Of a stretch of 64,000 nt of DNA, positions 1-64,000 are shown one piece after another. Each line of letters opens with the position of its first letter. Position 1 is the first letter of the stretch. A program made the position numbers and the translations under genes. Under the pieces are notes generated by a model, which made no database searches, was not told the origin of the DNA, and saw nothing but the letters and a program-made list of their open reading frames with translations. Source of the DNA: a bacterium 336/3 (GTDB lineage Bacteria > Bacteroidota > Bacteroidia > Cytophagales > Thermonemataceae); contig LJIE01000001.1 of NCBI GenBank assembly GCA_001281695.1, forward strand, positions 2,494,586-2,558,585. The letters are read 5' to 3'.

Positions 1-68
1 TGGTTTAAGTATTTGGTATGAGCTACAAACTTGCATTAGCGATGGGGTTTGCATGTATAAACGCAGTT

Positions 69-644
69 TTAAAAATTTTCATCTGTTAAGATTTTCTTAG
101 ATTTTAATTTTTCTAAAATAAAGTATGCTTCTGCTTCATCAATTCCATCTCCAAATTTAACATCCTGTAAACCATAACTAAATCTAATAGTTCCGTTTGT
201 ATGAGAGAAGATTAAATTTTTACGATACAAAAGTTTATCCGATGTACTTTCTTCTTGTTCTACTCTTATTTTTTTTACTTCCTGTATGTTATAAATTTTT
301 GGTTGGGATAACAATAAACCTTTTTTTCTTATTGTAAGTGTTCCTTTTTTAAATGTAAAGACTTCTTTACCAAAGGCATTCCACAAAAATATTTTGAATA
401 TAAAGAATCCTGAAACAGTCCAAAAACAAAGCCAAAAAAGTATAAATAAATTGAAATAGAGTTCTTTTATAAAAACTGTTAATATAAAAAAAATAATACC
501 TATCATTTCTCCTATTACCCAGCCACTACAAAGCCATGCACCAAAAAAGATGATTAAAAACCAATTTTTTTTAATTGGAATAATTATTTCAAGTTCATAA
601 GAGTTTTCATGGATTATAGCTCGTCCATTGTATGGTTTTTCCAT
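69..644 (-). CDS. Hypothetical membrane protein, two TM segments
   Basis: A 191-residue protein I do not recognise. It has two hydrophobic segments at about residues 28-50 and 60-85, with a polar C-terminal half (about 95-191) rich in beta-strand-like, charged sequence. This layout is seen in PH-like or YcxB-like membrane proteins, but no diagnostic motif supports naming a family. The start codon at 644 is the only ATG ahead of the membrane region. It lies alone on the minus strand, downstream of a palindromic repeat at 657-710. The reading frame is clear; the function is unknown. Confidence 0.7.
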   Translation of the reverse strand: MEKPYNGRAIIHENSYELEIIIPIKKNWFLIIFFGAWLCSGWVIGEMIGIIFFILTVFIKELYFNLFILFWLCFWTVSGFFIFKIFLWNAFGKEVFTFKKGTLTIRKKGLLLSQPKIYNIQEVKKIRVEQEESTSDKLLYRKNLIFSHTNGTIRFSYGLQDVKFGDGIDEAEAYFILEKLKSKKILTDENF

Positions 645-656
645 AATTGATATCTG

Positions 657-710
657 AACCTATAAGGTTTGGCTTATGCCTTCTTTCAGTTTAAAAACCT
701 TATAGGTTTT
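657..710. repeat. Inverted repeat of AACCTATAAGGTT type
   Basis: AACCTATAAGGTT at 657-669 is mirrored by AACCTTATAGGTT at 696-708, separated by 26 bases. The same inverted unit occurs at 44284-44330, and a degenerate form makes the terminator at 3476-3517. It lies in the gap between two minus-strand genes, so it could act as a terminator for the gene at 808-1500. It more likely belongs to a dispersed palindromic intergenic repeat family. Confidence 0.6.
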
Positions 711-807
711 TGTTATATTACTACTTTTTATCTTTATTATCCAAAACAGTGATTAAAAACTATCATTAAGCTTTTATCTTCTCAAATTGTTCAGTTTTAT
801 CCTAATT

Positions 808-1500
808 TCATTTCTTTTTTAGTTCTTTCATTAAGTCTTCTAAGTAATCTGTTTGGATTTCCTGAATTTCTAATAGTTTTTTGTTTTGATGAACAAGCAA
901 GTGGTCTATTTTTTCACTTAATAACTTGATTTCAAGTTCAGCTTTCAGGTTGATTTTATAGTCGTGTTCGCCTCGTTGTCGGTCTTTTTGTTCTTGTCTG
1001 TTTTGGCTCATCATAATAATTGGTGCTTGAATAGCAGCCAAACAAGAGAGGATAAGGTTAAGCAATATAAAAGGGAATGGGTCAAAAGGTTTTGCGGATA
1101 GAAACCAGATATTAATAATCATCCAAACCAGAATAAATGAAAAAAATGTGATGATAAAAGTCCAACTACCACCAAATGTTGCCACCTTGTCAGCAATGCG
1201 TTGTCCGAGAGTAAGTTCGGATTCTATTTCATCTTGTATATTTTCAGACAGAATAGAATTGTTTTTAATTGCGTCCATAACATCTCTGTCAATAGCTGCT
1301 ACTTCTCCTTTTTCTTGGGTGATTAAAGAAGTCAGATAAAGACGTCTGTACTGGTTAAGTTCGGTAATTGAAATAAAGTCATCTGTGGTAAAGTCTGGGA
1401 AGTCAGATTTAATTAAATTAAAAATGCCTTCTCTGATGTCCTGACCTTTAATGTCTTCACCCTTTTGAATTTCTTGTTGGCTGATGTGGCTTGTTTTCAT
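808..1500 (-). CDS. DUF1003 family membrane protein
   Basis: A 230-residue protein matching the DUF1003 pattern: the lead-in RIADKVATFGGSWTFI (about residues 101-116), two transmembrane helices at about 113-135 and 143-165 joined by a short loop containing PFDPFPF, then the signature run AAIQAPIIMMSQNRQ with a charged segment after it (about 155-180). The C-terminal tail (185-230) is predicted coiled coil. The N-terminal 95 residues are soluble. The molecular role of the family is not established. The gene is separated from its neighbours by more than 100 bases on each side and is probably transcribed alone. Confidence 0.85.
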   Translation of the reverse strand: MKTSHISQQEIQKGEDIKGQDIREGIFNLIKSDFPDFTTDDFISITELNQYRRLYLTSLITQEKGEVAAIDRDVMDAIKNNSILSENIQDEIESELTLGQRIADKVATFGGSWTFIITFFSFILVWMIINIWFLSAKPFDPFPFILLNLILSCLAAIQAPIIMMSQNRQEQKDRQRGEHDYKINLKAELEIKLLSEKIDHLLVHQNKKLLEIQEIQTDYLEDLMKELKKK

Positions 1501-1605
1501 TTTGGGTGTCTTTTAAAATAAGAGATAACGGTTTCAGTGTTTGTCTTTGGCAAGCTTTCATAGTTTCACTTGTCTGTTTATTGCTTAATTACTATAAAAC
1601 CAGTG

Positions 1606-2424
1606 TTAGTTATAATTTTTTTTTCTCAAATACCATTCCATACAAATAATAGCAAAAATTAATAGAGCTAATTGAGGAATCAATGTCATCAGTTCGCTAC
1701 TTTGATAATTTTCAAGTGAATCTCCATTTTTCTGTCTTAAAGTCCAAATGTTAAATGAATTATTAGAAATTCCAAAAGCTGATGTTGTTAAATTGGCTGC
1801 ATAATGCAAGCCTGTAGGCATTGAAATACCTTCTGAATAAATAGCAACTAAACCATATAAAATACCCCAAACACCTGCTCCCAAAAACGAATTTTGAATT
1901 GTCCAACCATTGGCTATATGATACAGTGCAAATAGGATGGATGTAATAACGATGGAGTTTCTTATACCAATTTTGTTTTTTAGAATTGATAAAGGATATG
2001 CCCGAAAGCCAACTTCTTCCATAAAAGCCAGTGGAATTAATGGGAGTGTCCAAAAAAGAAAATTGAAAATATTACTATTTGTGTTTGAGTCAATTTTAAA
2101 ATCAGAAAAATAAATCACATACAATACTGATAACCCCATTATTCCAATTCCTAATAAAAATCCTATAAAGAATTTTATCAGGGTACTTTTTTCAAATGTT
2201 AAACCTATGTCAGTGAATGATTTCTCGTCAAATTTTATAAATAATAATGTTGTTAAAAATGCTGCAATTGTTCCTAAAGTACCATGAGCTAACCTTTCAA
2301 ATTTTTCAGGGGTTAAAGATTTAAAAAATGAAAAAAATATGAAAATTCCAGTGAATACAATGCAAAATAGTGTTGCCTTGAGTATATATTTTATCTTGAA
2401 TTTTTCTTGAAAAGTTTCTTTCAT
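1606..2424 (-). CDS. CPBP family intramembrane metalloprotease
   Basis: A 272-residue polytopic membrane protein of the CPBP (CAAX protease and bacteriocin-processing, Abi) family. The hallmark motifs are present: EExxxR as EEVGFR at residues 136-141, a second-motif histidine at about 169 (ALYHI) and a third-motif histidine at about 207 followed by an asparagine at 211 (GLHYAAN). These residues form the intramembrane metal-dependent active site in this family. About seven to eight hydrophobic segments are visible. The substrate cannot be inferred. Members occur in bacteriocin immunity and in membrane-protein processing, but no bacteriocin gene is visible here. Confidence 0.88.
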   Translation of the reverse strand: MKETFQEKFKIKYILKATLFCIVFTGIFIFFSFFKSLTPEKFERLAHGTLGTIAAFLTTLLFIKFDEKSFTDIGLTFEKSTLIKFFIGFLLGIGIMGLSVLYVIYFSDFKIDSNTNSNIFNFLFWTLPLIPLAFMEEVGFRAYPLSILKNKIGIRNSIVITSILFALYHIANGWTIQNSFLGAGVWGILYGLVAIYSEGISMPTGLHYAANLTTSAFGISNNSFNIWTLRQKNGDSLENYQSSELMTLIPQLALLIFAIICMEWYLRKKNYN

Positions 2425-2679
2425 AAGAATATCTGTTAAATTACCACTAATATTTTTCTTTATTCACATTTTTTGATTCAATTTATATATTTTTGACAGT
2501 TTGATGTTTTGTACCTTCAAGCCCTGTCAGGTTTTATTCATAACTAAATTGCCCGAAATAATTTATCTAATACTCTCTATCATTGTCTTTATTCTTATAA
2601 AATGTGTTCTATCTTTAAAAAGCAATTATTCTACTAATTAGCGTGTTTATACAATAAATTCAAAATAAAAATTACAATC

Positions 2680-3255
2680 ATGAATGACAAAACTGTTCTT
2701 GTAAAAAATATGGTATGTAATCGATGTATATTGGCAGTGGAGCAGACTCTGCAAAGTCTTCAAATACCTTTTTTACAGGTAAAAATTGGAGAAATACAGA
2801 CTTCAACGCCTTTAGAAGATAATCAGAAGCATATATTAACTCAGGAACTTTCTAAAATTGGTCTTGAAATCATTGATAATAAACAAACAGCTTTTATCGA
2901 AAAAATAAAACAACTTGTTATTTTAAAAGCCAGAAATGAAGTAAAAGAAGAAGATAAAAAGAAAAATTTGTCAGTTTATTTAATAGACCATATCCATCAG
3001 GAGTATTCTTATGTCAGTAGTCAGTTTTCAGAAATAGAAGGGAGAACCATTGAAAATTTTTTTATAGAGCAACGTATCGAGAAAGCAAAAGAGCTGTTAG
3101 TTTATAACGAATACAACCTTTCCCAAATTGCCTTTGAATTAGATTACAGTAGTGCTGCCCACTTATCAAGCCAGTTTAAAAAGGTTACAGGGCTTACGCC
3201 ATCCCATTTTAAAGAAATAGGGTCTATGAAACGAAAAGCTCTTGATAAAATCTGA
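2680..3255 (+). CDS. AraC-type regulator with HMA-like N-terminal domain
   Basis: A 191-residue protein. The C-terminal part (about 95-182) is an AraC/XylS double helix-turn-helix domain; the recognisable second helix-turn-helix reads NLSQIAFELDYSSAAHLS and then FKKVTGLTPSHFK. The N-terminal part (1-70) resembles a heavy-metal-associated domain and carries the MxCxxC motif as M11-V-C13-N-R-C16, with the VEQTLQSL helix after it as in copper chaperones. Such a fusion suggests a soft-metal-responsive regulator (inference). It sits 94 bases upstream of a co-oriented Cys-rich peptide gene whose promoter has AraC-type spaced repeats. No metal ATPase gene lies nearby in this window. Confidence 0.85.
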   Translation: MNDKTVLVKNMVCNRCILAVEQTLQSLQIPFLQVKIGEIQTSTPLEDNQKHILTQELSKIGLEIIDNKQTAFIEKIKQLVILKARNEVKEEDKKKNLSVYLIDHIHQEYSYVSSQFSEIEGRTIENFFIEQRIEKAKELLVYNEYNLSQIAFELDYSSAAHLSSQFKKVTGLTPSHFKEIGSMKRKALDKI

Positions 3256-3274
3256 ATCTAAAAATTATATAATT

Positions 3275-3323
3275 CATTCCAAAAGTTGTATAACACATCT
3301 CAAAAGGATAAGAAGTACCTTTG
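3275..3323 (+). promoter_or_regulatory. Candidate AraC-activated promoter
   Basis: CATTCCAAAAG (3275-3285) and CATCTCAAAAG (3296-3306) are direct repeats matching at 9 of 11 positions and starting exactly 21 bases apart, two helical turns, the usual spacing of AraC-family half-sites. Nine bases further on is TACCTTTG (3316-3323), a perfect Bacteroidota -7 element. No TTG sits at the usual 19-21 bp upstream (the nearest is 27 bp away), which fits an activator-dependent promoter. The Cys-rich ORF starts 27 bases downstream. Confidence 0.6.
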
Positions 3324-3349
3324 TATTGTTCATTTAAACAAATACTATT

Positions 3350-3466
3350 ATGTCAAACTTCATTCAAAAAAACCGAAAATCTCAAAATGTTTGTAATTGC
3401 TCACAATGTAACTGTGGGGGAAATTGCTCTACCGATTGCAGTTGTGGTTGTACTTGTTGCAAATAA
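3350..3466 (+). CDS. Metallothionein-like Cys-rich 38-residue peptide
   Basis: A short ORF, ATG at 3350 to TAA at 3464-3466, encoding 38 residues of which ten are cysteines (15, 17, 20, 22, 26, 30, 32, 34, 36, 37). They are arranged as CxC, CxxC and CC motifs in the C-terminal 24 residues; the N-terminal 14 are polar and lysine-rich. There are no histidines and no signal peptide. The composition matches small metallothioneins, which bind soft metals through thiolates. I cannot assign it to a named family. It directly follows an AraC regulator with an MxCxxC motif, has a -7 element at 3316-3323 and a strong terminator at 3476-3517. Cys codons TGT and TGC are both used and the reading frame is uninterrupted. 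Confidence 0.75.
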   Translation: MSNFIQKNRKSQNVCNCSQCNCGGNCSTDCSCGCTCCK

Positions 3467-3475
3467 TTGAGTTAT

Positions 3476-3517
3476 CACCTCTATAAGGTTTAAAAACTTT
3501 ACAGGGGTGTTTTTTTT
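3476..3517 (+). terminator. Rho-independent terminator of the Cys-rich gene
   Basis: A 16-position imperfect stem pairs 3476-3491 with 3494-3509 (13 Watson-Crick pairs, two G-T and one mismatch as read). Eight T residues follow at 3510-3517. It begins ten bases after the stop codon at 3466. The arms resemble the AACCTATAAGGTT repeat seen elsewhere in the window. Confidence 0.75.
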
Positions 3518-3615
3518 AACTTAACATATTTTAAAATGAAAAACTCTCAATCAATCAAGATTTTTGTAATTTTGCATAATCAATTCTCAAAACGAATTAT
3601 ATTCAAGAAAAGAAA

Positions 3616-4569
3616 ATGTTGAAAAAATATTACTCAAAATATGGAGGAATTTTAGTAGGTGGACTCTATGGTTTGTTGATGCGTATTGTTTTTGAATTAA
3701 ACTTTACGGGACATTTTGCTGATTTATTTTCAATAACTTTTGTTTGGTTGCTTCCAATAGTTATAGGCTTAATACCTCTAATATTTTCTCCAAAAGAAGA
3801 ATTAAACGATTGGGAAAAGAGAGTTTATAAGCCAGTACTATCTGTGTTGGTATTTTTTGTATTGTGTTATTGGACTGGACGTGAGGACATTATTTGTATT
3901 ATCATTATATCTATTCCGTTCTTGATTATGGCAGGATTTTCGGGTTTTATTTTGGGTAGCATGATTATGCGTTATAGGAAAAAAAATGGAATTATGTATT
4001 CAGTGCTTCTATTTCCCTTTATTTCAGGACTCATTGAGCCTAATTTTTCAACACCGAAAGAAACTTTTCAAACAACTTCCTCAATCATCATCAAAGCCAA
4101 TAAAGCTAAAATTTGGAAAAATATCATCAGAGTTGATACAATTCAAGAAACAGAATATAAGAAAGGATTTTTTAACTATTTGGGCATTCCAAGACCCCTT
4201 TTTGCAGAATTAGACAAAGATACATTGCAAGGAACAAGGATTGGGCATTTTGAGGGTGGATTGAAGTTTCAAGAAAATATTATAAAATGGGATAAGAACA
4301 ATTTCATAACATTTGATATTCAAATTATACCCTCAACAACAAACAGAACAATATTTGAAAGACATATTCTCAATGAGCAACATTTCAAATTTTTAAGTGC
4401 AACATACAAGCTGAATGAAATCAACAATGAGCAAACAGAACTATTGTTAATTACTGAATATCAACTTGACACAAATATAAATTTTTATGGCGAATTTTGG
4501 GGAAAACAATTGCTAACAGACTTTCAAGAAAGACTAATAGGGGTGATAAAAAATAGATGCGAAAAATAA
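3616..4569 (+). CDS. Membrane protein with C-terminal SRPBCC-like domain
   Basis: A 317-residue protein. The N-terminal 135 residues hold four to five hydrophobic segments (about 10-30, 38-58, 72-90, 95-115, 122-135). The rest, about 155-315, reads like an SRPBCC/START-type ligand-binding fold: it opens with SSIIIKANKAKIWKNIIRVDTI, typical of polyketide-cyclase-like domains (V/I-x-A-x-x-x-x-V/I-W), and closes with a long amphipathic helix. The fusion of a membrane anchor to such a domain is seen in uncharacterised bacterial proteins. The ligand is unknown. It lies downstream of the Cys-rich gene but behind its terminator, so it is probably separate. Confidence 0.65.
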   Translation: MLKKYYSKYGGILVGGLYGLLMRIVFELNFTGHFADLFSITFVWLLPIVIGLIPLIFSPKEELNDWEKRVYKPVLSVLVFFVLCYWTGREDIICIIIISIPFLIMAGFSGFILGSMIMRYRKKNGIMYSVLLFPFISGLIEPNFSTPKETFQTTSSIIIKANKAKIWKNIIRVDTIQETEYKKGFFNYLGIPRPLFAELDKDTLQGTRIGHFEGGLKFQENIIKWDKNNFITFDIQIIPSTTNRTIFERHILNEQHFKFLSATYKLNEINNEQTELLLITEYQLDTNINFYGEFWGKQLLTDFQERLIGVIKNRCEK

Positions 4570-4623
4570 GTCTTTGTTTATAACAACATAAAACTAAATA
4601 TTGATGAATATTCAAGCAAAGTA

Positions 4624-5214
4624 TTATACTTCTGAACTTCGTTCTAACCTTATATCAGTCTCTCTTGTAATATATTTCCATTCTTCTGTTTCTCTTAAAT
4701 AACTTACTAATTCATCAAACAGATTTTTGCTTTCTGGTTTAAATTCAAACCAAGTTAAAAAATCATATTCTTCTCCAATATCACGAGAGTGATATAGCTT
4801 TCTCGAAATTTCAGTCAGATATTTTAAACTAAAATGAATGTGTTTGGATTGTTCTTCAAATATATTTCTTCTTTCATCTTGTGTAAGCAACCACCATTGC
4901 TCACTTTTTTTTATTGGAATAAGTGTAGCATATTTGTATTCAGGTTTTCCAAGAACAGAGGGAGTCTGATCTAAAGCATTTTTTTCTTCTCTGTTGGTAT
5001 ATCTCATATTACTTGATATCCCTTTTAATTTCCAAAGATGTTCATTTGCATTTGTAGAACCTTCTATACTTTCAATAGAAATTTTTTCAACAATATCTAA
5101 GGGTTTACCTATAATAGACTCCATAGATATTACTTGCCAAATTCCATGTTTTCCACCATAAAAAGTGGTTAATGATTTATTGTTAATGGTATTATCCATA
5201 AAATTATATATCAT
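4624..5214 (-). CDS. Chlorite dismutase-like heme protein
   Basis: A 196-residue protein with the chlorite dismutase (Cld) family pattern: WKLKGISSNMRYT (61-73), a TLIPIKKSEQWWLLTQDERR segment (97-116), KHIHFSLKYL (124-133), RKLYHSRDIGEEYDFLTWFEF (138-158) and EEWKYITRETDIRLER (177-192). His142 in the YHSRD motif is the candidate proximal heme ligand (from family recall). The length fits the short Cld lineage. I could not place a distal arginine with confidence, so chlorite conversion is not assured; relatives include heme-dependent enzymes of other function. The start codon overlaps the stop of the upstream gene (ATGA, 5211-5214), implying translational coupling. Confidence 0.72.
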   Translation of the reverse strand: MIYNFMDNTINNKSLTTFYGGKHGIWQVISMESIIGKPLDIVEKISIESIEGSTNANEHLWKLKGISSNMRYTNREEKNALDQTPSVLGKPEYKYATLIPIKKSEQWWLLTQDERRNIFEEQSKHIHFSLKYLTEISRKLYHSRDIGEEYDFLTWFEFKPESKNLFDELVSYLRETEEWKYITRETDIRLERSSEV

Positions 5215-6281
5215 TTAATAGAGAAAAGCTCTTGTTCTACCATTTTTACAAATTCTATAAAAGATGAATCTTTATCTTGGTATGGATTTGAAACTCTATA
5301 CAATATACCATTGACCCATACTGAAATGGTAAGAATCTGTTTATCATGTGCAAAAGGAGTTAAATCATTTGCATATTTACTTTGCCAATCAAAGCTTTTG
5401 GCCTTGAGTAAAAGAGTTGTTAATTTATGGGTATCAATTTTATTTTTCAATTTTATATTAGAGCTTATCACAGTTCTATCACCCATAACTTTTATATCAT
5501 AAGAAATTGTATTAGGCATACCTGGGCTCAACGAAATTCCTAATACAATTTCTTCCAGTGGAATGGTAGGAGTCTGACGTCGATATTTTAAATTAGAAAA
5601 GCCTTCAGTAAGTTTATACTGAAAAATAGAGGAGAGATTTAAAAAGTCTTTAAAGCTACCTTTTGCAATAATATCTTCTTTTCCTTCTTTTGTATATTCT
5701 TTCAAAGCATCGTTTGAGCTATAATACAGATTATCTATAAACCATGTATTTTCATCTAACCAAACAACGACCATATTATGAACACTAGCATTTTCATAAA
5801 CATGCATAGTATTATAATATAAATAGTTTTTATCAATTTCTTTTTGGAGTAATAAAAAGTTTAAATTTTCTGGTAATAACTTATATAAAATACTGCGATT
5901 TGTATTTGTGATAGCATCAAAATATTGCTTGAGTGTTATGTTGTCTTTTTTTATACCAAAGTATGGTAACCAATTTAATGAAGTATTTAAAAGCATGGCT
6001 TTTTGTTTTTCATTCATTAAATACGTTTGACGTTTAATATATAGATTGTAATCTCTTTTTCCTCCATGTATAACTTTATTATCAGAACTTACCCATTTAT
6101 CATTTCCTGCATTCTGTTCACTTTTATTTACCTCTGAATAAATTTCTATACGAGGATAATTATTTAATTCCATTTTATGATCGAATGTTTGTGATGATGG
6201 TTTTTTTAGATAAGTACTGTTAATATTTAATACAAAAAAAACATTTATTAAAAATGGAGCTATTATTATTTTTATAAGCAT
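5211..6281 (-). CDS. Hypothetical exported protein coupled to Cld-like gene
   Basis: A 356-residue protein I do not recognise. A hydrophobic N-terminus (residues 3-22, LIKIIIAPFLINVFFVLNI) looks like a signal peptide or anchor, so the rest is probably periplasmic or surface-exposed. The remainder has no clear repeats or catalytic motif. It is first in a two-gene unit with the Cld-like gene, which it overlaps by four bases. Some residues of the mature part (SPGMPNTISYDIKVMGD) suggest beta structure. The coupling implies a shared role, but none can be named. Confidence 0.6.
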   Translation of the reverse strand: MLIKIIIAPFLINVFFVLNINSTYLKKPSSQTFDHKMELNNYPRIEIYSEVNKSEQNAGNDKWVSSDNKVIHGGKRDYNLYIKRQTYLMNEKQKAMLLNTSLNWLPYFGIKKDNITLKQYFDAITNTNRSILYKLLPENLNFLLLQKEIDKNYLYYNTMHVYENASVHNMVVVWLDENTWFIDNLYYSSNDALKEYTKEGKEDIIAKGSFKDFLNLSSIFQYKLTEGFSNLKYRRQTPTIPLEEIVLGISLSPGMPNTISYDIKVMGDRTVISSNIKLKNKIDTHKLTTLLLKAKSFDWQSKYANDLTPFAHDKQILTISVWVNGILYRVSNPYQDKDSSFIEFVKMVEQELFSIK

Positions 6282-6366
6282 AGTTGTAGTATTTATATTT
6301 CAAAATATAGGCATAAATTTTTATTGTATAGATATTTAATTTATAGTTTATAACTTTAGTCAAATA

Positions 6367-9306
6367 CTAACTCAACAAATTAGAAATATCATCTTTACTC
6401 AAACTCTTAAAGAAACCATCTTCTACACTAATAATACTACTAGCTAATTGCTTTTTAGTTTCTTGGAGAGCTACTATTTTTTCTTCTATACTATTTTTAG
6501 AAATAAACTTATACGTAATAACTGTATGTTGTTGTCCAATTCGGTGTGCTCTGTCTACAGCTTGTGCTTCTACAGCAGGATTCCACCAAGGGTCAAGCAG
6601 AAACACATATTCAGCAGCCGTTAAATTAAGACCTACACCTCCAGCTTTTATCGAAATCAGGAAAATAAGCGTATTTTCATCTTTCTGAAAACGTTCAACT
6701 TGTGCTTGCCTATCTATGGTGGCTCCATCCAAATAAGCATATTTCCAGCCTTTTGAATCTAAATACTTTTTAAAAATGCTCAAATGTTTCACAAACTGAC
6801 TAAATACTAATACTTTTTTCTTTTCTTCTACAAGTGTTTCAAGTTTATAAATTACATCTTCCATTTTCCCTGAACCACCTGTATATTCATTATCTACCAA
6901 AACAGGATGATTGGCAATTTGACGGAGCTGTGTAAGTCCTTTTAAAATTAAAAACTGATTTTTGGCAATGCCATGTTGCTCGATTTGCTCTAAAATTTTG
7001 TTTCTGTACTGGGATTTAATTTCTTCATAATATTTTTCTTGTTCCACACTCATAGTAGAGTAGTTGATATTCTCAATTTTGGCGGGTAGGTCCTGAGCTA
7101 CTTGACTTTTGGTTCTACGTAATATAAAAGGTTTTGTAACTTGATGCAGTTTTTCAGTTTTTTTAATGTCCTGATTCTTTTCAATGGGGTTTAAATATTC
7201 TTTTTTAAAGAAATTTTGTCCACCCAGTAAGCCTACATTTGCAAAATTCATCTGTGACCATAAATCAAGCAAACTATTTTCGATAGGCGTACCTGTAAGC
7301 AATAGTTTTTTCAAACTTCTCAGTTTAATGACAGCTTGCGAAACATTGGATTGTGGGTTTTTAATTGCTTGCGACTCATCCAAAATGATATAATTAAACA
7401 AAATTTTAGAAAGAGCTTCTATATCTATTCTTGTGATGCCATACGAAGTAATGACTACATCAAATTTATGTAAATATGGCAATGCCTTTTCTCTTTGGGA
7501 GCCTGTATAAGTGACAATTTGCAGACGTGGAGCAAACTTTTTAGCTTCTACTTCCCAATTGTAAATCAGTGAGGTAGGAACAATAATGAGAGAAGGTTTT
7601 TTCTCTACATCTTCTTTTTCTTTTTCAGCTTGTAGAACAGCAAGTGTCTGAATGGTTTTCCCTAGACCCATATCATCAGCTAAACATCCCCCAAATCCAT
7701 AATCTCCCAAGAATCTCAGCCAATTATAGCCTGCTTTTTGATAATTTCTTAAAGTTGCTTTTAAGTCTTTAGGCAATGGATAGTCTTGTATTTCTTCAAA
7801 ATTTTGTAATTGGGCAAGTTTTTTCTGCATATTGATTTCAGCCCAATTCTCTTGCTCCAATTTTTGAATGAGATACAAATGATGCTTTTGGATTTGTAAG
7901 CTATCTTTTTCTTCTGTGAAATAAAATAAATCATTATATCTGCTAAACCATTCTTCAGGAATCAGAGCTGTTTCGCCATTTGGTAGTTTATATTCTTTTT
8001 TGCCTGCTAAAATGTAGGGGCGAAGTTTGATAAACGGAATTTTAAAATCTCCAAAACAAATAAGAGCCTCCAAATCGAACCAATCTTTATTTTCATTAAT
8101 TTTAAACTCAATTTGGCTGTTTCCAACAAAATAACGTTTATCATCAAAATGTTGTTTAAGTAAAATCTCTTCATTTTGTAAAGATAAAGCGTGTTTTTCG
8201 AGCCATGCAAGAGCATCTTTTTGGGCAAGTACTTTTTTACCCAGTTTAAATTCTAAGTTCTTGTTTTTAAGTGTTTGAATAATATTTTTCTCAAAAACAA
8301 CATTTTTAGTAATTCTATGAAAAATGTAACTATTAGAAGTTTGCTCCAAATGTACAAAAGCAGGTTTATCATCAGTGGCTTTGAAGGTGTATTCACCATA
8401 TTTAAAATAAAGTTCAAAAACAAACTCTGATTCTTCTTCAGTTTCAATATCTTCTTCGGTTTCATCAAATAATGACATTGAAACTGTTTTTGTGAATTGG
8501 CTAATTTGTAAAACAGCTTGTGGTAGGTGTGCCTGACTTCTAATTTCAAAACCTTGTGCATAGACATCAAATGCAGCTACAAGAGGTGTTACGAAGGTTT
8601 TAAAGTATTTTTCTTCAATGTTTCTGGCAATATTAATGTACCATTTATTTAAAAAAGGCTTAAACTTGTTTCCATCAATATTTTTGCTGAAATGGTAGAG
8701 TTTATCATCAATGAGCATCCAAGCAGGCTCATTACATAAAATAAGAGCATTTTTAAATTGAAAATCTAATTTTTTTCCATCACATTTAAGTGTAGGAAAA
8801 TAATGAGTTTCTTTTTCATCTCTTCTAAAATGAAACAACACTGAAACGGGTTGTTCTATCAGTTGAATAGACTTCCAAATGGGGTTTCCATCTGTACCCA
8901 TGATAAAAAACTTTTTTTGTTTAGCATGAACCAAGGCAAGGATACAGGCTATTTTCTCATCTAAATAGTTTTCTATGGCTTCTTGCAATGCCTTATCGCC
9001 TTTATTTTTATCATAAATCTTCAAGAAAAACTCATTCTGAAAAATTTTCTTAGGATAAAATTTTTTGATAATGGTTTCTGTTTGGAGAGCATCTGTGAGT
9101 TTTAAAATCTGTAAATCTATTTCATCCAAACCTTTCTGAAAGTCTTTAGCAGTTTTAGAGGTAAGTCCTTGATATTGAAGTGTTAAATTTCCCTTGCTAT
9201 TTACTTGCACAGCAAAAGGGGCTATCAAATAACCTAAATATTCATGTTTTAACAAAGAATAAATAATAGCAAACGGTTGTGTAGTGGCGACTTTCATGGA
9301 ACTCAA
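6367..9306 (-). CDS. SNF2-family DEAD/DEAH-box helicase
   Basis: A 979-residue SNF2/Rad54-like ATPase. The catalytic core fills the C-terminal half: Walker A DDMGLGKT at 544-551, motif II DESQ at 643-646 (Gln in place of the usual His of DEAH), motif III LLLTGTP at 668-674, then the helicase-C lobe with VLVFSQF (832-838), SIKAGGVGLNL (885-895) and the terminal AVDRAHRIGQ (916-925). The N-terminal 500 residues match the bacterial SNF2-associated region in length and position. Proteins of this type move on double-stranded DNA and are thought to remodel protein-DNA complexes or stalled RNA polymerase. No restriction or defence gene is adjacent, so a housekeeping role is likely. Confidence 0.93.
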   Translation of the reverse strand: MSSMKVATTQPFAIIYSLLKHEYLGYLIAPFAVQVNSKGNLTLQYQGLTSKTAKDFQKGLDEIDLQILKLTDALQTETIIKKFYPKKIFQNEFFLKIYDKNKGDKALQEAIENYLDEKIACILALVHAKQKKFFIMGTDGNPIWKSIQLIEQPVSVLFHFRRDEKETHYFPTLKCDGKKLDFQFKNALILCNEPAWMLIDDKLYHFSKNIDGNKFKPFLNKWYINIARNIEEKYFKTFVTPLVAAFDVYAQGFEIRSQAHLPQAVLQISQFTKTVSMSLFDETEEDIETEEESEFVFELYFKYGEYTFKATDDKPAFVHLEQTSNSYIFHRITKNVVFEKNIIQTLKNKNLEFKLGKKVLAQKDALAWLEKHALSLQNEEILLKQHFDDKRYFVGNSQIEFKINENKDWFDLEALICFGDFKIPFIKLRPYILAGKKEYKLPNGETALIPEEWFSRYNDLFYFTEEKDSLQIQKHHLYLIQKLEQENWAEINMQKKLAQLQNFEEIQDYPLPKDLKATLRNYQKAGYNWLRFLGDYGFGGCLADDMGLGKTIQTLAVLQAEKEKEDVEKKPSLIIVPTSLIYNWEVEAKKFAPRLQIVTYTGSQREKALPYLHKFDVVITSYGITRIDIEALSKILFNYIILDESQAIKNPQSNVSQAVIKLRSLKKLLLTGTPIENSLLDLWSQMNFANVGLLGGQNFFKKEYLNPIEKNQDIKKTEKLHQVTKPFILRRTKSQVAQDLPAKIENINYSTMSVEQEKYYEEIKSQYRNKILEQIEQHGIAKNQFLILKGLTQLRQIANHPVLVDNEYTGGSGKMEDVIYKLETLVEEKKKVLVFSQFVKHLSIFKKYLDSKGWKYAYLDGATIDRQAQVERFQKDENTLIFLISIKAGGVGLNLTAAEYVFLLDPWWNPAVEAQAVDRAHRIGQQHTVITYKFISKNSIEEKIVALQETKKQLASSIISVEDGFFKSLSKDDISNLLS

Positions 9307-9591
9307 ATGGTATCAATAAGGGTCTTTTAAGGCTGTTACGTCTTATTATAAATCTGCAAGATAAAGTTTATTTACGACTTTTATATGAATTTAATGTAAA
9401 ATCATTTTTTGCTAAAAATCATTTGGGTTTTTGAAAGAAAACATAGAAATTGAAATGCAAATAGTTAAATTTATGATATTTTTATAAAAATAATAGAATA
9501 AAGGAAGTAGAAAAAAAGACTTTTTTCTTTTCTCTAAATATTTTAAAATATTGTTCAAAAATCACATTCACATCGTTATCTGTAAAAATTT

Positions 9592-11022
9592 ATGAGTATT
9601 GTATTTAACAAAACAAAGATTATAGCAACTATTGGGCCCTCTTCCAACACCAAAGATAAAATTTTAGAATTAGCCAGAGCAGGTGTAGATATATTCAGAC
9701 TCAATTTTTCGCATGGAACACATGAGCAACACCAACAAGTAATAGATTTCATCAGACAAATTAATCAAGAACATCAAATGAATTTGGCTTGTTTGCAAGA
9801 TTTACAAGGTCCAAAAATTCGGATTGGTATGGTTGAAAACAATGGTGTTGAACTCCAAAATGGACAAGATTTTGCCATCACTACTGAAGAAATGACAGGT
9901 ACAAGCCAAATGGTAAGCACTGTATATCAGTATCTTCCTAAAGATGTGAAAATTGGGGAAACAATTTTATTGGATGATGGTAAAATAGAGTTGAAAGTAG
10001 TAAATAAGAATGATAAAACAGTTTTTACAAAAGTAGTGTATGGTGGTACACTAAAATCCAAAAAAGGGATGAATTTGCCCCAAACAGATGTTTCTTCTCC
10101 ATCACTCACAGAAAAAGATACAGAAGATTTAATGTTTGGGTTGGAAAATAATTTAGAATGGATAGCCCTTTCCTTTGTGCGTACAGCTACTGATATTCTT
10201 TTGCTTCGCCATATCGTTCAGCAAAAAGGTAAAAATCCAAAAATCATAGCCAAAGTAGAACGCCCTGAGGCAATTACAAATATTGATGAAATTATCAAAG
10301 TTTCTGATGGTATTATGGTGGCTCGTGGCGATTTGGGCGTAGAAATGGATGCAGAAGTAGTACCTATTTTACAAAAAATGATGGTTGAAAAATGCAAAAA
10401 AGCTGCCAAACCAGTTATCATCGCTACCCAAATGATGGAAAGCATGATTACAAGCCCAAGACCTACAAGAGCTGAAACCAACGACATAGCCAATGCTGTA
10501 GTAGATGGTGCTGATACACTGATGCTTTCAGCAGAAACGGCTTCAGGAAATCATCCTCTGCTCGTTATCAAGAGTATGGCAAAGACTATTCAATATATAG
10601 AAGAAAACGTAAATGATGTTTACCATAAAAATTTAGAGCCTGATAAAGAATCTAAAACTTTTTATAGTGATAGCCTCATTGCTACAGCCTGCAATTTAGC
10701 AAGACAAACCAATGCCAAAGTAATTGTGGGCATGACAAACTCTGGTTATACTGCTTATAGGCTTGCAAGCCATAGACCTGAAGCCGATATTTATATTTTT
10801 ACAAGTAATAAGCCCCTCATGAACACTCTGAATCTTGTTTGGGGGGTAAGGACATTATATTACGATAAATTTGTATCTACAGATAATACTTTTAATGATA
10901 TTATTGAAATCTTGAAAGAAAGAGGTTCTGTAAAACAAGGAGATGTAGTCATACAATTAGCCAGTATGCCTATCGAAGAAAAACAGAGAACCAATGCTAT
11001 AAAAATTAGTGTGGTTGATTGA
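9592..11022 (+). CDS. pyk: Pyruvate kinase
   Basis: A 476-residue pyruvate kinase, which converts phosphoenolpyruvate and ADP to pyruvate and ATP in the last step of glycolysis. It opens with TKIIATIGPSS, has the substrate/metal motifs RLNFSHG, LQDLQGPKIRIG, KVERPEAI, MVARGDLGVE and the signature IIATQMMESMI with PTRAE after it. The C-terminal effector domain is present. Length is normal. It is monocistronic, divergent from the SNF2 gene across a 285-base gap that shows only AT-rich sequence, with no clear -33/-7 promoter found by eye. Confidence 0.97.
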   Translation: MSIVFNKTKIIATIGPSSNTKDKILELARAGVDIFRLNFSHGTHEQHQQVIDFIRQINQEHQMNLACLQDLQGPKIRIGMVENNGVELQNGQDFAITTEEMTGTSQMVSTVYQYLPKDVKIGETILLDDGKIELKVVNKNDKTVFTKVVYGGTLKSKKGMNLPQTDVSSPSLTEKDTEDLMFGLENNLEWIALSFVRTATDILLLRHIVQQKGKNPKIIAKVERPEAITNIDEIIKVSDGIMVARGDLGVEMDAEVVPILQKMMVEKCKKAAKPVIIATQMMESMITSPRPTRAETNDIANAVVDGADTLMLSAETASGNHPLLVIKSMAKTIQYIEENVNDVYHKNLEPDKESKTFYSDSLIATACNLARQTNAKVIVGMTNSGYTAYRLASHRPEADIYIFTSNKPLMNTLNLVWGVRTLYYDKFVSTDNTFNDIIEILKERGSVKQGDVVIQLASMPIEEKQRTNAIKISVVD

Positions 11023-11057
11023 TGTGTTTAATCAGAAACTGTTAATAAAAATGAAGA

Positions 11058-11104
11058 TACTTGCCCTCACAAGTGACACCTTGTTGAACTTGCGAAGGCA
11101 AGTA
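11058..11104 (+). terminator. Possible stem-loop after pyk
   Basis: TACTTGCC (11058-11065) pairs with GGCAAGTA (11097-11104) around a 31-base loop that itself contains CAAG and CTTG arms. A short T-rich stretch (ATTTTGTTT) follows. It could terminate pyk or be a small palindromic repeat. The long loop makes it weak as an intrinsic terminator. Confidence 0.35.
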
Positions 11105-11124
11105 ATTTTGTTTAGAAATCTATG

Positions 11125-11574
11125 TTACTTTATTGTACCATCAAAAGTAAGCTTATCTTCACCATTATAATAGAAAAGCTCTATCAAAGGAATACTAACA
11201 AAAGGCATAGTTCGTACTGTTATTTTTCCTATTCCTTCATAATCAGCAATATAAATACCATTGTCGGTACTTTCAAATTCAAGGTTTTTAACAGAATAAT
11301 TATTGTAACTAGAAGGTGGATTTAGAGTAATATCCAAAGAATAAGTTGTACCAGTTGCCCTGATAGTAGCTATCCCAATTGTATTGAAATTACGCTCTGG
11401 CGTTGCTATAATTCTATTAGAATGTACAAATAGTCCAGAAAATTGATTATTTATTACATTATCAGGCAGAGACATTGCTCTCTCTGCTTCTATGGATACC
11501 GTTTTTTTCTTACAAGATACAAATGTAATGGAGAGAATGATGCCAAGTGTTAACAAAAAAGGTGCTTTTTTCAT
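11125..11574 (-). CDS. Hypothetical lipoprotein
   Basis: A 149-residue protein with a lipoprotein signal peptide: MKKAPFLLTLGIILSITFVSC, with Cys21 as the lipidated residue. The mature part (CKKKTVSIEAERAM...) is predominantly beta-strand in character and has no recognised motif. Such short beta-rich lipoproteins are common in Bacteroidota and are usually of unknown function. It converges on pyk and is divergent from the metzincin protease gene. Confidence 0.7.
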   Translation of the reverse strand: MKKAPFLLTLGIILSITFVSCKKKTVSIEAERAMSLPDNVINNQFSGLFVHSNRIIATPERNFNTIGIATIRATGTTYSLDITLNPPSSYNNYSVKNLEFESTDNGIYIADYEGIGKITVRTMPFVSIPLIELFYYNGEDKLTFDGTIK

Positions 11575-11709
11575 TAAAGTATAGGATTTAGTATAATAGG
11601 AAATAGGTCAGCTAATAACAAATTTTATGCCTAAATATAATAATTTTGTAGTTTTTTTTCGATGTTAGTTAAAATTAGTGTGGTAGATAAAAAAAATGAA
11701 CATAATGCG

Positions 11710-11717
11710 TATATTTG
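11710..11717 (+). promoter_or_regulatory. -7 element of the metzincin gene
   Basis: TATATTTG matches the Bacteroidota -7 consensus TAnnTTTG exactly and lies 27 bases before the likely ATG at 11745. No TTG was found at the expected -33 distance, so the promoter call rests on one element. Confidence 0.45.
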
Positions 11718-11744
11718 TTTTATACATCCTTAAAATATACGCTT

Positions 11745-14663
11745 ATGTTAAAAAAAATTCTATTCTTTGCTTTTTTAATAGTTTCTTGGGATTTACAGGC
11801 TCAATCTTTATGGCAAGATATTGCTGAAAGTCAAGTTCAAAGAAGTGCTTCTAAAAAACGTTGGATAATTCCCAATAAATACAGAGCCTTGCGTTTAAAT
11901 GAAGCCTTTTTCAAGAATATCACTGCAAGCTTTCCTCAAGAAAGTTCAGATTTAAGATTTTCTGCAAAAAACTCAAGTGCTGTGATGGCAATTCCTATGC
12001 CTGATGGTGAAACTCATCTTTTTCGTATAGCGGAAACATTTGTAATGCACCCTGAACTTGCTAAAAAGTTTCCTCAAATTAAAACTTATGAAGGATATGG
12101 TGTTACAAACCCCACAGAATATATTCGTTTCGATTATACTCTGCAAGGTTTTCATGCTTTGATTTTCACAGAAAAAGGGATGGTGTATATAGACCCTTAC
12201 CAGCAAAATGATACAGAAAATTATATCAGTTACTACAAACACGATTTTCAATCCACAAAAACAATGAGTTGTCAAGTGGTAGATGAGGACAATCATGCAG
12301 AAGAAATTAAGCATTTGGTAGAAAATTTAAGAAGAAATAATGAAAGACCTTCAGGAGCAACACTGCTTACTTATAGAGCTGCTGTAGCTACTACAGGAGA
12401 ATATACTACTTTTCACGGAGGAACTGTATCAGGTGCTTTAAGTGCCATCACTACCACTATGAATCGTGTTTCTGGAGTGTATCAAGTAGAGCTATCCATT
12501 AGATTTCAATTAATTGCCAATAACAATACCATTATCTATACCAACGCAACAACAGACCCCTACACCAATAATAGTGGTAGTACTATGCTTGGTGAAAATC
12601 AAACCAATGTAGATAATCTAATTGGAAATGCCAACTACGATATTGGGCATGTTTTCAGTACAGGTGGTGGTGGTATCGCTGGTTTAGGTGTAGTGTGTAG
12701 AACAGGACAAAAAGCAAGAGGTGTAACAGGAAGTGGTTCTCCTATCAATGATCCTTTTGATATTGACTATGTAGCCCATGAAATGGGGCATCAGTTTGCT
12801 GGAAATCATACTTTTAATGGAGGGCAAGGTTCATGTGCTGGTAATAGAAATTCTTCAACAGCTTTCGAGCCAGGTAGTGGTGTAACTATTATGGCCTATG
12901 CGGGTATTTGTGGTTCTGATAATTTAGCAAGTAACAGTATAGCAATATTTCATGTAGGAAGTTATGATGAGATATTCGCTTATACTCGTAATGGTGCTGG
13001 AAATGGTTGTCCTGTAAGTACAGCCAATGGTACAAATCAGCCACCTTTGCCCACTGTACCCACGGGAGGTTTTGTAATACCTATTGGTACTCCATTTCAA
13101 CTAACAGGCTCAGCAACAGATCCTAATAGTGATGCTCTTACTTATTGTTGGGAACAAGTGGATTTAGGTGCAACAGGAGCCCCTGGAAGCCCATCAGGAA
13201 ACGCACCTATTTTTAGGTCTTTTATGCCTACAAGTTCACCAACTAGAACTTTTCCAAGAATACAGGACTTAGTAAATAATACAACTACTATTGGTGAGCT
13301 TTTACCCACATATACAAGAAACCTTACATTTAGAATGTCTGTGAGAGATAATTTAGGAGGGTATGATTATGCTCAAGTAGCTTTTACAGCCAATGCAGCA
13401 GCAGGGCCTTTCGTTGTGAATTATCCAAATACAGCTGCTACTTGGAGACAAGGTAGTACACAAGTTGTTTCTTGGAGTGTAGCTAATACCAATTTATCAC
13501 CAGTGAATTGTCAATTGGTAAATATCAAACTTTCAACAGATGGAGGATTGACATATCCTACTACACTAGCTACAAATGTACCTAATAATGGTTCTGCAGA
13601 AATTACTGTGCCTGTTGTTACAACTACACAAGCTCGTATTCGTGTAGAAGCAGCAGACAATATCTTTTTTGATATTTCAAATGTGAATTTCACAATTAAT
13701 AATGTAACACCTGGTGGAAACCCACTTGCAAATGCATTTTCTCCTTTAGATAATGCAACAGGTATAACGCTTACTACAAATCTTAAAATCTATTTTAATC
13801 AAGATATTTTAAAAGGAACAGGGAATGTGGTTTTAAAACGTTATGCTAATGATGCTGTAGTTGAATCTTTTGATGTGGCAAGCTCCAGTAGAATTACAGT
13901 TGCAAACAATGTAGTAACCATAGACCCTACAAGTGATTTGGAAGTGGGAGTAGCGTATTATGTAGAAATACCTAATACAGCATTTAGAAACGCTTCTAAT
14001 CAGTTTTATGCAGGAACAGCTAATAAAGATACTTGGAATTTCTCAAGTTCTGATAATATTGCTCCAATAGTAACAACTTTTAGTCCATTAGACAATGCAA
14101 CAGATGTTCCAATAGATACAAAACTAAGAATTACATTTTCAGAGCCCATTACAAAAGGTTCTTCAGGAAATATACTTATTAAAAGGCTTAGTAATAACTC
14201 ACTTAAACAAAGTGTAGGTATTAACTCGTCTACAGTAACTGTAAGTAATAATGTAGCAGAAATAACAATAGTAGCATTGGAGTTTGATACAGAATATTAT
14301 GTAGAAATTCCTACAGCAGGAACATTTGAGGATTTTGCAGGAAATGACTTTGCTAGCATTACAGGCAACTCAACTTGGAATTTTAAAACTCAAGCTACTG
14401 CTACTGCTTTAGTAGAACTAAAACAAGGTCAATTGCAATTATTTCCCAACCCAACTAACGATTTATTAAGTATTAGTTTGGAAAATAGCCCTCAAAATAT
14501 CAAAAAAGTGCAATTGTATTCGATTTTGGGTCAAAAAATAAGTAGTTTTATATTAGATGAGAAAAATTGTACACTCAAAATGCAAGATTTAGCAAATGGG
14601 GTATATGTAGTAGAAGTAACTGTAGGAGAGCAGGTTATTAGACAAAGAATTGTCAAAAAATAA
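11745..14663 (+). CDS. Secreted reprolysin-like metalloprotease, T9SS substrate
   Basis: A 972-residue secreted protease. The start is the ATG at 11745, since it gives a proper signal peptide (MLKKILFFAFLIVSW...QAQ); the frame is open from a TTG at 11715, inside the -7 element. The catalytic motif HExxHxxGxxH appears as HEMGHQFAGNH at residues 345-355, as in metzincins of the reprolysin type. Two Big_5 (Ig-like) repeats, each with a FSPLDNAT motif, start near 660 and 772. The C-terminal 80 residues (LQLFPNPTNDLLSI...GVYVVEVTVGEQVIRQRIVKK) are a T9SS type A sorting domain, so the protein is exported and likely anchored to the surface. It is monocistronic with a shared bidirectional terminator after it. 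Confidence 0.92.
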   Translation: MLKKILFFAFLIVSWDLQAQSLWQDIAESQVQRSASKKRWIIPNKYRALRLNEAFFKNITASFPQESSDLRFSAKNSSAVMAIPMPDGETHLFRIAETFVMHPELAKKFPQIKTYEGYGVTNPTEYIRFDYTLQGFHALIFTEKGMVYIDPYQQNDTENYISYYKHDFQSTKTMSCQVVDEDNHAEEIKHLVENLRRNNERPSGATLLTYRAAVATTGEYTTFHGGTVSGALSAITTTMNRVSGVYQVELSIRFQLIANNNTIIYTNATTDPYTNNSGSTMLGENQTNVDNLIGNANYDIGHVFSTGGGGIAGLGVVCRTGQKARGVTGSGSPINDPFDIDYVAHEMGHQFAGNHTFNGGQGSCAGNRNSSTAFEPGSGVTIMAYAGICGSDNLASNSIAIFHVGSYDEIFAYTRNGAGNGCPVSTANGTNQPPLPTVPTGGFVIPIGTPFQLTGSATDPNSDALTYCWEQVDLGATGAPGSPSGNAPIFRSFMPTSSPTRTFPRIQDLVNNTTTIGELLPTYTRNLTFRMSVRDNLGGYDYAQVAFTANAAAGPFVVNYPNTAATWRQGSTQVVSWSVANTNLSPVNCQLVNIKLSTDGGLTYPTTLATNVPNNGSAEITVPVVTTTQARIRVEAADNIFFDISNVNFTINNVTPGGNPLANAFSPLDNATGITLTTNLKIYFNQDILKGTGNVVLKRYANDAVVESFDVASSSRITVANNVVTIDPTSDLEVGVAYYVEIPNTAFRNASNQFYAGTANKDTWNFSSSDNIAPIVTTFSPLDNATDVPIDTKLRITFSEPITKGSSGNILIKRLSNNSLKQSVGINSSTVTVSNNVAEITIVALEFDTEYYVEIPTAGTFEDFAGNDFASITGNSTWNFKTQATATALVELKQGQLQLFPNPTNDLLSISLENSPQNIKKVQLYSILGQKISSFILDEKNCTLKMQDLANGVYVVEVTVGEQVIRQRIVKK

Positions 14664-14675
14664 AATTCTTTTCTT

Positions 14676-14717
14676 ATAAATAAAAAAGCTCTGAAGACTC
14701 AGAGCTTTTTTATTTAT
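14676..14717. terminator. Bidirectional terminator
   Basis: A perfect stem pairs 14682-14694 (AAAAAAGCTCTGA) with 14699-14711 around the loop AGAC, and A/T pairs extend it to about 14676 and 14717. It has T-runs in both directions and serves the convergent protease and proline dehydrogenase genes; its edge overlaps the stop codon of the latter. Confidence 0.88.
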
Positions 14718-15916
14718 TTCTTTTTTCGTCTTACTTTTTCAGAACGTATCAAATTAAATTCTCGGCTACTTTGTCCTGCAATGGACGTATTTTCGGAAGC
14801 TCTACGAAACAAATAAGGCATCACAGCATCCACAGGTCCATAAGGAACATATTTTACAGTATTATAGCCTGATTTTGCTAAACTATACGAAATTTGGTCA
14901 CTCATTCCAAAAAGTTGTGCAAAATGAATACGAGGATCATTTTTAACAATGTTTTTCTCCTGCATTAGTTTTGCAAGTAACTGATTGCTGTATTCGTTAT
15001 GTGTACCTGAACACAAGCCTATTTTTTCAATATTTTCTATACAAAATGTTAAAGCTTCATTAAAATCTTTATCACAACTTTCTTTATTAGGCTGAATAGG
15101 GTCAGGATATCCCATATCTTTGGCTCTCTGGCTTTCTTTTTCCATATAAGCTCCTCTTACGAGTTTAGCCCCCAAATAATAATTTTGGGTTTGAGCATCT
15201 GCAAAAGCTTTTTTCAAATTACCAAGCATATCAGCTCTATAAAGTTGGTAGGTATTGTAAATCACAGCTCTTTTCTGGTTGTATTTAGACATAGCTTCAT
15301 ACGCCATTTCATCAATGACATCCTGAATCCATGTTTCCTCACCATCTACAAGCAAATTGACATCTAATTCAAAAGCTTTTTTACAAATGCTATCAAAACG
15401 GCGTTGGGCTCTTTGCCATTCTGCTTGTTCAGTATCTGTTAGTGTTTGCTTGGCTTGTATTTTCTCTAATAAACCAAAACGAGCAATTCCTGTGACTTTA
15501 AATACAGAAAAAGGAATATTAGGATTGTGATCTGCCTTTTCTATGGTGTGTAAAAGTTCTTCAGTAGTTTCATCAAAACTTTTTTCACTTTTTTCTCCTT
15601 CTACCGAATAATCTAAAATAGCTCCAATATGAAATTTGGCAAGGTTTTGGATTGTTTTTTCACACTCCTCAATGGTTTCACCACCACAAAAATGTTCAAA
15701 TACTGTATTTTTAACGATTACTTTTGTAAAAGGTATTTTATACTTGAAAGCAAATTTTAGGAAGGCTGTTCCATAACGAACCAAAAAGTTATTATTCATA
15801 GCCCAAAACAAATAATAGGCTTTGTTTAGCTCTGCATCTGACTTTGAGGCAAAAGCTGTTGCTGTATCTTCAAAACTAACAGGAAAGGAGGGTGAGGGTT
15901 CAGTAAGCGTAGCCAT
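14714..15916 (-). CDS. Proline dehydrogenase
   Basis: A 400-residue monofunctional proline dehydrogenase (PRODH, FAD-dependent), oxidising proline to pyrroline-5-carboxylate. Family motifs are visible: KVTGIARFGLLEKI, VDGEETWIQD, YNTYQLYRAD, GAKLVRGAYMEKE, GTHNEYSNQL and near the C-terminus VPYGPVDAVMPYLFRRASEN, which holds the conserved substrate-binding YLxRRxxEN. The pyrroline-5-carboxylate dehydrogenase partner is not in the window, so the two steps are encoded separately. The C-terminal tail is lysine- and arginine-rich. Confidence 0.94.
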   Translation of the reverse strand: MATLTEPSPSFPVSFEDTATAFASKSDAELNKAYYLFWAMNNNFLVRYGTAFLKFAFKYKIPFTKVIVKNTVFEHFCGGETIEECEKTIQNLAKFHIGAILDYSVEGEKSEKSFDETTEELLHTIEKADHNPNIPFSVFKVTGIARFGLLEKIQAKQTLTDTEQAEWQRAQRRFDSICKKAFELDVNLLVDGEETWIQDVIDEMAYEAMSKYNQKRAVIYNTYQLYRADMLGNLKKAFADAQTQNYYLGAKLVRGAYMEKESQRAKDMGYPDPIQPNKESCDKDFNEALTFCIENIEKIGLCSGTHNEYSNQLLAKLMQEKNIVKNDPRIHFAQLFGMSDQISYSLAKSGYNTVKYVPYGPVDAVMPYLFRRASENTSIAGQSSREFNLIRSEKVRRKKK

Positions 15917-16000
15917 ATTATATTTTTGGATTAAACGTTTTGTTTTTTTGCTTTTTCAATTCTTTGCTTTAATTTTGGCAAATATATACAAAAAAAAATT

Positions 16001-16708
16001 ATGTACGAATATACAACCAACGATACACTGCTTTTAAAAGAATACGGAAGAAATGTTCAGAAGTTAGTAGAGTATATCTTGACTATCGAAAATAGAGAAG
16101 AACGTACGCAAAAGGCCAATTTAATTGTGGAATTGATGAAGCAAATCCATCCAAACTACAAAGAAGTGCAAGATATTCCAAGTAAATTTTGGGATGATTT
16201 ATTTATCATTTCTAAGTTTCAGCTGGATGTAGATGCTCCTTTTCCCATGCCTGAAAAAGATGCACTTGGCAAATCTCCACAAAAAGTAGAGTATAGTACC
16301 AATCATATTAAATTCAAACATTATGGTAAAAATATTCAGCTTTTGGTACAAACCATAGGAAAAATGCCCTTGGATGAAAAAAGAAAAGAATTAGAAGTTT
16401 ATTTGTTTAAAATGCTCAAATCGTTCTATCAGGCTTGGCAAAAAGAAAATATAGAAGATGTAGTATTGATAGAGCATATCAAAGAAATTTCTGATAATAC
16501 CATTCGAATTGCTTTGGAAGATGTGGCAGGTGATAAGGGAAGTGTGGAGAATAAAATGAAATTAAAACCCAATCAGCAATTTTATAGTAATAATCCTAAT
16601 TTTAAAAACAATAAATCGAAGAAAAATCAGTTTAATAAGAATAAGAATAAGAATAGAAACCCAAATCAAAACCGTAACAACAATAATAACGGAAATCATA
16701 ATAAATAG
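16001..16708 (+). CDS. DUF4290 protein with Asn/Lys-rich tail
   Basis: A 235-residue protein matching DUF4290, a family restricted to Bacteroidota. The N-terminus (YEYTTNDTLLLKEYGRNVQKLVEY) and the repeat of this pattern around residues 100-115 (HIKFKHYGKNIQLLV) are typical. Residues 195-235 are a low-complexity tail of Asn, Lys and Gln, which may bind RNA or be disordered. The function of the family is unknown. The gene is followed after 73 bases by a glycosyltransferase in the same direction. Confidence 0.85.
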   Translation: MYEYTTNDTLLLKEYGRNVQKLVEYILTIENREERTQKANLIVELMKQIHPNYKEVQDIPSKFWDDLFIISKFQLDVDAPFPMPEKDALGKSPQKVEYSTNHIKFKHYGKNIQLLVQTIGKMPLDEKRKELEVYLFKMLKSFYQAWQKENIEDVVLIEHIKEISDNTIRIALEDVAGDKGSVENKMKLKPNQQFYSNNPNFKNNKSKKNQFNKNKNKNRNPNQNRNNNNNGNHNK

Positions 16709-16781
16709 AACATTGTTCAATTATTAATTAAAACATTAATTGCTCATTGTTCATCATTCAACCAAAAACTATCCAATAATT

Positions 16782-17522
16782 GTGTCTGACGCACTTGTTA
16801 TTATTCCTACATACAACGAAATAGAAAATATAGAAGCTATCATCAAAAAAGTATTTTCATTACCTACAAATTTTGATATACTCATAGTAGATGATGGTTC
16901 GCCAGATGGTACAGCACAAAAAGTACAAGAATTACAAATTATTTACTCAAATCAGCTTTTTTTAGAACAAAGAAAAGGGAAATTGGGTTTAGGGACTGCT
17001 TATATTCATGGATTTAAGTATGCTATGGCCAAAGGCTACGAATATGTTTTTGAGATGGATGCAGACTTTTCACATAATCCTGAAGATTTAATTCGTTTGT
17101 ATCAAGCTTGTAAAGAACAAGGTGCTGATGTAGCTGTTGGTTCTCGTTATGCCACAGGTGTAAATGTAGTGAATTGGCCTATGAAACGAGTTTTGATGTC
17201 ATACTTTGCGGGAAAATATGTTCGTTTTATTACAGGAATGCCAGTAGCTGATCCTACGGCAGGTTTTAAATGTTATCGAGTACAAGTTCTAAAAACTATT
17301 GAATTGGATAAAATTAAATTTATCGGATATGCGTTTCAAATAGAAATGAAGTTTAAAGCTTGGAAATTTGGGTTTAAAGTGGTAGAAGTACCTATTATTT
17401 TTACTGAAAGAGAAAGAGGAAAATCAAAAATGAGTTTCAAAATATTTAAAGAAGCCTTCTTTGGAGTAATTTCTATGAAAATCAACAGTTTCTTTCGAAA
17501 CTACCAAAAAAACAATGCATAA
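16782..17522 (+). CDS. Polyprenol monophosphomannose synthase-like glycosyltransferase
   Basis: A 246-residue GT2 glycosyltransferase of the Dpm1 type, transferring a sugar from a nucleotide donor to polyprenyl phosphate. Motifs: ALVIIPTYNE at the start, VDDGSPDGT, the DADFSHNPED metal-binding segment, GSRYATGV, and PTAGFKCYR. No transmembrane helix follows, as in soluble Dpm1 enzymes. I chose the GTG at 16782, giving MSDALVIIPTYNE, over the TTG at 16740, which adds an unconserved 14-residue lead. No ATG exists upstream in frame. Confidence 0.88.
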   Translation: MSDALVIIPTYNEIENIEAIIKKVFSLPTNFDILIVDDGSPDGTAQKVQELQIIYSNQLFLEQRKGKLGLGTAYIHGFKYAMAKGYEYVFEMDADFSHNPEDLIRLYQACKEQGADVAVGSRYATGVNVVNWPMKRVLMSYFAGKYVRFITGMPVADPTAGFKCYRVQVLKTIELDKIKFIGYAFQIEMKFKAWKFGFKVVEVPIIFTERERGKSKMSFKIFKEAFFGVISMKINSFFRNYQKNNA

Positions 17523-17603
17523 GCATAAACGAGTATAGAAATAAATTATTAAACTATTTTTTTGGAAGTATTACTTTGTATTTAACATAAATAATAAATT
17601 ATT

Positions 17604-18458
17604 ATGAAAAGTTATCTTATTGTATTAATAGCTTGCTCCAGCTTGGTTGGATGTGTTTCTAAAAAGAAATTTAAAGTATTACAAGCTCAACACACAGCTT
17701 TAGAAGTAAATAACAGAACAAACCTTAAAAGTTTGGAAAGAGCAGAAGTAGCTCTGAAAGGTTGTAGTGATGAAAAAGCTCGTTTGGAAAAAGAATTGAG
17801 CGATACCAAAGCCATGAATATGAAGCTCATCTCGCAATCAACGGAAATGGCTATGCTTTCTAAACAAGGAGCTGAAAACTTACAGAACTCTCTTGAAAAA
17901 ATGAAAGAAAAAGATTTACAAATCAGAAACCTTAATGAAGCTATTAATAAAAGGGATTCCATGACTATTGCTCTTGTAACACAACTAAAGAGAGCTGTAG
18001 GTACAGAAAATGAAAATATTGAGGTAAATGTAGAGAAAGGAGTAATTATGGTAAGTATTTCAGATAAGTTTTTGTTTACTACGGGAAGCTATGAGGTAAA
18101 TAAAAGTGCTTATGCAGTTCTAAAAGACGTAGCTACTGTTTTGAAAGATAGACCTACTTTTGATGTATTAGTAGAAGGACATACTGATAATGTTCCTTTC
18201 AAGAAAGGGGATTTAATTGATAACTGGGATTTGAGTGTAAAAAGAGCAACCTCACTTTCTCGCACATTGGTACAACAATTTCAAATTGACCCTAAAAGGC
18301 TTATTCCTGCTGGGCGTGGAGCTCATATTCCTCTTGCTGATAATGCTACTGCTGAAGGAAGAGCTAAAAATCGTCGTACCCGTATTGTAGTGATGCCTAA
18401 AATTGATGAGTTTTATGGTATGATAGAACAAGGAATGAAAGGAGAAGGTAAAAAGTAA
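17604..18458 (+). CDS. OmpA family peptidoglycan-binding lipoprotein
   Basis: A 284-residue envelope protein. A lipoprotein signal (MKSYLIVLIACSSLVGC, Cys17) is followed by a long coiled-coil region (about 25-130) and a C-terminal OmpA-like domain (about 135-275). The latter carries the peptidoglycan-contact pattern VEGHTDNVP, LSVKRATSL and the NRRTRI motif. It probably tethers the outer membrane to the cell wall. It is transcribed alone and ends at a strong terminator at 18481-18511. Confidence 0.92.
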   Translation: MKSYLIVLIACSSLVGCVSKKKFKVLQAQHTALEVNNRTNLKSLERAEVALKGCSDEKARLEKELSDTKAMNMKLISQSTEMAMLSKQGAENLQNSLEKMKEKDLQIRNLNEAINKRDSMTIALVTQLKRAVGTENENIEVNVEKGVIMVSISDKFLFTTGSYEVNKSAYAVLKDVATVLKDRPTFDVLVEGHTDNVPFKKGDLIDNWDLSVKRATSLSRTLVQQFQIDPKRLIPAGRGAHIPLADNATAEGRAKNRRTRIVVMPKIDEFYGMIEQGMKGEGKK

Positions 18459-18480
18459 GTTTTAATCCAAAATATAATAT

Positions 18481-18511
18481 AAAAAGACCTATTGATAAAA
18501 TAGGTCTTTTT
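18481..18511 (+). terminator. Rho-independent terminator
   Basis: AAAAAGACCTATT (18481-18493) pairs perfectly with AATAGGTCTTTTT (18499-18511) around a five-base loop, and a T-run continues to 18512. It lies 22 bases after the OmpA-lipoprotein stop codon. Confidence 0.88.
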
Positions 18512-18643
18512 TGTTTGTGTATTTTATTAATGTTTTGGTATAAAAAAATAGACCTTTCATAAAATTGAGAGTGTAATATTCGCTTGTAAATGATTACCTT
18601 TGCTATTAAATTTAGAATAAAGTATAAAATTACAAGAACACTT

Positions 18644-21559
18644 ATGAAGCCTCTTTACCTTAGCATTTTTTTATTACTTTTTATTCATTTTCAAAGTTTT
18701 GGACAACTACTCTTTTCTTCAGGTCCAAATAGCCCCTTTGGAACATCTCCACTTTCAGGACAACGATTGTACATGCAGGCAGCGGATTTTAATGGTGATG
18801 GAATATCTGATATTGCTATGTCTAGTATTTCAGATAATATTGCTGTGCGTATAGTCAATGAAGATGGTGATCCCACACAAGTAGCAACAGCTCTTTATTC
18901 TTGTGGAGTAGGAGCAGGTGCTGCGGGCATAGCTACGGGCGACTTTGATGGTGATGGAGATATAGATATAGCTGTTGCCAATTCCTCAACCATGAGTATT
19001 AGTCGTTTTAAAAATGATGGCAATGGTGTATTTGCTAATATGGGTAATATTACTACTATTCATGGTGCTGGTTTTAAAGAGTTAATATCTCTAGATATAG
19101 AAGGAGATGGTGATTTAGACTTGATAACAGTTTATGATGATGGAGGAAGTGCAGCCCTTTCTATATTTAAAAACGATGGATTGTTTGCATTGACAGAATT
19201 TACCCAAGGAATATTTTCTGCTTATAGCCCTGAACATGGGATAGCAGTAGGCATATTTGATAATACAATAGGAAAACCAGCTCTAATTTATGTAGATGCA
19301 AGTGATACCGTTAAAATGTTAGTGGACTTAGATACTACTCCAACACCTTCTGATATTTACCAAGAAACAATTTTAGCAAGCCCATCTTTTAGGAGAATAG
19401 CAGTAGGAGATTTTAACCTAGATGGTAATACTGATATTGCTATTTGTAGTGGAACGCCAACACTTGGAAATTTTGTAAGAATTATTGATGGACAAGGAAA
19501 TGGTAGTTTTACCATAGGAGGAAATTTTACGTTTGTTTTCAATAATAATACTTATGACATTCTGGCTATGGATTTGGATAATGATAGTGATTTAGACTTG
19601 ACAATAGCCAAAAGAGGAGCTATAACACAAAGTTTGGTTTTTTATACAAATGATGGAGTAGGTAACTTTTCATCAGCAACACAAGTAGATGTAAATAACC
19701 CTGGAGCTATTGCATTAGGAGATTTCAATATAGATGGTAGACCTGATGTTGTTGTAAGTTCAAGTACAGGTGATGCAAATTATATATTTTTGAACACATC
19801 ATTGGGAGGTATTTCCAACCCAATTCAAGAAACTTATGTAAAAACAAGTTCCAATGGCGATTTTTTACGCTATACCAATGGAGCATTTATTACTAAAACA
19901 ACTAATTTTTCCGTAGAGGGTTGGTTTAGAATAGATGATGCAGCTTTTGCAGATAGTCAATATATATTCTATAATGGAACAGTAGGTTCAGATGGTTTTG
20001 GTTTATTTCTAAAAGCATCTGCTGGAGAGCTAGTGATAGATGCAACAGGTAGTCCTGTGCCTACGGGTTTATTTGCTTCAAATAAGGTTTGGCATCATTT
20101 TGCTGTGGTTAACGATAAAAGTGGAGCATGGCATTTTTATTTAGATGGAGTTAAAAATGCTGGTTATTTAGGTTCGGATCCTGTTACATTACCCAAAAAT
20201 CGGACAATTTTCTGTAAAGATGATGATAATCTGTCTGATGCAAGTTCTATGCGTATAGGGAGTATCTATGAGTTTCGCTTTTGGGATGTGGCTCTAGATA
20301 CAAAAATTATCAGACAATGGATGCATGTACAACTTAAAAAAAATCATCCAAAAGCTTATGCTTTAAATAGTTATATACCTATGGACAGACGTGATGGTGG
20401 CAATTTCAATGCATACGATATAGGTTATCAAATCAATCCGACTGCTTTATACAAAGAAATAGAAATAATCCCTGTGGGATTTATTATATTTGCAACCAGC
20501 GAAGTAGCTCCTGTTGGTGATAATGGTTCTGGTCAAATAGAAAATGCTTCAGCAGATATTAATTCAAGAATAAAAACAGGGATTGAAATAGATTTTAATA
20601 ATGCTCAACCTTTACCTAATGGTGAATTATTGATATCCAGGGTTTTTGATGAGCAACCTGTAAACTTTTACCCAATTAATCCAAGTTTGGTATATAGTAA
20701 AGTTTTTTGGGTATTTAGAAGTTATAATCCAACTCTTACAACTTTTTCGGCATTGGATGAACTTATCATAGATATCAAAGATGACCAATTTATCAGTGGT
20801 TTGTACCCAGTCCTAAACACACCTTCTAATCCTAATCCAGCAGCCAATGCTTTCAAATTATTTATGCGTCCAACAACATCATCATCACCAACAGATTGGG
20901 TGCAAGTAGGTATAGGTACAGGGTTTGGTAGTGTACGAGCTAGACGCCCAGCTAGTACGGTTTCAGAGTTTGGTAGAGAATTGGTGGTAGGAGTAGACCC
21001 AACCACACTTCCTGTTCGTTTGATAAGCTTTGAAGGAAAAAAAATGAACCAAGAAATAAATTTATTGGAGTGGAAAACCAGTTTTGAATTTGATAATGAA
21101 GTTTTTGAGGTAGAAAAGAGTTATGATGCTAAAAACTTCTTCAAAATAGGAGCTTTGGAAGGACAGGAAAAGACCACAAACAATACTCACTACAAGTTTG
21201 AGGATAAATATGCTTTGGAATCAGCTTATTACAGGCTCAAACAAAAAGATAAAAGTGGAAAACTTAGTTACAGTAAAGTGATTCATATTGCTTCATGGGA
21301 TAGTAATAGCTCATTGTTAAAAGTTTACCCCAATCCTGTGAGTACAGAAATGTATTTAGATGTAAAAGTAGTTGAAGATGAAGAGTTTGAATTGAATATT
21401 CAAAATGTTTATGGAGAAAAAACTTTGACTCTAAAAGGTATAAAATCTTCCATAGAACAGGATTTAAACAAACAGATACAAAATTTACCCAAAGGATTGT
21501 ACATTCTAAAATTATCAAATCCTTACAAAAATTATTCTACTAAATTTATCAAAAATTAG
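18644..21559 (+). CDS. FG-GAP/LamG secreted protein, T9SS substrate (copy 1)
   Basis: A 971-residue secreted protein; the ATG at 18644 gives a signal peptide (MKPLYLSIFLLLFIHFQSFGQ). Residues 30-400 carry six or seven FG-GAP/VCBS repeats with calcium-binding DxNxDGxxD-type loops (ADFNGDGISDIAM, GDFDGDGDIDIAV, GDFNLDGNTDIAI, GDFNIDGRPDVVV). A LamG/concanavalin-like domain follows at about 412-620 (NFSVEGWFRIDD, WHHFAVVNDKSGAW). The C-terminus (LLKVYPNPVSTEMYL...KGLYILKLSNPY) is a T9SS sorting domain. It is probably a surface adhesin or glycan-binding protein (inference). A close paralogue lies 54 bases downstream; the last third is nearly identical between them. Confidence 0.88.
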   Translation: MKPLYLSIFLLLFIHFQSFGQLLFSSGPNSPFGTSPLSGQRLYMQAADFNGDGISDIAMSSISDNIAVRIVNEDGDPTQVATALYSCGVGAGAAGIATGDFDGDGDIDIAVANSSTMSISRFKNDGNGVFANMGNITTIHGAGFKELISLDIEGDGDLDLITVYDDGGSAALSIFKNDGLFALTEFTQGIFSAYSPEHGIAVGIFDNTIGKPALIYVDASDTVKMLVDLDTTPTPSDIYQETILASPSFRRIAVGDFNLDGNTDIAICSGTPTLGNFVRIIDGQGNGSFTIGGNFTFVFNNNTYDILAMDLDNDSDLDLTIAKRGAITQSLVFYTNDGVGNFSSATQVDVNNPGAIALGDFNIDGRPDVVVSSSTGDANYIFLNTSLGGISNPIQETYVKTSSNGDFLRYTNGAFITKTTNFSVEGWFRIDDAAFADSQYIFYNGTVGSDGFGLFLKASAGELVIDATGSPVPTGLFASNKVWHHFAVVNDKSGAWHFYLDGVKNAGYLGSDPVTLPKNRTIFCKDDDNLSDASSMRIGSIYEFRFWDVALDTKIIRQWMHVQLKKNHPKAYALNSYIPMDRRDGGNFNAYDIGYQINPTALYKEIEIIPVGFIIFATSEVAPVGDNGSGQIENASADINSRIKTGIEIDFNNAQPLPNGELLISRVFDEQPVNFYPINPSLVYSKVFWVFRSYNPTLTTFSALDELIIDIKDDQFISGLYPVLNTPSNPNPAANAFKLFMRPTTSSSPTDWVQVGIGTGFGSVRARRPASTVSEFGRELVVGVDPTTLPVRLISFEGKKMNQEINLLEWKTSFEFDNEVFEVEKSYDAKNFFKIGALEGQEKTTNNTHYKFEDKYALESAYYRLKQKDKSGKLSYSKVIHIASWDSNSSLLKVYPNPVSTEMYLDVKVVEDEEFELNIQNVYGEKTLTLKGIKSSIEQDLNKQIQNLPKGLYILKLSNPYKNYSTKFIKN

Positions 21560-21613
21560 AAGATATTTATTATATTCAAGAACAAGACGCTTAATATCTT
21601 AACTATACTACCT

Positions 21614-24568
21614 ATGAAAATTATAAAAATAATCTTGCTTTTTCTCATTTTTGAGATTTTGCCAAATAATACATTTGGACAACTCTCTTTTGGGGCACAT
21701 AATAATGTTGGTGTAGGAGGTTTTGCAGGGCAAAAAAATTATATGGCAACAGCAGATTTCAACGGAGATGGCGTTTCGGACTTGGTTGTCAGTAATGAAA
21801 CGAATGTATTGAGAGTAATACTTCTGAATGAAGATGGGCTTTTCCTTTCTTCAAGCCCTTTAAATGCTGCAGGGTCTTTAATGTATGAAGTTGTTACTGC
21901 TGATTTTGATTTAGATGGAGATATCGATGTTGCAGGTATTGATGGAGGAGCATATGCACTACAATTATTTAAAAACAATGGCAATGGCACTTTTACACCA
22001 CCGACTGCTTTCAATATTCCCAATACGCCACCTATCAATTCAAATGGTGCAAGAGCACTAATATCTTATGATTATAACCAAGACGGTTTTTTAGATTTAA
22101 TTTCTTTGGTAAGAAGAGCAGATGGCAATTACGCTTTGGCTATGTTTGAAAACAATACTTCAGGTGGATTTATAACCTCTCGAAGTATTATACCAGGACT
22201 TTTTGGTGTTACTTATGACAATAAACACAAACTTTCTTTTGGAATTTTGGACAATACCTCAGGAAAAGTAGAAATATTTTTGGTGATGAATGGACAAAAT
22301 TTATACAGAATATTTGATATTACGAGTACTCCTAATGCATCCGCTTTATATTCTGGTGTAGCAGGCGATTTATTTGGAGATGTAAAAACGGGAGATTTTA
22401 ATTTGGATGGAAACACCGATATTGCATTTACAAGTAGAGGTAATGGTCTAGCAAATAATTACTTAAAAGTTTCTTCGGGAGATGGTTTTGGTAATATATC
22501 TGACTACTATCAATTGGGTTTCGGAGCGGATACAGATTTAGAAAATATTACAGTACAAGATATTGATAACGATACTGATTTAGATGTTTTGGTTAGTAAA
22601 AAGGGCAATATTGGCGACCCTACTAGAAAAATACTTGTTTTTGAAAATTTAATCATAGATACTTTCCCGTCTGCTAGTTTTAATTTGGGAATTCCAGTTG
22701 TAATACCTACTAATAGCCAACCTACTCAGGTGGTTGTTGCAGATTTTAATGTGGACGGGTTATTAGATATTGCAGTCCCCATTATAGGAGGGGATGATGT
22801 AGATAGATTTTTAAATACATCACCTGTTGCTGAAGCATCTCCATTACCCGATGCAAGCATAAGCACTGGCGGAGCGGGTTTTATCAATGCATCTTTGCTA
22901 CTTTCTAAAACTGTAAATTTTACCATAGAAGGCTATTTTATTGCAGACCCTGCTTTTACAGGGCACAGGCAATATCTTTTTTATAATGGATTTACAGGAA
23001 TGGATGGTTTTGGACTTTATATAGATGATACAGGCTCTGGCGAGTTATTTATTGAAGGAGTGGATAATGTAGGAAATCCTTTTGATTTTTCAACAGGGAT
23101 GAATGTGACATCCGCCACTGAATGGCAACATTTTGTTGTTCAGGTAGATAAAAGTGGAAATTGGAATTTTTATCTCAATGGTGTACCTCGTTTAAGTATT
23201 TCTTCTACAGTAATTATGCAACCAACAAATAATACACTAATTGGTGCAAGAAATTTAACTGTTCCACCAGCAAATTTAGGAATTGATAATGGTAATTTGC
23301 AAGAATTTCGTTTTTGGAATACGGCCTTGGATATTAAAACTATTAGAGAATGGATGCATATTCAAATAGATAATACTCACCCTTTTTATTTTACGCTCAA
23401 TAGTTATTTCCCATTAACTGAAAATACAGGCACAACAGTTAGAGATATTGCTTACACTATCAATACTATATCTTTGTATAAAACTGGAACAATTGTCAAT
23501 CCTGCAGGCTGGGATAATACAGATAGTGCCCCCATAGGTGATAATGGTTCAGGAGAGGTCGAGAATGCATCAGCAAATATTAACTCAAGAATAAAGACAG
23601 GTATTGAAATTGATTTTCAGACTCCATCTGGAGGAAATTTAGTGATTTCCAGAATGTTTGAGGAAAAAGAACCTACTTTTTATCCTAACAATCCAAGCTT
23701 GATATTTAGCAAGGTATTTTGGACTTTTCAGCAATATGGAGGTAGTGCCACATTTGCAGATTTAGATGAACTCATTATTGACATTGAGGATGACCAATTT
23801 ATCAGTGGCTTGTACCCGATTCTGAATACACCTTCAGACCCCAACCCAGCAGCAAGTGCTTTCAAATTATTTATGCGTCCCATAGGTTCTACCAATGCAG
23901 CAGATTGGGTTCAGGTAGGCGAAGGTACAGGATTTGGTAGTGTACGAGCTAGACGCCCAGCTAGTACAGTATCAGAGTTTGGTAGAGAATTGGTTGTGGG
24001 AGTAGACCCAACCACACTTCCTGTTCGTTTGATAAGCTTTGAAGGAAAAAAAATAAACCAAGAAACAAATATATTGGAATGGAAAACCAGTTTTGAATTT
24101 GATAATGAATCTTTTGAAATAGAAAAGAGTTATGATGCTAAAAATTTCTTCAAAATAGGAGCTTTGGAAGGACAAGAAAAGACCACAAACAATACTCACT
24201 ACAAGTTTGAGGATAAATATGCTTTAGAATCATCTTATTACAGACTCAAACAAAAAGATAAAAGTGGAAAATTTAGTTACAGCAAAGTGATTCATATTAC
24301 CTCATGGGATTCAAATAGCTCATTGTTGAAAGTTTATCCCAATCCTGTGAGTACAGAAATGTATTTGAATGTAAAAGTATCAGAAAATGAAGAGTTTGAA
24401 TTGAATATTCAAAATGTTTATGGAGAAAAAACATTGACTCTAAAAGGTACAAAATCTTCCATAGAACAAGATTTAAACAAGCAGATACAAAATTTACCCA
24501 AAGGATTGTATATTTTAAAATTATCAAATCCGTACAAAAATTATTCTACTAAATTTATCAAAAATTAA
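21614..24568 (+). CDS. FG-GAP/LamG secreted protein, T9SS substrate (copy 2)
   Basis: A 984-residue paralogue of the preceding gene with the same order: signal peptide (MKIIKIILLFLIF...TFGQ), FG-GAP/VCBS repeats at about 30-410 (ADFNGDGVSDLVV, ADFDLDGDIDVAG, GDFNLDGNTDIAF, ADFNVDGLLDIAV), a LamG-like domain at about 429-630 (NFTIEGYFIADP, WQHFVVQVDKSGNW), and a T9SS sorting domain at the end. The region after NGSGEVENASANINSRIKTGIEIDF is nearly identical to copy 1 while the N-terminal 600 residues have diverged. The tandem array arose by duplication. A TPR gene follows after 16 bases and may be co-transcribed. Confidence 0.88.
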   Translation: MKIIKIILLFLIFEILPNNTFGQLSFGAHNNVGVGGFAGQKNYMATADFNGDGVSDLVVSNETNVLRVILLNEDGLFLSSSPLNAAGSLMYEVVTADFDLDGDIDVAGIDGGAYALQLFKNNGNGTFTPPTAFNIPNTPPINSNGARALISYDYNQDGFLDLISLVRRADGNYALAMFENNTSGGFITSRSIIPGLFGVTYDNKHKLSFGILDNTSGKVEIFLVMNGQNLYRIFDITSTPNASALYSGVAGDLFGDVKTGDFNLDGNTDIAFTSRGNGLANNYLKVSSGDGFGNISDYYQLGFGADTDLENITVQDIDNDTDLDVLVSKKGNIGDPTRKILVFENLIIDTFPSASFNLGIPVVIPTNSQPTQVVVADFNVDGLLDIAVPIIGGDDVDRFLNTSPVAEASPLPDASISTGGAGFINASLLLSKTVNFTIEGYFIADPAFTGHRQYLFYNGFTGMDGFGLYIDDTGSGELFIEGVDNVGNPFDFSTGMNVTSATEWQHFVVQVDKSGNWNFYLNGVPRLSISSTVIMQPTNNTLIGARNLTVPPANLGIDNGNLQEFRFWNTALDIKTIREWMHIQIDNTHPFYFTLNSYFPLTENTGTTVRDIAYTINTISLYKTGTIVNPAGWDNTDSAPIGDNGSGEVENASANINSRIKTGIEIDFQTPSGGNLVISRMFEEKEPTFYPNNPSLIFSKVFWTFQQYGGSATFADLDELIIDIEDDQFISGLYPILNTPSDPNPAASAFKLFMRPIGSTNAADWVQVGEGTGFGSVRARRPASTVSEFGRELVVGVDPTTLPVRLISFEGKKINQETNILEWKTSFEFDNESFEIEKSYDAKNFFKIGALEGQEKTTNNTHYKFEDKYALESSYYRLKQKDKSGKFSYSKVIHITSWDSNSSLLKVYPNPVSTEMYLNVKVSENEEFELNIQNVYGEKTLTLKGTKSSIEQDLNKQIQNLPKGLYILKLSNPYKNYSTKFIKN

Positions 24569-24584
24569 ACTTCTATAAGAACTT

Positions 24585-26105
24585 ATGAAATATATGTATT
24601 CTTTTTTTATTGTGTTTATTTTATGTATTCACAATAATTCTTTTGCTCAAAATAAAAAAATAGATAGTTTGAAAGCTCAATTGAGCAAACAAACAACCAA
24701 AGACACCAACCAAATGAATACATTGATTACTTTGGGTAGAGTTTTTGCAAGTCAGGATAATAAGATTTCAGAAAGTTATGCAAAACAGGCAGAAACATTG
24801 GCTAAAGAACTCAAACATAAAAAAGGAGAAGCAAGTGCATTGCAAATATTAGGCGTTTTAGCAGACCAAAAAGCTAATTATAAAGATGCAATTGCTTATA
24901 TGTCAAAGTCTTTAGAAATCAATAGACAAGAAAAAAGTAATAAGGGAATATCAGCATGTTTAAATAATTTGGGAACATATTACTTTAAAATAGGAGATTA
25001 CACAGAAGCTCTTAAATGCCATTCAGAATCTGTAGTAATTAAAGAAAAAATGGGGGATGATGGAGGGATTATAGGTTCTAATATCAATATTGGATTAGTG
25101 TATGACCAACAAAAAGATACAAAAAAAGCAAAAGAATATTATGAGAAAGCTTTAAAAATGTCTGAAAAAAATGAAGAATATGCAGAACAAAAAGCAGCAG
25201 CTTTATTTAATTTAGCTGTTATTTATGGAGAAGAGGGAGATATTCAAAAAAGCTTAGAGTATAATCAAAAAGCATTGGATATTCGAGTGGAAATACAGGA
25301 CGATGTAAAAATACCAGAAAGTTATAGAGCTTTGGGAGAAGTATATACAGCCTTGAAAGACTATACCAAAGCTCAAAAATACTTGGATGATGCTCTCAAA
25401 ATGTCCAAAGAAATAGAAGACAGATTAACAGAATCTGTTGCTTACAGTAGTATGGGAGATTTATACAAAGAGAAAAAAGAATTTAAAACTGCCATTGACT
25501 ATCACCTAAAAGGGTATGCTTTAGCTAAAGAAATTGGAGCAAAGCATGTAATGTTGGATGCAGCCAAAGATTTGAAAGAAAATTATTTAGAAATAAAAGA
25601 TAAAAAAGCCTCAAATGAATGGGGAATAAAATTTACTGAACATAAAAAAGAAATATTTGATGAAGAAAAACAAAAAGAATTTTTAAGAGTAGAAGGGAAG
25701 TTAGATTTAGAACGTAAACAAGCTAAAGAACAAAGAGACAAAGAAGTACAAGCAGACAAAGAAGCCAAAGAATTACAAAGAAAAAACAATCTTCAATATT
25801 CAGCGATTTTTATTGCTTTGGTGAGTATATTTTTAATTGTAATAGGTTTTGCTCGTAAAACAATGCGTACATCTACTGTTGAAAATATTGTTTTCTTCAT
25901 TTTACTCATTTTCTTTGAGTTTATCTTGGTATTCCTAGACCCATTCATCTCAGTTTATACAAATGGTTTTCCTGTTTTCACATTACTGGCAAATGTGGCT
26001 GTGGCACTTGCATTTATGCCTATTCATAGAATGTTAGAAAAGATTCTCAAAAAGAAACTTGCCAAAGAAAAATATGAAGCTCGTTTAGGTATTGATATTG
26101 AATAA
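24585..26105 (+). CDS. TPR-repeat membrane protein
   Basis: A 506-residue protein with a signal peptide (MKYMYSFFIVFILCIHNNSFAQ), about seven tetratricopeptide repeats over residues 60-340 (patterns such as ACLNNLGTYYFKIGDYTEALKCHSESVVIKEKMGD), a charged coiled coil (345-400) and two or three transmembrane helices (405-425, 432-452, 460-480). This is the sensory half of Bacteroidota TPR-sensor histidine kinases, but no kinase or DNA-binding domain follows; the cytoplasmic end is only about 25 residues. It lies 16 bases after the second FG-GAP gene, which suggests co-expression. Function is unknown. Confidence 0.82.
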   Translation: MKYMYSFFIVFILCIHNNSFAQNKKIDSLKAQLSKQTTKDTNQMNTLITLGRVFASQDNKISESYAKQAETLAKELKHKKGEASALQILGVLADQKANYKDAIAYMSKSLEINRQEKSNKGISACLNNLGTYYFKIGDYTEALKCHSESVVIKEKMGDDGGIIGSNINIGLVYDQQKDTKKAKEYYEKALKMSEKNEEYAEQKAAALFNLAVIYGEEGDIQKSLEYNQKALDIRVEIQDDVKIPESYRALGEVYTALKDYTKAQKYLDDALKMSKEIEDRLTESVAYSSMGDLYKEKKEFKTAIDYHLKGYALAKEIGAKHVMLDAAKDLKENYLEIKDKKASNEWGIKFTEHKKEIFDEEKQKEFLRVEGKLDLERKQAKEQRDKEVQADKEAKELQRKNNLQYSAIFIALVSIFLIVIGFARKTMRTSTVENIVFFILLIFFEFILVFLDPFISVYTNGFPVFTLLANVAVALAFMPIHRMLEKILKKKLAKEKYEARLGIDIE

Positions 26106-26107
26106 AA

Positions 26108-26137
26108 TAAAAAGGGTTGAATATTCAACCCTTTTTT
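26108..26137. terminator. Bidirectional terminator
   Basis: A perfect palindrome centred at 26122/26123, with core GGGTTGAATATTCAACCC and A/T tails on both sides. It lies between the convergent TPR gene and miaE and can terminate both. Confidence 0.85.
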
Positions 26138-26717
26138 AATGTACTCTATCTCCTCTAATATCTAAATTTTTAATAATTTCGGCTTCTTGTTCCAAAAGTT
26201 CATTCAATCTTGTTTTTACATAATCTTCGGGCATGTATTCTTTTGCCAAATCCACAAAATTGACATAATGCCCAGCCTCTGAAATCATGAGTTCATAATA
26301 AAATTTTTTCAAATCCTCATCAGCTATATTCTGAGAGAGTATTTTAAATCTCTCGCAACTACGAGCTTCAATAATGGCATTGATAAGCAACTGTTCTACC
26401 AATTGTTGGTCTTTTGAGCCTCCCTTTTTTGTAAGAGTAAGCAATTTTTCTACATATTCATCTTTTCTTTTTCTCCCAAACTCAATATTTCTCTCTTTCA
26501 TTTTTTCCATTACACGCTCAAAATGTCCCCATTCCTCAGCTACTACAGGCGTGAGGACTTCTACAAGTTTTTTTCTTTCGGGATAATGGATAATGAGTGA
26601 TATACATGAAGATGCAGCTTTTTGCTCGCAATAGGCGTGGTCAATTAAGATTTCGGCAATGGTTTTTTCTGCTAAATTCGCCCAACGAGGGTCAGTTGGT
26701 AATTGTAACCCAAGCAT
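26136..26717 (-). CDS. miaE: tRNA-(ms2io6A)-hydroxylase MiaE
   Basis: A 193-residue MiaE-like diiron hydroxylase, which hydroxylates the isopentenyl group of ms2i6A at tRNA position 37. The ferritin-like four-helix bundle carries two pairs of ExxH metal motifs: EEWGHF around residue 83 and EAGHY around residue 150, with further glutamates in IDHAYCEQKAASS and IEARSCERF. Length fits the family. The gene is alone between a shared terminator and a 170-base AT-rich gap. Confidence 0.88.
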   Translation of the reverse strand: MLGLQLPTDPRWANLAEKTIAEILIDHAYCEQKAASSCISLIIHYPERKKLVEVLTPVVAEEWGHFERVMEKMKERNIEFGRKRKDEYVEKLLTLTKKGGSKDQQLVEQLLINAIIEARSCERFKILSQNIADEDLKKFYYELMISEAGHYVNFVDLAKEYMPEDYVKTRLNELLEQEAEIIKNLDIRGDRVH

Positions 26718-26888
26718 AAATAATTAAATTTAATTCCTAAATACAGGCACAAAAATACAAAATAAAATCATTGCTTTTCAAAAATTAAATTTCTAATTAG
26801 TGTACTAAATGAAAGAAATAATATATAAAAATACTACATAATAATTTTACGGAGTAAAATAGCTATATTGAAATTATATTTTATTATC

Positions 26889-27962
26889 ATGGAAAAATCA
26901 GTTTTTTTATATTATCAAGAAGGGGGTTCGGATAAAGTTTACCAACTTCATTTAGAGGCAAAAGAAGAGGGCTACATTGTTCATTTTGCATTTGGAAGAC
27001 GTGGCAGTTCTTTACAAACAGGCTCAAAAACACCTACACCAGTAGCTTTAGAAAAAGCAGAGGCTATTTTTGAAAAATTATTAAAAGAAAAAACAGCTAA
27101 AGGATATAAAACTTTAGTATCTGAAGAACAAACAACTTATCAACCTGTAGAAAAAGAAAAAATAGATACAGGCATTTATTGTCAGTTACTTAACCCAATT
27201 GAATTGATAGATGTAGAGAAATACCTACAAGATGATAGATTTTTAGCTCAAGAAAAACATGATGGTAAACGTTTTTTGATTTCTAAGAAAGGAAATGAAC
27301 TCATTGCTATCAATAGAAAAGGGCTTTCCGTGGGTTATCCAAGCCTATTTGATGTTTTAAAAGAGAATCAAACAGATTTTGTATTGGATGGTGAATTAAT
27401 AGGGGAAAAATTTCATGTATTTGATTTATTGCATTTACACCAAGAAGATACTCGTAATCTACCTTTAATTGTTCGTTTAAACAAACTTTCAGAGCTTTTG
27501 AGTATCATCAAAACAGATTTTTTAGTAGAAACAGCTTCTTACCACGATGCAGATTCGAAGAGAGAATTGTATGAAAAACTTCATAAACAAAAGAAAGAGG
27601 GGATAGTTTTCAAACATAAATCGGCTCCTTATACAGCAGGAAGACCCAATTCCAAAGGAAATCAACTCAAACACAAATTTTATGCAACGGCTTCATTCAT
27701 CGTAGTGGCTATTAATGATAAAAGGAGTGTGGCTCTAGGGCTTCTTGATGAAACAGGCAAACAAATAGGAGCTGGGAATGTGACCATTTCTATTAATTTT
27801 GATATTCCTCAAGTAGGAGATATTGTAGAAGTACGTTATTTGTATGCGTTCAAAGAATCGGGTTCTGTGTATCAGCCTGTATATTTGGGAAAACGTGATG
27901 ATATAGATAGAGAGGCTTGTACAGTGAGCCAACTTAAATACAAAGCCGAAAATGAAGATTAA
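26889..27962 (+). CDS. WGR-domain ATP-dependent DNA ligase
   Basis: A 357-residue protein with an N-terminal WGR domain (residues 1-80: DKVYQLHLEAKEEGYIVHFAFGRRG, with FGRRG as the core) fused to an ATP-dependent DNA ligase adenylation domain. The nucleotidyl motif I is KHDG with Lys123, motif III is LDGEL (166-170), motif IV EGIVFK (237-242), and the C-terminal part is OB-fold-like. I chose the ATG at 26889 over the TTG at 26868. No Ku or LigD gene is adjacent, so it is not part of a typical NHEJ cluster. WGR domains sense DNA ends and nucleic acid in PARP proteins. Ligation of breaks is likely but unproven. Confidence 0.85.
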   Translation: MEKSVFLYYQEGGSDKVYQLHLEAKEEGYIVHFAFGRRGSSLQTGSKTPTPVALEKAEAIFEKLLKEKTAKGYKTLVSEEQTTYQPVEKEKIDTGIYCQLLNPIELIDVEKYLQDDRFLAQEKHDGKRFLISKKGNELIAINRKGLSVGYPSLFDVLKENQTDFVLDGELIGEKFHVFDLLHLHQEDTRNLPLIVRLNKLSELLSIIKTDFLVETASYHDADSKRELYEKLHKQKKEGIVFKHKSAPYTAGRPNSKGNQLKHKFYATASFIVVAINDKRSVALGLLDETGKQIGAGNVTISINFDIPQVGDIVEVRYLYAFKESGSVYQPVYLGKRDDIDREACTVSQLKYKAENED

Positions 27963-28005
27963 CTTAACATAATAAAAAATATTACATCAAGGTAAGGTAT
28001 ATTTT

Positions 28006-29667
28006 ATGAAACAGTTTCCTGAAACCTTAGAATTCAAGAAAAAATATATAAAAGCAAATCAGTTTGGGATGATGTTGGATGATTCACTTAAACAGCCTCA
28101 ACAGATAAATGAACAATATATTGAGAAGAAAATTATCAAACCTGCTATCAAAATCTTAGATGAAATGATAGCCATGTTGCCATTGAGGTTTACACAAAAA
28201 TCTATTCAATGGAAAACGAAAGATATTTTCATTCTTCTTATCAACTTAGAAAGTCCAGAAGACGAACCAGAAGAGATATACACTAATCACAACGGTTGGG
28301 AGGAGTATAGCCTGCCTCCAAACACAAATATGTTATATGAATCAACTATTAAAATTGTATTAGAAGATTGGAAATTTAGGTTTTTGAATACTTGGCTGGT
28401 TTCTTTAGAAAGAACATCAAAGAGTAATTTATACTATAAATACATCAAGAAGGTTTTTTCTCAAGCGAAAAAGTGTATTCCATTGGTTGAAAACTACGAA
28501 AAAGACAATTTACAAGAATGGCAAAAGAATATGATTAGTCTTTATGCCAATCAGATAGCTTGGTACACACAAGCAGAAGAAAACGACATTAAAAAATTAG
28601 AAAAAGCTCTTCAAGTTTTAGAGAAAGGTTATCAGTTTGCCGGATTTCGATATTCAGAATGGAATGATAGAAGTTACATTCATGATACAAAAGTAAGATT
28701 ACTTCTAAAACTCAATAGACATGAAGAGGCTTTTCCAATAGTTTATCAAACACTCAAAGAACATACATATTTCAACGATTTTGATGATTTAAAAAAACAT
28801 GCAGATTATTTAAAATGGTTAGAAAAGCAAAAGGATTTCGAAGAACAACAAAAACTGGATAAACAAAAAGCTGATGAAGCATTTGCAAAATTACTTAAAG
28901 AAAAACAAAAAGAGTCTCAAAACCAGTTTGTGAATAGCAAACACACTTTAGTAAAAAAGCATAAAAATATACTTAATAAAATAAAAAAAATACAAATATC
29001 CCTCAGACTACGAAAATTATATTATAAAAATGGTTGGGAATTATTGAGAGAAAGAATGGATGACCATTACCATGATGATTTTGGACTTTTACTATGGTCG
29101 GAAGAAAAAATAGACCAATATGAAAAAAGGCATGAAATACAGTTGCCTGAAGAACTAAAAGTTTATTTGATGGAGATTGGAGAAATGGGACATGGATATT
29201 TCAGTTGGGGAGAGGGAATTATAATGCCTTCTGAAAATAAAGAAATAGAAAAGCTAAAGAAAAATTTTCCAATTACGTCTGCCAAAATACATAATATTGG
29301 TTCATATTTAGATCAAAAAGGCTGGATTTACCCTGATGATGATTCAGGTTTTGTATATTTACAAGAACAGGGGCTGATTTCTGAAAGTGCTAATGCCCAA
29401 GAAATGTTTGGATTGCCAGAAAACGCAGATATTTTTGATGGTTGTATGCTTTTAGGATATTCTATGGGACAAAATAGCTTGTATTTAATTATGAATGGAG
29501 AATTTGAAGGAGAAATATGGTCTGATGCTTTACAGTATGGAGTAGAATCAGGATGTTGTTTTTCAGTAGCTACTAGAAAAAGATTGAAATTTTTAGATTT
29601 TATAGCTCAAAGCCTTGAATCCCACAGAAATAATTATTCAAATACTGAAGATGGAGACTGGATGTAA
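28006..29667 (+). CDS. SMI1/KNR4-domain protein
   Basis: A 553-residue protein. The C-terminal part (about 355-540) resembles the SMI1/KNR4 (SUKH) fold: WSEEKIDQYEKRHEIQLPEELKVYLMEIG is the typical entry helix, and the acidic and aromatic loops follow. The N-terminal 320 residues are helical, with a TPR-like section (about 170-265) and a coiled coil (about 285-345), and I do not recognise them further. SUKH domains often occur in immunity proteins to polymorphic toxins, but no toxin is adjacent. It overlaps the next gene by 17 bases. Confidence 0.72.
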   Translation: MKQFPETLEFKKKYIKANQFGMMLDDSLKQPQQINEQYIEKKIIKPAIKILDEMIAMLPLRFTQKSIQWKTKDIFILLINLESPEDEPEEIYTNHNGWEEYSLPPNTNMLYESTIKIVLEDWKFRFLNTWLVSLERTSKSNLYYKYIKKVFSQAKKCIPLVENYEKDNLQEWQKNMISLYANQIAWYTQAEENDIKKLEKALQVLEKGYQFAGFRYSEWNDRSYIHDTKVRLLLKLNRHEEAFPIVYQTLKEHTYFNDFDDLKKHADYLKWLEKQKDFEEQQKLDKQKADEAFAKLLKEKQKESQNQFVNSKHTLVKKHKNILNKIKKIQISLRLRKLYYKNGWELLRERMDDHYHDDFGLLLWSEEKIDQYEKRHEIQLPEELKVYLMEIGEMGHGYFSWGEGIIMPSENKEIEKLKKNFPITSAKIHNIGSYLDQKGWIYPDDDSGFVYLQEQGLISESANAQEMFGLPENADIFDGCMLLGYSMGQNSLYLIMNGEFEGEIWSDALQYGVESGCCFSVATRKRLKFLDFIAQSLESHRNNYSNTEDGDWM

Positions 29668-30187
29668 TTTAGAAACAATAAGAAGCACCATAGAATATGG
29701 ACTTATCAAAAATTATTATGCTGATAAAAAAGCTGAAAGAAGTGGTGTGCTTCTTATAAATCATATTGATGAAGGTTTACAAATTTTAAAATGGGAAAAA
29801 GCTTCCATAAATGCAATGAAGGCTTATTGTCTGCATCCTATGTTTCAAGCAGATGAGGCTTTGGTAGAAAATTATCAATTAAAAATATCAGAAAAGGTTA
29901 CTCCAAATATTATTTTGCTTGTAATGGAGTATCGAAATATTGCCAATCAGTATTTGTCTAAAAGAATCATTGAAAATATTGAAGAAATTCAACTAAGCTC
30001 TTTAGTAGAAGTAAATCAAATACTTGTAGCCGATAAAATTCAAAACAGAAAAGATTTTGAGATATATCACAAAAAAAGCCATCCAAGAGCAATAGAGTTA
30101 GATAAGTACTTCAAAAACTGGCTTTTAAGATTAAAAATTTCAGAAGAAAAGTATCAAAATTATTGTCAAAATTTGACTACAAAATAA
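29651..30187 (+). CDS. Hypothetical protein, HD-like pattern
   Basis: A 178-residue protein with its likely start at the ATG at 29651 (an in-frame TTG at 29615 extends further). It overlaps the SMI1/KNR4 gene by 17 bases and is probably translationally coupled to it. The stretch YYADKKAERSGVLLINHIDEG followed by AYCLHPMFQADEAL has histidine and acidic positions reminiscent of a HD-type phosphohydrolase, but the classic HD pair is not evident, so this is only a hint. The rest is helical. Its function is not known to me. Confidence 0.6.
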   Translation: METGCNLETIRSTIEYGLIKNYYADKKAERSGVLLINHIDEGLQILKWEKASINAMKAYCLHPMFQADEALVENYQLKISEKVTPNIILLVMEYRNIANQYLSKRIIENIEEIQLSSLVEVNQILVADKIQNRKDFEIYHKKSHPRAIELDKYFKNWLLRLKISEEKYQNYCQNLTTK

Positions 30188-30215
30188 TATTCACAATAAA
30201 TTAATACAGCATTGT

Positions 30216-30246
30216 TTGGGTTTCTAATTATTATTCTATAATTTTG
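30216..30246 (+). promoter_or_regulatory. Promoter of guaB
   Basis: TTG at 30216-30218 (within TTTG) is followed after 20 bases by TAATTTTG at 30239-30246, matching the Bacteroidota TTG / TAnnTTTG promoter. The guaB start codon is 33 bases downstream. Confidence 0.75.
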
Positions 30247-30278
30247 TTCGGCAAATAGAGACCCTTTTATTTGCCTTT

Positions 30279-31766
30279 ATGTACACTCCAGCTTTTGGCG
30301 ACAGCCACAAATTTCTCTTTGAAGCACTTACTTACGATGATGTATTGTTGCTTCCTGCTTATTCTGAGGTTCTACCTCGTGACACCAAACTCCAAACATA
30401 TCTTACAAAGAAAATAACCCTAAATTTGCCTATTGTTTCGGCTGCTATGGACACCGTAACAGAGTATAAACTTGCTATTGCAATGGCTCGTGAAGGTGGA
30501 ATTGGGTTTATTCATAAAAATATGACTATTGAGGCTCAAGCAGAGCAGGTTAGGAAAGTAAAACGTTCTGAAAGTGGAATGATAATTGACCCTATCACAC
30601 TCCCTGAAACAGCCATTCTCGCTGATGCACTGCGTATTATGAGTGAGTTTAAAATTGGTGGAATCCCTGTTGTGGATGCTTCTATGAAACTCAAAGGGAT
30701 CATTACCAATCGTGATTTACGTTTCCAAAAAGATTTATCCAAATCTGTTTTGGATATTATGACCAAGGACAATCTCATTACTGCTCAAGAAGGTATTACA
30801 TTAGACCAAGCTGAAGAAGTTTTACAAGAATACAAAATTGAAAAACTGCCTGTTATCAATCAGGAAGGAAAACTAATAGGTTTGGTTACCTATAAAGATA
30901 TTATTCGAAGAAAAGATTTTCCAAATGCTTGTAAAGATGAATTTGGAAGATTGCGAGTAGGGGCTGCATTGGGTGTTACAGCTGATATTTTAGAGAGAAT
31001 AGAACTTTTAAAAACAGCAGGTGTAGATGTAGTAACCATTGATACAGCTCATGGACACTCTAAAGGAGTTATAGATTCACTTAAATTTGTGAAGTCTAAA
31101 TACCCTGAATTACAGGTAATTGTAGGGAATGTAGCTACAGGAGCAGGGGCAAAAGCCTTAGCAGATGCAGGAGCAGACGCAGTAAAAGTAGGTGTAGGAC
31201 CAGGCAGTATTTGTACCACTCGTGTGGTAGCAGGCGTTGGAATGGCTCAACTCTCAGCTGTTTGGGAAGCATACAAAATTTTAAAAGAAATGGGTGTTCC
31301 CATTATTGCAGATGGTGGTATTCGCTATTCTGGTGATTTGGTAAAAGCCATTGCAGGCGGAGCAAGTAGCATTATGATAGGTTCATTGTTGGCTGGTACA
31401 GACGAATCACCAGGTGAAGTGGTTATTTTTGAAGGACGTAAGTTTAAAACATACAGAGGAATGGGTTCATTGGAGGCAATGGAAGCAGGTTCTAAGGATA
31501 GATATTTTCAAGATGCAGAAGATGACATCAAAAAGCTTGTTCCTGAAGGAATTGTAGGACAAGTGCCTTATAAAGGTACAGTTGCCGAAGTGATGTATCA
31601 GATGGCTGGAGGCTTAAAAGCTGGTATGGGTTATTGTGGAGCAAAAACCATTAAAGATTTACAAGAAAATGCTCAATTTGTAAAAATAACAACGTCTGGT
31701 ATCAGAGAAAGTCATCCTCATGATGTTACCATTACAAGAGAAGCTCCTAATTATAGTAGGAAATAG
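30279..31766 (+). CDS. guaB: IMP dehydrogenase
   Basis: A 495-residue inosine 5'-monophosphate dehydrogenase, the rate-limiting step of GMP synthesis (IMP to XMP with NAD). It opens with [22 protein letters not shown] and [12 protein letters not shown]. The two CBS domains occupy about residues 95-210. The catalytic loop GPGSICTTR (with the nucleophilic Cys), the [18 protein letters not shown] motif and the C-terminal [11 protein letters not shown] are all present. Length is normal. It is a single gene with its own promoter and a hairpin terminator downstream. Confidence 0.98.
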
Positions 31767-31818
31767 ATATTCTCTCAATATTATTAGTTTTTAGAATCAA
31801 AATACATTTGGTAAATCA

Positions 31819-31851
31819 ACACGAGTAAAAATATACTTTACTCGTGTTTTT
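31819..31851 (+). terminator. Rho-independent terminator of guaB
   Basis: ACACGAGTAAA (31819-31829) pairs perfectly with TTTACTCGTGT (31837-31847) around a 7-base loop, followed by TTTT to 31851. It lies 53 bases after the guaB stop and ends right where an alternative GTG for the next gene begins. Confidence 0.85.
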
Positions 31852-31863
31852 GTGAAAACAAAT

Positions 31864-32577
31864 ATGAAAAAACTGAAATCACAGCTTGAAAACGAAGGTT
31901 TTTGTATTGTAGAGGGTATTTATACAGAACAAGAAATCAAAAATATAATTGACATCATTGATCAAACTGAAAGTAATAACACAACATTTAGAAAGAGTAA
32001 AGACTTGTTTGCAATACGTCAGTTTCATAAAGAAGTTCCAGAAACATTACCTCATATTTTTAATGATTCCTTAAAAAATATCTTGTTAAATTGGTTTGAT
32101 GAAGGTTATTTCATCACTAAATCTATATATTTTGATAAACCTGCTGATTCAAACTGGTTTGTGGCTTACCATCAGGATTTAACCATTTCTGTAAATCAAA
32201 AGGTAGATTTGCCTGATTATCAAGGTTGGATACAAAAACAAAATCAGTATTCGGTACAGCCACCAGTAAATATTTTAGAAAATAATTTTACAATCCGAAT
32301 TCATTTAGATGATACTACATCTGAGAATGGTGCTTTAAAAGTTATTCCACTTTCTCATCAAAAAGGCATATTAAGACCAGAAAATTTCAACTTCAAATCT
32401 GAAAAAGAAACAGTTTGCACAGTAAAAAGTGGAGGTGTAATGTTTATGAAACCTCTTATCTTACATGCTTCTAATAAAACAACCAATCAAGCAAGAAGAA
32501 GGGTTATTCATATAGAATTCAGTAATCAAATATTGCCAACGCCTTTAGAATGGAGTGAAAAACATCCCATTTTTTAA
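31864..32577 (+). CDS. Phytanoyl-CoA dioxygenase (PhyH) family protein
   Basis: A 237-residue 2-oxoglutarate/Fe(II)-dependent oxygenase of the PhyH family, with the ATG at 31864 preferred over a GTG at 31852 that sits inside the guaB terminator. The facial-triad HxD appears as H-Q-D (AYHQDLTIS), preceded by KPADSNWFVA, and the distal His is probably in MKPLILHASNKTTNQARRR, with the 2OG-binding Arg nearby (RRRVIHIEF). Its substrate is unknown; the family acts on diverse small molecules. A 9-bp hairpin (32562-32570 with 32585-32593) spans its end and that of mgsA, which converges on it. Confidence 0.82.
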   Translation: MKKLKSQLENEGFCIVEGIYTEQEIKNIIDIIDQTESNNTTFRKSKDLFAIRQFHKEVPETLPHIFNDSLKNILLNWFDEGYFITKSIYFDKPADSNWFVAYHQDLTISVNQKVDLPDYQGWIQKQNQYSVQPPVNILENNFTIRIHLDDTTSENGALKVIPLSHQKGILRPENFNFKSEKETVCTVKSGGVMFMKPLILHASNKTTNQARRRVIHIEFSNQILPTPLEWSEKHPIF

Positions 32578-32592
32578 AATAAATATGGGATG

Positions 32593-33027
32593 TCAAATTT
32601 TGATATTTCTTTGTTGATAATCACTAAAATCTGGTATTCTGCGAGTATATTGTACATCTGTAAGCAAAGGAGAGGTAATGAGTAAATTGGCTGATGCCTC
32701 ATTGCAAGCAATGGGGATATTCCAAACATTTGCAATTCTCAGAAGGGCTTTTACATCAGAGTCATGGGGTTGAGGAGAGAGTGGGTCCCAAAAAAATATT
32801 AAAATATCAATGATGCCTTCTGAAATTTTAGCTCCAATTTGCTGGTCGCCACCCAAAGGTCCACTCATCAGTTTTTCTATTGGTATTTGGAGTTCTTGCT
32901 CTAAAATAGTGCCTGTTGTGCCAGTAGCAAATATTTTAAATTTTTTCAAAGTTTCTATATGAGTAGATGCCCATTCGAGCATTTCAGCTTTTTTACTATC
33001 ATGAGCTACTAAAACGATATTTTTCAT
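32593..33027 (-). CDS. mgsA: Methylglyoxal synthase
   Basis: A 144-residue methylglyoxal synthase that converts dihydroxyacetone phosphate to methylglyoxal. The catalytic residues align with those known in Escherichia coli MgsA with an offset of ten: H9/D10, D61 (in GPLGGDQQ), D81, H88 and D91. This small enzyme bypasses lower glycolysis under phosphate limitation. It is ten bases downstream of the dicarboxylate symporter gene in the same direction and may be co-transcribed with it. Confidence 0.94.
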   Translation of the reverse strand: MKNIVLVAHDSKKAEMLEWASTHIETLKKFKIFATGTTGTILEQELQIPIEKLMSGPLGGDQQIGAKISEGIIDILIFFWDPLSPQPHDSDVKALLRIANVWNIPIACNEASANLLITSPLLTDVQYTRRIPDFSDYQQRNIKI

Positions 33028-33037
33028 ACATGAGTAT

Positions 33038-34300
33038 TTATTCTTTTGTATTCAGTTGTTTTTCTGCCAAAGATTGTTTGATCTCTGAGAATTCTCCTTC
33101 ATGTTTGGCAATGATTAAGGTTGCTACCGCATTACCTATCAAATTCGTGATAGAACGAGCCTCAGACATAAATTTATCCACAGCAAGTAAAATACCCAAA
33201 CCCTCTAACGGAATTTTAGGAAAAGAAGCAAGTGTAGAAGCCAAGACAATAAATCCACTTCCTGCAACGCCTGCCGCTCCTTTGGAGGTAAGTATCAATA
33301 TTCCAACTATTGTAAGTTGCTCTTGTAAAGATAACTGAATTTGAAACACTTGTGCTAGAAAAATGACAGACATAGAAAGGTAAATAGCTGTTCCATCCAA
33401 ATTGAATGAATAACCTGTAGGAATTACAAGCCCAGCGACTTGTTTGGAACAACCATAATGCTCCATTTTTTCAATCATACGAGGTAAAACAGATTCAGAA
33501 GAAGACGTTCCCAAAACAATAAAAATTTCTTCTTTGATATAAACGAGTAGTTTCCAAAGACTAAACCCGAATTTTAGGCAAACCAAATTGAGTATAATGA
33601 AAATAAAACAAGCCATGGTGGTGTACATGGTTATCATGAGTTTACCCAGTGGAATAAGTATTTCAAGCCCATATTTTCCGATAGCTGCTGCCATTGCTCC
33701 AAAAGCTCCTAAAGGAGCAAATCTCATGACTATTCCCATGATTTTAAAAAGCACATGAGAAATATTCTCAAAAGTGTGTAGTAATTGCTGACTGCCTTGT
33801 CCGCCTAATTTTGCAATACCAATGCCAAATAGAATAGAAAAAAATAATACTTGTAAAATATCTCCACTGGCAAAAGCACCCACGACATTTTCTGGTACAA
33901 TAGAGGTAATATGGTCAAAACCAGTTTTCTCTTTACTTTTGTTTAAAAACTTTGAAACATCTTCAACTTTGAGCTTTTCAGGATTGACACCAGCACCAGG
34001 TTCTATCAAATTGCCCACAACCAAACCAATAATCAGGGCAAAAGTGGTCATCACAATAAAATAGCCTAAAGCTTTCCCTCCAATTCTGCCAAATTTTTTC
34101 ATATCACCCACTTTTCCAATGCCTAAAACAATAGTCAGGAAAATAATAGGAGCAATAATCATTTTTATCATTTTGATAAAAAGAGTACCCAAAAATTCTG
34201 TTTTTTTTGCAATATCAGGGAATACGATTCCTAATAAAATACCTAAAACAACAGCAACAAGCACTTGAAATGTTAAGTTTTGAGTAATTCCTTTTTTCAT
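33038..34300 (-). CDS. Dicarboxylate/amino acid:cation symporter
   Basis: A 420-residue DAACS family transporter (GltP/GltT/DctA type), taking up aspartate, glutamate or C4-dicarboxylates with protons or sodium. It has about eight membrane segments, the serine-rich re-entrant loop LGTSSSESVLPRM, the NLDGTAIYLS motif of HP2/TM7, and GAAGVAGSGFIVLAS, followed by the substrate-site DKFMSEARSITNLIGN. Substrate and coupling ion cannot be told apart from sequence. It may be the first gene of a unit with mgsA. Confidence 0.93.
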   Translation of the reverse strand: MKKGITQNLTFQVLVAVVLGILLGIVFPDIAKKTEFLGTLFIKMIKMIIAPIIFLTIVLGIGKVGDMKKFGRIGGKALGYFIVMTTFALIIGLVVGNLIEPGAGVNPEKLKVEDVSKFLNKSKEKTGFDHITSIVPENVVGAFASGDILQVLFFSILFGIGIAKLGGQGSQQLLHTFENISHVLFKIMGIVMRFAPLGAFGAMAAAIGKYGLEILIPLGKLMITMYTTMACFIFIILNLVCLKFGFSLWKLLVYIKEEIFIVLGTSSSESVLPRMIEKMEHYGCSKQVAGLVIPTGYSFNLDGTAIYLSMSVIFLAQVFQIQLSLQEQLTIVGILILTSKGAAGVAGSGFIVLASTLASFPKIPLEGLGILLAVDKFMSEARSITNLIGNAVATLIIAKHEGEFSEIKQSLAEKQLNTKE

Positions 34301-34368
34301 CAGAATTTTATTTTTTGTTGATTGAGGGTTGGTATAGATAGAATAAAATAAAAATACTCACTGGATAT

Positions 34369-34402
34369 AAAAAAGAGCCGATATTCCTATCGGCTCTTTT
34401 TT
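34369..34402 (-). terminator. Terminator of the TPR gene
   Basis: A perfect 13-bp stem pairs 34371-34383 with 34388-34400 around the loop TTCC. T-runs flank both sides. It lies 16 bases downstream of the TPR gene on the minus strand and could also work in the other direction. Confidence 0.88.
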
Positions 34403-34417
34403 ATGATGAAAGAATAA

Positions 34418-35500
34418 TTATTCTTTTCCAATCGCTTTTATTTTCTTATCCATTTCAGCTTTTTTCTCTTTCATACCCAAAGACTCATAAATTACACGAA
34501 GAATATCCATTGTGTCAAAGTCGTTAGGTTTCACTTGATCAGCTTTTTCCAAGTAAGGGAGAGCTTTTTTTAATTCAGCATCTACCATATCATTGTATTC
34601 CTTTGCTTTCTGTTGTTTTTTAGGATCTTTTAATGTTCCTGTTAAACCTTCAGCTTCTTTTTTCTTAATAACTTCTTTGTTTACAGCTACTGCTTTGTTA
34701 TAATAAGAATATCCAATGGCTCTTGGGTAACCAGCTTCATTTGGAAATTGTACAGCTGCTCTTTTATAAAATTCAATACTTTTATCTTGGTCGCCTTGCT
34801 GGTCATAAAGTTCTGTTAGTGTTGCCCAAAACATAGGCTCTTTTGGCATTTTCTTTAAACCATTTTCTAATAAACTGATAGCTTTTGCATACTCTTTCTT
34901 TTCTCCAGCATAAATTTTAGCCAATTGATATGTAAAATCTCTATAAGTCAAATTATCAATTTTCATCTCAACAAGTTTCTCCGTGTATTTGATAAATTTA
35001 TCATAATCTTTATCAGCCAAAGATGCAATAGAACCAATATAAAAACCTGTTGTATCATTTGGATTTACTTCTATGGCTACATCCAAAGCAGTCATAGAGT
35101 TTTTATAATCTTGTTTTTTATATAAATTAATGCCCTGATTAACAGCAGAATTAAATAATTTGCTTTTGATAGCAGTTTCAGCATCTTTGTAATAACCTTT
35201 CTTTTGGGGCTCTAATTCCATCGCTTTTTTGTAAGCATCCAAAGCTGTTTTAGAAGCTTGTTTATCTAAATTATGAAACATTTCAAGTGGGCTTCCTGCG
35301 ATAGCACTATATACTTCTCCTTTTGTGAACCACGTTTTCGATTTTTGAGCATCTTTTTCATTTTGTAAGGCTTTATCAATAGCTTCTTTGGCTTTATTGA
35401 TTTTACCTTCTTGTAAACTTACATTAGCCAAACCTACTTGAGCTTTTGCCAAAAAGCCTACAAATAGCATAGGCAACAGAATTAAGATAGTCTTTTTCAT
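34418..35500 (-). CDS. TPR-repeat periplasmic protein
   Basis: A 360-residue exported protein with signal peptide MKKTILILLPMLFVGFLAKAQ; I chose the ATG at 35500 and discarded an upstream extension to 35578. Repeats at about 30-330 fit tetratricopeptide repeats (GEVYSAIAG, ALDVAIEVNPNDTTGFYIGSIASL, YLEKADQVKPNDFDTMDILRVIYESLGM). It is likely a periplasmic or outer-membrane scaffold; such proteins are numerous in Bacteroidota and often unassigned. It is transcribed alone. Confidence 0.85.
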   Translation of the reverse strand: MKKTILILLPMLFVGFLAKAQVGLANVSLQEGKINKAKEAIDKALQNEKDAQKSKTWFTKGEVYSAIAGSPLEMFHNLDKQASKTALDAYKKAMELEPQKKGYYKDAETAIKSKLFNSAVNQGINLYKKQDYKNSMTALDVAIEVNPNDTTGFYIGSIASLADKDYDKFIKYTEKLVEMKIDNLTYRDFTYQLAKIYAGEKKEYAKAISLLENGLKKMPKEPMFWATLTELYDQQGDQDKSIEFYKRAAVQFPNEAGYPRAIGYSYYNKAVAVNKEVIKKKEAEGLTGTLKDPKKQQKAKEYNDMVDAELKKALPYLEKADQVKPNDFDTMDILRVIYESLGMKEKKAEMDKKIKAIGKE

Positions 35501-35632
35501 TTGAACGATTTTAATTTTTAATAGTTTTTGCAAATTTACAAAATAATTTGAATTGAGATGGATTATTTTAAGTCTCAAAATTATATGTATTCTACGAGAT
35601 TAGAGTCTTTTTAGTTGTAGAGATATTTAACA

Positions 35633-35664
35633 AAAATGCTACCATTTTTAGTTGGTAGCATTTT
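35633..35664 (-). terminator. Terminator of gyrA
   Basis: AAAATGCTACC (35633-35643) pairs with GGTAGCATTTT (35654-35664) around a 10-base loop. Read on the minus strand it ends in TTTTT and lies five bases beyond the gyrA stop codon. Confidence 0.8.
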
Positions 35665-35668
35665 GTTT

Positions 35669-38188
35669 TTAACTAGGGGTGTTTTCTGATTCAGGAGTAG
35701 AGATTTCTTCAATTTCTTCTCCCTCTATTTTTTCTATTTTTGCAATAGAAGAAATTTCATCTTCTTTATTGAGAGTAATCAGTCTAACACCCTGTGTAGC
35801 TCTGCCTTGTACACGAAGCGTTTCGACCTTCATACGAATGGTGATACCCGACTTATTGATAATCATTAAATCATCTGTATCTGAAACATCCTTGATAGCT
35901 ACCAATTTACCTGTTTTTTCTGTAACGCTCATGGCTTTTACACCTTTTCCACCACGAGAAGTAATACGATATTCCGTTGTATCAGAGCGTTTTCCATAAC
36001 CACGTTCCGAAACTACCAATAAATTGGTATCTTCACTGCCCACACAAACCATTCCAATCACAACATCATCAGGGTTTTGCTCATCCAACCAAATACCACG
36101 AACCCCAGTAGCTGTTCTGCCCATAGGTCTTACTTTTTCTTCATGGAAATGAATAGCTCTACCAGACTTTGTAGCTAAAATAATATGGTCGCTTCCTGTT
36201 GTCATGCGTACCTCGATGAGTTTATCACCTTCATTGATATTGATGGCATTGATACCATTGGCTCTTGGGCGAGAGTAGGCTTCCAAAGTAGTTTTTTTGA
36301 TAGTACCTTTTTCTGTACACATGATTAAGAAATGATTATTGATATAATCATCATCACTCAAAGTTTCTACATTGATAACTGCTCTTACTTTATCACCTTG
36401 TTCTATTTGAATCAAGTTTTGAATAGCTCTTCCTTGTGCTGTTTTGCTACCTTCAGGAATTTCATATACTTTTTTCCAAAATACTTTTCCACTTTCTGTG
36501 AAAATCAGTAAATAATTATGATTGGTAGCAACAAACATGTGTTCTGTAAAATCATCTTGTTTAGTTGTTACACCTTTAGAACCTACACCTCCACGTCCTT
36601 GTACTCTATATTCTGTAAGAACTGTACGTTTGATATAACCTTGATGAGAAATTGTAATAACCACTTGTTCGTTGGCAATCATGTCTTCATCTTGGAACTC
36701 TTCAGCAGCATATACGATTTCTGTTCTACGTTTATCACCATAACGATCTTTAATATCATTCAATTCTTGTTTGATAATAGACATCCTTCTTGGTTCGTCA
36801 GCTAAAATATCTTTTAAATCTGCAATAAGGGTTGTAATTTGCTTGTTTTCTTCAATGATTTTATCTCTTTCAAGGCCTGTTAATCTTTGCAAACGCATTT
36901 CAAGAATTGCTTTTGCCTGAATTTCAGAAAGAGAGAAGTTTGTTACTAAATCAGTTTTGGCTATGTCAGGATCTTTAGAAGCACGAATTAACTTGATAAC
37001 AGCATCCAAGTTATCTAAAGCGATCAGTAAACCAGCTAAAATATGAAATCTTTTCTCAGCTTCATTTAAATCATACTTGGTTCTTCTTACAATAACTTCG
37101 TGTCTATGCTCAACATAGTATTTGATAAGCTCTTTGAGATTTAATGTAAGAGGTCTTCCTTTTACAAGAGCAACATTATTGACACTAAAAGTAGATTGTA
37201 ATTGTGTGTATTTGAAAAGATTATTAAGAACAACAGCAGGAATGGCATCTTTTTTTAAATCATAAACAATACGCAAACCTTCTCTATCTGACTCATCTCT
37301 GATGTCAGAAATTCCTTCAATTTTTTTATCATTTACAAGTTGTGCTGTCTTTTCAATCATGTTGGCTTTATTGACCATGTATGGAATTTCAGTTACCACG
37401 ATTTGTTCTTTACCTGTTTTGGAGGTTTCAAAATTAGCCTTTGCACGCATTACTATTCTGCCACGTCCAGTACGGAAAGCATTTCTTACACCTTCATAAC
37501 CATAAATAATACCACCAGTTGGGAAATCAGGAGCGAGAATGTGCTTCATCAAATCTGTTATTTCTACTTGTGGATTGTCAATATACATTAAAATACCTTC
37601 TACAAGTTCAGTTAGATTATGAGGAGCCATATTGGTAGCCATACCAACAGCAATACCAGATGTTCCATTCATTAATAAATTAGGTATTTTGGCAGGTAAT
37701 ACAGTTGGTTCAGTAAGTGAATCATCAAAATTTGGCTGGAAATTAACAGTATCTTTGTTGATTTCACCTAAAAGCTCTTCTGCGATTCTTTGCAAACGAG
37801 CTTCTGTATAACGCATTGCAGCAGGAGAGTCCCCATCAATAGAACCAAAGTTTCCCTGACCATCTACCAATGGATAACGCAAAGACCACTCTTGTGCCAT
37901 ACGAACCATCGTGTCATATACAGAGGCATCACCATGTGGATGGTATTTACCCAAAATTTCTCCTACAATACGGGCTGACTTCTTATAAGCTTTATTATGC
38001 AAAACACCCAAATCTAACATACCATAAAGTACACGTCTATGAACAGGTTTTAAACCATCACGTACATCAGGTAAAGCCCTTGAAACAATTACAGACATAG
38101 AATAATCTATGTAAGCTGTACGCATTTCTTCTTCAATGTTGATAGGTAAAATGTTTGAGGGGATTGAGTTCTTATCTTCGTTGAGCAT
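35669..38188 (-). CDS. gyrA: DNA gyrase subunit A
   Basis: An 839-residue gyrase A subunit. The catalytic tyrosine is Tyr127 in [10 protein letters not shown]. The N-terminal winged-helix and tower domains are followed by beta-pinwheel repeats with the GyrA-box-like [10 protein letters not shown] at about residue 540. In the quinolone-resistance-determining region the sequence is [10 protein letters not shown] (83-92), so the position equivalent to E. coli Ser83 is Ala88. Length and the pinwheel favour GyrA over ParC. The upstream gap of 251 bases is AT-rich and shows no clear promoter except a weak TATATTAG on the minus strand. Confidence 0.97.
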
Positions 38189-38439
38189 TGCTAAAAATTT
38201 ATTTTTTGTACATATTCAGACTGCTAATATACTAAGAAAACTTGATTAATCCATAAAAAAACAAATATTTTTTGATTTTTATTAAATTACTTTAATAATC
38301 AAAGTAAAATAAATAAAAAAATTATAGCATATATAAAAGTATAGAGTTCGTAAATAAAAATGAGAGACTCGTAAAGTAGGGTGGGAGTTTGGGATAATAA
38401 AGATTTATATTACAATAGTATTTTACTAAAAACATTTTT

Positions 38440-38979
38440 ATGAAAAAAATTGTATTATTTATGTATCTGATGGGGCTTAGTCTTTGTATAAATGCCCAGA
38501 ATTTTCAGGAGTACTTGGCTTTATTTCCTGATATGTCTCAAGACTTTACTTGGACAGGAGCAGACTTGGAAAAGTTAAGAGTAGCAGGTAAAAATATACC
38601 ACCAAAATTTGGGAAATTTATTGATAATACGGGTTTAGTTAATGAATACCGTTTTCCAGCAGGGAAGTTAGAAGTAGGAGGGGCTGTAATAATTTTTTAT
38701 GCTGAACATTCTAATGGATATCAGAAAAACTATGATACTCAACTTCATTTACATGCCAGAACATATAATAAAAAAGGTGAAATTATACCAGGTGGAATAC
38801 ACAACTATTTAGCTACCAATGGGGAAGTCCCCAATAGATTTAGTTATAGTTTTGAGTTGATTTTTAATTTTAAAGACAAAAAACTAATAATTGACCAAAA
38901 AGCGACAGATGCTGAAATGCAAAATAAAACTACTTATAAAATTTCTAAGAAAGGACTTGTGTTTGAAAAAAGAGAGTAA
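38440..38979 (+). CDS. Hypothetical exported protein
   Basis: A 179-residue protein with a signal peptide (MKKIVLFMYLMGLSLCINAQ) and a mature part of mixed beta character. It contains FPDMSQDFTWTGADLEKLRVAGKNIP and NEYRFPAGKLEVGGAVIIFYAE but no motif I recognise. Probably periplasmic. It lies alone between the gyrA upstream gap and a long inverted repeat that separates it from the convergent metal-importer operon. Confidence 0.72.
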   Translation: MKKIVLFMYLMGLSLCINAQNFQEYLALFPDMSQDFTWTGADLEKLRVAGKNIPPKFGKFIDNTGLVNEYRFPAGKLEVGGAVIIFYAEHSNGYQKNYDTQLHLHARTYNKKGEIIPGGIHNYLATNGEVPNRFSYSFELIFNFKDKKLIIDQKATDAEMQNKTTYKISKKGLVFEKRE

Positions 38980-38992
38980 AAAATAGTGTGTT

Positions 38993-39047
38993 ATATTTTA
39001 GTTACAAATGATAACTTTTATCTAGTTGATATTTGTAACTAAAATAT
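38993..39047. terminator. Long inverted repeat, probable bidirectional terminator
   Basis: A perfect 17-bp inverted repeat (ATATTTTAGTTACAAAT at 38993-39009 and its complement at 39031-39047) with a 21-base loop. It lies between two convergent genes, 14 bases after the upstream stop codon. T-rich ends on both strands fit bidirectional termination, although the loop is long. Confidence 0.6.
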
Positions 39048-39130
39048 TTTCTAAAATATAAAAAATTGCTATTTTATTAACAAATCTACTATTTACATTT
39101 AATACCTACAAGGATGCTTGAGTTATTACC

Positions 39131-39988
39131 TTATTTAACATAATAAAAATTATTTGTAAAGATCTTAGAGTATACCAAAACTATTAAAAATATAATGGTT
39201 TCTATGATTACAATACTTGCAGCCGAAGAACCTCCAAAAATTACAGATATATAATAGCCTAATACCACAGATAATAATCCAAATAGAATACTCCATTTTA
39301 TCATCTTTTCCAAATTCTTAGATATGATGTACGATGTAGCAGGAGGGATGACAAACAAAGCTACTACCAATACCGAACCTACGAGTTCAAAAGATGCTAC
39401 GGTTACCATAGAAACCAATGAAATAAGTAGATAGTGCCATAAAGATACTGATATACCAATGGATAAAGCATAACTTTCGTCAAATGTGATCATCCATAAT
39501 GGTCTATATGCCTTCTTCACAAAAATCACAACACATATAAATACAAATCCTCCCAAAGGGAAAGCTCTTGGAATATCATAAGTGGGAAAAATATCTAATG
39601 TGTCAAAAGGTATATACAACATCTCACCAAAAAGTACACACTCTTGATCAACATCTGCTTGTTCAGCAAATAACGTAACCAAAATAATCCCTACTGCAAA
39701 TAGAAATGTAAATGTAATTCCTGTAGCTGTATCTCCACGATTGGGTAACCTTCGATTGATCCATGTTGTTAGAAAAGCTGTGAATACACCAAATATTGTT
39801 GCCACAAATAAAATTATAAAATTATTCTTAGTTTCAGATATCAAATATGCTATTACAATACCTGGAAGAATACTATGTGCTATGGCATCTGTGAGCATAC
39901 CCATTTTTCTAAGAATCAGGAAGCAACCTAAAATACTACAACTGATACTGATAAGCCCTACACAGATAATAATCCAAATATCTTGCAT
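39131..39988 (-). CDS. Metal ABC transporter permease (ABC-3 family)
   Basis: A 285-residue permease with about eight membrane segments, of the ABC-3 family that imports Mn, Zn or Fe. The N-terminus (LGCFLILRKMGMLTDAIAHSILPGIVIAYL) and the C-terminal part (SFELVGSVLVVALFVIPPATSYII) are typical. It is the last gene of the operon with a second permease, an ATPase, a binding protein and a DtxR/MntR regulator, separated from its neighbour by four bases. Metal identity is not resolved by the sequence; the MntR-type regulator points to manganese. Confidence 0.9.
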   Translation of the reverse strand: MQDIWIIICVGLISISCSILGCFLILRKMGMLTDAIAHSILPGIVIAYLISETKNNFIILFVATIFGVFTAFLTTWINRRLPNRGDTATGITFTFLFAVGIILVTLFAEQADVDQECVLFGEMLYIPFDTLDIFPTYDIPRAFPLGGFVFICVVIFVKKAYRPLWMITFDESYALSIGISVSLWHYLLISLVSMVTVASFELVGSVLVVALFVIPPATSYIISKNLEKMIKWSILFGLLSVVLGYYISVIFGGSSAASIVIIETIIFLIVLVYSKIFTNNFYYVK

Positions 39989-39992
39989 AATT

Positions 39993-40832
39993 TTATATAG
40001 AAATATTTCCTCTTTTGTTTATTTTGAATAATACCAATGCAAGTAAAGAGCATACAACTACAATCCAAGGTCCTGTAGGAGTTTTGGGATATATATAGGA
40101 GAGAGATGTTCCTACAATTACCACCAACATATTAATAGCAATACTCAAAATGAAAAGTATATTGAGATTTTGCCTTTTCATTTTTTTACTCAGAAAAAGA
40201 GCTATTCCTGCAGGAGTAAGTAACATTGCAGACATTAGGACTACACCTACAGATTGAAGCCCTGCAACAATTGTAAGAATACTCATAAAAGTAAGTACAT
40301 GATTTGCAAAATTTGTTCGGATACCTACACTTTTAGAGTAGAGAGTGTCAAATGTTGTATAGGATAACCATCTTTTTGAAAAAAAGTTAATACACGCAAC
40401 TAAAAAAACAACGATTAAAGAAAACAGAATATCTTGTGGTAACATAGAAGCTGCCTTTCCAAATAAAAAGCTTTCCAAGCCTGAAACCCCTGAATTTCCA
40501 GATGCTTGAATTTTTACCAAAATCCAAAGACCTAAAGCAAAGAAAAATGACAAAACGATTGCCATAATTGTATCTTTTTTGAGTTTGGTATGACGTTCTA
40601 AAGCATAAATACTATAAATAGATAAAAAACCACTGACAGCAGCACCAATGCTCAACACCAACATGTCTTTTGCACCATACAACATAAATGCCATACCTAC
40701 ACCAGGTAAAACACCATGGGCTACTACATCACCAGTCAATGCCTCTTTACGCAATACCAGCCAAACTCCTACAATTGCAGAAGCAATAGCCAAAAGAATA
40801 CCACCTATCAATACATACCAAAAATTTATCAT
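39993..40832 (-). CDS. Metal ABC transporter permease (ABC-3 family)
   Basis: A 279-residue ABC-3 family permease, paralogous to the downstream gene. It has about eight membrane segments and the characteristic VWLVLRKEALTGDVVAHGVLPGVGMAFML and AGLQSVGVVLMSAMLLTPAGIALFLS. Together the two permeases would form a heterodimeric channel, as in SitCD/MntCD-type importers. It is spaced six bases from the ATPase gene and four from the next permease. Confidence 0.9.
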   Translation of the reverse strand: MINFWYVLIGGILLAIASAIVGVWLVLRKEALTGDVVAHGVLPGVGMAFMLYGAKDMLVLSIGAAVSGFLSIYSIYALERHTKLKKDTIMAIVLSFFFALGLWILVKIQASGNSGVSGLESFLFGKAASMLPQDILFSLIVVFLVACINFFSKRWLSYTTFDTLYSKSVGIRTNFANHVLTFMSILTIVAGLQSVGVVLMSAMLLTPAGIALFLSKKMKRQNLNILFILSIAINMLVVIVGTSLSYIYPKTPTGPWIVVVCSLLALVLFKINKRGNISI

Positions 40833-40838
40833 AAAATT

Positions 40839-41564
40839 TTATTTTATAAACTGATATGTTTCTTGGATATTGACTTCTGTGAAAACCTCCTCGACACTTC
40901 CTATATCTACTAGCTTTCCTTCTTTGAGAAGCAGGAGGAAGTCGAAATATTTAGGAACTGTTGAAAGTTGGTGATGTACCATCACGATAGTTTTTCCTTC
41001 ATTGACTACTGATGTTTTGAGTAAATCAATCAGGAGTTTTTCAGTTGCAACATCTACACCCACAAAAGGCTCATCGAATAAATATAAATCTGCTTCTTGT
41101 GCAAAAGCTCTTGCTAAAAATACTCTTTGTTGTTGCCCTCCAGAAAGTTCAGAAATTTGTTTATCAGCCTTATCAGCCATTCCTACTTTTTCAAGATAAC
41201 TCATGGCTTTTTGTTTGTGTTGTTTAGTGATTCTCCCAAACAAACCAAATTCTTTGTAAAGTCCCATAAGAGCCACCTCCAATACAGAAGCAGGGAAGTC
41301 CCAATCAATGCTGTCTTTTTGTGGAAGGTATGCAATTTGATTTCTAACTTCTTTCAAACTTTTTCCAAATATTTGAATAATACCAGATGAGTTTGGTATC
41401 AATCCCATGATGGCTTTGAGTAATGTAGATTTTCCTGAACCATTTGCTCCTACAATTCCTATCATCTGTGAGGAAGGGATTTCACACGAAAAATCCTGAA
41501 ATATTTTATGTTCAAAATATCCTACATGAATATTTTTTAATACAATGGCGTTTTGTTTATTCAT
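40839..41564 (-). CDS. Metal ABC transporter ATP-binding protein
   Basis: A 241-residue ABC ATPase. Walker A is GANGSGKST, the Q-loop lies in YLPQKDSID, the signature is LSGGQQQRVFLARA and Walker B is LYLFDEPFVGVD, followed by the H-loop in MVHHQLS. It energises the two permeases encoded directly downstream. The sequence fits the MntB/ZnuC/SitB group. Spacing to both neighbours is six bases, so the operon is tightly packed. Confidence 0.95.
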   Translation of the reverse strand: MNKQNAIVLKNIHVGYFEHKIFQDFSCEIPSSQMIGIVGANGSGKSTLLKAIMGLIPNSSGIIQIFGKSLKEVRNQIAYLPQKDSIDWDFPASVLEVALMGLYKEFGLFGRITKQHKQKAMSYLEKVGMADKADKQISELSGGQQQRVFLARAFAQEADLYLFDEPFVGVDVATEKLLIDLLKTSVVNEGKTIVMVHHQLSTVPKYFDFLLLLKEGKLVDIGSVEEVFTEVNIQETYQFIK

Positions 41565-41570
41565 AGCTTT

Positions 41571-42494
41571 TTACTTCAATGCCTCTACAATTTTATCTAC
41601 ATTGGCTTTGTACATTCCAATATAAGTCCCTTCGGGAGTACCGAATGTTCCCATTGCATCGGAGTACAAACCTTCAATAATTTTGATTTTTTTCCCTTTA
41701 CTTTCTACACCTTTTACAACAGCTTCAATACCTTTGGGAGAGATAGACGTTTCTACAAAAACTGCTTTGATATTTTGATTGGTGATAAAATCAACTAAAT
41801 CTTGAATATCTCTTAAACCATAATCTGTGGTTGTTGAAATTCCTTGCAAAGCTTTTACTTTAAAATTATAAGCTTTTTCAAAATATCTAAAAGCATCGTG
41901 AGAGGTGATGAGTACTCTTTGTGATACAGGAATTTCTTCTATTCGCTTTTTAGTATATACTTGCAACTTCTTTAATTCTTCAATATATTTTCTTGAATTC
42001 TCCTCAATCATATTTTTTTGAGATGGATATTTCAATTTTAAGTTGTTTGTTACAACTTCCGAAACCTCTATCCATAAATTAATATCAAACCAAATATGAG
42101 GGTCATGTAGTTTTTCATTGATAGGTATTAGTTTATTTTCTTTTAAAGAATCTCCAGCACTGATGACCATTTTCTTTTTTGAGATTTTCTCTAATATATA
42201 ATTCATTTTTCCTTCAAGATGCAATCCATTACAAATAATTAAAGTTGATTTATTTAACTTTTGTAAATCTGTTTGAGAAAACTTGTATAAATGAGGATCA
42301 ACTCCTTCACCCATTAGGTAATTTACTTCAAGAGAGGGAGGTGCAATATTTTTAGTTATATCATACAACATTCCTGTTGTAGCAAGAACATAGTTTTTAT
42401 TTTCTTGAATATCTCTGCAAGAAAGCATTTGTAATACGCTACAGAAAAGCAGCAACCATTTTAATTTCTTTTTTATTTTATAATAAAACTCCAT
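41571..42494 (-). CDS. Metal-binding lipoprotein of the Mn/Zn importer
   Basis: A 307-residue solute-binding protein of the ZnuA/TroA/MntA group. A lipoprotein signal ends near MLSC26. The four metal ligands fit the family: His68 in DPHLYK, His133 in DPHIWFD, His199 in SHDAFRYF and Asp279 in YSDAMG. There is no long histidine-rich loop of the kind typical of many zinc-specific ZnuA proteins, which leans towards manganese or iron (inference). It overlaps the regulator gene by 17 bases. Confidence 0.93.
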   Translation of the reverse strand: MEFYYKIKKKLKWLLLFCSVLQMLSCRDIQENKNYVLATTGMLYDITKNIAPPSLEVNYLMGEGVDPHLYKFSQTDLQKLNKSTLIICNGLHLEGKMNYILEKISKKKMVISAGDSLKENKLIPINEKLHDPHIWFDINLWIEVSEVVTNNLKLKYPSQKNMIEENSRKYIEELKKLQVYTKKRIEEIPVSQRVLITSHDAFRYFEKAYNFKVKALQGISTTTDYGLRDIQDLVDFITNQNIKAVFVETSISPKGIEAVVKGVESKGKKIKIIEGLYSDAMGTFGTPEGTYIGMYKANVDKIVEALK

Positions 42495-43140
42495 ATATCT
42501 TTTCTGAAATTTCTTTAGATAGAGTTGTATTCCTATTTTCGTTGATAATTACATCTATCGAATTATCATAAGTATTTTTATCACATATTTCAATCAAAGC
42601 TCCAATGCTTACAGATATTTTACTCAAATATTGAAGTAGAGTTGAAGAATCATCTGTAATACTTTTTACTTGTATTTTTTGTTGATTTGTACAACTATTG
42701 AGACATACTAGATTTTCAGTTACTGGAAACTCTCCATGTTCATTAGGAATAGGTTCTCCATGTGGATCAAATGTTGGACAATCTAAAAATTTATATAATC
42801 GTTCTATAAGCAAACCAGATTGAATATGTTCAAGTTGTTCAGCGACATCGTGAACTTCATCCCAAGAAAAGTTAAGTTTATCAACTAAAAAGGTTTCCCA
42901 AAGCCTATGTTTTCTAACAATTTCAATAGCGATTTTTTTTCCCTCATTTGTAAGTTTTACACCTTGATACTTGGCATAATCAATTAGTTTTTTTTGGTTG
43001 AGCTTTTTAAGCATATCACTTACCGAAGCAGGATTGATTTCCAGTTTCTTAGCAATGTCATTGGTTGTGATTTCCAAAGAATGAGGGTAGGAGAGAGAAA
43101 AAATAATTTTCAAATAATTTTCTTCTGTATAACTTAGCAT
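42478..43140 (-). CDS. DtxR/MntR family metal-dependent repressor
   Basis: A 220-residue regulator, with the ATG at 43140 chosen because it gives the usual start MLSYTEENYLKIIF. The winged helix-turn-helix (ITTNDIAKKLEINPASVSDMLKKL, about 22-45) is followed by the metal-binding/dimerisation domain (HRLWETFLVDKL, HDVAEQLEHIQS, CPTFDPHGEPIPN) and a C-terminal FeoA-like SH3 segment. It would repress the downstream importer genes when metal is plentiful. The gene is first in the operon and autoregulation is likely, since candidate operators lie upstream. Confidence 0.9.
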   Translation of the reverse strand: MLSYTEENYLKIIFSLSYPHSLEITTNDIAKKLEINPASVSDMLKKLNQKKLIDYAKYQGVKLTNEGKKIAIEIVRKHRLWETFLVDKLNFSWDEVHDVAEQLEHIQSGLLIERLYKFLDCPTFDPHGEPIPNEHGEFPVTENLVCLNSCTNQQKIQVKSITDDSSTLLQYLSKISVSIGALIEICDKNTYDNSIDVIINENRNTTLSKEISEKIYGVLL

Positions 43141-43176
43141 CTTGAATCTATAAAGTATATCTTGAATATCATTTGA

Positions 43177-43206
43177 CAAATATATACATAATAAAGGAGT
43201 AAACAA
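43177..43206 (-). promoter_or_regulatory. Promoter of the metal-importer operon
   Basis: On the minus strand, TTG at 43206-43204 is followed after 19 bases by TATATTTG at 43184-43177, a canonical Bacteroidota promoter. The regulator ATG lies 37 bases downstream. The plus-strand palindrome ATTTGACAAAT at 43171-43181 overlaps the -7 element. Confidence 0.75.
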
Positions 43207-43214
43207 AATATTTT

Positions 43215-43262
43215 TTTAGACAAATCTAAATTATAATTTAATTACTAAATAATTTAGCTAAA
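43215..43262. promoter_or_regulatory. Candidate MntR/DtxR operators
   Basis: TTTAGACAAATCTAAA at 43215-43230 is a palindrome with six-base arms and a four-base spacer, nine bases beyond the -33 element. CTAAATAATTTAG (43245-43257) and TTTAGCTAAA (43253-43262) are further overlapping palindromes built from the same TTTAG/CTAAA half-site. This resembles known DtxR/SirR-type boxes with TTAG/CTAA arms. Binding is inferred, not seen. Confidence 0.55.
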
Positions 43263-43434
43263 AATATTAGTAAAATTATATTTGCTAAACAATACTAAAG
43301 GTGTAAATCTAAATTATGAACACTGTTTATTGAAAATATCTCGTTTAAATTTTTTCAATAAAATCATTTAAAGTAATACAAGAAGTAAAACCAAAATAAA
43401 AACTGATTTTCAATACTTTAACCACGTAAAAAAC

Positions 43435-44253
43435 ATGCAAGAATTACAAGAAAAAATAGAGCAGATTTGGACAGACAGAAGCCTTTTGAATAAGCCAGAA
43501 AGCATAGATACCATTGAACACATCATTGCTGAACTGGATGCTGGAAAAATTCGAGTGGCACAAATTTTAGCAAATGGAGATTGGCAAGTAAACGAGTGGA
43601 TAAAAAAAGCTGTTATTCTTTATTTTCCTATCAAGGAAATGAAAACCATGGAGGTGGGTATTTTTGAGTTTCATGATAAAATTCCTCTCAAAAAAGATTA
43701 TGCTGCTAAAGGTGTGAGAGTTGTGCCACATGCTATAGCCCGATATGGAAGTTATATTTCTAAAGGTGTTATCTTAATGCCCTCTTATGTAAATATTGGG
43801 GCGTATGTAGATGAAGGAACCATGGTAGATACATGGGCTACTGTAGGTAGTTGTGCTCAAATTGGTAAACATGTACATTTGAGTGGTGGAGTAGGCGTGG
43901 GAGGCGTTTTAGAACCAGTTCAGGCTGCTCCTGTGATTATAGAAGATGGTGCATTTGTGGGTTCTCGTTGTATTTTGGTTGAAGGTGTTAGAGTGGGTAA
44001 AGAAGCCGTTTTGGGGGCTGGTGTAACTCTTACAGCAAGCTCTAAAATTATAGATGTAACAGGAGACAGCCCAGTAGAGTACAAAGGCATTGTACCTCCT
44101 CGTAGCGTGGTTATCCCTGGCAGTTATACCAAGAAATTTGCAGCAGGAGAGTATCAAGTACCTTGTGCTTTGATTATCGGAAAACGAAAAGAAAGTACAG
44201 ATTTGAAAACCTCCCTCAATGACGCTTTGAGGGAAAATAATGTAGCTGTATAG
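43435..44253 (+). CDS. dapD: Tetrahydrodipicolinate N-succinyltransferase
   Basis: A 272-residue DapD, acting in the succinylase branch of lysine and diaminopimelate biosynthesis (tetrahydrodipicolinate plus succinyl-CoA). The left-handed beta-helix of hexapeptide repeats begins at about residue 110 (ILMPSYVNIGAYVDEGTMVDTWATVGSCAQIG). Conserved segments GGVLEPVQAAPVIIED and VPPRSVVIPG are present. Length matches the family. It is divergent from the metal-importer operon. Confidence 0.96.
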   Translation: MQELQEKIEQIWTDRSLLNKPESIDTIEHIIAELDAGKIRVAQILANGDWQVNEWIKKAVILYFPIKEMKTMEVGIFEFHDKIPLKKDYAAKGVRVVPHAIARYGSYISKGVILMPSYVNIGAYVDEGTMVDTWATVGSCAQIGKHVHLSGGVGVGGVLEPVQAAPVIIEDGAFVGSRCILVEGVRVGKEAVLGAGVTLTASSKIIDVTGDSPVEYKGIVPPRSVVIPGSYTKKFAAGEYQVPCALIIGKRKESTDLKTSLNDALRENNVAV

Positions 44254-44283
44254 ATTTTTTAGATGTTAGATTTAAATATTTAG

Positions 44284-44330
44284 AAACCTTATAGGTTTTT
44301 AACCAGAAAAAATGAACCTATAAGGTTTTA
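44284..44330. repeat. Inverted repeat of AACCTATAAGGTT type
   Basis: AAACCTTATAGGTT (44284-44297) is mirrored by AACCTATAAGGTTT (44315-44328) around a 17-base loop; TTTTT follows the first arm. It lies 30 bases after dapD and may terminate it, and it shares its arms with the repeat at 657-710. Confidence 0.65.
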
Positions 44331-44347
44331 ATATAATCCTAAAAAGT

Positions 44348-45568
44348 ATGAATACAGAAAATGCTATTTCAAAAGACAAAAACCTTCTTATTGTTTTATC
44401 AGGAAATGAAAAGAAGAGCCATGAACTTCTTGATTTAATAGAAAATTTCTGTGGAGCTGTTATCGAATCCCCTTCGCAAATGCAGGGGGATTTGGTACAA
44501 AAGAAAATATATGCCTGCGGAGATATATCCAAAATCAAGGATTTTAAACTTTCTGTCCCTTTTTATATTATCAGGGAAATATCTTATCATTTTGAAGATT
44601 TGATGGATATAAATTTTGTGAGTATTGGTAATGTTCCTGTTGTGGTCTGTAATGCAGGTGTCTTTTTTAGACGTTTTTTTGAGGATGAGAACGATCATTT
44701 TAATAAAATCAGACTGGAACATCAATTTCAGAATTTAACTGAATCTACCAAACCTGGAATGGCTTTTAGAAAGGGTATCTATCTAACAGAAGTATTGAAA
44801 GAAATCACAAGCGAACAAAATGAGTTGTTGCATTACAGACTTTTGAGATGCTCCAGTAATTTTTCAGGACCTACAGAAAACTTTCGTGATACAGACCTGC
44901 GAATCATGAATTCTATGAATGAAGCTATTCAATATGTTTTTGAGAAAAAAACGCATTTAAACCACGTATTAGCTCAGATTTATGAAAACAAGAAGGAAGA
45001 CAACTCAAAAGAGAAAAAGGCTAAAATTAAGGCACATTCTGACAAAACAAAGGACATGCCTTCAGAAGGGTTGATAGCTTTTTGTACATTTTATGAAAAA
45101 ACAGGCTTTCAGCACCTCAAACCTTCAGAAACTGACAGATACGACTGGGTTTTGGGAAAGATTAGTGGGCTTACAACACTTCATTTCAAACTGAAGAATT
45201 CGGTAAAAGATGAAACGTTAGCTAAAGAGTTTACAGTAACACTCTATCCTAATTCTGTTTTTTTTATTCCACTTTCTACCAACAGATTATACACCCACGA
45301 AATAAAGCCTTCTATTTTGAATATAGACAAAATCCCCACCCGAATGGGATATGTGGCTCGGTGTTCCAATAAAGAGGCTGTATTTATGAATAATGAAGTG
45401 TATATCAAGGAGAATGGAGAGCTTATCAAACTGCAAGCCATGCAACAGGAAGGAATGGCTCATCTGAAAGAAACCTACAGAATAGAAAACATATCGGAAG
45501 ATGCTGTTGAATATGGTAAAATTGATTTTAGCATGAATTCTGGGGATTATCAGAAACCCATTTACTAA
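44348..45568 (+). CDS. 2OG-Fe(II) oxygenase-like protein, N-terminally extended
   Basis: A 406-residue protein. The C-terminal 260 residues are homologous to the next gene and read as a double-stranded beta-helix oxygenase: the HxD of the iron site is H230-S-D232 (KAHSDKTKDM), the distal His is His317 (YTHEI), and the 2-oxoglutarate Arg is Arg338 (YVARCSNK). AlkB-like proteins share this order, but I could not confirm a subfamily. The extra N-terminal 140 residues contain a possible Rossmann-like start (LLIVLSGNEKKSHELL) and are unknown. The gene is one base from the downstream paralogue, so a single transcript is likely. Confidence 0.72.
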   Translation: MNTENAISKDKNLLIVLSGNEKKSHELLDLIENFCGAVIESPSQMQGDLVQKKIYACGDISKIKDFKLSVPFYIIREISYHFEDLMDINFVSIGNVPVVVCNAGVFFRRFFEDENDHFNKIRLEHQFQNLTESTKPGMAFRKGIYLTEVLKEITSEQNELLHYRLLRCSSNFSGPTENFRDTDLRIMNSMNEAIQYVFEKKTHLNHVLAQIYENKKEDNSKEKKAKIKAHSDKTKDMPSEGLIAFCTFYEKTGFQHLKPSETDRYDWVLGKISGLTTLHFKLKNSVKDETLAKEFTVTLYPNSVFFIPLSTNRLYTHEIKPSILNIDKIPTRMGYVARCSNKEAVFMNNEVYIKENGELIKLQAMQQEGMAHLKETYRIENISEDAVEYGKIDFSMNSGDYQKPIY

Positions 45569-45569
45569 T

Positions 45570-46367
45570 ATGGAACATCAGGGTTTTTATCAGTGGATAT
45601 TGCCTTTAGAAACGGACTTATTCCAAAGGCTTTCTGATTCTGTGGAATTGGAAGATGTAGGAAAAGGCAGAAAGGGCAATCATCTGGTTGATTGCGGAGA
45701 ACGGGGTATTCCCATTGTCCGAACAACCACTTTGTATAATACACCAGCCTGTAAATTTTCAGAAATACACCATAGCCTTGTAGAGAGTATCCGAAACAAA
45801 GCTATGGAGGAAATAGGGGATATATCCCTGCATTTCAACAATGCCCTGATAGAAATTTATGAAAGTAGTTATTTTAAGATGAAATACCATTCAGACCAAG
45901 CATTAGATTTGGCTGAAAACTCTTATATTGCCCTTTTTTCGTGTTATGAAAAGCCAAATGATATTACAAAGAATGTGGTAAGAAAACTCCAAGTCATCCA
46001 TAAAACAACACAAGAAGAATTTGAATTAGTTTTAGAAAACAATTCTGTTGTTTTATTCTCGTTAGCCACCAATACACAGTTTCAACATAAAATCACATCA
46101 AATCCTTCTCAAAGCATAAAAGGTGGCACAATTGAAAACAGATGGCTGGGCGTTACGTTCAGACTCTCCAAAACGTTTATTGAGTTTAAGGAAAATCTGC
46201 CTTATTTTGAAAATGGAGAATTATTGACACTGGCTCAAGAAGAAGAAAGAAAAGCCTTTTTTCTGCTTCGTGGACAAGAAAATAATTCTACCGATTTTGT
46301 GTATCCACACCTCACATACACCATCAGCCCAGCAGATATGATGATGCCGAAGGTATTTAAAGGATGA
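45570..46367 (+). CDS. 2OG-Fe(II) oxygenase-like protein
   Basis: A 265-residue protein of the same family as the gene just upstream. The aligned pair of segments is FNNALIEIYESSYFKMKYHSDQ here and LNHVLAQIYEN...KIKAHSDK upstream. The iron ligands would be His107 and Asp109 (YHSD) and His173 (FQHKI), with Arg198 (TFRLS) holding 2-oxoglutarate. The order and spacing fit AlkB-type or related non-heme iron oxygenases. The substrate is unknown: nucleic acid, protein and small-molecule substrates are all possible. The gene starts one base after the previous stop codon. Confidence 0.75.
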   Translation: MEHQGFYQWILPLETDLFQRLSDSVELEDVGKGRKGNHLVDCGERGIPIVRTTTLYNTPACKFSEIHHSLVESIRNKAMEEIGDISLHFNNALIEIYESSYFKMKYHSDQALDLAENSYIALFSCYEKPNDITKNVVRKLQVIHKTTQEEFELVLENNSVVLFSLATNTQFQHKITSNPSQSIKGGTIENRWLGVTFRLSKTFIEFKENLPYFENGELLTLAQEEERKAFFLLRGQENNSTDFVYPHLTYTISPADMMMPKVFKG

Positions 46368-46373
46368 TATGTT

Positions 46374-46940
46374 TCAATTTTTATGTATTGGATGATTTAT
46401 TTCTGATAAATTTTGACGCATCACCTCATTTTCTGCCTGTATCTTATGTATAACCCGAAGAAGCTTCTCGAAATACACTTTCTCATTGGGTTGTAGGGAA
46501 TTTATATCCAAACAATTCCAATCATAATTGATATAAAAGTTTTTGGTATATAAACGAATAAAAGCATAACCTCTAAAAGCTGAACAAGTATAACGAGCTT
46601 CTTTTTCTTCACAGTGTTTTGTCATCTGATTCAAATGAGTCATATCTATATGCTTTCCAAGGCTCATAACTAACTGCAGGATTTCCTTGAGGTCGTTAAG
46701 AGAAATATAAATTTCTGTATATCTATCTCTATAAAAAAAATGATGTTGCTTAAAGGTATTTATAGGATTTTGTCGCATTATTTCAAATATATAATTCTCT
46801 GGTATGCGAATGATAAGCCTTTGAAAATCCGAAATATCAACATTGGAAGAGTACCCTGAAGGAATATCTAATTTCTTACAATATCCCAAGATAAATATCG
46901 TGAAGTAACAAGCTATTTTACAAGAAAATCGATATACCAT
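46374..46940 (-). CDS. Hypothetical exported protein
   Basis: A 188-residue protein, taking the ATG at 46940 (an in-frame ATG at 47006 would extend it into the previous gene). It overlaps the upstream lipoprotein gene by 28 bases and is probably coupled. The N-terminus (VYRFSCKIACYFTIFILGYCKK) is a hydrophobic signal ending in a cysteine, perhaps a lipobox with Tyr at -1. The mature part, with RLIIRIPENYIFEIMRQNPINTF and a helical end, matches nothing I recognise. It converges on the oxygenase gene with a six-base gap. Confidence 0.6.
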   Translation of the reverse strand: MVYRFSCKIACYFTIFILGYCKKLDIPSGYSSNVDISDFQRLIIRIPENYIFEIMRQNPINTFKQHHFFYRDRYTEIYISLNDLKEILQLVMSLGKHIDMTHLNQMTKHCEEKEARYTCSAFRGYAFIRLYTKNFYINYDWNCLDINSLQPNEKVYFEKLLRVIHKIQAENEVMRQNLSEINHPIHKN

Positions 46941-47431
46941 AACAAATTTCGTATATATTGATACTGTATTCTTAATTTGGGTGTATAAAGGTAGGATACC
47001 GTCCATTGAAAGCTATTGTATTGTCTTGAAATAGAAATTCTATCCAAAAGTCTTTTAGGAATATATATAATTTCTTCTTTCAAAGGAACTGATAATATAT
47101 TTCGAACAGAATCATTATGAATATAGTAATATTCCTGTAAAGAAACAGAAGGGTTTTCATGATAGGAAGATTGATAAAACTGTTCTGTCAGTGTAGCAAT
47201 AGAATCTAATTGTTTTTTAGAAAGCCTGAGAAATGTTTCTTTCTCTCCCTTTTGTATTACCAGCCCACTATCTGAAGTGATAATTCCATGCCACTTAGAA
47301 GAGGAAGGTAGGGCATAATCAATTTGTATTTCTATTTTCTCTTCCTTTTGGATAGAGGAAGATATGGGTGAAGGTTCTGAGCATCCCCAACACAGAAAGA
47401 AATTATAAAGTAAGAAAGAGGATATTTTCAT
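46913..47431 (-). CDS. Hypothetical lipoprotein
   Basis: A 172-residue protein with a short hydrophobic N-terminus ending in a cysteine (MKISSFLLYNFFLCWGC, Cys17), consistent with a lipoprotein. The mature sequence (SEPSPISSSIQKEEKIEIQIDYALP...) is rich in serine and beta-strand patterns and has no recognised motif. It is followed by an overlapping gene of similar style, and both may be surface or periplasmic. Function unknown. Confidence 0.6.
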   Translation of the reverse strand: MKISSFLLYNFFLCWGCSEPSPISSSIQKEEKIEIQIDYALPSSSKWHGIITSDSGLVIQKGEKETFLRLSKKQLDSIATLTEQFYQSSYHENPSVSLQEYYYIHNDSVRNILSVPLKEEIIYIPKRLLDRISISRQYNSFQWTVSYLYTPKLRIQYQYIRNLLWYIDFLVK

Positions 47432-47507
47432 AGTTTATTAGTAACATATAGTGGAATTAGGTTTAGCAATGCCTTTAGCAAATACTCCTAATTCCACATA
47501 AGAAAAT

Positions 47508-47523
47508 TGTTTCACGTGAAAGA
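47508..47523. other. Candidate parS site (ParB binding)
   Basis: TGTTTCACGTGAAAGA matches the ParB/Spo0J parS consensus TGTTNCACGTGAAACA at all but one position. The palindromic core TTTCACGTGAAA (47510-47521) is intact. It lies in a 118-base gap between two minus-strand genes. No parA or parB gene is in the window. By family knowledge such sites mark the origin-proximal domain. Confidence 0.6.
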
Positions 47524-47549
47524 ACTTTGTTAATTATACAGGTTCACAA

Positions 47550-48437
47550 TTATTTGGTAAATTGTTTAGCTACTTTTAACTCTTTAGGATTTGCCCAATC
47601 GTAAAAGCCTTGTCCTGATTTGGCTCCTTTGTGTCCAGCTTGTACCATATTCACAAGGAGTGGGCAAGGGGCGTACTTAGGATTTCCAAAACCAATATAT
47701 AAAACGTTCAAAATTGCAAGGCATACATCCAACCCAATGAAGTCTGCCAGTTGGAGTGGTCCCATCGGATGAGCCATTCCTAGTTTCATGACTTCATCAA
47801 TTTCAGATACCCCAGCCACACCTTCGTAAAGCGTATAAATAGCTTCATTAATCATAGGCATTAAAATTCTGTTTGCCACAAAGCCAGGGTAATCGTTTAC
47901 TTCTACGGGTACTTTATCTATTTTCTTAGTTAATTCTGTAATTGCCTGTGTCGTTTCGTCAGATGTTAAATATCCACGAATCATCTCTACCAGTTTCATC
48001 ACAGGCACAGGATTCATAAAGTGCATACCAATTACTTTTTCAGGACGTTTGGTAACAGAGGCAATTTTAGTGATAGAGATAGAAGATGTATTGGTCGCTA
48101 AAATCGTATCAGGACGAGTATTTGCATCCATATCAGCAAATATCTTGAGTTTTAAATCTATGTTCTCTGTAGCAGCCTCTACCACCAAATCAGCATTTTT
48201 CACGCCATCAGCAAGAGAAGTAAAAGGGTGGAGGCGAGCAAGAGTTTCAGCTTTCTGTGCTTCAGTAAGTGTTCCTTTCTTCACTTGTCGGTCTAAGTTT
48301 CCAGAGATAGTTTGTAAACCTTTATCAAGAGCAGCCTGAGAAATATCAATCAGAGATACTTCGTAACCATATTGAGCAAAAACGTGGGCAATTCCATTAC
48401 CCATAGTACCAGAACCAATAACAGCGATGTTTTTCAT
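47550..48437 (-). CDS. 3-hydroxyacyl-CoA (3-hydroxybutyryl-CoA) dehydrogenase
   Basis: A 295-residue soluble dehydrogenase that reversibly oxidises 3-hydroxybutyryl-CoA or related acyl-CoAs with NAD. It starts with the dinucleotide-binding IGSGTMGNGIAHVFAQYGYEV, contains ATNTSSISITKIA and GMHFMNPVPVMKLVEMI, and ends with the GPLQLADFIGLD and GQGFYDW motifs. Length is that of the short monofunctional enzyme, not the multifunctional FadB. It may serve butyrate, polyhydroxybutyrate or fatty acid metabolism. Confidence 0.93.
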   Translation of the reverse strand: MKNIAVIGSGTMGNGIAHVFAQYGYEVSLIDISQAALDKGLQTISGNLDRQVKKGTLTEAQKAETLARLHPFTSLADGVKNADLVVEAATENIDLKLKIFADMDANTRPDTILATNTSSISITKIASVTKRPEKVIGMHFMNPVPVMKLVEMIRGYLTSDETTQAITELTKKIDKVPVEVNDYPGFVANRILMPMINEAIYTLYEGVAGVSEIDEVMKLGMAHPMGPLQLADFIGLDVCLAILNVLYIGFGNPKYAPCPLLVNMVQAGHKGAKSGQGFYDWANPKELKVAKQFTK

Positions 48438-48810
48438 ATAAGAGTAGAAAATGTTTATATTTTTTAATTTTTCAAAAATAAGCAGATGTTTAAAAAGTTC
48501 AAATCTTTAGAAAGGTTTATATTTGTAAAAATACAAAAAAACTCATAAAAACGACTCAAAATTGGAGGTGTAAGAATTGCATTATTTTGAGCCTTTGAAA
48601 GTATTATGTTTTACTAATTAAATTAGTATTAAAATTAATACAAAATTTACATTTGCGTACTAAAACTAAATATTTTGTTAAATTATTGATTGTAAATACT
48701 TTATTATTTAGTAAAACACTAGTTTACATTTGTAAATAGTGGAAAAGTTATATTTTGAAAAAAGGTTAAAATAGTTTACATTTGTAAATAGTATAAAAAC
48801 AAGTTAAAAC
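48438..48810. promoter_or_regulatory. 373-base regulatory gap with tandem operator-like repeats
   Basis: Two identical 21-base copies, 48720-48740 and 48772-48792, contain the palindrome TTTACA-TT-TGTAAA. A third, partial copy (ATTTACATTTG) lies at 48645-48655. Each includes TACATTTG, a -7 element (48648-48655, 48725-48732, 48777-48784). The last is preceded by TTG at 48755-48757 with 19 bases between, giving a complete promoter for the XRE gene at 48811. The palindrome overlaps the promoter, so it looks like a repressor operator. Nothing else is seen in the gap. Confidence 0.7.
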
Positions 48811-49236
48811 ATGGAACAAGAAGAATTGAAAATTGAATCATCTGTAGAAGAAAACAAAGAGAATGAGCTTTCTGAGCGTATTAAAATTATTATAGATTTA
48901 AAAGAGCTACAACCGTCCAAATTTGCCGATGAAATTGGTGTTCAACGCCCCAATATGTCGCATATTATTGCTGGTAGAAACAAACCTGGGCTAGATTTTT
49001 TACACAAAATAGTGATTCGTTACCCTGAAGTCAATATCAATTGGCTTTTAAGCGGATTGGGAGAGCCGTTACTGAATTGGAACAACTCTAAGAGCGAACA
49101 AGAAATTGAAGAAGATTCTGAAAACAGCACAACTTTTGATAAAGAAAATAAGAAGAACGTAAAAAAAGATATTGAGAAAATTGTGGTGTTTTATACAGAT
49201 AAAACTTTTGAAACATTTGAATCTTTTAAGTGGTAA
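48811..49236 (+). CDS. XRE-type transcriptional regulator
   Basis: A 141-residue protein with one helix-turn-helix of the Cro/C1 type at about residues 18-75 (ELSERIKIIIDLKELQPSKFADEIGVQRPNMSHIIAGRNKPGLDFLHKI). The C-terminal 50 residues are acidic and lysine-rich, possibly a protein interaction tail. The tandem operator-like palindromes right upstream suggest autorepression. The target genes are unknown; it stands alone and is followed by a MORN-repeat gene 114 bases downstream. Confidence 0.82.
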   Translation: MEQEELKIESSVEENKENELSERIKIIIDLKELQPSKFADEIGVQRPNMSHIIAGRNKPGLDFLHKIVIRYPEVNINWLLSGLGEPLLNWNNSKSEQEIEEDSENSTTFDKENKKNVKKDIEKIVVFYTDKTFETFESFKW

Positions 49237-49350
49237 AAAAGAAGTTTAAAAAATTCTATAATTATCTAAATAATTCATTTTTAATAAAATAACAAAAGTT
49301 ATATAATATATATTATGTTAAGTAGTATTTTAAATTACTTCCCTATCAAC

Positions 49351-50610
49351 ATGAAACTCCTTCAAAAATTATCTTTGAGTCTCATATTTTGTATCTCAGG
49401 TTTATCAGGTTTTACCCAAGGAAAAATCATGAAAACTTTCTATGACGAACAAGAAAAAAAGTTGCGAGAAGAATACATGATGGACTTGGGAGATTCTGGT
49501 TGGGAGAAAAATGGGATCTATAAAAGCTTTTACCCTTCTGGCAGACTTGCCTTAGAGGGTTTGTATAAAGAAAACAAGAAAAATGACTGGTTTAGAGAAT
49601 ATTACGATACTTTAATTACAGGTAAAAAATGTATCAAATCGCAAGTTTTTTATGAAAATAATGTAAAAAATGGTCAAATGTTTGCCTTCGGAATCAAAGG
49701 CGACACACTACAAAAAGCCACATTCAAAAATGATGAATTGATAGGTTCACTCCTCATCTATCATCCCAATGGTAAACTCCACCGTTCAGGTAATTTTATA
49801 AACGGAAATTTAGATGGCATAGTAAAAGAGTATTATATTTCTGGACAGTTATACAAAGAAGCATTTTTCAAAGAAGGTCAGCCAGAAGGAATTATCAAAA
49901 CCTATTACGAAAATGGAAACTTAATGTCTGAAGAAACCTACGCCAAGGGCGTTCAGGCTGGTCTTACCAAAGAATACTATGATGCCCCTTCCCTGCCTGT
50001 TAAAACCATTTATTCCATGAAGAACAATGCCAAGGATGGTAAAGAGCAAATCTTTGCAGAAAATGGTGTTTTAATCAAAGAAGTTTATTATATGAATGGG
50101 ATGCTCAATGGTGCAGCCAAACAATGGAATAAAGATACCAAAGAACTTATTTATCAAGCCACCTACGATAAAGGCTATAGAATAAACACAGAAACAGAAT
50201 ATCATGATTCCTCCAATAAAAAAGTGGCTAAAACTACAACATATAGCAATCAAGAACGTAATAGAACTATTGTAGGTTACAGTGAGTCAGGAGAAATTCT
50301 TTATGAGGCTAATTTTATTAATAATCAACTTGAAGGTCTTGTAAAAAGCATTCCAAAAGGTCGAGAAATTTATTGGGATGAAACCTATTATAAGAGTGGT
50401 AAGAAAGATGGTACAAGCAAAACCTTCTATCTCCCTAAGAAAATAGTAAGAAGTGTAGATTCCTACAAAAAAGGTGTTTTGGATGGAAAATCGGAAACAT
50501 ACTACGAAAATGGTAAAATAAAAGCAAAAGGAAACTATAAAGAAGGTAATAGAGTAGGAAATTGGTATTTTTATGATGAAAACGGCAAAGAAGAAATAAA
50601 AAAGTTTTAG
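49351..50610 (+). CDS. MORN/YwqK-repeat exported protein
   Basis: A 419-residue secreted or periplasmic protein; the ATG at 49351 gives the signal peptide ([24 protein letters not shown]). The body consists of about fifteen MORN-type repeats of roughly 23 residues with YxNGxLxxExxYxxGxxxG patterns ([60 protein letters not shown]). Annotation pipelines often call these YwqK-type antitoxin components, but no toxin partner is seen here. The repeats form an extended beta structure. A purC gene follows after 25 bases. Confidence 0.82.
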
Positions 50611-50635
50611 ATTTGGGCAAAAATACTTCGCAATA

Positions 50636-51568
50636 ATGGCTATACAAGGAACTCATTTCAATTTACCCAAACAAACAGGCTTTTATAAAGGAAAAGTCAG
50701 AGATGTATATTATTTAGAAGGTAATAAGATGGCAGTAGTAGTTACTGACCGTATTTCAGCATTTGATGTGATTTTACCTGAACCAATCCCCCACAAAGGA
50801 CAAATTCTTAATCAAATTGCTTGGCATTTTTTACAAGCTACTCAAGATATCATTCCCAATTGGGCAGAAGACAGTCCACACCCCAATATTACAATTGGCA
50901 AACAATGTCAGCCATTTGCAGTAGAAATGGTGATTAGAGGCTATCTGACTGGGCATGCTTACAGAGAATATGCTCAAGGCAAAAGAATGCTTTGTGGCGT
51001 TTTGATGCCTGAAAATATGAAAGAAAATGACCCATTCCCTACGCCTATCATTACCCCTACAACCAAAGCCAAAGAGGGACATGATGAAGACATCAGTAGA
51101 GAAGACATCATAGCCAAAGGAATCGTTTCTAAAGAACTTTATGAGCAATTAGAGCAATATACCCATGCCTTGTACAAAAAAGGCTCAGAAATGGCAAAAG
51201 AACGTGGATTGATACTTGTAGATACCAAGTATGAGTTTGGCTTATATGAAGGTAAAATATATTTGATAGACGAAATTCATACACCTGACTCCTCTCGATA
51301 CTTCTATGGAGAAAACTATCAGGAAAATCAGAATAAAGGCTTACCTCAACGTCAATTATCTAAAGAATTTGTAAGACAATGGCTCATTGAAAATGGTTTT
51401 CAGGGTAAAGATGGACAAATAATACCTGAAATGACAGAAGAAGTCGTAAATGGAATTTCCAAAAGATATATAGAATTATACGAAAAAATTACAGGAAAAT
51501 CATTTACATCATTGTCTCAGAATACAGAAAACAGTATTAAAGAAGCTTTACTAAAATATTTAACATAA
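50636..51568 (+). CDS. purC: Phosphoribosylaminoimidazole-succinocarboxamide synthase
   Basis: A 310-residue SAICAR synthetase of the purine pathway. Conserved parts: [11 protein letters not shown] at the start, [36 protein letters not shown] (the substrate-binding region), [31 protein letters not shown], and the C-terminal [22 protein letters not shown]. The length is that of the long eukaryote-like variant seen in Bacteroidota. It is followed after 13 bases by a STAS gene that shares its transcript. Confidence 0.95.
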
Positions 51569-51581
51569 AAATAGAAGCACA

Positions 51582-51983
51582 ATGAAAAATAACTTATTTG
51601 AGTTGAAACAAGAGGATAAATACATATTACTAAAAATATTAGTAAACAAAATAGATGCCTCCAATGCTTTAGAATTGAAACAAATGTTTCTATCATTCAA
51701 AGATCACCCAGAGTATCCTAAAAACCTTATTCTCAATATTAGCGAAGTAAAATACATTGACTCTTCAGGACTAAGTGCTATTTTAGTTGCTCATAAGGTT
51801 TCTTTGGAATCAAATGGCATTATGATTCTTTGTGGTACAAGTGAACATGTAATGAAACTTGTAAAGATTTCCCAATTAGATAAAATTCTTGACCTACTCC
51901 CTACTGAAGAAGAAGCCATTGATGCTATATTTATGAAAGAATTGGAGAAAGAATTTGGTACTGATGATGAAATAGTTGAATAA
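51582..51983 (+). CDS. STAS-domain protein (anti-sigma factor antagonist type)
   Basis: A 133-residue STAS-domain protein. The phosphorylatable-serine segment YIDSSGLSAILVAHK (residues 58-72) is intact, as in SpoIIAA-type antagonists. Partners (anti-sigma kinase or phosphatase) are not in the window. It lies 13 bases after purC and ends before a clear terminator (52016-52044). Its role could be regulatory or membrane-related. Confidence 0.85.
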   Translation: MKNNLFELKQEDKYILLKILVNKIDASNALELKQMFLSFKDHPEYPKNLILNISEVKYIDSSGLSAILVAHKVSLESNGIMILCGTSEHVMKLVKISQLDKILDLLPTEEEAIDAIFMKELEKEFGTDDEIVE

Positions 51984-52015
51984 ATCAAACATTTTATTTA
52001 TAACAATAGTTATTT

Positions 52016-52044
52016 CCTGACTGACTTTATCAGTCAGGTTTTTT
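52016..52044 (+). terminator. Rho-independent terminator of the purC-STAS unit
   Basis: CCTGACTGA (52016-52024) pairs with TCAGTCAGG (52030-52038) around a five-base loop and is followed by six T residues. It lies 32 bases after the STAS stop codon. Confidence 0.85.
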
Positions 52045-52103
52045 ATTTCAAATTATTTAATATCAAATAAAAAGTTGATACTATAAACTATATTTAATGA
52101 TTT

Positions 52104-52889
52104 ATGAACATTGAAACTTTATATCATCGAAAAAAACAAAATTTATATTTCTTTTTAGGGGCAGTTGTGATTACCAACGCTTTGGTTGCAGAAATGATTG
52201 GAACAAAAATCTTTTCTTTAGAAAAAACTGTAGGCTTTGCTCCTGCTCAAATACGTTTGTTCGCAGATTTTTTATTAGATTTCAATTTGACAGCTGGAGT
52301 CATTTTATGGCCTGTAGTGTTTGTATGTTCTGATATTATCAACGAATATTTTGGAATCAAAGGTGTTAGAAAAATTAGCTTCATTACAGCAGGTCTTATA
52401 TTGTATTCATTTATAACTATTGCCATTTCTATTTATCTAGCTCCTGCTGATTCTTGGTTAAAATATAATGCTGTTGATAATAACAACCAAGTTTTCAATG
52501 TCAATTTTGCATTTCAAAAAATATTTAGCCAAAGTGAGAGGATTATTATTGGCTCACTGGTAGCATTTTTAGTAGCACAAATTTTAGATGCTTATGTGTT
52601 TCAAAAGCTTCGTAAGATTACGGGTAGTAAAAATATTTGGTTGAGAGCTACAACTTCTACCTTGGTTTCCCAGTTGATAGATAGTTTTATCGTTTTGATT
52701 ATAGCTTTCTATCCTCCATGGTCTATTGCCGAAATTGTATCTGTTGGTATTATGAACTATATTTATAAATTTGTAATTGCCATTATCATGATTCCATTAC
52801 TATATATGATTCATGGTGCAATTCAAAAATATTTAGGAAAAGATTTTTCAGAAAGATTAGTACGAGAAGCAGGTCATCAAGTAGATTGA
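52104..52889 (+). CDS. Queuosine precursor transporter (VUT/YhhQ family)
   Basis: A 261-residue membrane protein of the VUT (YhhQ) family, which takes up 7-deazaguanine precursors of the tRNA base queuosine. It has about six membrane segments, including NALVAEMIGTKIF, LWPVVFVCSDIINEYFG and the C-terminal WLRATTSTLVSQLIDSFIVLIIAF with the conserved TSTLVSQLIDS motif. The match to that family is clear, though substrate transport is inferred from homologues. It ends two bases before the convergent methyltransferase gene. Confidence 0.9.
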   Translation: MNIETLYHRKKQNLYFFLGAVVITNALVAEMIGTKIFSLEKTVGFAPAQIRLFADFLLDFNLTAGVILWPVVFVCSDIINEYFGIKGVRKISFITAGLILYSFITIAISIYLAPADSWLKYNAVDNNNQVFNVNFAFQKIFSQSERIIIGSLVAFLVAQILDAYVFQKLRKITGSKNIWLRATTSTLVSQLIDSFIVLIIAFYPPWSIAEIVSVGIMNYIYKFVIAIIMIPLLYMIHGAIQKYLGKDFSERLVREAGHQVD

Positions 52890-52891
52890 AA

Positions 52892-53626
52892 TTATTTTCT
52901 CATAAAGTTGTCTAATGCAACTGCTGTGGCTATGGCAACATTCAAAGACTCCGCTCCGCCAAATCTAGGAATTGTAATTTTTTGTTTGATAAATGGGATA
53001 AGCTCTTCGCTTATTCCATTTGCTTCATTGCCCACTATCAAAATACCATTTTTAGATAAAGGTGTCGTATGAATATTTTCTCCTTCAAGTAATGTGCCAT
53101 AAATGGGAGTATTTTGTTGTTTAGATAAGTATTCTTTCAAATCTGTATAAAAAATACTGACTCTTAAAAAACTACCCATCGAAGAATTTATCACTTTAGG
53201 GTTGTATAAATCAACTGTTTGGTTGCTTGCAACAACTTTTTTTACACCATACCAATCACAAATCCTGATAATGGTACCCATATTGCCAGGGTCTTGAATA
53301 TTATCGAGCATCAGCAATAATTCTTCTTTTTCAGGAAATATGAATTTATTTTCCTTTTGATGTGCTACCGCAAGACAATCTTGGTTGCTTTGTAGCGTTC
53401 CGATATCTACAAGTTCTTGTTCTGTTGCAATTTCAGTGAGTATATTGGAGGGTATTTTGTTTCTTTCTAGAAAATGAGTTGTTGCAAAAAGTATTTCAAC
53501 TTTAAAATCGGAATGGAGTAATTCCAGCACACTTTTTGCCCCTTCAACAAAAAATAAACCTTCTTCTTTACGATATTTTTTATATTGCAAAGATTTTACA
53601 AGTTTTTGCCATTTTTTAGAAATCAT
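52892..53626 (-). CDS. TrmH/SpoU family RNA methyltransferase
   Basis: A 244-residue 2'-O-methyltransferase of the SPOUT superfamily. Motifs 1-3 are visible: NIQDPGNMGTIIRICDWYGV (110-129), NSSMGSFLRVSIFY, LIVGNEANGISEEL and RFGGAESLNVAIATAVALDNF. An N-terminal substrate-recognition domain (1-95, MISKKWQKLVKSLQYKKYRKEEGLFFVEG) is present. The target is tRNA or 23S rRNA (as in RlmB/TrmH); no finer call is possible. Its start codon is five bases from that of tamL on the other strand. Confidence 0.92.
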   Translation of the reverse strand: MISKKWQKLVKSLQYKKYRKEEGLFFVEGAKSVLELLHSDFKVEILFATTHFLERNKIPSNILTEIATEQELVDIGTLQSNQDCLAVAHQKENKFIFPEKEELLLMLDNIQDPGNMGTIIRICDWYGVKKVVASNQTVDLYNPKVINSSMGSFLRVSIFYTDLKEYLSKQQNTPIYGTLLEGENIHTTPLSKNGILIVGNEANGISEELIPFIKQKITIPRFGGAESLNVAIATAVALDNFMRK

Positions 53627-53631
53627 CCTTT

Positions 53632-56304
53632 ATGAGTTTTAAAACAAATTATTTATTTAAAATTCTAATACTTGTTGCTTCTGCTTCGTTAGCACCTTCT
53701 TGCTCATCACTTATTCCTAACAAAAATATTTTGTACAAACAAACTATCAAAGGAAATGACAATATAGATGTAGCCGAACTCGAAGCTTTATATAGACAAC
53801 GTGTAAACAGAAAGTTTTACAAATTTATGCCTTATGCTTCTATTTATGAAAAAAGTAAGCAGAAATTAGAGAAACAAAAGTTACAAGATTCTTTAACAAG
53901 GCTCGAATATACAAAACTCATCAAAGAAAAACCTGCTGATTCGCTTTTATTACAGAAAGAATTGAATAAAAAGCTTCATAAAATTGGGTATATAGATTAT
54001 AGACTGTATCAGTCGAAGGTCTATTATGATACCCTACTCCAGAGAACTTACAATAAGAAGGAAGAGAAAAAATATTATAAAATCAGAAAAAAAAGAGATA
54101 AGAAAATAAGTAATTTAGAAAGAGAAAAGGAAAAAGGTAATTTTTGGATGCGTGTAGTAGGTGAGCCTTTTAGTATTTATGATTCGGAAAATACAGAAAA
54201 AACAAGAAGAGAAATGGAAAAGTATCTTTTCTTTAAAGGATATCTTTCTAACAAAGTATCTGTGGAAGTAGATTCTGTGCAACTTAAAATTGGTAAAAAG
54301 CCTGTAAAGACTGTCAATGTACTATACAAAATAAAAGAAGGGTTGCCTCATAGAATAGATAGTGTTTATTATGTAACCACAAATCTTGTTATAGATTCTC
54401 TTATCAGAAATACAGAGAGTAAAATTAAAGTTGGGCAAATTTTAGAACGCTCCAAAATAGATGAGGAACGAAATAGAATTGAGTTGTTACTTTTAGAAAA
54501 TGGTTATTATCATTTTGACAAGCAATACATCATTATACAAGTAGATACCAATATCAGAAAATCAGAAATTATATCCGTAGGATCTACTCAAGATGCAGAT
54601 GTACAAATCAAGAGTAGTAATATATCTCATGTTCGTTTTATCATTAATAATCCACAAAAGAAAGACACAACTAAAAGTCAAAATGGAATAGGTAGCCCCA
54701 ACACACAAATTTATTTAGATAACATACGAGGTGAACATATTCAGTATCAAATCAAGAGCGTTTCTTTTATCATCAAAGAGGAAGATATCCAAAATGTAGA
54801 TACCAACGCTCGTTACAGTATTTATCCAATCAATAAATCTGAACAAGTCAGATTTTTCATGGGTGAGCGTAGATATTCTCAAAAGATTTTGTACAACAAA
54901 ATTTTATTTCATTCAGGAATGTCCTATCAAAAAAGCAAATTTGATAAAACGAATCAAAATTTTGCAGGTTTAAACCTTTTTAAATTCAGAAGCATTCAGA
55001 CTCGTGATAACAAACAAGGCGATTTAGATATATCTATTATTGCCACACCCTACGAGAAATATGCTTTAAATAATGATATAGGTATGACTGTTTCTCAAAA
55101 CGTACCTGGTCCATTTTTAAATTCTTCTTTGGGAATTAGAAATATTTTTAGTGGCTGTGGTATTTTAGAAACTAATTTTCTTTTCTCTATTGATGGACAA
55201 GCCAGTTTTATAGATTTAGGGCAAGTCTATAGAACCACGCAATTTACGTTTGGTTCTACATACATCACTCCTATCCTTTTTTTTCCTGGAAAATTCAAGT
55301 TTAAACCCAGTATCAATGCGTTAAATCCAAGTACACGAATTAGTGCTAGTGTTTCTTTTGTTTCTCGTCCTGAATACGGCAGAAGAAATTTCCGTTTAGC
55401 CATGACTTACAATTGGCATAAGCCTCCATTCAAAAATTTTGGATTTTCACCCATTGATGTCAATATCATCAATACTTATCGTTTAGATGATAAATTCAAA
55501 AAATTATTAGATGATTTTGCTCTACAAGGCAATAATTTGACATTGAGTTTTAGAAATGCTCTGATTACAAGTTCTTCTTTTTATTATGAATACAACGATA
55601 TTGATAACAGAAAAAATACCATTCAGAAATACTGGAGACCCTCCATAGAATTTGGTGGTACACTACTGAATTTGTTTAATAAGAGTTTAAAGGATGATAA
55701 AATATTAGGTTTACAATATTTTAAATTCATGCGATTTTCCAATGAATTTAGATTTTACCAGCCTTTATCTAAGAGTAAGAGCACTAAAATGGCATATCGC
55801 CTATTTACAGGTTTGGCTTTACCTTATGGGACATCAGAAATATTGCCTTATGAAAAATTCTTTTTTTCTGGAGGAAACACCATGCGTGGCTGGATACAAA
55901 GAAGACTCGGACCTGGAGGTTTCCAAACACCCGATTCCTTGGCTAATGTGGAAAAACAGGGAAATATCATTCTTGAAGCAAATACTGAATTCAGATTTAA
56001 GGTTTGGAGTGTACTCAATATGGGATTTTTTGTAGATGCTGGAAATATTTGGACACTTGAAGATAAGAACTTTAAAGATGGAGGGTTCTCAAATAAGTTT
56101 TATGAACAATTTGCAGTGGCTACAGGTGCTGGTTTTAGATTCGACTTTTCATTCCTCTTAATTCGTTTGGATTTAGGGTTAAGAGTTCTAGACCCCGCTA
56201 AACCAAAAAATGAAAGATTTGTTTTGGATGAGGTAAGGCTTAAAAATCTATTTGGAGGCGAAAATGCTGCCGTCTTAAATTTAGGCATTGGTTATCCTTT
56301 TTAA
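53632..56304 (+). CDS. tamL: TamL-like Omp85 outer-membrane assembly lipoprotein
   Basis: An 890-residue outer-membrane protein. The signal peptide ends in a lipobox (ASLAPSC, Cys24), as in the Bacteroidota TamL proteins. A long charged region (residues 60-175) and POTRA-like segments (about 175-300) precede a C-terminal beta-barrel. The Omp85 barrel motif appears as FFSGGNTMRGWIQRRLGPGG (about 743-762) and the end is NLFGGENAAVLNLGIGYPF. By family knowledge it helps insert beta-barrel proteins. It starts five bases from the divergent methyltransferase gene. Confidence 0.88.
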   Translation: MSFKTNYLFKILILVASASLAPSCSSLIPNKNILYKQTIKGNDNIDVAELEALYRQRVNRKFYKFMPYASIYEKSKQKLEKQKLQDSLTRLEYTKLIKEKPADSLLLQKELNKKLHKIGYIDYRLYQSKVYYDTLLQRTYNKKEEKKYYKIRKKRDKKISNLEREKEKGNFWMRVVGEPFSIYDSENTEKTRREMEKYLFFKGYLSNKVSVEVDSVQLKIGKKPVKTVNVLYKIKEGLPHRIDSVYYVTTNLVIDSLIRNTESKIKVGQILERSKIDEERNRIELLLLENGYYHFDKQYIIIQVDTNIRKSEIISVGSTQDADVQIKSSNISHVRFIINNPQKKDTTKSQNGIGSPNTQIYLDNIRGEHIQYQIKSVSFIIKEEDIQNVDTNARYSIYPINKSEQVRFFMGERRYSQKILYNKILFHSGMSYQKSKFDKTNQNFAGLNLFKFRSIQTRDNKQGDLDISIIATPYEKYALNNDIGMTVSQNVPGPFLNSSLGIRNIFSGCGILETNFLFSIDGQASFIDLGQVYRTTQFTFGSTYITPILFFPGKFKFKPSINALNPSTRISASVSFVSRPEYGRRNFRLAMTYNWHKPPFKNFGFSPIDVNIINTYRLDDKFKKLLDDFALQGNNLTLSFRNALITSSSFYYEYNDIDNRKNTIQKYWRPSIEFGGTLLNLFNKSLKDDKILGLQYFKFMRFSNEFRFYQPLSKSKSTKMAYRLFTGLALPYGTSEILPYEKFFFSGGNTMRGWIQRRLGPGGFQTPDSLANVEKQGNIILEANTEFRFKVWSVLNMGFFVDAGNIWTLEDKNFKDGGFSNKFYEQFAVATGAGFRFDFSFLLIRLDLGLRVLDPAKPKNERFVLDEVRLKNLFGGENAAVLNLGIGYPF

Positions 56305-56312
56305 TCATAAAC

Positions 56313-56344
56313 AAAAAAGCCTCACAAGTGTTGTGAGGCTTTTT
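56313..56344. terminator. Bidirectional terminator
   Basis: AAAAAGCCTCACAA (56314-56327) pairs with TTGTGAGGCTTTTT (56331-56344) around the loop GTG. It lies between tamL (stop at 56304) and the convergent thioesterase gene (stop at 56345). Confidence 0.9.
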
Positions 56345-56896
56345 CTATTTTTTATTTTTGAGTTCTTTACTTTCAATAGATTCAGTTGTAAACAAGGCTT
56401 TCAATTCGCCAGCTTCTTCTGGTTTCATTTTTCCAGATAGAATCAGTCGTAGTTGCCTTCTTCTCATAGCTCCTTCATACATGGATTTTTCTTCTTCCGT
56501 TTCAGGCATAAGTTCAGGAACATTGATGGGATTCCCTACTTGATCAACGGCTACAAAAGTAAAAAAAGCACTGTTGGTTTTAATCTTGGTTTGTTTGACA
56601 GGATTTTCTGCAAATACTTCAATATGCACCTCCATCGAAGAGTTGAAAGCCCTTGTAACTTTGGCTTGTAGCGTTACAACACTTCCCAAAGGGATAGGCT
56701 CTCTAAAAGAAATATTGTCAACAGAAGCTGTTACAACTACCCTATTACAATGCTTAAGAGCAGCAATAGCTGATACGACATCCATAAAATACATCAAACG
56801 ACCACCCATCAGATTACTAAGTGTATTCGTATCGTTGGGAAGCACCATTTCTGTCATGGTGGTAAAAGAATCTTTAGCAAATTTGAATTTTGACAT
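56345..56896 (-). CDS. Acyl-CoA thioesterase (hotdog fold)
   Basis: A 183-residue hotdog-fold acyl-CoA thioesterase similar to YciA/BFIT-type enzymes. It has MTEMVLPNDTNTLSNLMGGRLMYFMDVVSAIAALKHC, with the conserved NxxGGxxxxxMD pattern carrying the catalytic Asp, and VVTASVDNISFREPIPLGSVV. It hydrolyses acyl-CoA esters; chain length is not predictable. A charged C-terminal extension (about 145-183) goes beyond the core domain. Confidence 0.9.
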   Translation of the reverse strand: MSKFKFAKDSFTTMTEMVLPNDTNTLSNLMGGRLMYFMDVVSAIAALKHCNRVVVTASVDNISFREPIPLGSVVTLQAKVTRAFNSSMEVHIEVFAENPVKQTKIKTNSAFFTFVAVDQVGNPINVPELMPETEEEKSMYEGAMRRRQLRLILSGKMKPEEAGELKALFTTESIESKELKNKK

Positions 56897-56969
56897 ATTT
56901 ATATTTTTACACTTAACATAATAAAAATTATGTATAGATTTTATGACGTATCAAAAGTAATATATTTTG

Positions 56970-57044
56970 ATAAAAAATGATAGGGATTTTTAAAAATCCC
57001 TTATTTGTCATAAAAAAGACTAAAATTAGCCTTCTTTATGACAA
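56970..57044 (-). terminator. Tandem hairpins at the end of hom
   Basis: GGGATTTTTAAAAATCCC (56983-57000) is a perfect palindrome followed on the minus strand by a run of T residues. A second stem, TTGTCATAAA (57005-57014) with its complement at 57035-57044, overlaps the hom stop codon. Together they are a plausible terminator for the metB-hom operon. Confidence 0.6.
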
Positions 57045-58277
57045 GATTGCTAACTCTATAGGAGCAATCTGTTTGATTTCTTCTGTAACGGGTTCAAATA
57101 AGATAAAAGAATGTTTTAAGAATTTTTTCTCTGATATAGTTTTTAGATTATTTAGAGAAATGATTCCTATAATAAATCCAGAATGTTGATTGAGATAAGA
57201 TTCTGATATTTCCTCAAAATATGGAGGATATACTTGTGTATCTTCTTTGGTATGTCTGAGAAGAACTTTTAATAAAATATCTTGATTTAATTTTAAATCT
57301 TCATGTTGATTTAGTTTTTTATACTCATACTGGTAATCATAAGTAAGAGCAGAAATATCAGAAAGTACAGCAGATGCTGTAGGATATGCCCCTGCCCCTT
57401 TTCCTAAAAAGAAATGTGTATCTGCAAATGTCGTTTTAGTAATTACACCATTGTAAACATCATCTACATTGTATAATCTGCTTTGAGTATCTACAAATTT
57501 AGGTATCACAAAACAAGATACTTCACCTTGGGCATTTTTGAATGCCTGAGCCACCAATTTAATTTTAAGACTTTTCTCTCGAGCATAAGCAAGCTCAATA
57601 TCACTGATATGATCTATCCCCAAATTAAAAATATCAGCAGGTTTCACCACTATCCCAAAGGCATGAACAATCAGAATTAATAACTTGTATTTAGCATCAA
57701 AACCTCCCGTATCAAGTGTAGGGTCACTTTCTGCATATCCCTTTTCCTGAGCTTCTTTAAGAGCTTCTGCATAAGAGATATTTTTTACAGAGGTTTGGGT
57801 AAGAATATAATTTGTTGAACCATTCACAATTCCTTCAAATGATTCTAATAAGTCATTATCATAATATTCTTCCAAATTTCTGATAATTGGAATACTTGCA
57901 CAGCAAGCCGCTTCATATAACAATGGAACTTCATATTTTCTCTGTAACTCCAACAATTCTGTGAAATGCTCTGCAATCATTTTTTTATTGGCTGTCACAA
58001 CTGCTTTCTTTTTTTGAAGAGCTTCTTTTACAATCTCAAACGCAGCATTAGCATCATCAATCAGTTCTACAACAACATTGATACTGGGGTCATTGAGTAT
58101 ATCATTTTTATCATAGGTGAAGTTTTCTTCATCAATTTGTCTCTTTTTATCTTTATTTTTTACACAAATTGTTTTAACATGAGCTTTTAAGCCCTTGGTT
58201 TGTTCTAAAACTTGGTGTAAACCGTATCCTACACAGCCAAAACCAAATAATCCGATATTCAATGTTTTTCTACTCAT
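57036..58277 (-). CDS. hom: Homoserine dehydrogenase
   Basis: A 413-residue homoserine dehydrogenase (aspartate semialdehyde to homoserine). The NAD(P)-binding start is LFGFGCVGYGLHQVLE, with VVTANKKMIAEHF, the catalytic region CCASIPIIRNLEEYY and NGSTNYIL, and the DAKYKLLILIVHAFG motif. The C-terminal ACT-like region is short. It lies 26 bases downstream of the cystathionine synthase gene, so both are under the SAM-I riboswitch and channel aspartate-derived carbon to methionine. Confidence 0.93.
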   Translation of the reverse strand: MSRKTLNIGLFGFGCVGYGLHQVLEQTKGLKAHVKTICVKNKDKKRQIDEENFTYDKNDILNDPSINVVVELIDDANAAFEIVKEALQKKKAVVTANKKMIAEHFTELLELQRKYEVPLLYEAACCASIPIIRNLEEYYDNDLLESFEGIVNGSTNYILTQTSVKNISYAEALKEAQEKGYAESDPTLDTGGFDAKYKLLILIVHAFGIVVKPADIFNLGIDHISDIELAYAREKSLKIKLVAQAFKNAQGEVSCFVIPKFVDTQSRLYNVDDVYNGVITKTTFADTHFFLGKGAGAYPTASAVLSDISALTYDYQYEYKKLNQHEDLKLNQDILLKVLLRHTKEDTQVYPPYFEEISESYLNQHSGFIIGIISLNNLKTISEKKFLKHSFILFEPVTEEIKQIAPIELAILS

Positions 58278-58303
58278 GATGATTTTTTTGTTTGGGTTTA
58301 AGG

Positions 58304-59470
58304 TTAAACTGTATGAATAAAACTTGTTTTAATAGCTCCTAAGACTTGTCCTAAATCTGTGATAAGATCTTCTGCGTCTTCTAAACCTACTGAAAGGCGT
58401 ATCAGACTATCCTTTACACCTGCCTGATAACGAATTTCTGAAGGAATAGATTTATGTGTCATTTCACAAGGCAAACAAATCAAACTTTTCACACCTCCAA
58501 GACTTTCAGCAAGCTTAAAATAGGTGGTAGAAGAAACAATTTTAGAAGCAATTTCTTTATCATCAATAGTCAAATCGAAGGCTACTACCCCACCAAAATA
58601 CTTTTGTTGTTTTTTAGCTACAGCATGATTATGATGCGAAACAAGCCCTGGATAATAAACATTTTGTACGATATCTTGTTTTAATAAAAATTCGGCAATG
58701 GCTTGGGCATTTTCTGAATGCTGACGTACACGCAATTGCAGAGTTTCTATACCTCTAATCACAAGCCAGCTATCGAAAGGTGCTAAAATAGCTCCTGATG
58801 CATTTTGGATGAATTTAATTTTTTCGCCTAGTTCTGTTGTTTTGGTTACCACAAGTCCTGCAATTAAATCGCTGTGCCCAGAAAGATATTTGGTAGCACT
58901 GTGTACCACAATATCAGCCCCCAATTCGAGAGGTTTTTGAGAAGCAGGCGAAGCAAACGTGTTATCTACACAGAGTAAACAATGTTTAGATTTTGCTATC
59001 TTTGCAATGGCTTCTATATCGGAGATTTTAAGCGTAGGATTGGTAGGGCTTTCTAACCAAATGAGTTTGGTTTGTGGTGTAATGGCTTCCTCTACTTTTT
59101 TGATATTCGAAGTATCTACATAATTGACTTTGATACCAAATTTTTGATAAATATGTGTAAAGAGTCTAAAAGCCCCTCCATAGATATCATCCACAGCGAG
59201 TATTTCATCACCTGATTTTAGAAGTTTCACAACAGCATCAATGGCTGCAAGTCCGCTAGCAAAGGCGTATCCATTACTTCCATGCTCTAAAACGGCAATT
59301 AAATCTTCAAGAGCTTTACGTGTTGGATTATTGCTTCGTGCATAATCAAAACCTTTATGCACACCAGGCTCTTCTTGGACAAATGTAGATGTTTGATAGA
59401 TAGGTACAGAAATCGCACCAGTTAATTTATCAACAGGGATATGATGTAATATTTTAGTTTGCTCTTGCAT
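58304..59470 (-). CDS. metB: Cystathionine gamma-synthase/lyase-type PLP enzyme
   Basis: A 388-residue Cys/Met-metabolism PLP enzyme. The cofactor lysine is Lys194 in SATKYLSGHSD, and the PLP-binding segments ASGLAAIDAV (71-80), ESPTNPTLK and DNTFASP are intact. The family includes MetB, MetC and O-acetylhomoserine sulfhydrylase, which are hard to tell apart; the SAM riboswitch and the hom gene downstream support a methionine-biosynthetic role. Its leader of about 160 bases holds the riboswitch aptamer and terminator. Confidence 0.85.
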   Translation of the reverse strand: MQEQTKILHHIPVDKLTGAISVPIYQTSTFVQEEPGVHKGFDYARSNNPTRKALEDLIAVLEHGSNGYAFASGLAAIDAVVKLLKSGDEILAVDDIYGGAFRLFTHIYQKFGIKVNYVDTSNIKKVEEAITPQTKLIWLESPTNPTLKISDIEAIAKIAKSKHCLLCVDNTFASPASQKPLELGADIVVHSATKYLSGHSDLIAGLVVTKTTELGEKIKFIQNASGAILAPFDSWLVIRGIETLQLRVRQHSENAQAIAEFLLKQDIVQNVYYPGLVSHHNHAVAKKQQKYFGGVVAFDLTIDDKEIASKIVSSTTYFKLAESLGGVKSLICLPCEMTHKSIPSEIRYQAGVKDSLIRLSVGLEDAEDLITDLGQVLGAIKTSFIHTV

Positions 59471-59561
59471 TGCTCTAGACGTTTTTGGGGTGATACATAT
59501 TTGTTGTTTTTACAAAATATCTTATCCAGAGCAGGTAGAGTACTTTCTTGCTGAAGGGCAT

Positions 59562-59597
59562 AAAAAAATGCTCTTCAGACAAGTCAGAAGAGCATTT
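59562..59597 (-). terminator. Riboswitch expression-platform terminator
   Basis: AAATGCTCTTC and GAAGAGCATTT (59566-59576 and 59587-59597) form a perfect 11-bp stem, followed on the minus strand by seven T residues (59568-59562). It lies between the SAM-I aptamer and metB and should stop transcription when SAM is bound. Confidence 0.85.
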
Positions 59598-59632
59598 AAT
59601 GTATCGCGAATGATTAAAGTGCTATTTTCTAA

Positions 59633-59743
59633 CTTATCTTCCTCAAATTACTTTGAGTTGAATTTGGCACCTTTCACATACACGTGGTATGTGGAGGTTG
59701 TCAAGACTTCATAGGGTCAATTCCCTCTGTCTTTCTGGATAAG
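59633..59743 (-). promoter_or_regulatory. SAM-I riboswitch (S-box leader)
   Basis: On the minus strand the aptamer begins CTTATCCAGAAAGACAGAGG, continues with GAATTGACCCTATGAAGTCT, TGACAACC and the loop GGTGCCAAATTC, and closes with GATAAG, which pairs with the first CTTATC to form P1 (59743-59738 with 59638-59633). These are the hallmark positions of the SAM-I class: the GA-rich P2 start, CTATGAAG, the CAACC and GGTGC elements, and the P1 closure. A terminator and the metB gene follow, so binding of SAM should lower expression of methionine genes. Confidence 0.94.
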
Positions 59744-60023
59744 TATCTTATGTAAATGAACGATGCACAAATGTAGGAACATTTTTAAATCTAATCCAAA
59801 TTTTTTATATAAAATTTTAAAAAATATTTTAAAAATGCTCAATTTTATCCATATACTGATATTTTTTATAAGTGAGATTCATTACTCTCTTCAGCTTTTG
59901 TAAACATATTCGTTTATCAAATAAACTGTTTCTTTCATATACTTAAAACTGGTACTCATAAAACAAGTTTCTCAAAATAACTTATTTTGACTTTACTTTG
60001 AAACATCATTAAACAAAAATTGC
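59744..60023. other. Intergenic gap between metB leader and secreted-protein gene
   Basis: Apart from the metB promoter at 59768-59799, about 220 AT-rich bases show no ORF above background, no hairpin and no complete promoter for the plus-strand gene at 60024. A near-match TACTTTG occurs about 30 bases before its start codon. Confidence 0.5.
59768..59799 (-). promoter_or_regulatory. Promoter of the riboswitch-metB-hom transcript
   Basis: On the minus strand TTG at 59799-59797, 21 bases, then TACATTTG at 59775-59768 match the Bacteroidota promoter. The aptamer starts 24 bases downstream, which fits a transcription start just before it. Confidence 0.75.
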
Positions 60024-60944
60024 ATGAAAAATTTAAACTTATTTTCAAGTATAATAGCATTGTGTGTCATGGCTGTTACAGCTTCCTTTGCTCAAAAGAA
60101 AGATAACATTTATGTATCTAATACTACTTTTGCACAAGGTGTAAAAGAATCGCCCGAGGTATCTTTGAAAGAGAAGGAAGATGGCGGTAAAAAAGTATTG
60201 AGTTTACAACCAGCAAAGGGACTTGCCAAATCCTTAACAATTGGTATTTTTGAATTTGATGAAAAAACAACAGCTCTTGCAGGTTCAAAAGTATATAAAC
60301 TGCGTTCGGGCTTTCAATACGAAAAGCAAACCAAAAGTTTATCATCTGGAGCTCGTTTGGTAGAAATCGAACCCAATGTTTATTTGGTTTATCAGGGAGA
60401 TGTCAAGTCTTCAAGTGGTGGAGCTTCTGCTATCAAAAAGCCTGAATTTAAGATTGTTTTGGCAAAAGATGATGCTATTGTGAAGTCTTGGGCAGAACAA
60501 GCACAAGCAAAAATCAGTGAGTTTGAAAGTAAGGTAATGTCTAAAGTAAGTGCTGAAGAAGGGGTTGCTGTAAGAGCTCAATATGCCAATGAAAAAATGC
60601 CTGCTCCTGCTAAAATGCATAACAAAGAAAATGCAGCAAAAGCCAAAGAAATCTTATCAAATTATTTGGCTAAAGATGGTGGAACTATTCAGCAAGTGGT
60701 AGTGGTTTCTGATGATTGGGTAATTAATAGAAATAAAAATACAGGTGTTATTTTATATCGTTATTTCAATGTAGTGATTGCAGAGTCTCATCCTAATCAT
60801 CCTGAAGGTATTTGTATGAGATTTGTAGGCTCAATCATTCAAGATCATGATGGAAAAGACTTCAAAGGTAATTGGTATACAAAAGGTGTAAGCCAAAGCT
60901 TGAAATATGGAACTTATATCCCTATTGAAAACCTAAACAAGTAA
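60024..60944 (+). CDS. Hypothetical exported protein
   Basis: A 306-residue protein with a signal peptide (MKNLNLFSSIIALCVMAVTASFAQ). The mature region has an N-terminal beta-rich part, a central helical part (about 150-220, EQAQAKISEFESKVMSKV) and a C-terminal part around VVVVSDDWVINRNKNTGVILYRYFNVVIAES. I do not recognise the family. It seems to be an abundant-type periplasmic protein of Bacteroidota, but no function can be given. It ends at a strong bidirectional terminator. Confidence 0.72.
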   Translation: MKNLNLFSSIIALCVMAVTASFAQKKDNIYVSNTTFAQGVKESPEVSLKEKEDGGKKVLSLQPAKGLAKSLTIGIFEFDEKTTALAGSKVYKLRSGFQYEKQTKSLSSGARLVEIEPNVYLVYQGDVKSSSGGASAIKKPEFKIVLAKDDAIVKSWAEQAQAKISEFESKVMSKVSAEEGVAVRAQYANEKMPAPAKMHNKENAAKAKEILSNYLAKDGGTIQQVVVVSDDWVINRNKNTGVILYRYFNVVIAESHPNHPEGICMRFVGSIIQDHDGKDFKGNWYTKGVSQSLKYGTYIPIENLNK

Positions 60945-60953
60945 TATGAAAAG

Positions 60954-60980
60954 AAAAACGCCTCTTAAAGAGGCGTTTTT
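60954..60980. terminator. Bidirectional terminator
   Basis: AAAAACGCCTCT (60954-60965) pairs with AGAGGCGTTTTT (60969-60980) around a three-base loop. It lies between the secreted-protein gene and gatB, which are convergent, and has T-runs on both strands. Confidence 0.9.
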
Positions 60981-60982
60981 TG

Positions 60983-62437
60983 TTATTTTGAGAGTTCTTC
61001 CATCAAAAGCTGATTGGTAAGTTTAGGGTCTGCTTTACCACCTGTGGCTTTCATAATTTCGCCCACAAATAAGCCTTGAAGCCCTTTTTTGCCATTTTTA
61101 TACTCTGCCACCTTATCTGGGTATTTGGCAAGAACACTTTTAATGAGTTCCAAAAGTTCGTCTGAATTACTTTCTACCACCAAATTTTCTTCTTGGGCAA
61201 TTTGAAGGGCTGTTTTCTTCGGGTTCTCAAGCATTTTAGCAAATACTTGTTTTCCTATATTGTTATTGATTTTTCCTTCATCAATCAGGTTTACAAGTCC
61301 AGCCAAATGGCTTGCAGATACTTCAAACTCTGAAATGTCCTTCGTCAATTCATTAAGATAAGCTCTTACTGCACCCAAAAGCCAATTAGCAACTCCTTTC
61401 TGATTTTTTGTTTCTTTGCAGGCATCTTCAAAATACAAAGCCATTGTCTTATCGTCTGTAAGTTGAGAGGCATCATAATCGCTTAAACCATATTGTTTAG
61501 TGAATTTATCGTATAATTCACGAGGTAACGCAGGCATCTGAGCCTTGATACGCTCAATCCATGCTTCATCAACAATAACTGGCGTTAAATCAGGTTCAGG
61601 GAAATAGCGATAGTCATTCAAACTTTCTTTCGTACGAAGGCTGTAAGTTTTGCCTGTAGTGGCATCAAACATACGTGTTTCCTGTGGAAACGTTTTCCCT
61701 TCTTCGATAAGTGCCGTTTGGCGTTCAAACTCGTGTTCGATAGCTCTTTTTACGTTGGTGAAAGAGTTGATATTTTTCACCTCTACTCTTGTTCCAAATT
61801 TTTCAGCACCTTTGATGCGTACCGAAACGTTTACATCACAACGAAGTGAACCTTCTTCCATATTTCCATCACACACATCCAAATATCTTACAAGCTTTCT
61901 GACTTCGTATAAATACCAATAGGCTTCTTCTGGACTGCGAAGTTCAGGTTCAGAAACAATTTCAATCAAAGGAACGCCTGCTCTGTTCAAATCGATATAA
62001 CTCTCCTCCTCACCATCTATGTGCATAGATTTCCCTGCATCTTCTTCTAAGTGCATACGAGTAAGATTGATATATTTCTCTCTGTTATTTTCTTCTTTTA
62101 CTTGAATCAAAACCCCGCCACCTGTACAAATAGGCGTTTTATCTTGTGTAATCTGATAACCTTTGGGTAAATCGGGATAAAAATAGTTTTTACGAGCAAA
62201 AAAAGTTTCTCTTGTAATCTTTGAACCCAACGCCAAACCCATACGAATGGCATAATCAAACGTCTTTTTATTGGCTCTTGGAAGTACACCAGGGTGAGCC
62301 AGCGTAACCACACTGATATTGGTATTGGGTAAATCGCCATAGCTATTGACTTCAGGAGCAAAAGCTTTCGCCTCCGTTCTGAGTTGAGCATGTACTTCCA
62401 AACCAATCACTAATTCATATTTATCTTTTAAATTCAT
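60983..62437 (-). CDS. gatB: Asp-tRNA(Asn)/Glu-tRNA(Gln) amidotransferase subunit B
   Basis: A 484-residue GatB, the subunit of the GatCAB amidotransferase that activates misacylated tRNA. It begins YELVIGLEVHAQLRTEAKAF, contains RKNYFYPDLPKGYQITQ, HLEEDAGKS and DLNRAGVPLIEIVSEPELRSPEEA, and ends with a YqeY-like tail (LFVGEIMKATGGKADPKLTNQLL). Length is normal. The subunits A and C are not in the window. It sits 12 bases downstream of alaS in the same direction and may share its transcript. Confidence 0.97.
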   Translation of the reverse strand: MNLKDKYELVIGLEVHAQLRTEAKAFAPEVNSYGDLPNTNISVVTLAHPGVLPRANKKTFDYAIRMGLALGSKITRETFFARKNYFYPDLPKGYQITQDKTPICTGGGVLIQVKEENNREKYINLTRMHLEEDAGKSMHIDGEEESYIDLNRAGVPLIEIVSEPELRSPEEAYWYLYEVRKLVRYLDVCDGNMEEGSLRCDVNVSVRIKGAEKFGTRVEVKNINSFTNVKRAIEHEFERQTALIEEGKTFPQETRMFDATTGKTYSLRTKESLNDYRYFPEPDLTPVIVDEAWIERIKAQMPALPRELYDKFTKQYGLSDYDASQLTDDKTMALYFEDACKETKNQKGVANWLLGAVRAYLNELTKDISEFEVSASHLAGLVNLIDEGKINNNIGKQVFAKMLENPKKTALQIAQEENLVVESNSDELLELIKSVLAKYPDKVAEYKNGKKGLQGLFVGEIMKATGGKADPKLTNQLLMEELSK

Positions 62438-62449
62438 AAGTTCGTATTT

Positions 62450-64000
62450 TTAAGAATTTAGTATCTCTTTGGCATTTTTTAGGACTTTTTCTACTCCGTT
62501 TACATCACTTCCGCCTGCTGTAGCATAGAAATTCTGTCCACCTCCGCCACCTTTGATTTCCTTCGCCAATTCTTTCACGATTTTAGAAGCATCCAAGCCT
62601 TTTTCTGTGACCAAATTTTCAGAAATCATCACCGTAATTTGTGGTTTTTCATTTACCACACCTATCAGCACAGCAAACAGATTTTCTTGTTGATTACGAA
62701 GGTCAAAAGCAATCTGCTTAACATAATCAAAATTATTAACATTCACTTTGCCAATAATTGTATTGATATTTCCTACTTTTGAAAGGTTCTCAGAAAGTAA
62801 ACGCTGTTTTTCTGCTTGTGCCTGAGCTTGCTCAAAACGCTCTAATTGCTTTTGTAGGGCATTTTTTTCATCCAAAAGTGTCTGAATAGACTTTACAATA
62901 TCTTTAGGATTTTTCAGCACCTCTTTTACTTCAGCAAAAGTTTTGAGTTCATCATGTAAAACCTTTTCAGCTTCTATGGCTGTTACAGCTTCGATACGTC
63001 TCACGCCTGCCGCAATAGAACTTTCTGAAATAATCTTGAAAAATCCGATTTCGCCTGTAGATTTTACGTGAGTACCACCACACAATTCTCTCGAAAAATG
63101 CTCATCAAAGGTAATTACACGAACAAAATCCCCATATTTTTCACCAAAAAGAGCTGTAGCACCCAATTTTTCGGTAGCTTCTTGGATGGGAACGTTTCTG
63201 CGTTCATCCAAAGAAATATTTTCTCTTACTTTCTGATTGACAATATTTTCTATTTTCACTATTTCCTCATCTGTCAGTTTAGCAAAATGCGAAAAGTCAA
63301 AACGTAAAAGCGTATCATTTACTAGAGAACCTTTCTGAGCAATATGATTACCCAAAACCTCTCTGAGAGCAGCCTGCAACAAGTGTGTGGCTGTATGGTT
63401 ATTTTTGGTTAAAACTCTCTTCTGAACATTGATTTTAGCTGTAATAGAAGTATTGAGATTACTTAATGCCTCTATCAATTTTTCAGCGTTTTTATCCTCA
63501 GAAATATGGATAATCAAATCATTTTCTTTCTTGGTATCTGAGATGAAAACTTTGAAAGCCTCATTTTGATGATTTACAATATCCAGAGTATGTATTTCAA
63601 AAGTACCTGTATCACCTACCTGTCCGCCACTTTCGGCATAGAAAGGCGTTCTATCCAATACAAAATGATACAAGGTTTTATTTTTCTCTTTTACTTTTCT
63701 ATAACGCAGGATATTTGACACGGATTCTGTGTAATCGTAGCCAATAAACTCTACATCAAAATTACTTTCATTCACAATTACCCAATCACCAGCTTCTTGT
63801 TTTTGGTCTTTGCGAGAAAGTTCTCTTAGAAGTTCTAATTCTATTTTAAAACCTTCTTCATCAATAAGAAAGCTTCTTTCTTTTGCTATTAGTGCAGTTA
63901 AGTCTATAGGAAATCCATCCTGATTGTATAATTCAAAAACAAATTTACCATCAATAATGAAATCACCTTTTTTACTACCTTCAACACTCCCTACTTTTTC
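62450..64000 (-). CDS. alaS: Alanyl-tRNA synthetase (C-terminal part, cut by window edge)
   Basis: The frame is open to the right edge of the window, so about 516 C-terminal residues are visible. They include the end of the anticodon-side region (FELYNQDGFPIDLTALIAKE), the beta-barrel part with PFYAESGGQVGDTG, the editing domain with HxxxH (NHTATHLL) and the CxxxH motif (ELCGGTH), and the C-terminal oligomerisation/C-Ala domain with the GGGGGQNFYATAGG end. The catalytic N-terminus lies outside. An internal GTG at 63775 is not the start. The protein charges tRNA(Ala) and edits mischarged Ser and Gly. Confidence 0.95.
   Translation of the reverse strand, partial: EKVGSVEGSKKGDFIIDGKFVFELYNQDGFPIDLTALIAKERSFLIDEEGFKIELELLRELSRKDQKQEAGDWVIVNESNFDVEFIGYDYTESVSNILRYRKVKEKNKTLYHFVLDRTPFYAESGGQVGDTGTFEIHTLDIVNHQNEAFKVFISDTKKENDLIIHISEDKNAEKLIEALSNLNTSITAKINVQKRVLTKNNHTATHLLQAALREVLGNHIAQKGSLVNDTLLRFDFSHFAKLTDEEIVKIENIVNQKVRENISLDERRNVPIQEATEKLGATALFGEKYGDFVRVITFDEHFSRELCGGTHVKSTGEIGFFKIISESSIAAGVRRIEAVTAIEAEKVLHDELKTFAEVKEVLKNPKDIVKSIQTLLDEKNALQKQLERFEQAQAQAEKQRLLSENLSKVGNINTIIGKVNVNNFDYVKQIAFDLRNQQENLFAVLIGVVNEKPQITVMISENLVTEKGLDASKIVKELAKEIKGGGGGQNFYATAGGSDVNGVEKVLKNAKEILNS

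Follow-up and report, generated by a model that had tools for sequence, protein, structure and literature searches.

The window analyzed here, a stretch of 64,000 nucleotides from the genome of the bacterium 336/3 (Bacteroidota; Thermonemataceae), carries the gene of an AraC-type regulator and, downstream on the same strand, that of a small cysteine-rich peptide, with a predicted operator and a promoter element between them and a terminator behind (Table 1). A preliminary description of this DNA had claimed a 191-residue AraC protein with an M-x-C-x-x-C motif at residues 11 to 16 and a 38-residue peptide with ten Cys within its last 24 residues; both were found exactly so.

Table 1. Features of the regulator-peptide locus, in window coordinates.
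Feature	Position	Strand	Details
AraC-type regulator gene	2680..3255	+	191 aa; HMA-like sensor domain, residues 1-66; AraC DNA-binding domain, residues 67-191
M-x-C-x-x-C metal-binding motif (M11-V-C13-N-R-C16)	2710..2727	+	residues 11-16 of the AraC regulator
Predicted AraC operator, tandem 16-bp direct repeat with a 21-bp period	3258..3294 (3258-3273, 3279-3294)	+	from scoring and uniqueness in the genome
Bacteroidota-type -7 element TACCTTTG	3316..3323	+	21 bp after the operator
Metallothionein-like peptide gene	3350..3466	+	38 aa; 10 Cys, 5 CxC, 1 CC, no His
Intrinsic terminator of the peptide gene	3476..3518 (about)	+	hairpin and U-run

The regulator belongs to the AraC/XylS family: HTH_18 matches residues 108 to 179 above its cutoff (58 bits against 33.6; E value of 1.2e-15), and residues 67 to 191 align in VIA-align with AraC DNA-binding domains at Z scores of up to 14.2. 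The fold predicted by AlphaFold2 from a 63-row alignment (mean pLDDT, 92.6) runs strand-helix-strand-strand-helix, followed by the AraC DNA-binding domain. Residues 1 to 66 have the ferredoxin-like beta-alpha-beta-beta-alpha-beta order, with a last strand that is only a two-residue E, and align with copper chaperones and the metal-binding domains of copper ATPases at Z scores of about 7 to 7.8. ACT domains score about equally against these residues, so that an HMA domain in the regulator cannot be concluded from the fold by itself. The Pfam HMA model gave no match to the N-terminal domain at E values of up to 1, and NCBIfam CopZ matched residues 4 to 28 weakly (E value of 0.0066, far below cutoff). 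By the model, the domain is nonetheless HMA-like, though outside Pfam HMA. We read it so because MxCxxC lies in the first loop, between strand 5-9 and helix 14-26, its usual place in HMA domains, and is invariant across the metallothionein-linked clade described below (M11, C13, and C16 in 10 AraC homologues). The three nearest AraC paralogues of the same genome, which stand in unrelated contexts, have K-Y-M-V-S-L-R-C for this motif; their first Cys is gone, which leaves the window's protein as the only one of this close group with the metal motif. These paralogues (L173:7729-8286, L174:4948-5505, and L175:4922-5479, with M-V-S-L-R-C where MxCxxC is expected) each have in front of them a conserved short ORF (..EKSKAHIIIELIEYLPK or similar) and possibly represent a non-metal branch of the regulator family.

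The peptide has the composition of a bacterial metallothionein, with 10 Cys in 38 residues, five CxC motifs, one CC motif, and a single aromatic residue. Among the 209 ATG ORFs of 25 to 70 aa in the window, no other combines 6 or more Cys with a Cys content of 14% or higher. No Pfam or NCBIfam family matched it at E values of up to 1, and a PDB profile search returned only EC protein I/II (2kak; E value of 0.39). The peptide's sequence is too variable and too short for a single-protein search, which across 39 relatives recovered only the peptide itself; profile and operator searches overcame this obstacle. The strong terminator attributed to the gene by the preliminary description is borne out by a hairpin of -15.3 kcal/mol (z score of -3.84; 0 of 200 shuffles as good) with a U-run, and comparable terminators occur in L037, L038, L040, L041, and L067. 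A simple promoter and terminator scan of the region yielded nothing useful and overlooked this terminator, since it tests the sigma-70 consensus and strict stems. Positions 3616 to 4569 of the window, 3' of the peptide gene, encode a 317-aa protein with no Pfam or NCBIfam match.

A tandem operator with the repeat consensus CCCAAARTTRTGTAAC starts right after the araC stop codon; an earlier reading of the sequence had overlooked it, along with the conserved synteny. Under a model that excluded the window, the operator reaches 29.1 bits, against best scores of 12.3 ± 2.5 (maximum, 18.9) in 60 simulated Markov-2 sequences of 64 kb, and the 4.7-Mb genome has no other match with three or fewer mismatches (reversed control, 0). 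Pairing the copy at 3279 with a poor copy about 20 bp further on was considered and rejected, as the pair 3258 and 3279 gives a better score and agrees with the 21-bp period. The -7 element that the peptide gene had been said to own is indeed present. At all 14 operator sites, including one before a multicopper oxidase gene (L040) and one before an esterase gene (L039), 20 to 21 bp separate the end of the repeat from a TAnnTTTG-like -7 element; the repeat is diverged at two of them (L002 and L043). This position suggests class II-like activation. In a scan with the operator model, the window's araC had no further operator in front of it, and autoregulation of the gene was rejected on this ground.

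To place the pair among relatives, 80 AraC homologues from genome contigs and 19 from relatives were compared. The closest ones (54 to 62% identity) all have a Cys-rich peptide ORF (6 to 12 Cys) 94 to 170 bp away, except in L039; the loci that pair a close AraC with such an ORF are L002, L003, L037, L038, L040, L041, L042, L043, and L067. Across 857 kb of homologous loci, Cys-rich ORFs within 170 bp of AraC fall in the closest AraC clade with one exception, an antisense Cys-rich ORF inside the AraC gene of L084, and the metallothionein-linked regulators form one clade (SH-aLRT of 97). Comparable peptides occupy the same place in 13 other loci. Their Cys columns are conserved at 31 to 47% identity, 13 of the 14 peptides have at least three CxC motifs, all 14 have at most one His, and the number of Cys ranges from 6 (L042) to 12. 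L039 retains the regulator and the operator, and there the ORF downstream has only 3 Cys and the multicopper oxidase is broken, suggesting that this locus is in decay. Signs of module decay, some perhaps sequencing errors, comprise the broken araC of L067 (L067:5001-5572), the split oxidase (L039:1823-3154), and an oxidase remnant (L135:5064-5198).

The pair has been found in more than a dozen related genomes; pair, operator, and promoter spacing are kept across several families of Bacteroidota. The preliminary description had proposed a synteny search and named the lack of a conserved Cys-rich ORF near homologous regulators as the outcome that would count against it; the search found a conserved ORF. 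When 395 genomes sampled from the phylum were ranked by the peptide profile and by the AraC profile, the same three came out on top both times; one of them (G071) is independent of model building. Weak peptide-profile matches in G078, which lacks a qualifying Cys-rich frame, and G383, where the match lies within a longer frame, have no AraC neighbor and were set aside as noise. HMA-AraC proteins were matched in 167 of the 395 sampled genomes at E values of up to 1e-45. A search of plasmids returned only relatives below 60% identity (38 to 45% among the matches listed).

The DNA itself also leads to the peptide. We searched 395 genomes of the class with a pattern consisting of the repeat and the -7 element, allowing two mismatches, and obtained 12 matches (reversed control, 0). 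Eight have an HMA-AraC gene upstream; at seven of these, a Cys-rich peptide starts 22 to 38 bp after the -7 element, and at the eighth (L185) a CPC-type copper ATPase with an HMA domain lies downstream. L180, L182, and L184 are peptide loci new from this search, and L186 (in G071) had been found earlier through profiles and left out of the operator model. The other four matches all carry two mismatches; a distant relative of AraC is present at one of them (L189).

The sister regulators have a different target. A CPC-type P-type ATPase is encoded in the fetched flanks of 56 of the 72 other AraC homologues from genome contigs, mostly directly downstream on the same strand, and none was present in the first-fetched flanks of the metallothionein-linked loci. 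These ATPase-linked relatives have the same layout with a diverged repeat, in which base identity peaks at lag 21 of all lags tested. The HMA-AraC/CopA loci of Bacteroidota are like the pair described here in architecture, in having a same-strand target immediately downstream, and in the 21-bp tandem repeat before the -7 element; they differ in that the target is a copper ATPase, the repeat is diverged, and the regulators lie outside the metallothionein-linked clade. A longer stretch of G011 contains both, in the order araC-MT-multicopper oxidase-araC2-CopA: CopA (612 bits against TIGR01511) lies two genes further on, behind its own HMA-AraC. The preliminary description had noted the absence of a copper ATPase, which holds both near the pair and in the whole window genome (99.3% complete), where nothing exceeds the TIGR01511 cutoff (best, 278 bits versus 397). 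That the peptide substitutes for CopA fits this genome but was rejected as a general explanation, as G011 and G026 have both. About 4.2 to 4.6 kb after the AraC gene, L065, L078, L082, L088, and L098 encode a 112- to 113-aa protein with 19 Cys, which resembles four-helix copper storage proteins (Csp/DUF326 type) and stands beyond the HMA-AraC-CopA set.

A specific multicopper oxidase, with members 60 to 73% identical to each other, is encoded near the module in L133/L002, L134/L003, L037, L039, L040, and L043, and a remnant remains in L135. In L040 it is divergently transcribed and has its own operator. The oxidase at L040:3569-4885 and its homologues in L133, L134, L037, and L043 are about 440 aa long and begin directly with the oxidase domain; no signal peptide is evident in the sequences read, and enzymes of this type are possibly cytosolic. 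An esterase, which in L039 has its own operator, and a beta-barrel-like protein stand beside the module in L037, L039, and L134 and recur near L182. DJ-1/PfpI proteins, a nucleotide-cyclase-like protein, and a DUF6010 membrane protein recur variously around L043, L067, L134, and L135. The CPC ATPases of the sister regulators, the presence of the pair beside CopA in one genome, and the nearby multicopper oxidase narrow the metal toward copper, which we infer to be the likely ligand. This link rests on relatives, as the window genome has neither a CopA above cutoff nor a module-type multicopper oxidase. It does encode a CzcA/CusA-class pump, and without CopA and the oxidase the peptide may carry more weight there.

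We therefore regard the locus as a two-gene metal-defense module in which a Cu(I)-sensing HMA-AraC activator controls a metallothionein, with a probability of roughly 80%. The preliminary description had proposed a soft-metal-responsive activator with a metallothionein-like scavenger, and from the conserved pair, the operator, and the promoter spacing this appears to be the best reading. Loaded with Cu(I) at its MxCxxC site, the one-component HMA-like/AraC activator would bind the repeat downstream of its own gene and switch on a promoter that has no normal upstream element, in a class II-like manner, with 21 bp between the end of the operator and the -7 element. The promoter would drive one short transcript encoding the 38-residue peptide, an all-thiolate metallothionein that would sequester Cu(I) in the cytosol and perhaps also Ag(I) or further soft metals. 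The common target of the regulator family in Bacteroidota would be a CopA-type copper ATPase, and here the neighboring target would be a metallothionein. The ORFs, their conserved synteny, the predicted operator and its spacing, the terminator, and the clade can be read from the DNA, and the fold of the regulator is predicted from its sequence; binding to the operator, activation rather than repression, Cu(I) as the ligand, and sequestration by the peptide are what we infer from them. A real, conserved, and coherent module is well supported, as are the gene pair, the operator, and the family.

The same architecture could serve another soft metal, with an HMA-AraC that senses Zn, Cd, Hg, or Pb and a peptide that is a zinc or cadmium metallothionein. 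HMA domains and thiolate peptides bind several soft metals, and the window genome combines a CzcA/CusA-class pump with the lack of CopA; the copper ATPases downstream of sister regulators, the multicopper oxidase and CopA beside the module in relatives, and a peptide rich in CxC and devoid of His argue against this reading, which we consider unlikely. Still less probable is a peptide that acts as a thiol redox buffer or delivers metal to the neighboring multicopper oxidase under the same regulator. The adjoining oxidase in six relatives and the spread from 6 to 12 Cys would suit such a role; several genomes, including that of the window, have the peptide without the oxidase, and delivery to an absent partner is unlikely, whereas a redox role retains a small probability.

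That the peptide ORF is untranslated and adjoins the AraC gene by chance is the least credible of these readings, and we give it almost no weight. Short ORFs are common, and the protein-family libraries searched contain no match to the peptide. Against this stand the Cys columns that persist at such low identity, the conserved position, operator, -7 spacing, and terminator, and the recovery of new peptides from the operator alone, all of which uphold the earlier claim that the ORF is not fortuitous.

Known systems offer partial parallels to a copper-sensing activator over a metallothionein. In yeast, the Cu(I)-loaded activator Ace1 turns on CUP1, a small Cu-thionein; the logic is the same as that proposed here, in a eukaryote and with unrelated proteins. 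RicR of Mycobacterium tuberculosis is a CsoR-family repressor released by Cu, whereas the window regulator is AraC-type and outside that family; its sensor is HMA-like and its operator of the activator type. The RicR regulon includes MymT, a metallothionein, and MmcO, a multicopper oxidase, and Cu resistance requires both (PMC10470581). With a Cu sensor over a tiny Cu metallothionein and a multicopper oxidase, it is the nearest functional analogue; in contrast to MymT and MmcO, no homology to a known family was detected for the peptides here, and the oxidase has no evident signal peptide. Cyanobacterial SmtA falls within a Pfam metallothionein family, whereas the peptide here matches no Pfam model. 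SmtA is under SmtB/ArsR-family repressors (PMC7558416; Liu et al. 2004 as cited in PMC11213822). In both cases a metal sensor controls a bacterial metallothionein gene, through an ArsR-type repressor there and an HMA-AraC here. The literature searched, which leaves out most subscription journals, contained no description of an AraC-controlled metallothionein or of the HMA-AraC class, and so speaks only weakly for novelty. AraC goes unmentioned in a 2024 survey of copper genes in the flavobacterium Bizionia argentinensis. The gene pair is real and, as a probable copper-defense module, apparently undescribed.

In a wider sense, and with less assurance than for the module itself, we think it probable that the peptides are a separate lineage of bacterial copper metallothioneins, so far confined to Bacteroidota and unrelated to known families, under a new class of one-component copper activators (an HMA-like domain joined to an AraC DNA-binding domain). 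In this class the operator layout would be kept while the neighboring target is either an ATPase or a metallothionein, and in relatives the regulon would include a multicopper oxidase without an evident signal peptide and an esterase. Few lineages are known to have bacterial metallothioneins, whose sequences are short and change fast and so escape family models and gene finders. The regulator and its operator provide a handle for finding them, as the DNA-only search yielded three new loci and one outside the model. These findings suggest a class of metal-sensing AraC activators, widespread in Bacteroidota, in which one regulator family may command either export or sequestration of metal.

Follow-up and report, generated by a model that had tools for sequence, protein, structure and literature searches.

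A near-obligate pair of AlkB-fold genes, linked to a compact endonuclease V in Bacteroidota, as a candidate two-subunit base oxygenase

Two adjacent genes of the bacterium 336/3, here called A and B, encode paralogous proteins whose predicted structures belong to the AlkB class of Fe(II)/2-oxoglutarate (2OG) oxygenases. They were found in a 64,000-nucleotide stretch of the genome, referred to as the window. Of 222 related loci, the best 80 were analyzed, and in these the pair occurs in at least five bacterial phyla and is inherited almost inseparably, a breadth that went beyond what was known to the initial annotation, which had been made from the letters of the window alone. Our preferred reading, held at about even confidence, is that A and B are the two subunits of a single AlkB-like nucleic acid base oxygenase, a heterodimer in which A would be the catalytic subunit and B a non-canonical partner, with a modified base of DNA or RNA as the substrate.

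Organization of the A-B locus

Gene A (positions 44348 to 45568 of the window, plus strand) specifies a 406-amino-acid AlkB-fold oxygenase with an extra N-terminal domain, as judged from its open reading frame (ORF), its AlphaFold model, and the match of that model to ALKBH2. Gene B (45570 to 46367, plus strand) specifies a 265-amino-acid AlkB-fold partner protein, recognized by its match to PF13532 and by the ALKBH2 match of a fusion model described below. A single base lies between the stop codon of A and the start of B. The two products are paralogous beyond chance, with 27% identity over 245 columns in BLASTP (E = 3e-11), and the profile of the A family aligns with that of the B family over 237 columns (E = 1.2e-12, probability 98%). 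The description of the genes as adjacent paralogues one base apart is therefore borne out by the ORF coordinates, by BLASTP, and by the profile comparison.

The 5′ neighbor of A is a tetrahydrodipicolinate N-succinyltransferase (dapD-like) gene and the genes 3′ of B are on the opposite strand, so the pair stands alone in the window genome. An inverted repeat located between the dapD-like gene and A (44277 to 44335), with a 14-base perfect core, 21-nt arms that are 86% complementary, and a 17-nt loop, occurs only once in the genome and is a candidate terminator or operator. Close upstream of the pair there is also a minus-strand cluster (40839 to 43206) in which inspection by eye suggests genes for a metal-dependent regulator, for a lipoprotein that binds metal, and for an ABC ATPase, putatively of the manganese/zinc uptake type. 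Two more AlkB-family genes with stronger PF13532 scores are present elsewhere in the genome (L093 and L094, located at G000:C1:3344615-3345130 and 3077671-3078096); thus, A-B is not its sole AlkB-type system.

Predicted folds of A and B

Both products had been proposed to be Fe(II)/2OG-type oxygenases, with structure prediction suggested as a check. The predicted structures agree with this proposal and are, more specifically, AlkB-like. The AlphaFold model of A, based on an alignment of 62 sequences, had a pLDDT of 91 and a pTM of 0.92. Its best match in the PDB was human ALKBH2 (Z 17.2, rmsd 3.1 to 3.3, 190 residues), covering A residues 95 to 342, which correspond to an AlkB-like double-stranded beta-helix domain at positions 44630 to 45373 (plus strand). 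The model matched human ALKBH2 and ALKBH3 at Z ∼16 to 17, FTO at Z ∼15, and AlkB at Z ∼13. At the level of sequence, the A protein of the window has no trusted match to any family, with none to PF13532 above the gathering cut-off, and weak matches to this family were found in 45 of 62 A relatives (best E = 6e-5). B scores 36.4 bits against PF13532 (2OG-FeII_Oxy_2, the AlkB family), above the cut-off of 31.2, and when a naturally fused A-B protein was modeled, its B part matched ALKBH2 with a Z of 17.4 (rmsd 2.4, 172 residues). Because the models of A and of the B part both match ALKBH2 at Z ∼17, A and B are both predicted to be AlkB-fold proteins. In two of the related loci the matched frame contains one stop codon, within the A gene of L058 and within the B gene of L030, which may reflect either decay of that copy or an error in sequencing.

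The N-terminal 140 residues of A had been set apart as having no recognized family. The N-terminal profile found nothing below an E value of 0.15 among PDB sequences, and the region itself proved to be shorter. The match between the model and PDB structures places the start of the catalytic fold near residue 95, so the 140 residues comprise a small alpha/beta domain of ∼94 residues (44348 to 44629, plus strand), delimited by the secondary structure of the model and by conservation, and the beginning of the AlkB fold. Residues 1 to 94 are poorly conserved in sequence. The order of strands and helices in this domain, together with a few weak Pfam matches, prompted a comparison to BRCT; the hhalign score of 17.7 did not exceed that of decoys, which reached 20.6, and we assign no family to the domain.

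Active-site residues of A and B

The residues of B were placed by profile alignment, as distinct from structure superposition, against 26 canonical AlkB relatives of the same order; those of A were placed against B by the same method. In AlkB, N120, Y122, and N206 have roles in 2OG binding. Arg204 of AlkB forms a salt bridge with the C5 carboxylate of 2OG (PMC7467159), and Arg210 is the residue that distinguishes the AlkB family (PMC8508711). An Arg is present at the R204 position in 26/26 of the canonical AlkBs.

A possesses H230 and D232 of the HxD iron motif (45035 to 45043), the distal iron ligand H317 (45296 to 45298), and R332 and R338 at the R204 and R210 positions (45341 to 45361), and all five positions are conserved in 62/62 rows of the alignment; Q210 lies at the N120 position and Y212 at the Y122 position. 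Carrying this complete Fe(II)/2OG active site, A should be the subunit that performs the oxidation. The iron ligands of B, H107 and D109 (45888 to 45896) and H173 (46086 to 46088), are likewise conserved in 66/66 rows, and R198 at the R210 position in 65/66. The iron ligands and the Arg that had been named in each protein (R338 and R198) were thus located where the initial annotation put them, but its claim that both proteins keep the full catalytic set fails for B. The R204 position is occupied by Trp in 66/66 rows (W192; W192 to R198 span 46143 to 46163), the N120 position by Glu in 66/66 (E95, 45852 to 45854), and the N206 position by Gly in 66/66 (G194). All of these features are on the plus strand. 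An ENGEL tail shared by the two products had also been noted; the motif is indeed found in both proteins but adds little, because the exact string is not conserved among relatives, and in A, positions 355 and 356 are conserved in only 56% and 47% of them.

Given the Trp at the R204 position, we file B as an AlkB-fold paralogue and not as a proven 2OG enzyme. Judging from the alignment, selection acts strongly to preserve the metal site of B, but B is unlikely to bind 2OG in the canonical manner. Since the residue that clamps the C5 carboxylate is lost while the iron site is kept, B would most likely serve as a structural or substrate-gripping partner; alternatively, its site may use a different co-substrate. 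METTL3-METTL14 offers a functional analogy to such an arrangement, as it consists of two homologous subunits, one catalytic and one non-catalytic, with a degraded cofactor site in one of them. The resemblance lies in the logic of two homologous halves; the fold and the chemistry are different, and B, unlike the METTL case, still keeps a metal site.

The conservation of B also bears on the possibility that both subunits are active oxygenases, which would act on the same nucleic acid substrate either one after the other or on opposite strands of a duplex, with 2OG bound differently by B (e.g., via R198, K174, or R138). R138 is invariant and residue 174 is Lys or Arg in all 66 rows, and such strong purifying selection on the metal site and its invariant triad would be odd for a pure scaffold. 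Nevertheless, W192, G194, and E95 are equally invariant at the positions that hold 2OG in AlkB, and we consider two active subunits rather unlikely.

The canonical base-recognition residues that follow the HxD motif (D135 in AlkB) are apparently not kept in the pair, so that the substrate may be a different one or something other than a nucleic acid.

Pairing, fusion, and distribution

One genome per species was scanned for related loci, and the best 80 of 222 were fetched. A search for the same gene pair in other genomes had been recommended, and the pair is kept: in 79/80 of these loci the gene order is unchanged, with B immediately 3′ of A. The sole exception among the best 80 (L045, 9998 to 11266) has A without B downstream, and the catalytic residues of this A look intact. 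The pairs in this set come from Bacteroidota, Actinomycetota, Cyanobacteriota, Pseudomonadota, and Planctomycetota. In most actinobacterial pairs the two genes overlap by 17 to 20 bases, and in Bacteroidota they are mostly 0 to 25 bases apart. In a gammaproteobacterial metagenome-assembled genome (MAG), A is joined to B in one uninterrupted ORF of 662 amino acids (L085, 9986 to 11971).

The distribution of the pair is rare and patchy, and A and B always occur together in both genome samples that were analyzed. Matches to A and full-strength matches to B fall in the same 4 of 59 order relatives, including the window genome, and in the same 3 of 395 genomes of the phylum (2/394 besides the window genome). 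The pairwise distances of A and B are correlated (r = 0.94 overall; within the Bacteroidota-like set, r = 0.90), and 0/2000 permutations gave a value as high. The tree of A splits deeply into a clade that is mainly actinobacterial and a clade dominated by Bacteroidota, and the Cyanobacteriota and Pseudomonadota rows fall inside the latter. This placement fits the movement of the pair between phyla as a unit, with mis-binning of MAGs a possible explanation for some of the rows. Plasmid matches were found in Embleya and Nonomuraea, in a stretch without annotation.

To model the two proteins together, the L085 fusion was folded with a 115-row alignment that included ten A-B pairs read through their intergenic stop codons. 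The model had a pLDDT of 92 and a pTM of 0.83. We estimate that the pTM would be ∼0.6 if the ∼406- and ∼256-residue parts had no defined mutual placement; the value obtained is thus suggestive of a defined arrangement of A and B. The initial annotation had left the choice between a heterodimer and sequential modification. With near-obligate adjacency, a natural fusion, and a confident fusion model, a physical heterodimer appears to be the best reading, and sequential action is its rival, as weighed above. When compared with viral structures, the fusion model was best matched by AlkB-like proteins of giant viruses, among them two Sylvanvirus 2OG oxygenases (260 and 333 amino acids) and others of Klosneuvirus and Pithovirus.

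Linkage to endonuclease V

In 17 Bacteroidota loci from several families, the pair adjoins a compact gene (∼167 amino acids) resembling endonuclease V (EndoV). The gene is directly 3′ of B in 16 of these loci and 5′ of A in one; it is again directly 3′ of B in genome G015. Three members tested against the EndoV family PF04493 scored 42.2, 33.0, and 38.3 bits, above the cut-off of 23.4. The linked gene product falls ∼50 residues short of the EndoV chains of known structure that it matches. The compact EndoV type was detected in 8/59 order relatives, including 4/4 of those with A-B, a co-occurrence with a hypergeometric probability of 1.5e-4 when counted by genome and 2.8e-3 when counted by genus. 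In the window genome, the EndoV gene is not beside the pair but ∼440 kb away, and in the fetched actinobacterial loci no EndoV gene was found beside the pair. In genome G056, which lacks A-B, a gene of this compact EndoV type lies 6 bases downstream of a canonical AlkB gene (L166, 4901 to 6091). This EndoV type has thus come to lie next to AlkB genes of two kinds, which favors a nucleic acid role, and the linkage points to base repair or editing.

In Bacteroidota, the A-B unit would work with the compact EndoV, whose role would be to introduce nicks in nucleic acid at purines that are deaminated, otherwise unusual, or unrepaired. With a partner of this kind, the pair would most likely remove or oxidize a base modification in DNA or RNA. 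A more specific proposal, which we regard as possible though doubtful, is that of an obligate heterodimer with one catalytic head and one metal-binding, 2OG-blind head, encoded in a three-component operon with EndoV and directed at a base modification that no known AlkB handles.

The neighborhood of the pair also bears on a quite improbable alternative, in which the two genes would provide an enzyme that tailors or catabolizes a small molecule or a protein residue, with the AlkB fold reflecting ancestry and EndoV a neighbor effect. Recruitment of 2OG oxygenases to such tasks is common, many matches among the best 80 of 222 loci are in Streptomyces and relatives, and the base-recognition residues, as described above, are seemingly not kept. 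However, flanking genes vary from locus to locus outside close relatives, with no recurring biosynthetic neighbors, and the EndoV linkage extends across several families and is accompanied by the separate AlkB-EndoV operon of G056. Lipoprotein and acetyltransferase genes that neighbor the pair in Chryseobacterium were considered as operon members and set aside, as they are confined to one lineage.

The patchiness (2/394 other phylum genomes), the spread over several phyla, in which rows from Pseudomonadota and Cyanobacteriota nest within the Bacteroidota clade, and the nuclease neighbor would all suit a horizontally moving defense or DNA-marking module that alters invading or own bases, with EndoV as its nuclease arm. 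We judge this very improbable, because the PADLOC models, searched at E values up to 1, matched neither A nor B nor EndoV, phage and viral collections gave no matches, and no methyltransferase or toxin neighbor was seen to recur. A phage or viral origin of the genes was rejected separately, as sequence matches were absent from phages and from IMG/VR.

Relation to known AlkB systems

Bacterial AlkB proteins were reportedly divided by van den Born et al. in 2009, in work cited by PMC3265494, into groups 1A, 1B, 2A, and 2B. A and B share with the nucleic acid dealkylating 2OG oxygenases AlkB, ALKBH2, and ALKBH3 (PF13532) the predicted fold (ALKBH2 Z ∼17), the HxD...H triad, and the Arg at the R210 position, and A alone shares the Arg at the R204 position. 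They differ from these proteins in that two paralogues are encoded as a unit, and sometimes as one polypeptide, in the extra N-terminal domain of A, and in the Trp and Glu that B has at the R204 and N120 positions. FTO, the human m6A demethylase of the AlkB family, is matched by the model of A over residues ∼100 to 406 (Z ∼15), a range that takes in part of the C-terminal region of A; no sequence match to FTO was found, and FTO, unlike A-B, consists of one chain, which has a C-terminal domain of its own.

AlkB homologues have been described as a single-protein repair system (PMC3265494), and we found no description of an AlkB gene pair or of an AlkB-EndoV operon in the open-licence literature; one may exist elsewhere, above all in the 2009 classification. 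The pairing and the loss of the 2OG-binding Arg from B point to a two-subunit enzyme that appears not to have been described. If this is true, the conserved two-gene unit of at least five phyla, which is naturally fused in one locus, lacks the 2OG Arg in one subunit, and is linked to EndoV, would give oxidative base repair or editing an architecture of a new kind.
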